From positions 1 through 24,413 of IMG/VR virus record IMGVR_UViG_3300030328_000770: a stretch of 24,413 nt of DNA; one strand, given 5' to 3'. The notes under the pieces are model-generated. The model saw nothing but the letters and a program-made list of their open reading frames with translations. It did not search any database and was not told the DNA's origin. The first letter of the stretch is position 1. Every line of letters starts with the position of its first letter. The stretch is from a virus. Both the position numbers and the translations under genes were made by a program. This document shows positions 1 to 24,413 of this stretch, piece by piece.

Positions 1-17
1 TAGAATTTTTATTAGGT

Positions 18-935
18 ATGAAAAAACCATCTAACAAAACTGCTTATTACACATTTGACTTTGATGATTTTGAAGGATTATCCTACTCACAAGGAGATTA
101 TGATTTTGAAAAAGCAAATCCAGAAAATGTAGAATTTATGAAAAAAATAGGAGAACCTTTAATTCCTATAGTAAAAGGTTTAGAAGAAACTAGTGGTATG
201 AATCTTATAGGAGATTTACAATTTCATTATGGGGGTAGGGATGGATTATACTACACGATAGGTAGTAGAGATATATCTGGAACACCTAGAGAAATGTTTT
301 TAAACAGATTAGACTATTTTGATGGTAGGGATCAGTCTACAGCAGATGGTGGTAATGTATATAGAAGCAGACGTTTTGGAGCTGATAAAGCAGGTATTGC
401 ACAAATGTATGAAGAACTTTTAGGTGAATTATCCTACATAGTAAAAAATAAAATTACAGATATGTCTGGGTACACAGGCAAAAAGTTAAATCTAGAAGAA
501 ACTAAAGCATTATTAGCTAAATCAAATATAACAGGAGTTTCTGGCAATTTAGGAATAAAGCAAGGTGGGAAGATTTCGCTTGACAAGGGCGGAGATGTAC
601 AGTATAATAAAGGTAATTATGGCTTTGTTAACAAAAAAGGCAAAGCTCCACCATCTGCAAGGGCAGATGATGTTCCTATGACTTTAAAAGAGGGAGATTT
701 CGTACTCTCTCAGCCTGCTGTAGCCCTTTATGGTGAAGACACTGTAAATCGCATGCTCTCAAGAGCTGCTACGAAAGCAGGCAAAAATTTAAAAGCTGGA
801 GGTAAAGTTCCAGTCAATGTACACAATGGTGAATACATTATACCAAAGAATTTAACAGAATATATAGGTCCTAATGTTCTCGAAACGATGAACAACAGGG
901 GTCTTATGTCAGTTGGTGAAAGACCCAACACTTAG
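18..935 (+). CDS. Phage structural protein with two DDVP/GEY-type motifs (5' end uncertain)
   Basis: 305 residues from the ATG at 18. I do not recognise the N-terminal two thirds, which is rich in Asp, Tyr and Gly. The C-terminal third carries ARADDVPMTLKEGDFVLSQP (about residues 216-235) followed by VNRMLSRAATKAG, and then a second degenerate copy, VPVNVHNGEYIIPKN (about 265-279), followed by VLETMNNRG. Such DD-[VI]-P...L-x-x-G-[ED]-[FY]-[VI] segments are, from memory, common in phage tail and tape-measure-type proteins, so a virion role is likely. The start is doubtful: AGG lies only one base before the ATG, and the frame stays open to base 3, so the true protein may begin before the window. 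It lies directly before the scaffold gene, where a portal or head-assembly gene would be expected. Confidence 0.75.
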   Translation: MKKPSNKTAYYTFDFDDFEGLSYSQGDYDFEKANPENVEFMKKIGEPLIPIVKGLEETSGMNLIGDLQFHYGGRDGLYYTIGSRDISGTPREMFLNRLDYFDGRDQSTADGGNVYRSRRFGADKAGIAQMYEELLGELSYIVKNKITDMSGYTGKKLNLEETKALLAKSNITGVSGNLGIKQGGKISLDKGGDVQYNKGNYGFVNKKGKAPPSARADDVPMTLKEGDFVLSQPAVALYGEDTVNRMLSRAATKAGKNLKAGGKVPVNVHNGEYIIPKNLTEYIGPNVLETMNNRGLMSVGERPNT

Positions 936-937
936 TT

Positions 938-965
938 GACAGCTACTTGCGAAAGCAACCCTGTC
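938..965 (+). other. Two-part hairpin between the first gene and the scaffold gene
   Basis: GACAG (938-942) pairs with CTGTC (961-965). Inside it, TTGC (947-950) pairs with GCAA (955-958) around a GAAA tetraloop (951-954), a GNRA type. It follows the stop codon at 933-935 and is followed by TCTTT. It could be a weak terminator, an RNase processing site or a 5' leader structure for the scaffold message. The short U run makes efficient termination unlikely. Confidence 0.4.
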
Positions 966-1015
966 TCTTTAATAACTGAATGGGCTACCTTTACGGAGAA
1001 AGTAAAGCCCCCAAT

Positions 1016-1019
1016 GAGG
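1016..1019 (+). promoter_or_regulatory. Shine-Dalgarno GAGG that decides the scaffold start
   Basis: GAGG ends five bases before the ATG at 1025. The upstream in-frame ATG at 980 is preceded by pyrimidine- and A/T-rich sequence with no purine-rich SD. The 1025 start is therefore preferred. Confidence 0.6.
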
Positions 1020-1024
1020 TAAAA

Positions 1025-1873
1025 ATGAACGAAGAAACACTAGAAAAGGAAGAAGAAAATTTAGAACCAGCTCCATATCAAGGGGCTTACAGAAACAAGC
1101 TAGACGATCCTGAACCTGAACCGAACCCTGCTGAAGAAGAAATTCCAGAAGCAGCTACTTCCAAGGAAGAATCAGAAAGCTTTGTAGAGCAGACTACCAA
1201 ATCAGAACAACCTGAACATGACTACAAAAAGAGGTATGATGATTTAAAAAAGCATTATGATGCTAAAATCGAAGAGCACAAATCGAAAGAAGAAGAGCTC
1301 CTAGACTTGGCAAAACAAGCATCAGGAGGCGGTACTAATTATACACCACCTAAAACGCCTGAAGAATTAACACAATTCAAAGAGCAATATCCAGATGTTT
1401 ATAATGTTATTGAGACTGTGGCTCATTCTCAAGCTGAGAATAAAACCAAAGCTCTGCAAGATGAAATTAAGGACTTACAAGGAGACCGACAACGCCTAAC
1501 TAAAGAAAAGGCAGAACAGGAACTTCTTAGACTACATCCTGATTTTATGCAGATTAAAGCAGATGAAAATTTTATTACATGGCTAGACGAACAACCACCT
1601 TCTATAGCAGATGGAGTTACTAAAAATAACACTGACGCTAAATGGGCTGCTAGAGTTTTAGATTTATATAAAGCCGATAAAGGTATTTCTCGTACATCAA
1701 AAAAGCAAGCCACTAATACTGCTGCTGACTTTGTTCCTACTACTAAAAAGTCGGAACCAGCCAAAGGCAAGAAAGAGTGGAGTGCTGAGGAAATCAGACG
1801 GATGAAACCTCACGAATTTGAAAAGTACGAAAAGGAAATCGACTTAGCAAGAAGAGAGGGTAGAATCCGTTAA
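1025..1873 (+). CDS. Capsid assembly scaffolding protein
   Basis: 282 residues from the preferred ATG at 1025; an upstream in-frame ATG at 980 would add 15 residues but lacks an SD. The N-terminus is very acidic and Pro/Glu-rich. It is followed by a charged coiled coil starting near YKKRYDDLKKHYDAKIEEHK and running through the SKEEELL segment, and a second helical stretch with LQDEIKDLQGDRQRLTKEKA. The last quarter turns Lys/Arg-rich (KKSEPAKGKKEW, then IDLARREGRIR). An acidic start, central coiled coil and basic C-terminal tail, placed immediately before the major capsid gene, is the classic podovirus scaffold (T7 gp9 position). The basic tail is the likely capsid-binding part and the protein would leave the shell during maturation. 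Function rests on architecture and position rather than a catalytic motif. Confidence 0.88.
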   Translation: MNEETLEKEEENLEPAPYQGAYRNKLDDPEPEPNPAEEEIPEAATSKEESESFVEQTTKSEQPEHDYKKRYDDLKKHYDAKIEEHKSKEEELLDLAKQASGGGTNYTPPKTPEELTQFKEQYPDVYNVIETVAHSQAENKTKALQDEIKDLQGDRQRLTKEKAEQELLRLHPDFMQIKADENFITWLDEQPPSIADGVTKNNTDAKWAARVLDLYKADKGISRTSKKQATNTAADFVPTTKKSEPAKGKKEWSAEEIRRMKPHEFEKYEKEIDLARREGRIR

Positions 1874-1905
1874 TTTATTAACTTTAACTATAAGGGGATT
1901 CAATT

Positions 1906-2817
1906 ATGGCTATCTCAACTGCCGCAGGATATACCAACCTGCCTTCAGGTAATTTCTTACCTGAAATCTATAGTCAAAAAGTTCTTAAATTCTTCCGAAA
2001 AGCTTCAGTTGTTGAGGATATTTCCAACACTGACTACTTCGGAGAAATAGAAAATTTTGGCGACACTGTTAGAATCATAAAAGAACCCACTATCACAGTT
2101 TCTGCGTATACTAGAGGTTCCTCTGTAAATACTCAAGACTTAGCTGACGATGAAATTCAATTAACAGTCGACAAAGCTAATGCATTTGCTTTTAAAGTAG
2201 ATGACATTGAGGAAAGACAAGGACACATCAATTTTGAAACTTTAGCTACATCTTCAGGTGCATACGCACTTAAAGATAGCTATGATAGTGAAGTTCTATC
2301 TAACATTCAATCAAACGTCACATCAACAAATACATATGGTGCTGATCACGCAACAAACTCAATCGACACAGGTTTTGACACTAGTGAAATTGACCCTGTA
2401 AACGTGCTTGCAAGACTAGGAAGACTTCTAGACGACCAAAACGTTCCTACAGACAATAGATGGGCAGTAGCTGCTCCAAGATTCTTTGAAGAGCTACAGC
2501 AAACTAGTTCTAAACTACTTGATGCTAATTTCTTAAATGAAAATAGTTCACAAGTTAGAAATGGTTTAGTTGTTCCTCAATTAGTAAATGGCTTTAGACT
2601 TTATAAGTCTAACAACATGCCATCTGCTTCTACTTCAGACGTGCATATTGTTTTAGCTGGACACCAAGGCGGTGTTGCAACAGCTTCACAAATTGCAAAA
2701 ACAGAAGTAGTGAGAGACACTGAATCTTTCGCTGACATTGTACGTGGTCTTCATGTCTATGGTAGGAAAGTTCTTAGAACTGAATCCATAGCCCAAGCCT
2801 ATGTTAAATTAGATTAA
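1906..2817 (+). CDS. Major capsid protein (HK97 fold)
   Basis: 303 residues with a strong SD (AAGGGGA) upstream of the ATG, as expected for the most expressed late gene. It shows the pattern I associate with podovirus HK97-fold coats: an N-terminal arm leading to FGDTVRIIKEPTITV, then a beta-rich stretch followed by AFAFKVDDIEERQ, and a C-terminal segment FADIVRGLHVYGRKVLRTE that would complete the A/P-domain core. It follows the scaffold directly and precedes a decoration-like gene and a terminator. Length is in the usual 300-350 residue range. I see no slippery sequence before its TAA that would make a 10A/10B-type frameshift product. The subfamily (T7 gp10-like or P22 gp5-like) cannot be settled by eye. 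Confidence 0.9.
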   Translation: MAISTAAGYTNLPSGNFLPEIYSQKVLKFFRKASVVEDISNTDYFGEIENFGDTVRIIKEPTITVSAYTRGSSVNTQDLADDEIQLTVDKANAFAFKVDDIEERQGHINFETLATSSGAYALKDSYDSEVLSNIQSNVTSTNTYGADHATNSIDTGFDTSEIDPVNVLARLGRLLDDQNVPTDNRWAVAAPRFFEELQQTSSKLLDANFLNENSSQVRNGLVVPQLVNGFRLYKSNNMPSASTSDVHIVLAGHQGGVATASQIAKTEVVRDTESFADIVRGLHVYGRKVLRTESIAQAYVKLD

Positions 2818-2829
2818 GGGGGAAGATAA

Positions 2830-3270
2830 ATGGCTACATTAACACAAACTGGTGCAGGAACTGTAGGACACATGGCTTCTAATGCCGTGCCTAAAGCTTA
2901 CGCACAATCAACTGTTATTGATGGCACATCTACTGCTTTAACTAGTGGTGATGTCTATCAAGCAATCAACGTACCAGCTAACTCTCTCGTACTAAATGCA
3001 GGAATCGATGTGATTACTGCAGGTACTGGAACTGGTACTTTGGCATTAGGCGATGGCACAGTAACTTACGTTGCTGCTGCTGTACAAACTTCAGCAGGTC
3101 AAATGACTTCTGGAGATGCTCTTGCTGAACTCGCTGTTACTTATGCAGCAGCAGATACAATAGATGTAACTGTTGCTACTGCTAATGTTAACTCTAAGGT
3201 CCGAGTATGGGCTGTCTTAGTTGACATTAACGGAATGGGTGATACTGAGTCTGGCGACACATATGCCTAA
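2830..3270 (+). CDS. Head decoration / small structural protein
   Basis: 146 residues, Ala/Thr/Val/Gly-rich with almost no charged residues in the core, predicted all-beta. Recognisable parts are DVYQAINVPANSLVLNAGID and the Gly/Thr stretch around GTGTGTLALGDG, then KVRVWAVLVDING near the end. Genes of this type lie just after the capsid gene in many marine podoviruses and are usually listed as virion structural proteins; a head decoration or head-fibre role is inferred from position and composition. The SD GGGGGAAG precedes the ATG and the gap from the capsid stop is 12 bases. It is the last gene before the terminator, so it should be co-expressed at high level with the capsid protein. Confidence 0.72.
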   Translation: MATLTQTGAGTVGHMASNAVPKAYAQSTVIDGTSTALTSGDVYQAINVPANSLVLNAGIDVITAGTGTGTLALGDGTVTYVAAAVQTSAGQMTSGDALAELAVTYAAADTIDVTVATANVNSKVRVWAVLVDINGMGDTESGDTYA

Positions 3271-3281
3271 ATAATGTCTTT

Positions 3282-3313
3282 GGTGGGGGGTATTAATTAT
3301 CCCCTACCTTTTT
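3282..3313 (+). terminator. Rho-independent terminator after the capsid/decoration genes
   Basis: GGTGGGGG (3282-3289) pairs with CCCCTACC (3301-3308) with one G-U. The stem can extend by G-U, T-A and A-T to 11 pairs around a TTAAT loop. Five T follow at 3309-3313. It is the only strong intrinsic terminator I found, and it matches the place of T7 T-phi downstream of gene 10, where it limits transcription into tail genes. Confidence 0.88.
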
Positions 3314-3325
3314 CAAGGAAAAATT

Positions 3326-3469
3326 ATGAAGAATTTATTTTTAGTTTTTATAGTTTCTGTTTTTCTAGTAGGGTGCGGTAGTTCAAGAATTATGCTGAAC
3401 GCTGATATCCCAGAATCACAGGCTATAACAATAGAGATTTCTACTCAAGATAACGAAACAGTAGAATAG
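3326..3469 (+). CDS. Very small lipoprotein (47 aa)
   Basis: ATG at 3326 preceded by AAGGA (3316-3320); stop TAG at 3467-3469. The protein starts MKNLFLVFIVSVFLVGCGSS: a Lys at position 2, a hydrophobic core of about 13 residues, and a lipobox LVGC with Cys17 as the predicted lipidated residue. The mature part is only about 31 residues, polar and acidic at the end (STQDNETVE). Signal peptidase II processing and membrane anchoring are therefore likely. The function is unknown. An outer-membrane o-spanin (Rz1-like) is one possibility, but it is not proline-rich and no Rz partner is evident. It is the first gene after the terminator and joins the next gene by a one-base overlap. Confidence 0.7.
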   Translation: MKNLFLVFIVSVFLVGCGSSRIMLNADIPESQAITIEISTQDNETVE

Positions 3470-3645
3470 TGATTAAAACAGTAGGAATAGAATTACTCAA
3501 ATTAAGCCTATGTATTTTCATGGTGCTTTTTTTGTATTTAGGAATAGCTTCTTTTAAGCTACAAGAATACACAGTTTTTCTAAGCCTATTACCTATTAAT
3601 GTTGCGATAGGGTGGTTTATACACCATAGATTAAAACATGGCTGA
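3469..3645 (+). CDS. Small two-helix membrane protein, holin-like (GTG start)
   Basis: 58 residues starting at the GTG at 3469, which shares its first base with the preceding TAG (TAGTG), and ending at TGA 3643-3645, which overlaps the next gene start by 8 bases. No SD is visible, so translational coupling is likely. Two hydrophobic segments are evident: residues about 9-29 (LLKLSLCIFMVLFLYLGIAS) and 35-51 (TVFLSLLPINVAIGWFI), followed by a basic tail HHRLKHG. Small size, two helices and a charged C-terminus fit a class II holin or another small phage membrane protein. With the adjacent lipoprotein it may form a lysis or superinfection-exclusion pair; this is inference only. Confidence 0.62.
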   Translation: MIKTVGIELLKLSLCIFMVLFLYLGIASFKLQEYTVFLSLLPINVAIGWFIHHRLKHG

Positions 3646-3982
3646 GTCAACATTCATCTCAGCAGCAGCAACACCAGGAAATACAAGCAGGACAGATGTA
3701 TATACTTGTCCTAGCAATTTTAAAGGGATTGTAAGATTTATAAACGTAGGCAATGTAAATGCATCAGCAAAAACAGCGATGCTAGAATGGTATGACTCTT
3801 CAGCTACTACCTACTACCCTATTACAGGTTCTAAATCTGTAGACGGAGAAGGGTATATAAATCTAACAGATATGTTTCTAATACTAGAGGCAGGTGACAA
3901 AGTAACAGTCACAGCAGGAACAGCAAGCACAGTGACAGCAATAGCAGGTGTAGAGCTAATATACAATCCTCTAACAACATAG
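3638..3982 (+). CDS. Small virion structural protein
   Basis: 114 residues, predicted all-beta. Characteristic stretches are DVYTCPSNFKGIVRFINVGN, then AMLEWYDSS and FLILEAGDKVTVTAG. From memory, short proteins of this build occur beside the tail adaptor gene in marine podoviruses as uncharacterised structural proteins; the fold looks like a small beta-sandwich. The start codon lies inside the end of the preceding membrane-protein gene (8-base overlap) with no SD, which suggests coupled translation. A decoration, head-tail joining or fibre-attachment role is possible, and nothing in the sequence chooses between them. Confidence 0.72.
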   Translation: MAESTFISAAATPGNTSRTDVYTCPSNFKGIVRFINVGNVNASAKTAMLEWYDSSATTYYPITGSKSVDGEGYINLTDMFLILEAGDKVTVTAGTASTVTAIAGVELIYNPLTT

Positions 3983-3989
3983 GCAAAAC

Positions 3990-5105
3990 ATGGCTACATT
4001 TCTTACACTAGTAAATAACGTATTAACAGAATTAAATGAACCTACATTGGCTACTTCTGCAGATTTAACTTCTGCTTCAGCTACAGTAGGAATACAAACA
4101 ACAGTAAAAGAAAATGTAAATAAATCGATAAGGGATATAGCCACTTCAGAAGTAGAATGGTCTTATCTATATGCTTCAGGCACACAAGCTTTAACTGCTG
4201 GTATACAAGAGTATACAGTTACTACAGCAGCTTCTACAATAGATTGGGATAGTTTTGTTTTAGTACCTACAGAGTTATTAACTAATGGTGGGTTTACCAG
4301 TGACATAAGTAGTTGGACCGAATCAAACTCAGGTACTGGAGATGCTACATATTCTTCAGGTGCATTATCTTTAGCAGCAGGCTCTGGTACTAGTGCTGTA
4401 TATCAAGCACTATCTCTTACAAGAGGTAGAACATATATGGTTTCGTTTGCTATGAAAAATGCTTCTACTTCAGGTACAGCAATAAGTCCTAGTTTAGCAG
4501 TTTCAGTAGGAACAAGTGCTTTAGCTACAGACGTATCTACAGGCACATATACTTCTGCAGGAGGATCAAACGATGAAGGTGATCTTAGCTATCACAGTTT
4601 TACATTTGAAGCTTCTGCCACAGCACATTATTTAACAATTAAAAATTCAACTGCATCATCTACAGTATTAGTAGATAATGTTAGTGTAAAAGAAGATGTC
4701 CATCCTAAATCATTAAGATATTTAAATGAGGATGAATGGAGAGAAAGAATAGTTGGAACAGATAAAAATCAAAACCCTGACCACTTTGCAGAACCACAAC
4801 ATGTATACAGAACTGTTGCTTCTAGTTCAGCACTTACGTTTGGGGTCTCGCCTGTTCCAGATAAAAGCTCTTATACTGTGGAGTTTGATTATTATACTTC
4901 CCCAACAGACCTATCTGCGTCAAGTGATACGCCTAGTATACCGACTCGTTACCACGATCTGATAGTTAAAAGAGCTGCTTATTACACATTACTTACTCGA
5001 TCTGACCCACAGTTAGCTCAAGTATTTTTACAGGAATATAGCTTTGGTTTACAGAGAATGAGAACAGATTTGATAAATCGTAAAAATTATATGTTTGCAG
5101 TCTAA
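3990..5105 (+). CDS. Tail adaptor (T7 gp11-like tail tubular A) with inserted CBM-like domain
   Basis: 371 residues. The N-terminus (MATFLTLVNNVLTELNEPTL, then VNKSIRDIATSEVEWSYLY) and C-terminus (HPKSLRYLNEDEWRER, later PTRYHDLIVKRAAYYTLLTR and YSFGLQRMRTDL) form a helical podovirus tail adaptor that would ring the portal and seat the nozzle. Between residues about 94 and 237 lies an insertion with the hallmarks of a carbohydrate-binding jelly roll of the CBM_4_9 type: ELLTNGGFTSDISSW, YSSGALSL, a GRTYMVSFAMKN strand, HSFTFEA, and closing VLVDNVSVKE. Without it the protein would be about 229 residues, near the usual adaptor size. The stop overlaps the next ATG by one base (TAATG). Confidence 0.85.
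   Translation: MATFLTLVNNVLTELNEPTLATSADLTSASATVGIQTTVKENVNKSIRDIATSEVEWSYLYASGTQALTAGIQEYTVTTAASTIDWDSFVLVPTELLTNGGFTSDISSWTESNSGTGDATYSSGALSLAAGSGTSAVYQALSLTRGRTYMVSFAMKNASTSGTAISPSLAVSVGTSALATDVSTGTYTSAGGSNDEGDLSYHSFTFEASATAHYLTIKNSTASSTVLVDNVSVKEDVHPKSLRYLNEDEWRERIVGTDKNQNPDHFAEPQHVYRTVASSSALTFGVSPVPDKSSYTVEFDYYTSPTDLSASSDTPSIPTRYHDLIVKRAAYYTLLTRSDPQLAQVFLQEYSFGLQRMRTDLINRKNYMFAV
4269..4700 (+). other. Inserted carbohydrate-binding-like (CBM_4_9 type) domain in the tail adaptor
   Basis: Codes for residues about 94-237 of the adaptor. The order NGGF...SSW, SSGALSL, VYQALSL, GRTYMVSF, FTFEA, LTIKN, VLVDNVSV follows the strand order of CBM_4_9-like beta-sandwiches. Flanking segments WDSFVLV and HPKSLRYLN would join directly in an adaptor lacking the insert. 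The domain call is by pattern and no search was run. Confidence 0.68.
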
Positions 5106-6631
5106 TGCCAGATATGTTGCAACCATATGTAGTTAATTGCAGAGGAGGCTTAGTGCTTAATAAATCTCAATTTGAGATGGAGCCTGGTGAAGCTATGGAA
5201 TTAAGAAATTTTGAACCAGATATAGGTGGTGGATATAGACGCATATCAGGTTTTGCTAAATTTAATACTAACGCAATAACTTCTGGAAGTACTACAGGTG
5301 CTTTACTTATGACTGCTATATATAAAGATCAAGTTATAGCAGCTAGAGGTACAGAAGTATTTAAAGTTCCTTCAGGTACAGGTTCAGTTACTCAAATAGA
5401 TTCAAGCAGAACTAGTGCAGGTAGATATGATTTTGATACATATAATATGAGTGGCACAGATAAAATAATATGGGCAGATGGTGCTAACAATGCTTCTTCA
5501 TATAATAATAGTTCAGTAACAGATATAAATGCTACTGGAGCTCCTTCTGATCCTAAGTACGTAAAGATATTTAGAAACCATGCTTTCTACGCAGGCATGT
5601 CCGCAGCAACACAAAAATTAATATTTTCTGCTCCTTATGCAGAAGGTGATTTTACTGCTGCTAATGGTGCAGGATCAATATCTGTAACAGGAACTATAAC
5701 AGGATTAAAAGTATTTAGGGAACAGCTTTATGTGTTTTGTGATAATGCTATATTTAGAATAGTAGGAAACAGTCAAGCAGATTTTCAAATGCAGCCAGTA
5801 ACAACTAACGTAGGTTGTGTTGCCCCACAGAGTATACAAGAAGTAGGTGGTGATATTATTTTCTTAGCTGCTGATGGTTTAAGAACTATTGCAGGTACAG
5901 AAAAAATTGGTGATGTAGAATTAGGAGTAATTTCTAGACCAGTACAAAGAAGATTTACAGAACAAAATTCTGCTACTGCTGCAGCTACTATTACTTCTTT
6001 AGTTATAAAATCAAAAACACAATATAGATTATTTTTTTCAGAAACAACTGCAGAAGCAGATTCTACAGGCATCATAGCAGTGTTTAGAGGAGATAGATGG
6101 GAGTTTGCAGACTTAAAAGGAATAAAACCTAATTGTGCAGATAATGGATATATTCTTGATGTTGAACATACAGTGCATGGAGGACATGATGGTTATGTAT
6201 ATAAACAAGAATCAGGCAATACATTTACTAATGCTTCGGATGGTTCTTTGAGCCTACAAGCAAGATATAAATCAGCTCACTTAACTATGGGTGATCCTGG
6301 TATTAGAAAAAGATTTCATAGAGCTATATTAAATTATAGACCAGAAGGCTCTTTAGCCACAAACTTAGGTTTAGAATATGATTTTGGATCAGATCAAGTA
6401 TTAAATCCAGATAGTATAGCGTTTACAGGTACTGCAGACTTAGCTCTATATGGATCAGCAACATATGGAGCATCAGCTTATGGTGGAGCAGAGTTTGTTT
6501 TAAGTAGGCAACCAATCGTAGGTTCAGGTTTTGCAGTAGCAGTACAATTTACAGAAAAGTCTGATGAAACATCAGCACCCTATTCATTAAGAGGGTTTAG
6601 TTTAGAATTTGCAGCAGCAGGTAGGAGATAA
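5105..6631 (+). CDS. Tail nozzle (T7 gp12-like tail tubular B), beta-propeller
   Basis: 508 residues. The N-terminus has GGLVLNKSQFEMEPGEAMEL followed by RNFEPDIGGGYRRISGF, an opening found in many podovirus nozzle or stabilisation proteins. It is followed by repeated beta strands with VYKQE/VFK-type turns and the segment GLKVFREQLYVFCDNAIFRI and later VGGDIIFLAADGLRTI, typical of propeller blades. The C-terminal part (about residues 380-508) looks like a separate beta domain with YGASAYGGAEF and a final LRGFSLEFAAAGRR. The product would form the tube below the adaptor through which DNA leaves. The start overlaps the adaptor stop by one base and lacks an SD, consistent with stoichiometric coupled translation. 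Position after the adaptor supports the call; a P22 gp10-like stabiliser is the alternative. Confidence 0.8.
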   Translation: MPDMLQPYVVNCRGGLVLNKSQFEMEPGEAMELRNFEPDIGGGYRRISGFAKFNTNAITSGSTTGALLMTAIYKDQVIAARGTEVFKVPSGTGSVTQIDSSRTSAGRYDFDTYNMSGTDKIIWADGANNASSYNNSSVTDINATGAPSDPKYVKIFRNHAFYAGMSAATQKLIFSAPYAEGDFTAANGAGSISVTGTITGLKVFREQLYVFCDNAIFRIVGNSQADFQMQPVTTNVGCVAPQSIQEVGGDIIFLAADGLRTIAGTEKIGDVELGVISRPVQRRFTEQNSATAAATITSLVIKSKTQYRLFFSETTAEADSTGIIAVFRGDRWEFADLKGIKPNCADNGYILDVEHTVHGGHDGYVYKQESGNTFTNASDGSLSLQARYKSAHLTMGDPGIRKRFHRAILNYRPEGSLATNLGLEYDFGSDQVLNPDSIAFTGTADLALYGSATYGASAYGGAEFVLSRQPIVGSGFAVAVQFTEKSDETSAPYSLRGFSLEFAAAGRR

Positions 6632-6633
6632 TA

Positions 6634-9600
6634 ATGGCAGGTTATTCAGCGAGACAATCGAGTTTTACTACAGGAGATACAATAACAGCAGCTCATAGTA
6701 ATAATGAGTTTAATGCTATTTTAGCAGCTTTTCATGTATCTACTGGGCATACCCATGATGGTACTACAGCAGGCGATGGTGGACCCCTTTCAACACTATA
6801 CAGCAATGCTATCAGTATGGGTACAGGTGCAGACACAGATATAGCAATTACATTTAATGCTAACTCTAACGATGGTGTTATCACTTGGATGGAAGATGAA
6901 GATTATTTCCAGTTTTCTGATGACATATTAATTAATAGCACTGAAAAAATACAATTTAGAGATACTGCTCTTTATGTATATTCTTCTACAGACGGTCAAT
7001 TAGATGTAGTTGCAGATACTAAAATACAATTAACAGCTACAACAATAGGATTAAGTGGGGCTATTTCAGGAACTGGTATTGCAGATGAAGATGATATGTC
7101 TTCTAATTCAGCTACTAAACTTGCTACACAACAATCAATTAAAGCTTATGTAGATTCACAAGTAACAGCTCAAGATTTAGATGTTACCTCTGACAGTGGT
7201 ACTATAGCTATCGATTTAGATTCTGAAACCCTAACTGTAGCAGGTGGCACAGGTTTATCTTCTAGTGCTACTTCTAATACAGTAACATTAGCAATAGATA
7301 GTACAGTAACAACTCTTACAGGTTCACAAACTTTAACAAACAAAACTCTTACAAGCCCAGTATTAAATACTGGAATATCTGGTACTGCTGTATTAGATGA
7401 AGATGATATGTCTTCTAATTCAGCTACTAAATTAGCAACACAACAATCAATTAAAGCATACGTAGATTCAGAAGTAGGTGGTATAAGTTCTTCTTGGGTA
7501 TTAGAAGATGATGATGGAACAGAAGTAACTGTAGCTGCAGGTAAAGAAGTTAAGTTTATTGGTTCTGGTATTACAACAAACTGGACAGATACAGATAATG
7601 GAACAGATGGTGATCCTTATGATCTTACATTTACTGTAGATGCAGCACAGACAGGTATTACTTCCCTACTGGCTACGGATATTAAAATTGGTGAAGATGA
7701 CGAAACAAAAATAGATTTTGAAACAGCTAACGAAATACATTTCTATGCTAATAATACAGAACAAGTATATTTAGCTGATAATATATTTGGTCCACAATCG
7801 GATAGTGATGTTGATCTAGGCACAACAGGCGTTAGATGGAAAGATGCCTATATAGATACAATAACAACTACAGGTGCTATAAGTGTAGGCGGTGATCTTA
7901 CAGTAAACGGAACTACAACAACTGTAAACTCAACTACAGTAACTATAGATGATCCTATCTTTACATTAGGTGGAGACTCAGCCCCTGGTTCTGATGATAA
8001 TAAAGACAGAGGTATTGAATTTAGATATCATAATGGTACAGCAGCTAAAGTAGGCTTTTTTGGTTGGGATGATTCAGCTACTGCATTTACATTTATTCCT
8101 GATGCTTCTAACTCTTCAGAAGTATTTAGTGGTACAGTAGGTAATGCTGTTTTTGGCAATATTACAGGTACACTACAGACTGCTGCACAAACAAACATAA
8201 CTTCAGTAGGTGCTTTAGACGGAGGTTCTATAACTTCAGGATTTGGCACTATAGATACAGGCTCCTCTACGATAACTACTACAGGTTTAATATCTGGTGG
8301 TTCTTTAGATATAGATGATGTATTAATTAATGGAACAACTATAGGTCACACAGATGATACAGACCTAATGACATTATCAAATGGTGGTTTGGTGGTAGCA
8401 GGAACTTTAGAAGCTACAGGAAATATAACAGGTACTTTAGCTACAGCAGCACAAACAAATATAACATCTTTAGGAACATTAAGCACATTAACTGTAGATA
8501 ATGTTATTATTAACGGAACTACTATAGGTCACACAGACGACACAGATTTAATGACTTTAGCTTCTGGCGGATTAACTGTAGCAGGTACTATAGAAGGTAC
8601 TACAATTACTGCTTCTACTGCTTTAGTTCCTGATGCTTCAGGTGGTGCAGACTTAGGTAGCACATCTCTTGAGTGGGGTGATGTTTATATTGCTGACGAT
8701 AAGAAACTTTATCTTGGCTCAGATCAAAACTTTAGTATTGAATATGACGAAGACGGAAATGATACTACAGCCGTAGTAGCTGCAGGTGGTGTTAGTATGG
8801 CACCTCATGGTTCTAGTGCAGGAAATGGTACAGAATTAAGATTCCAAGAGTTAGCAGCTAATGGTGCAAATTATGTAGGCTTTAAAGCTCCAGACGCTAT
8901 AGCTGCAAACAAGGTATTTGTATTGCCTAATGCTGATGGTAGTGCAAACCAAGTTCTTAAAACAGATGGTTCTTTAGGATTAGGTTGGGTAGATCAAGCA
9001 GGTGGTGGAGAAGTAGACCTAGTAGCTGATGGTGCTATAGCTGCTCAAAAGCCAGTTGTATTAACTGGTGCAGGTAAAGCGGCTCAAGTTAAAGAAACAA
9101 CAACAATAGCTTCTACTCCCACTGTAAAAAGTGTAACAACAATGGATGATTCTGATACTGCTTCAGTAGCAGTAAATACTGCATATGAATCAAATTCAGG
9201 TGCGTTTGTTATGGTATATAAAGATACTAGTGGTAGTAGTTATGGAACAGCAGTTGCAGGTACATGGTCTGATGGCACTATGACTTGGGGAACACCTGTT
9301 GTATTTGAATCAAGTGCAATAGATGACCAACCGCATATATGTTCAGGTGGTAATAGAGTTCATGTTACTTACAGAGCTTCTGATGGTAAATCAGGCATAA
9401 GGAGTGCATCTATATCAGGAACAACTTTATCTTTTGCCGCAGAGACAGTGTGGGGAGATGCTCCTTCAGCAGCTAGTGGAGGTAGGCAAGAAGTTACAGG
9501 CACTATGGATAATATGACTGCTGTATATGACACTGGCTCTAATAGAATAGTTACATTTTATGCTGATGATGGTAATAGCCTCTACGGAACAGCAGTTGTT

Positions 9601-12600
9601 TCTGTAATCAATAATGCCACTACAGGAGCAATAACTTTTGGTACTCCTGTTGTATTTAATTCTGCTTATACAGTAATGCTTCCAGGACATGGATCAGCCT
9701 ATGATGCTAATGCAGATAGGGTTGTTGTGTGCTATAGAGATCAAGGAGATTCTAACAAAGGAAAAGCTATAGTAGGTCAAGTTACAGCAGGCACTAATGC
9801 AATAAGTTTTGGAACAGAAGTAGAATTTAGTGGTGGTTCAGCTATTAACCATGCAAGTATTGTAGAAGACCCAAATACAGATAGAGTTGCTGTATTTTAT
9901 GCTGATTCTGGTAATAGTGAAGGTAGAGGTGTTGTTGGAACTGTTACAGCAGGCACTAACGCAATAGCCTTTGGTAGTGCTAGTGCATTTGAGTCAACTG
10001 CAGTAACTTCAGATTCAGGAGTTTATGGTCGTTCTTTAGCTTCAGCTTATGAGCCAGATACTAATAAAATACTTGTTGTATATAATGATGGATCAACTAA
10101 TGGTCAAGCACGAGTAGCGACAGTTACAGGGGGAACAACTAATACAATAGCATATGGAACTGAAGCAGAATGGACTAGTAATAATGTAGATTATCCTAGT
10201 GTAGCATATGACACAGAATATAATAAATTTGTTATTGCATATTCAGATAAAGATGATTCTACTAAAGGTAAAGTTATTAGTGCTACCATAAGTGGAACAA
10301 GCATAACTTTTGAAAATATTACAACATTTGCTGCAGATACTAATACTAGATTTAGTGCAGTCTTTGATCCTGTATCAAGACATACTGTTATTGCACATCG
10401 AAATGGAAGTAATTCAAGACTTGATCTTAATTTTATAAGAACACATCAAACTACTCCTAACGAATCTAGTTTATCCAATGCTGATGGTGGAACAGGTGCT
10501 CCGAATTTTGTAAATGCTATATATGATCCAGATAATAAAAAAGTAATTATAATTTATAAGGCAGATACTGATGCAGACCTTAGTCAGCTTGTAATACATC
10601 CAGACACTGGAAGTACTTCACTGGGAAATCATTGTATTTATGATACTTCAACTAATTATGTATTAATATCATCATCAACAGGTCCTAACCAAAATGTATA
10701 TATTTATCCTATATACCATGATACAAGCGATGGTACATATACTGTAGGTACACATTCAAAGGTACGTTCAGGTAATCTAGTATCACACAGAGGAGATTTT
10801 ATTTTTGATCCAGATACAAACAGAGGCATATTTGGTAATATGGACAGTTCTAATTCAGATCGCCCAACAGCTCATGTTATTCAATCAGGAGGAACTGCTG
10901 CAGCCCCAACAGTAACTATAGGAGCAGCGTCTGTAGTAGAAACAGATGGTTGTCAAATTGTGTCTATGTGCTACGATACAACAAATAATAAAGTATTTTT
11001 TGCTTATGATAATAGTACTGACACAGAAACAAAAGGAGCTATAGGTACTGTAACAGGAGGAGGAACTAATACTATTGCTTTTGCAGGTATTGCACAAATA
11101 AGAGATACAAATACTGGAGATGCTTTTGATGTAGAATTTGATCAAGTAGGAGAAAAAATTATACATCTATATAGAGATGAAGACGATGGTAATGATTTAA
11201 CTTATCAAGTAATTACGCCTGGAGCTTCTTCTTTCTCTGTTAGTAGTGCTACAGAAATATCAGCAAATGATAATAGATTACAAGGTCGTTCTATGTCTTT
11301 CGGTGCTAGTAAAGGTATTTTAGCAGGTCTATATGATGCAGGAAATTCTAATAAAGTATCTTATACTTCATTTTATTTCTCATCCTCTACAACATCAAAT
11401 CTAGACAATGGTAATTACTTAGGAGTAGCTGCCGCATCTATATCAGACACAGCCACAGGTACTATAGTAATACCTGGAGGTATAAGTGAAGGGCACTCTT
11501 CGCTTACTATAGGTAATCATTATTTCACAAATGGTAATGGTGTAGTAGGTTTAGTAGGCAATACTACAGGCGAACAATATTTAGGTAAAGCAATATCAGC
11601 AACTAAAATACAATTACTAGAAAATGAAGGTTATTTATATGGTACTGCAGAAGGTGCTATTACCGCAGGTAAACCAGTACAAGTAGACAGTGATGGTGAA
11701 TTTTCTATGATTGCAGAAAGTTCAACAAGTTATTCTTTTGCTCAAGGTTCTTCTCTTCAAATATCTGTAGGAACTAATTTAACAGGGGATATAGCTTATA
11801 ATACAAATACAGATAAAATGTGTGTAGCACAGATAGATAGTGGTACAGGTAAATTATCTATACATCATGGTACAGTAAATGGTGGAACTACTAATACAGT
11901 TACTTGGGGTTCTACTGATGCAGTAACAAGTGTAGGTTCAGGCGACAATGTAAAAATAGCATATGATCCTGTAAGTTATAAAACATTCTGTGGTTTTTAT
12001 AATGGTAGCCAAGGAGAAGGATTTATATTTACAAACAGTTCAGGAACTAGTAGCACCGTAGGAACTAGCAGTAATTTTTATAGTAGTGATCCTTCTGGAG
12101 TAGACGCAGTTAATGTAGGAGAAGATAAATGGGTAGTTGCATATCAAGGAGGTAGTAGTTATCCTAAATGTAGAGTAGTATCAGCGTCAGGAAATACAAT
12201 AAGTTATGGTACAGAAGTAACTATAAATAGTAGTGCTTGTAATACTAGTGATGGTACTGCTTCAGATACAAATATTGCTATGACTTATGATACCGCAAGT
12301 TCACAAGTAGTAGTATTTTATACTGTAAGTAGTAGTTTATATGTTAAAGTTGGTACTGTTAGTGGCACAGACATTAGTTTTGGAACTGGGTTGCAATTAA
12401 CTTCTGGAGGAGCAACTAACCCTCACCCTGGCAGTGCAACATATGTTCCTTCAAAAGATGTACATGTATGTGCTTTTGAATGGAGCAATGATGGTTATGC
12501 GATTGTTGTTAAAACTAGTGGTTCAGGAACTGATGCTACAGTAGTAAATGCTTCAGGCACATCGCCTGCAAACTCTGCTGTAATATTTGATAGTCAAGAT

Positions 12601-13128
12601 TCTTTAAAATCAAATGTGTTTACCGCTTACGAAAGCACACCTGTTATAGTATATAGTGATGACAGCGTAGATATTAATAGTATAGCTGTAAGTATAGATG
12701 GTACAACACCTACAATGGGAACAGACAGAGCCATAGAAACAACTACTTCTCACAGCACTATAGCAGGAGCGTATGATCCTGATACTAAACGAGCAGTTAT
12801 AATATTTAAAGAAAATAGTAACAATGACCTATATTATCAAGTTGTTACTATAGAAGGAACTGAAACAACTACAAATATGGCAACAGATGGAGAAAGCTAT
12901 CTAGGCATAGCTACAAAAACAGTTGCAAATGATGCTCAAGCTGAAGTAGCAACATTTGGGCAAATTGATGCTCAACAAAGTAGTCTTACCGCAGGGCAAA
13001 AATATTTTGTACAGTCAGACGGTAGTTTGGCTACAAGTGCAGATACTTCAGTACCAGGTTATTCAGGTACTGTGACAACAGTAGCAGGAAAAGCATTATC
13101 TGCTACAAAATTATTAATTAGTGAATAA
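6634..13128 (+). CDS. Giant tail fibre with shaft repeats and about 21 propeller blades
   Basis: 2164 residues, about four times T7 gp17. Residues 1-60 contain FTTGDTITAAHSNNEFNAIL and GHTHDGTTAGDGG, the adaptor head typical of marine phage fibres. Residues about 60-790 are a Thr/Ser/Asp/Gly-rich shaft with repeated motifs (two 25-residue copies beginning DEDDMSSNSATK, two copies of INGTTIGHTDDTDLMTL). From about 844 to 1585 I count 14 blade-like repeats of about 50 residues built on (A)-Y-D-x-x-[TS]-[NS]-[KR]-hydrophobic strand, then TV(T/S)GGTN-I-FGT. From about 1700 to 2080 I count 7 more. Each propeller region is bracketed by a matching split beta domain (GAI-A-G/Q-KPV at the start; YLG[IV]A and GKA[IL]SATK at the end). 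The SD GGAG precedes the ATG. Receptor binding is inferred; no catalytic motif is seen. Confidence 0.88.
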   Translation: MAGYSARQSSFTTGDTITAAHSNNEFNAILAAFHVSTGHTHDGTTAGDGGPLSTLYSNAISMGTGADTDIAITFNANSNDGVITWMEDEDYFQFSDDILINSTEKIQFRDTALYVYSSTDGQLDVVADTKIQLTATTIGLSGAISGTGIADEDDMSSNSATKLATQQSIKAYVDSQVTAQDLDVTSDSGTIAIDLDSETLTVAGGTGLSSSATSNTVTLAIDSTVTTLTGSQTLTNKTLTSPVLNTGISGTAVLDEDDMSSNSATKLATQQSIKAYVDSEVGGISSSWVLEDDDGTEVTVAAGKEVKFIGSGITTNWTDTDNGTDGDPYDLTFTVDAAQTGITSLLATDIKIGEDDETKIDFETANEIHFYANNTEQVYLADNIFGPQSDSDVDLGTTGVRWKDAYIDTITTTGAISVGGDLTVNGTTTTVNSTTVTIDDPIFTLGGDSAPGSDDNKDRGIEFRYHNGTAAKVGFFGWDDSATAFTFIPDASNSSEVFSGTVGNAVFGNITGTLQTAAQTNITSVGALDGGSITSGFGTIDTGSSTITTTGLISGGSLDIDDVLINGTTIGHTDDTDLMTLSNGGLVVAGTLEATGNITGTLATAAQTNITSLGTLSTLTVDNVIINGTTIGHTDDTDLMTLASGGLTVAGTIEGTTITASTALVPDASGGADLGSTSLEWGDVYIADDKKLYLGSDQNFSIEYDEDGNDTTAVVAAGGVSMAPHGSSAGNGTELRFQELAANGANYVGFKAPDAIAANKVFVLPNADGSANQVLKTDGSLGLGWVDQAGGGEVDLVADGAIAAQKPVVLTGAGKAAQVKETTTIASTPTVKSVTTMDDSDTASVAVNTAYESNSGAFVMVYKDTSGSSYGTAVAGTWSDGTMTWGTPVVFESSAIDDQPHICSGGNRVHVTYRASDGKSGIRSASISGTTLSFAAETVWGDAPSAASGGRQEVTGTMDNMTAVYDTGSNRIVTFYADDGNSLYGTAVVSVINNATTGAITFGTPVVFNSAYTVMLPGHGSAYDANADRVVVCYRDQGDSNKGKAIVGQVTAGTNAISFGTEVEFSGGSAINHASIVEDPNTDRVAVFYADSGNSEGRGVVGTVTAGTNAIAFGSASAFESTAVTSDSGVYGRSLASAYEPDTNKILVVYNDGSTNGQARVATVTGGTTNTIAYGTEAEWTSNNVDYPSVAYDTEYNKFVIAYSDKDDSTKGKVISATISGTSITFENITTFAADTNTRFSAVFDPVSRHTVIAHRNGSNSRLDLNFIRTHQTTPNESSLSNADGGTGAPNFVNAIYDPDNKKVIIIYKADTDADLSQLVIHPDTGSTSLGNHCIYDTSTNYVLISSSTGPNQNVYIYPIYHDTSDGTYTVGTHSKVRSGNLVSHRGDFIFDPDTNRGIFGNMDSSNSDRPTAHVIQSGGTAAAPTVTIGAASVVETDGCQIVSMCYDTTNNKVFFAYDNSTDTETKGAIGTVTGGGTNTIAFAGIAQIRDTNTGDAFDVEFDQVGEKIIHLYRDEDDGNDLTYQVITPGASSFSVSSATEISANDNRLQGRSMSFGASKGILAGLYDAGNSNKVSYTSFYFSSSTTSNLDNGNYLGVAAASISDTATGTIVIPGGISEGHSSLTIGNHYFTNGNGVVGLVGNTTGEQYLGKAISATKIQLLENEGYLYGTAEGAITAGKPVQVDSDGEFSMIAESSTSYSFAQGSSLQISVGTNLTGDIAYNTNTDKMCVAQIDSGTGKLSIHHGTVNGGTTNTVTWGSTDAVTSVGSGDNVKIAYDPVSYKTFCGFYNGSQGEGFIFTNSSGTSSTVGTSSNFYSSDPSGVDAVNVGEDKWVVAYQGGSSYPKCRVVSASGNTISYGTEVTINSSACNTSDGTASDTNIAMTYDTASSQVVVFYTVSSSLYVKVGTVSGTDISFGTGLQLTSGGATNPHPGSATYVPSKDVHVCAFEWSNDGYAIVVKTSGSGTDATVVNASGTSPANSAVIFDSQDSLKSNVFTAYESTPVIVYSDDSVDINSIAVSIDGTTPTMGTDRAIETTTSHSTIAGAYDPDTKRAVIIFKENSNNDLYYQVVTIEGTETTTNMATDGESYLGIATKTVANDAQAEVATFGQIDAQQSSLTAGQKYFVQSDGSLATSADTSVPGYSGTVTTVAGKALSATKLLISE
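7084..7158 (+). repeat. Fibre shaft repeat, copy 1
   Basis: Codes for the 25-residue segment starting DEDDMSSNSATK and ending IKAYVDS (residues 151-175). The identical amino-acid sequence recurs at 7396-7470, while the DNA differs at some synonymous sites. Confidence 0.85.
7396..7470 (+). repeat. Fibre shaft repeat, copy 2
   Basis: Second copy (residues 255-279) of the DEDDMSSNSATK...IKAYVDS segment, 104 residues after the first. Spacing and identity suggest a duplicated shaft module. Confidence 0.85.
9010..11625 (+). repeat. Fibre module A: split beta domain enclosing about 14 propeller blades
   Basis: Residues about 793-1664. It opens with DLVADGAIAAQKPVVLTGAG and ends with NYLGVAAAS, SLTIGNHYFTNGNGVVG and YLGKAISATKIQLLE. 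In between are about 14 blades of about 50 residues, many with YD-P/T-x-TN-[KR] followed by a hydrophobic strand and a GTVT-GTN-I-FG turn. Fourteen blades would fit two seven-bladed propellers. The blade count is by eye. Confidence 0.65.
11626..13128 (+). repeat. Fibre module B: split beta domain enclosing about 7 propeller blades
   Basis: Residues about 1665-2164. It repeats the module A plan: an opening with GAITAGKPVQVDSDG, about seven blades, then SYLGIATKTV, SLTAGQKYFVQSDGSL and GKALSATKLLISE at the C-terminus. Its shorter propeller section suggests it corresponds to half of module A. Confidence 0.65.
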
Positions 13129-13138
13129 GGAGTAAACA

Positions 13139-13594
13139 ATGCAAACAATAGTAAGAAAAGATACCAATGTAAGTCTTTATTATTATCCAGATAGTAAAAC
13201 TATAGATATTGGTTCTACTTCAACAACAGTAAGTGATGGCGGCACACCTGAATTAATTATTGCAGATTGCGATTCAAGCAATGTAACATTACATACAGGC
13301 GTAGATGCACAATCTACTTGGTGGGGTTGGAAATACAAACATGATGGTTCTTCATGGTCAGCTAATGCAGATTATAAAGGTAGTAATAACCTTACATCTG
13401 ATATTAATGACTCTGTAACAACTATTCCTGTTAAAAATTCTAATCCATTTACTGCATCTGGCACTGTACAGATAGGTGATGAAAAAATTACTTATACTGG
13501 AGTAGACGGAACAAATCTTACAGGTTGCACTAGAGGAGCTGCATCAACAAGTGCTGCAAGTCATTCTAGTCGTGATGCTGTAGAACAAATATAA
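13139..13594 (+). CDS. Small tail/fibre-associated beta protein
   Basis: 151 residues with SD AAGGAG before the ATG. The N-terminal half has WWGWKYKHDGSSWSANADYK. The C-terminal half holds a segment seen, from memory, in many phage tail proteins: SVTTIPVKNSNPF, then GTVQIGDEKITYTGVDG and LTGCTRGAASTSAASHSS. In such proteins this segment forms a small beta domain that ends an otherwise variable polypeptide. It lies 10 bases after the giant fibre gene, so a fibre-tip, fibre-chaperone or tail-attached role is plausible. No enzyme motif is seen. The annotation as a real gene is firm and the function is weak. Confidence 0.72.
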   Translation: MQTIVRKDTNVSLYYYPDSKTIDIGSTSTTVSDGGTPELIIADCDSSNVTLHTGVDAQSTWWGWKYKHDGSSWSANADYKGSNNLTSDINDSVTTIPVKNSNPFTASGTVQIGDEKITYTGVDGTNLTGCTRGAASTSAASHSSRDAVEQI

Positions 13595-13596
13595 AT

Positions 13597-13603
13597 AAGG
13601 AGG
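13597..13603 (+). promoter_or_regulatory. Near-ideal Shine-Dalgarno AAGGAGG
   Basis: AAGGAGG sits four bases before the ATG at 13608 and starts right after the previous stop at 13592-13594. It is the best SD match I found in the window and argues that the 56-codon gene is real and well translated. Confidence 0.8.
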
Positions 13604-13607
13604 GCAC

Positions 13608-13778
13608 ATGCCAACGAAACCAACAGTAGCTTCTGTAAACCAGAAGATTGAATCACACGTAGACGCATGTGCTGACAGATACCTCTTGATAGAAAAACGA
13701 CTATCTAGGATAGAAACAATTATTATAGTAGCATCTGCAAGTAGTATAGGGTTATTATTAAAATTAGTTATAGGATAG
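13608..13778 (+). CDS. Small holin-like membrane protein (XhlA-like layout)
   Basis: 56 residues, stop TAG at 13776-13778. Residues about 10-37 form a charged amphipathic helix (KIESHVDACADRYLLIEKRL, then SRIET). They run directly into one hydrophobic helix, IIIVASASSIGLLLKLVIG, at about 38-56. A short coiled N-terminus with E-x-R/R-x-E charges feeding into one C-terminal membrane span is the layout of XhlA-type haemolysin/holin helpers and is also compatible with a class III or T7 gp17.5-like holin. The gene has the strongest SD in the window and is three bases from the next start, inside the late operon. A lysis role is inferred from size and topology only; no endolysin is in the window. 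Confidence 0.78.
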   Translation: MPTKPTVASVNQKIESHVDACADRYLLIEKRLSRIETIIIVASASSIGLLLKLVIG

Positions 13779-16787
<3,009 letters not shown>

Positions 16788-16800
16788 TAAGGAATAAAAG

Positions 16801-17310
16801 ATGACAAAATCAACAGGACTTAGAACAGTTATAAAAAATATAGTAGACCCAATAAAATCAGGAATAAACTTTGTAGGTAGAGAAATAATTAAACCTATAT
16901 TAACTTTGGGTGGAACTTTTGATTTAGATGATACTTTAAGTTTTGCTGAGTTTACAGCACAAGTAAAGGGCTACGATAGTATGAGTCAAGCACAAAAAGA
17001 TGCTGTAGCTTTACAGTTTGCTGATTATAGTGCTCAAAAAGGTTTAAATGAAGCTAGTAATGATGCTTTTGTTTCTACTACAATGTCTAAAAAATATTCT
17101 AATGCAGGCTTAGGTAGTGCAGAAACTTCCTATGCTCAGTATGCATCAAATGCGAGCCCTACCACTAGAGACTTAATAGCAAAATATGTTGATGGTAGGA
17201 ACGTTTCTGATTTTAGTAGAAGTAATCAGCTTTTTAAAACAACAGATGCTTTTGAATCAGACCCTGAATTAGGTAAGCTAGATACCTCACAACCCACAAT
17301 AACTATATAG
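16801..17310 (+). CDS. Hypothetical virion-associated protein
   Basis: 169 residues, SD AAGGA before the ATG. I do not recognise it. The N-terminus is basic and amphipathic (GLRTVIKNIVDPIKSGINFV, then IIKPILTLGG), which could lie on a membrane surface. The middle is a soluble helical region with AQKDAVALQFADYSAQKG. The C-terminus is polar, with repeated short SD/ST segments. Its place between the 1001-residue repeat protein and the probable ejection-type genes suggests a minor virion component. No enzyme motif is visible. Confidence 0.68.
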   Translation: MTKSTGLRTVIKNIVDPIKSGINFVGREIIKPILTLGGTFDLDDTLSFAEFTAQVKGYDSMSQAQKDAVALQFADYSAQKGLNEASNDAFVSTTMSKKYSNAGLGSAETSYAQYASNASPTTRDLIAKYVDGRNVSDFSRSNQLFKTTDAFESDPELGKLDTSQPTITI

Positions 17311-17318
17311 GTTAAAAA

Positions 17319-17939
17319 ATGCAAACAAGACCAGAAACTATGTCAACAGAATCAGGTACACCTGTAAGTCAGCTTGACCCTATGGATTACCCTATTCCTG
17401 GACAATCTTTAACTGATGATCCTAGAAATTCTCAAGTAGAACAATCTCCTCAAATGGTAGACCCAGAACAAGCTGTTGAAGAAATATTGTCTGTTTTTAA
17501 TGACGAAGAAATAAAAAATGATATGTTAGCAACTATAGCTTCTGGTTTTCCAGTAGAGGCAATAGTAAAATCTTTTGTTGTAGGAGGTGTTGCAGAAGGT
17601 AAATTTAATCCTGATGTAGCAGAAATAATTAAACCAGTTATAGCTTTATTTTTAATTAAAATGGCATTAGAAGAGGGTATACCTGTAGTGCCTTTTGTAG
17701 ATGAAGTAGACTCACCAGAACAAATGGCTGCTACTAGAGAAGAAGATATGATGAGAGGTATGGAAACTATACGACCTGAAAGAGCTAGATACGTTAAAGG
17801 TAAAAGATTTGTAGACGATTTTACACAAAGAGCACAAGAAGAAGAAGGTAGAATGGTTGCTAGAGAAGAAATAAATAGAAGACAAGAAGAAATGCCTATG
17901 GAGTCAGATGGTAGCTTTTTAGAAATGGAGGAAGTGTAA
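17319..17939 (+). CDS. Hypothetical internal virion protein, gp14-sized
   Basis: 206 residues. It is acidic and Pro-rich at first (LDPMDYPIPGQSL), then a helical core with IASGFPVEAIVKSFVVGGVA and EGKFNPDVAEIIKPVIALFL, and a highly charged C-terminal helix with EEEGRMVAREEINRRQEEMP. The EGKF-x-P-D-V-A-x-x-I-x-P segment recalls a small protein family I have seen next to internal protein genes of marine phages, without a settled function. The hydrophobic stretch (about residues 108-122) is short and may be a buried helix rather than a membrane span. The start lacks an SD; a second ATG 21 bases downstream is possible. By size and order it could stand in for T7 gp14, which is inference. Confidence 0.7.
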   Translation: MQTRPETMSTESGTPVSQLDPMDYPIPGQSLTDDPRNSQVEQSPQMVDPEQAVEEILSVFNDEEIKNDMLATIASGFPVEAIVKSFVVGGVAEGKFNPDVAEIIKPVIALFLIKMALEEGIPVVPFVDEVDSPEQMAATREEDMMRGMETIRPERARYVKGKRFVDDFTQRAQEEEGRMVAREEINRRQEEMPMESDGSFLEMEEV

Positions 17940-17940
17940 T

Positions 17941-19935
17941 ATGGCATTAGGTTTTGGATTAGGTTTTTTTACTGAGTTAAATAAACAAGAAGATGAAAAA
18001 AGAAAGTTAGCAGCAGAGACTGCTTTAGTAACACAAAAAGCTCAAGTAACAGAAGATGCAAGAGTAAGAGCTTTATTAGAAAAAAGGAAGTATGACGAAA
18101 ATCTTTTTACTACAAGACAAACAGAACAAAGAAAATTTGATAGAGATGAAGAAACTAGAAAAAGAGAAAAAGATAATTATGTTGTAGCTTTAGATGAAGA
18201 AACTGGTTCTACTGTAAATTTTTATTCTCCAGTTCAATTTGATAAACTTAGTGACACTGAAAAATTAACTAATTCTATTAACATTATTCAATCTATAAAA
18301 ACAGATAAACAAAAAGAAGCTTTTATAAAACAGGCTAAAGAAAAAGGATGGGGTGATAATGTCTATGATAGTTTAGCATCTATAATAGATCAACAGGCTA
18401 CAGGGGGAACTACTCCTTTTGGGGTATCGGTACCTGCATTAAATTTTAGAATAGATGATCCAGAACATGTAGCTTACGGCTTTAGTAATAATTATAATAC
18501 AAGAAAAGACGGTATAAATATATCAGCAATGAAAGAAAGACCTTTTTCTTTATATTATAAAAATATGCAAGATGGTACTTATCAAGTACGAAAAGAATTA
18601 AATCCAGAAGATGATGATATTAATACCTATGAAATGGTAGTTGTAAATAATAGTCAATTTTTAAATCCCAACAGTTCTCTTACAGATGTATATAAACCAG
18701 ATGGTAGGCATATAGCAGAAACTAATATGGCTAATCTTAAAGATATAAGACGATTTAAATTGTTTGGATTACCTAGTTTAAACTTTACAGGTACTGCAGA
18801 TTCTGCTGATAGTTTACAGTTAAAAAATATATGGGAGTCTCATTTTGATACTCCTGCAGTACAGCCTACAAAAGATGATAATGGAGAAACAATTACAGAA
18901 GCACAGGGCATAGGTATAGACGTTCTTGTAAGAGATGGAGATGGAATAAAAACAGAAACAATATATTATCCTGTTAATTTTGATTTAAAAAGTATGCAAA
19001 ATAATTGGTATGCTGCAAATTATAAAGCACAAATAAATCAAGACGGTCTTACTCGTATACCTTTTAATAGCCCTAGAAGAAATACTGCTGCAAATAGTAG
19101 TTATGCTAAAAAAGCAGCAATGATGGGTTATTCTGAACAAGGCGAAAATTATATGTTTCAAATGTTTGATATATTTAATAATGCTATTGAGGCGGATGGG
19201 GGTGAAGCTAATTTTGATCCTGGTAGTATAGTAGGTAAAACTTTAGTAAAAGTATTTAATATAACTAATCCTGATGGAGGTCAACTAAGTCAATTAGTTA
19301 GCGGTTTAAGAGATATATATAATAAAAGTGGAGCAGAAAATAAAGGTTTTATAAATGACAAAAATCAAAAACAAGTAAGTGATGCTTTTTCTGGTCTTGA
19401 AAAACTTATAACTAAAGGTGCTAGTGGTTTTGCAAACAAACAAGAGTGGACTGCTGCATTAGATCAATTATCTATACTGTTAGCATATACAGTAGCTTTA
19501 CAAATGCAAGGCGGAGATAGTAATAGTGCAAGAATTTCAGATAAAGACTTTGAAGCTGCTAGAAATGCTATTATAGGTAATAACACAGACAGCATACAAG
19601 TAAGAATGAAAAATTTAGTAAGGCATTTAAATGGTAAAGCAGAAGAAAAAATGGCATTTAAAATGGTAAACAATTCAGAAGGATTTGATTTTGATAGTAA
19701 TTTTACTACTGCTAAAGATTTTTCAAGAAATATTTTAAATAGTTTTGATTATCCTAACAAACAAGATAGAACTTTTTACAATCCTTATAAATCTTTACCA
19801 TATTATCTTATGACAGACCCTAACAAAGCACAAATACTTGGTAGAACTATAGCTAATTCAAAAGGAAAAGACCCTCTAACTACATTTAGTTTGAATACAA
19901 GTTCCTACGACACTGGCTCAACTGCAGATCAATAG
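17941..19935 (+). CDS. Probable internal/ejection protein, gp15-sized
   Basis: 664 residues with SD GGAGG nine bases before the ATG; the start is one base after the previous stop. Residues about 12-80 form a long charged helix (LNKQEDEKRKLAAETALVTQ, then RKFDRDEETRKREKDNY). After it come mixed alpha/beta stretches including PFSLYYKNMQDGTYQVRKEL and VLVRDGDGIKTETIYYPVNF, and a helical C-terminal third. I see no signal peptide, membrane span or enzyme motif. Length and place just before a giant open-ended protein mirror T7 gp15 before gp16, so a role in the internal core or DNA-ejection channel is likely. Sequence similarity to gp15 is not apparent by eye. Confidence 0.72.
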   Translation: MALGFGLGFFTELNKQEDEKRKLAAETALVTQKAQVTEDARVRALLEKRKYDENLFTTRQTEQRKFDRDEETRKREKDNYVVALDEETGSTVNFYSPVQFDKLSDTEKLTNSINIIQSIKTDKQKEAFIKQAKEKGWGDNVYDSLASIIDQQATGGTTPFGVSVPALNFRIDDPEHVAYGFSNNYNTRKDGINISAMKERPFSLYYKNMQDGTYQVRKELNPEDDDINTYEMVVVNNSQFLNPNSSLTDVYKPDGRHIAETNMANLKDIRRFKLFGLPSLNFTGTADSADSLQLKNIWESHFDTPAVQPTKDDNGETITEAQGIGIDVLVRDGDGIKTETIYYPVNFDLKSMQNNWYAANYKAQINQDGLTRIPFNSPRRNTAANSSYAKKAAMMGYSEQGENYMFQMFDIFNNAIEADGGEANFDPGSIVGKTLVKVFNITNPDGGQLSQLVSGLRDIYNKSGAENKGFINDKNQKQVSDAFSGLEKLITKGASGFANKQEWTAALDQLSILLAYTVALQMQGGDSNSARISDKDFEAARNAIIGNNTDSIQVRMKNLVRHLNGKAEEKMAFKMVNNSEGFDFDSNFTTAKDFSRNILNSFDYPNKQDRTFYNPYKSLPYYLMTDPNKAQILGRTIANSKGKDPLTTFSLNTSSYDTGSTADQ

Positions 19936-19944
19936 GAGTTATTA

Positions 19945-22900
19945 ATGGCTGAATATGATATAAATTCTAAAAATTATTGGATAGACATAATGGATAGTCA
20001 AGTTATGCAAGGTATTTTAGATGGAGATGAAACTCCTACTATAAAAGACATAGCTTCTACTGAAGGTTTAAAAAACTCTAATGGTACTAATCTGTATAGT
20101 TATTACGCAAACCCTAATGTAAATCCTTATATTGTAAATTTTGATGTTAAAAAAGAAGCTCTAAAATATGGTGCCTCACTTCCTGCAGATGGAGAAGCTG
20201 TAAGAAACTTTGCAGGTAATTACGATCAAGATGGAATAGATGCCTACATTACAGAAAGATATGAAACTGTTATTGAAGATGCTAGAGTTAAATCAGAAAC
20301 TGTAGAAGACCCAGAAATGAAAGCTATGTGGAAAAATAGATATGAACTTTTACAAGACAATTATAATAATAATTTAATGGAAGCTAGAATATATGGCACT
20401 ACTGAACATGCATTAAGTGCTGCTCATTTTGCAACAGAACTTATTACTAAGACTGCTCCTAGAACTTTATTAAATGTAGCAGCATTTGCAGCAGACGTAC
20501 CTGTTTGGGGATCAAGGCTTGCAAACCATCTTGCAGTTAACACTTTAGAAAATGCATATAACATAGGATTTAATCCTGCAGAATATGCTGACCAAGAAAG
20601 AACGGATAAATTAGACCCAGATCAAAAAGATCAGATGTTAAATCTTTTTGGTTTAGAGCTACCTTCTGCAAAAGGTTTTGATGGTAGTGTAAATGATTAC
20701 ATAGGTAAAAATCTTACAGCATTACAAGAAGTAACTACAGGAAATGTAAGACAATTTGTTGATGAAAATATTACATATAGAAATCCTATAATGGGTTATC
20801 AAAATGTAAGAGATGCTGTTCACTTTTTTTCAGATGCATCAGGTATAGGGGCAGGTCTTAGAATAAGTAAACAATATAGAGGTTATTTAAATTCTCAAAA
20901 AGGTGCAGACTGGTTACAAAATCATAGTAGAATTGTAGCTTCTAGTTTTGACACTATAGCAAAAGAACGAGGATTTGCAGGAGCTGTATATAGTAAAGGT
21001 GTTTTTGGTGTAGGTGGTAAATCCAAAAGAGTATTAGACGCTATAAAATTTAGTGAAAAAACACAACAAGGAAAAGCTCTACGAAGAAGATTTGACTATG
21101 GATCAACTGCTGTAGCTTTAGCTATGTCTGCTGATGGTGCAAACGGTAGATGGCTTACGGAAACAAATATCCCTACAAAAGGACTACCTTATTTTGAATT
21201 TGATGTGCCTGCGATTGTTCCTGTTGCAGGACTTTTTGCTTTTGGGGCACCTGCTATAGGTAGTACTATAACTAATGCTGTACCTAAATATAGTGCTAAC
21301 TGGGCTATGTGGACTGCTAGTAAAAATTTACCTACTAGGCTAGGTTCTAAAAAGTATAACATTGTAGGTAGGGATTTAACTTTAAGAGAAGTTATAGATA
21401 ACTACGCTGTACATTCTAAAGGTTTTGCAAGTAGAGAAGAGTTAGCTGTATTAAACAAAAAAATAGATGGATGGAAAGGTGCTCAAACAATAGATGAAGC
21501 AGGCAATGCTATTACTCCAGATGAATTACTATTAGATTTATACAGAGAAGGAGTTATATCAAACCCTAGACGATCTATCCAATATTTTGGAGATGACTTT
21601 GCAGGTAAGCAAGCAGGCGATGCTTTTGTAAGAAAAATGGAATTATTAAATATGACTGCAAGAGATGTTAAAGATCAACATGCTTTACTTGATTCTGTTA
21701 TAAAAATGGAAACGGAAGGAGGAGTACAAGGTCAAAAAACTTTAGAGTGGGCAAAAGCTACTTTTGATACACAAAATAGAATATTACAATCTTTTACTGA
21801 TGAGTCTGGTGCAATACTACCAAGATTTAAAGAATACATTACTTACGAAACTTTAGGAAACATTACAACAATGTTTGATAATTATTTAAATACTCAGTTA
21901 ATTGCTAGGCATAGGCAAACTTTAGCTAATGGGGCTGATTTAGGTCCTTTAGCAAATAACTTTGACACTATGTTTCAAAATGAAATGTTAGCTATGATGG
22001 ATGCTGAGGAAGCTAGCATTGCAGCTACAACAGATTTGTTTACTAGTGTAGTAGCTACATTAGGAAATATTCCTGGTGCTACTATTGATCCTTTCTTTGC
22101 GGCTGCAGAACAAGTTTTAGATGCTTACAGAAATGATTCTGTAGAATACAAAGCACATTTAAATAAAATAAATAACAATTTAGATACTGCTGCTGCTTTA
22201 ACAAAAGAGGGTGTTGATATAAGTGTTATACCAGAATTAAAAGAATTATCAAAAGAATTAAAATTGCCAGCTATTACGCAATATGAAAACATATACAATA
22301 AATTATTACCTAATGGTGAAAAGGGTTATGACGGTGCTGTTACTATAGGAGATAGAGCTCAAGCAGCATTTGATGGACAGTTTGAAAGTATTTGGGGTAA
22401 TAAAGAAAAAAATATAAGAGGAAAAGTAGGCGAAGCGTATGATAAAGCTTTACAAAATCCAGATGGAAGTCCTATAACTATAGCTGAAACTTTTCCAGAG
22501 TTAGCACTAGATATAGAAAGTATAACTAGATTAAATAAATTAATTCAAGGTGCAGGTGGGAGCCCTATAGTACGAGAAAGTCCTGCTATAGCTACAGTAA
22601 CTCCTGGAACTCCTGCTGTTCCTGAAACTGTTAAAACTGAACAACTACTAGATGGTGAAAGAGTTGTAACAGAAGTAATTCCTGAAATACCTGCTGTTCC
22701 GCCTAAAGTAGAGTTAAACCCTAATGCTACAGTAGATAGCATACAGGCTGCTAGGACATTTTATTGGAAACAACAAAGAGACGCATTAAAAGAACAATCA
22801 GAAGATATAGGTATTTCAAAAATAGCAAGAGAAAAAGCAGAAGAACTTACGGCTATTTTAGAACAACTTGGTCCAAAGTTTGATAAAGCAAACAATTATT

Positions 22901-24413
22901 TTAAAGATCAAGCTGTTATTTGGAAAAATAATTTTGGTGCTAAAGGAAAATCTTTACAAAAAAGAGGAGAGCCTGCGGTAGATTCTTTTAATTTAGTACA
23001 AGAATTTTTAGAGTATGCTATTAAGAGTCCTGAAAATGCAGTAAATCATGCACCAAAACTATTTGGACCTCAGTATAAAACTATATTAAAAGAAGGTTTG
23101 ACAATAGCGTTTGATTTAGAAAGATTCTCATCAGAACAATTTAAACAACTTAGACCTTTTTTAGAAGGTACTTTTTCTAAAAAACCTAAAATTACTGGGC
23201 AAGGAGAAGTTATAACTGATTTTGTAGGTAGAGATGTAGATACCTATACAGGATTTGCAAAAGACTTAGAGGCTTTAAGAGGTGCTAGAGAGGCTATTCC
23301 TATAAATATTCAAAATGCTATAGCAAATAGAAAAAATAGAAATAAAGCTGAAACCGAAAAGTTTTTAGCAGGTGTTACTAATTTAGAAAAAATTATGGAA
23401 AGAGTATCACCTGACAATCAAGATATGTATGGGTTTATTCAAGAAATATCTAATAAATCTCCTGCAGCATTAGCAAGATTAGAAAATAAATTTTTTTCAT
23501 ACGGACCTAATACTACTTTAAAAGAGTATAGAGAAGCTATACTTTTAGGAGTACAGGATGCTATGATGAGAGATATACAAGACGGTAGTTCTTTAGCAAT
23601 GAGACCTGTACCTACTAAAACTACGGCTGTTCCTGGAGATACTAAAATTGGAGAAGATGGTAGAATACTCTTAAAAAGTAATATACCTGGAAGTAGTTTA
23701 AATCCTTACTCTAAGAAAGGTCAAACTAAATATGTTATATACAAAGACAAAGAAATTGCAAAAAAATTGCAATCAGGAGAAATGTCTTTTGAAGATGTTT
23801 TAGTAGATTGGAATACAGCTTTTAAGAAAACTACTCGTAAATATAATAATTTATTTCAGTATTTAGGTAATGAAATAGCTGAACAAAAAGGAGTAGCTAA
23901 CAGTCTCGTAGGAGATATTACACTATTAGATGAGATATCTAAAATGACTCAAGCAATAGGGGGTAAAGGTAGAGAAAATGTACCAGTAAATAAACCTATT
24001 AGAAATATACCTAATCCTATGACAGCAGAAAAAGGAGTATCTTTAATACATAATTGGAGAAAAAGAATAACAGGAACTACTTGGGTTATGTCTTACTTAC
24101 TTATAAATAGTTTAAGAACTAAAAATGCTGCTTTTCAAACTAGAATGTTTATAGACTCTAATGCTAGAGAAACTATGAATAAAGTTTTTAATGGTAAAAG
24201 AGTAGATGAAAGCCAAAGAGATTTAGCAAAAAATTTTATAATGGCTCAAATGCCTTCTGTATCTGAAATAAAACCAGATGCGACTGATGAAGAAGAAGAA
24301 ATAATTATACGACAAATGAATGAACATTTAAATGATTTATATAGTCAATTTAATTTACTAGATGATAAAAAAGAAACTATAACATATGCAGGTACAAATA
24401 TACCTGCACAAAA
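19945..24413 (+). CDS. Giant internal virion protein, gp16-like in position (3' end outside the window)
   Basis: The frame opens at the ATG at 19945, with SD TAGGAG seven bases upstream, and has no stop through base 24413: 1489 codons plus two bases, so the gene is partial. The N-terminal part is soluble and acidic. Residues about 150-210 are helical, with HALSAAHFATELITKTAPRT. A hydrophobic stretch (VPAIVPVAGLFAFGAPAIGS, about 421-440) is the best candidate for membrane insertion. Pro/Val/Thr-rich linkers lie near 870-930 and 1220-1232. The rest is mostly charged helix. In T7 the comparable protein (gp16) is 1318 residues and forms the ejection channel. I find no lytic transglycosylase motif in the visible part; it may lie beyond the edge or be absent. 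Confidence 0.8.
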   Translation, partial: MAEYDINSKNYWIDIMDSQVMQGILDGDETPTIKDIASTEGLKNSNGTNLYSYYANPNVNPYIVNFDVKKEALKYGASLPADGEAVRNFAGNYDQDGIDAYITERYETVIEDARVKSETVEDPEMKAMWKNRYELLQDNYNNNLMEARIYGTTEHALSAAHFATELITKTAPRTLLNVAAFAADVPVWGSRLANHLAVNTLENAYNIGFNPAEYADQERTDKLDPDQKDQMLNLFGLELPSAKGFDGSVNDYIGKNLTALQEVTTGNVRQFVDENITYRNPIMGYQNVRDAVHFFSDASGIGAGLRISKQYRGYLNSQKGADWLQNHSRIVASSFDTIAKERGFAGAVYSKGVFGVGGKSKRVLDAIKFSEKTQQGKALRRRFDYGSTAVALAMSADGANGRWLTETNIPTKGLPYFEFDVPAIVPVAGLFAFGAPAIGSTITNAVPKYSANWAMWTASKNLPTRLGSKKYNIVGRDLTLREVIDNYAVHSKGFASREELAVLNKKIDGWKGAQTIDEAGNAITPDELLLDLYREGVISNPRRSIQYFGDDFAGKQAGDAFVRKMELLNMTARDVKDQHALLDSVIKMETEGGVQGQKTLEWAKATFDTQNRILQSFTDESGAILPRFKEYITYETLGNITTMFDNYLNTQLIARHRQTLANGADLGPLANNFDTMFQNEMLAMMDAEEASIAATTDLFTSVVATLGNIPGATIDPFFAAAEQVLDAYRNDSVEYKAHLNKINNNLDTAAALTKEGVDISVIPELKELSKELKLPAITQYENIYNKLLPNGEKGYDGAVTIGDRAQAAFDGQFESIWGNKEKNIRGKVGEAYDKALQNPDGSPITIAETFPELALDIESITRLNKLIQGAGGSPIVRESPAIATVTPGTPAVPETVKTEQLLDGERVVTEVIPEIPAVPPKVELNPNATVDSIQAARTFYWKQQRDALKEQSEDIGISKIAREKAEELTAILEQLGPKFDKANNYFKDQAVIWKNNFGAKGKSLQKRGEPAVDSFNLVQEFLEYAIKSPENAVNHAPKLFGPQYKTILKEGLTIAFDLERFSSEQFKQLRPFLEGTFSKKPKITGQGEVITDFVGRDVDTYTGFAKDLEALRGAREAIPINIQNAIANRKNRNKAETEKFLAGVTNLEKIMERVSPDNQDMYGFIQEISNKSPAALARLENKFFSYGPNTTLKEYREAILLGVQDAMMRDIQDGSSLAMRPVPTKTTAVPGDTKIGEDGRILLKSNIPGSSLNPYSKKGQTKYVIYKDKEIAKKLQSGEMSFEDVLVDWNTAFKKTTRKYNNLFQYLGNEIAEQKGVANSLVGDITLLDEISKMTQAIGGKGRENVPVNKPIRNIPNPMTAEKGVSLIHNWRKRITGTTWVMSYLLINSLRTKNAAFQTRMFIDSNARETMNKVFNGKRVDESQRDLAKNFIMAQMPSVSEIKPDATDEEEEIIIRQMNEHLNDLYSQFNLLDDKKETITYAGTNIPAQ

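Follow-up and report, generated by a model that had tools for sequence, protein, structure and literature searches.

The stretch of DNA analysed here (24,413 nucleotides, hereafter the window) is, judging from its proteins, part of the genome of a marine podovirus of the HMO-2011 type. The assignment follows from the capsid protein, which shares 53% identity with its counterpart in pelagiphage HTVC033P and 44% with the one in HMO-2011; known genomes of this group measure about 52.7-54.9 kb (PMC9038755). The structural genes lie in the same order as in HTVC033P: capsid, tail structure, and fibre. The gene ahead of the fibre is of the nozzle type (PHROG 5107 together with head-closure matches). 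The annotated HTVC033P tail fibre matches the window fibre over its first residues and lacks the propeller modules. The fibre gene comprises the following elements:

6634..13128, + strand: tail fibre gene (2164 aa), an open reading frame after the nozzle-type gene, with an N-terminus common to the annotated HTVC033P fibre
6634..7065, + strand: conserved N-terminal anchor (aa 1-144), 81-85% identical among close relatives with differing C-termini
7066..9018, + strand: putative stem (aa 145-795), repeat-rich in sequence and partly exchanged between relatives
9019..9102, + strand: module 1, N half of the putative split cement-type barrel (aa 796-823), with bracket motif; L086 and L090 have this socket naturally empty
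9103..9465, + strand: module 1, predicted ring A, first part, blades 1-2 (~aa 824-944), matching blades 1-2 of seven-blade relatives; VIA range 51..789
9466..10617, + strand: module 1, ring B, blades 3-9 (~aa 945-1328), likely a complete nested propeller; VIA range 152..530; missing in seven-blade relatives; aligns end to end with standalone propellers
10618..11400, + strand: module 1, predicted ring A, second part, blades 10-14 (~aa 1329-1589), matching blades 3-7 of seven-blade relatives
11401..11619, + strand: module 1, C half of the putative split barrel (aa 1590-1662), with bracket motifs; 73-90% identity in relatives
11635..11724, + strand: module 2, N half of the putative split barrel (aa 1668-1697), with bracket motif; spliced bracket matches PF09956
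11725..12885, + strand: module 2, predicted propeller of 7 blades (aa 1698-2084); AF2 pLDDT 80; VIA Z 32.2 to YncE
12886..13125, + strand: module 2, C half of the putative split barrel (aa 2085-2164), with bracket motifs; 68-96% identity in relatives, against 27-77% for the ring

Other window genes carry features of their own. An SU10-type adaptor is encoded at 3990-5105 (PF24175, aa 236-359); ahead of that domain lies a carbohydrate-binding-like stretch, aa 95-233 (CBM_4_9 and DUF642, both below cutoff). After the fibre, 13139-13594 encodes a 151-aa protein; over its C-terminal half it shares 47% identity with a portion of 'tail tube B' from the Skadi pelagiphages. The 1001-aa open reading frame at 13782-16787 contains tandem Gly-Thr (29 copies of TACTGG) and Gly-Asp-Ser repeats at 14129-14405.

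A preliminary description of this sequence held that the fibre C-terminus consists of two modules sharing the same bracket. The bracket motifs are present at both: aa 800-1658 in module 1 (GAIAAQKPV at 800, YLGVA at 1595, SLTIGNHYF at 1623, and GKAISATK at 1651) and aa 1674-2159 in module 2 (GAITAGKPV at 1674, YLGIA at 2089, SLTAGQKYF at 2117, and GKALSATK at 2152). Moreover, the brackets align across relatives. The further proposal, that a propeller is inserted into a split beta domain, is supported, and the domain can be given a name. When the propeller was removed by hand, the spliced module 2 bracket scored 24.3 bits against PF09956 (phage cement protein, formerly DUF2190), a margin of 0.3 bits over the Pfam gathering cutoff of 24. 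The spliced brackets of L018 module 2 and of L004 scored 27.6 and 28.4 against the same cutoff, and the window module 1 bracket scored 11.5, below it. Because the module 2 bracket reaches PF09956 without its insert, the split domain is named a cement-type barrel, its chain apparently interrupted by the inserted propeller. (The term "cement protein" is avoided because the domain is encoded in the fibre gene; capsid decoration, which characterizes PF09956 cement proteins, does not apply here.) This identification draws on sequence, because the barrel parts of both AF2 models are of low confidence, with module 1 barrel pLDDT under 50. An eight-row bracket alignment was too diverse for scanning.

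Nature also provides the uninterrupted form. In L086 and L090, the module 1 socket reads ..GKAKEVAET-AGES-NLDNGNYLG.., at a position where other relatives hold ~430 or 795 residues; these two natural sockets have no Pfam match. Empty cement-type domains also lie at the C-terminus of L097 (1985-2109) and L108 (1940-2067), each after a filled module, and score 23.4 and 24.7 against PF09956. In L027 (6569-10996) and its 76% relative L119, a propeller splits the barrel at a different loop, between GVNSNQTDL and GVDAGTNYF. Standalone proteins of L110 and L112 contain two rings with a YIG remnant between them; we read this as a possible single barrel with a propeller in each of two loops.

The preliminary description counted about 14 and 7 blade repeats between the brackets, and the counts agree. 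A blade HMM built from 21 blades finds 14 in module 1 (aa 846-1589) and 7 in module 2 (aa 1717-2087); domain scores range from 13 to 58 bits. When the region was shuffled 200 times, a single sub-threshold match appeared, at 1.3 bits. That HMM was trained on the window's own 21 blades, and the family-wide count is the stronger, external check. Among 155 distinct closed family open reading frames, 7 blade matches occur in 75, 8 in 27, 13 in 6, 14 in 30, and 15 in 11; the remaining 6 have at most five, and counts of 9-12 are absent. (Those with 8 matches, as we read them, mostly represent 7 blades plus an N-terminal closing strand.)

Structure prediction renders both modules as propellers. The module 2 AF2 model (pLDDT 80, pTM 0.79) aligns by VIA-align with 303 of YncE's 322 residues (Z 32.2, rmsd 2.4), and the seven-blade ring fold recurs at Z 30-32 over ~300 residues in module 2 and in each module 1 ring. 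As regards Velcro closure, in which an N-terminal strand would complete the last blade, blades 9, 14, and 21 are short and have no fourth strand; the strand before blade 3 is predicted at pLDDT under 50. That modules 1 and 2 form complete seven-bladed propellers, three in all as originally supposed, is well supported by the repeat sequences and the models; no predicted fold was without propellers. Among sequence families, none for propellers in Pfam, PHROGs, or NCBIfam was reached by the modules, and matches to Lipocalin, NigD_N, and Rhodanese fell below cutoff and were ignored. A PDB sequence search returned nothing significant (best profile match: the WD40 protein Sof1, E 0.075), and a BFVD Foldseek search with the whole 875-aa module 1 model returned mostly unnamed proteins at low TM-scores.

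How are the fourteen blades of module 1 arranged? In a sequential tandem, blades 1-7 and 8-14 would form two successive rings within the barrel, and the seven-blade relatives would be hybrids generated by in-register recombination between the rings. Double propellers of this tandem kind are frequent among other proteins, Utp4 being an example (PMC5456268). The module 1 model, however, suggests that blades 3-9 form a ring nested within a ring of blades 1, 2, and 10-14. YncE aligns with model residues 152..530 (aa 945-1323, blades 3-9) over 306 residues (Z 31.0, rmsd 2.6); the PLL2 lectin aligns with residues 51..789 over 315 of 339 (Z 30.3, rmsd 2.7). The latter range uses only ~315 residues, those of blades 1, 2, and 10-14, and is interleaved with the former, contrary to the tandem arrangement. 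In favour of the tandem, confidence in the model is moderate (pLDDT 74.5, pTM 0.54, with pLDDT under 50 at the ring B entry). Its alignment comprised six rows, two of them without ring B, which might bias the model; standalone fourteen-bladed proteins were left out, and their addition misaligned the middle.

Sequence comparisons point the same way. In the one-ring module 1 of L018, L092, and L093, blades 1-2 correspond to blades 1-2 of the window, and the final four or five to window blades 10/11-14. Summed over offsets, 25 of 28 comparisons favour an insertion after blade 2 or 3 and none favours the sequential offsets, with an inferred insertion point that varies between pairs and with poor discrimination by the distant L088 and L089. 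The match to blades 1-2 and 10-14 does not by itself decide the question, since a phase-preserving crossover between sequential rings could yield the same pattern. Blade lengths speak against that alternative: in all four fourteen-bladed modules, blade 9 is 37-39 aa (closing blades are 41-48) and blade 7, which the tandem would have close the first ring, is full-length at 52-57. So does phase. Against 68 standalone single-ring proteins, ring 3-9 is best unrotated in 31-42 and ring 1, 2, 10-14 in 20-32, but rings 1-7 and 8-14 in only 6-13 and 7-18, where chance predicts ~10. (In the window itself frame 2-8 scores 36 versus 31 for frame 3-9; frame 3-9 is best in the other three fourteen-bladed modules.) The more distant L097 and L108/L114 fibres also contain homologues of both blade groups, 1-2 and 10-14, with 383-419 residues between them. 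Ring B may have arisen as a copy of ring A: the two compare best at rotation 0 (339 versus 262-317), although this signal is weak.

Because the VIA ranges, the seven-blade relatives, the short closing blade 9, and the phase test agree, ring 3-9 is likely nested in ring 1, 2, 10-14, giving a predicted order of barrel, propeller, propeller; the sequential tandem is unlikely. The expected grouping of blades into sevens stood, but a simple split into 1-7 and 8-14 did not. The comparisons speak against blades 1-7 as ring 1 and 8-14 as ring 2, a result that a module 1 model with pTM 0.54 keeps short of final. The nesting, along with the series of zero, one, and two rings, is the surprising part.

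This series comes from the relatives, which differ in the number of rings in module 1. Module 1 is empty in L086 and L090; holds one ring in L018, L083, L087, L088, L089, L092, L093, and L096; and holds two in the window, L084, L085, and L095. In module 2, by contrast, each relative examined carries a single ring. The portrayal of this module in the preliminary description as a shortened or half copy of module 1 is thus not borne out: module 1 is the one that varies, and its rings resemble that of module 2 only weakly. Gain and loss in whole-propeller steps is well supported by these 0/7/14 alleles.

The rings also change independently while the brackets stay conserved. L018 and L083 are 71% identical in ring A and 32% in the module 2 ring; the window and L083 are 73% identical in the module 2 ring and 47% in ring A; L087 and L089 are 81% identical in the module 2 ring and 33% in ring A. 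Across relatives, bracket identity is 68-99%. We read this pattern of rings and brackets as probable recombination at the conserved brackets. Phages with nearly the same capsid differ in their tips: L003 (on the same contig as L095; capsid 99% identical to the window) has a 14+7 tip with a module 2 ring at 27% identity; L004/L060 (99%) have a single-propeller tip; L018 (94%) has a 7+7 tip; and within the 90-97% group, L010, L020, and L044 have tips without propellers and L056 a glycine-rich tip.

Beyond these relatives, a DNA search in phages gave no match, and a protein search of phages gave Marine virus AG-345-O18 as the sole match; Lentibacter phage ICBM2 was added when a relative's module served as query. 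A search of genome contigs with the C bracket found no relative. In ICBM2, a cultured phage, the hypothetical protein related to the propeller family (AYP28108; L117 4779-6326) is encoded beside genes that carry a tail assembly chaperone annotation. Matches to a standalone bracket-plus-propeller protein occur in about 100 marine viral contigs; in several of these, such genes, of 7 or 14 blades, lie in tandem (L110 1800-9774; L169, L173, and others).

Together, these observations suggest a general model in which the fibre C-terminus is a receptor-binding tip of two sockets carrying exchangeable propeller cassettes. The N-terminal anchor and stem would hold the fibre, and the conserved barrels together with the anchor would keep it assembled. 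Each socket would be a small cement-type barrel, broken by the insertion of a seven-bladed propeller. Since a closed ring has its two ends near each other, the fold that hosts it could acquire or lose an entire propeller and stay intact. The diversified propeller surfaces would then bind cell-surface structures, most likely glycans. Such a two-socket tip with one nested ring is, in our estimation, quite probably the best explanation. Receptor binding by the tip is suggested by its position, by its variable inserts within a conserved frame, by tip swapping among phages with near-identical capsids, and by the propellers of phages phi11 and phiKZ, which have been proposed as receptor binders. A glycan ligand is a guess from fold likeness to the PLL lectins.

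Two other functions were considered. The tip might act as an enzyme, polysaccharide-degrading or otherwise, and not simply bind: the VIA lists for both modules include propeller enzymes, for example a rhamnose-glucuronate lyase, at Z values (27-28) near those of the lectins. Yet no enzyme family in Pfam, NCBIfam, or PHROGs reaches cutoff, and the same socket is filled by rings down to 27-35% identity, as would be expected of a variable binding surface more than of a conserved active site; an enzymatic role is accordingly improbable. Slightly more improbable still is a role for the propellers mainly as spacer, shield, or structural mass, with receptor specificity residing elsewhere. Relatives with empty sockets or zero propellers do exist, and so propellers are not essential to every member, but diversified rings between conserved brackets, replaced independently under near-identical capsids, form the pattern of a recognition surface.

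The receptor-binding tip with exchangeable cassettes has wider implications. Phages with near-identical capsids that differ by whole propellers constitute a ready natural experiment on how binding surfaces are gained and swapped among marine phages of an abundant group, and relatives with none, one, or two propellers suggest a plug-in route to changing what a phage grips. Protein architectures in which a full propeller is nested between the inner blades of a second one would be unusual. We consider it fairly likely, with somewhat less assurance than for the tip as a whole, that this fibre tip grows by nesting: a propeller between the inner blades of a propeller inside a split cement barrel, with alleles of zero, one, or two rings, independently exchanged propellers, and conserved sockets, in a propeller family that lies outside Pfam, PHROGs, and NCBIfam and is widespread in marine viral contigs.

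The window tip would be a variant of known phage propeller receptor-binding tips, with the nesting and the natural ring series as its new features. The receptor-binding protein of Staphylococcus phage phi11 likewise has a propeller after a stem, with a cavity that could take GlcNAc (PMC4901313). Unlike the window fibre, it has a single five-bladed propeller per chain, neither inserted into a cement barrel nor nested. The phiKZ protein gp131C (4GBF) is closer in blade number: its seven-bladed C-terminal domain has been proposed as receptor-binding (cited in PMC4901313). It differs in having a single propeller, with no bracket or nesting described in the passages that cite it.

Other systems resemble individual elements. 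Phage cement proteins (PF09956) share the Pfam model that the spliced fibre brackets match, but reside on the capsid, whereas here the barrel is apparently split by a propeller and lies in a tail fibre. The crAss001 muzzle protein gp44 (PMC10172136) carries an Ig-like insert in the muzzle; here the insert is a predicted propeller, in the fibre tip. The Photorhabdus lectins PLL and PHL are similar seven-bladed propellers (VIA Z 27-30 for both modules), a likeness of fold only, at 8-12% identity. For a propeller nested between inner blades, the literature searched holds no clear precedent except the single-strand enclosure in Utp4 (PMC5456268), where two seven-bladed rings lie on one chain and an N-terminal strand completes ring 2, so that ring 1 is formally enclosed. 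There, a single strand precedes the enclosed ring; in window module 1, two whole blades would precede it and five would follow.
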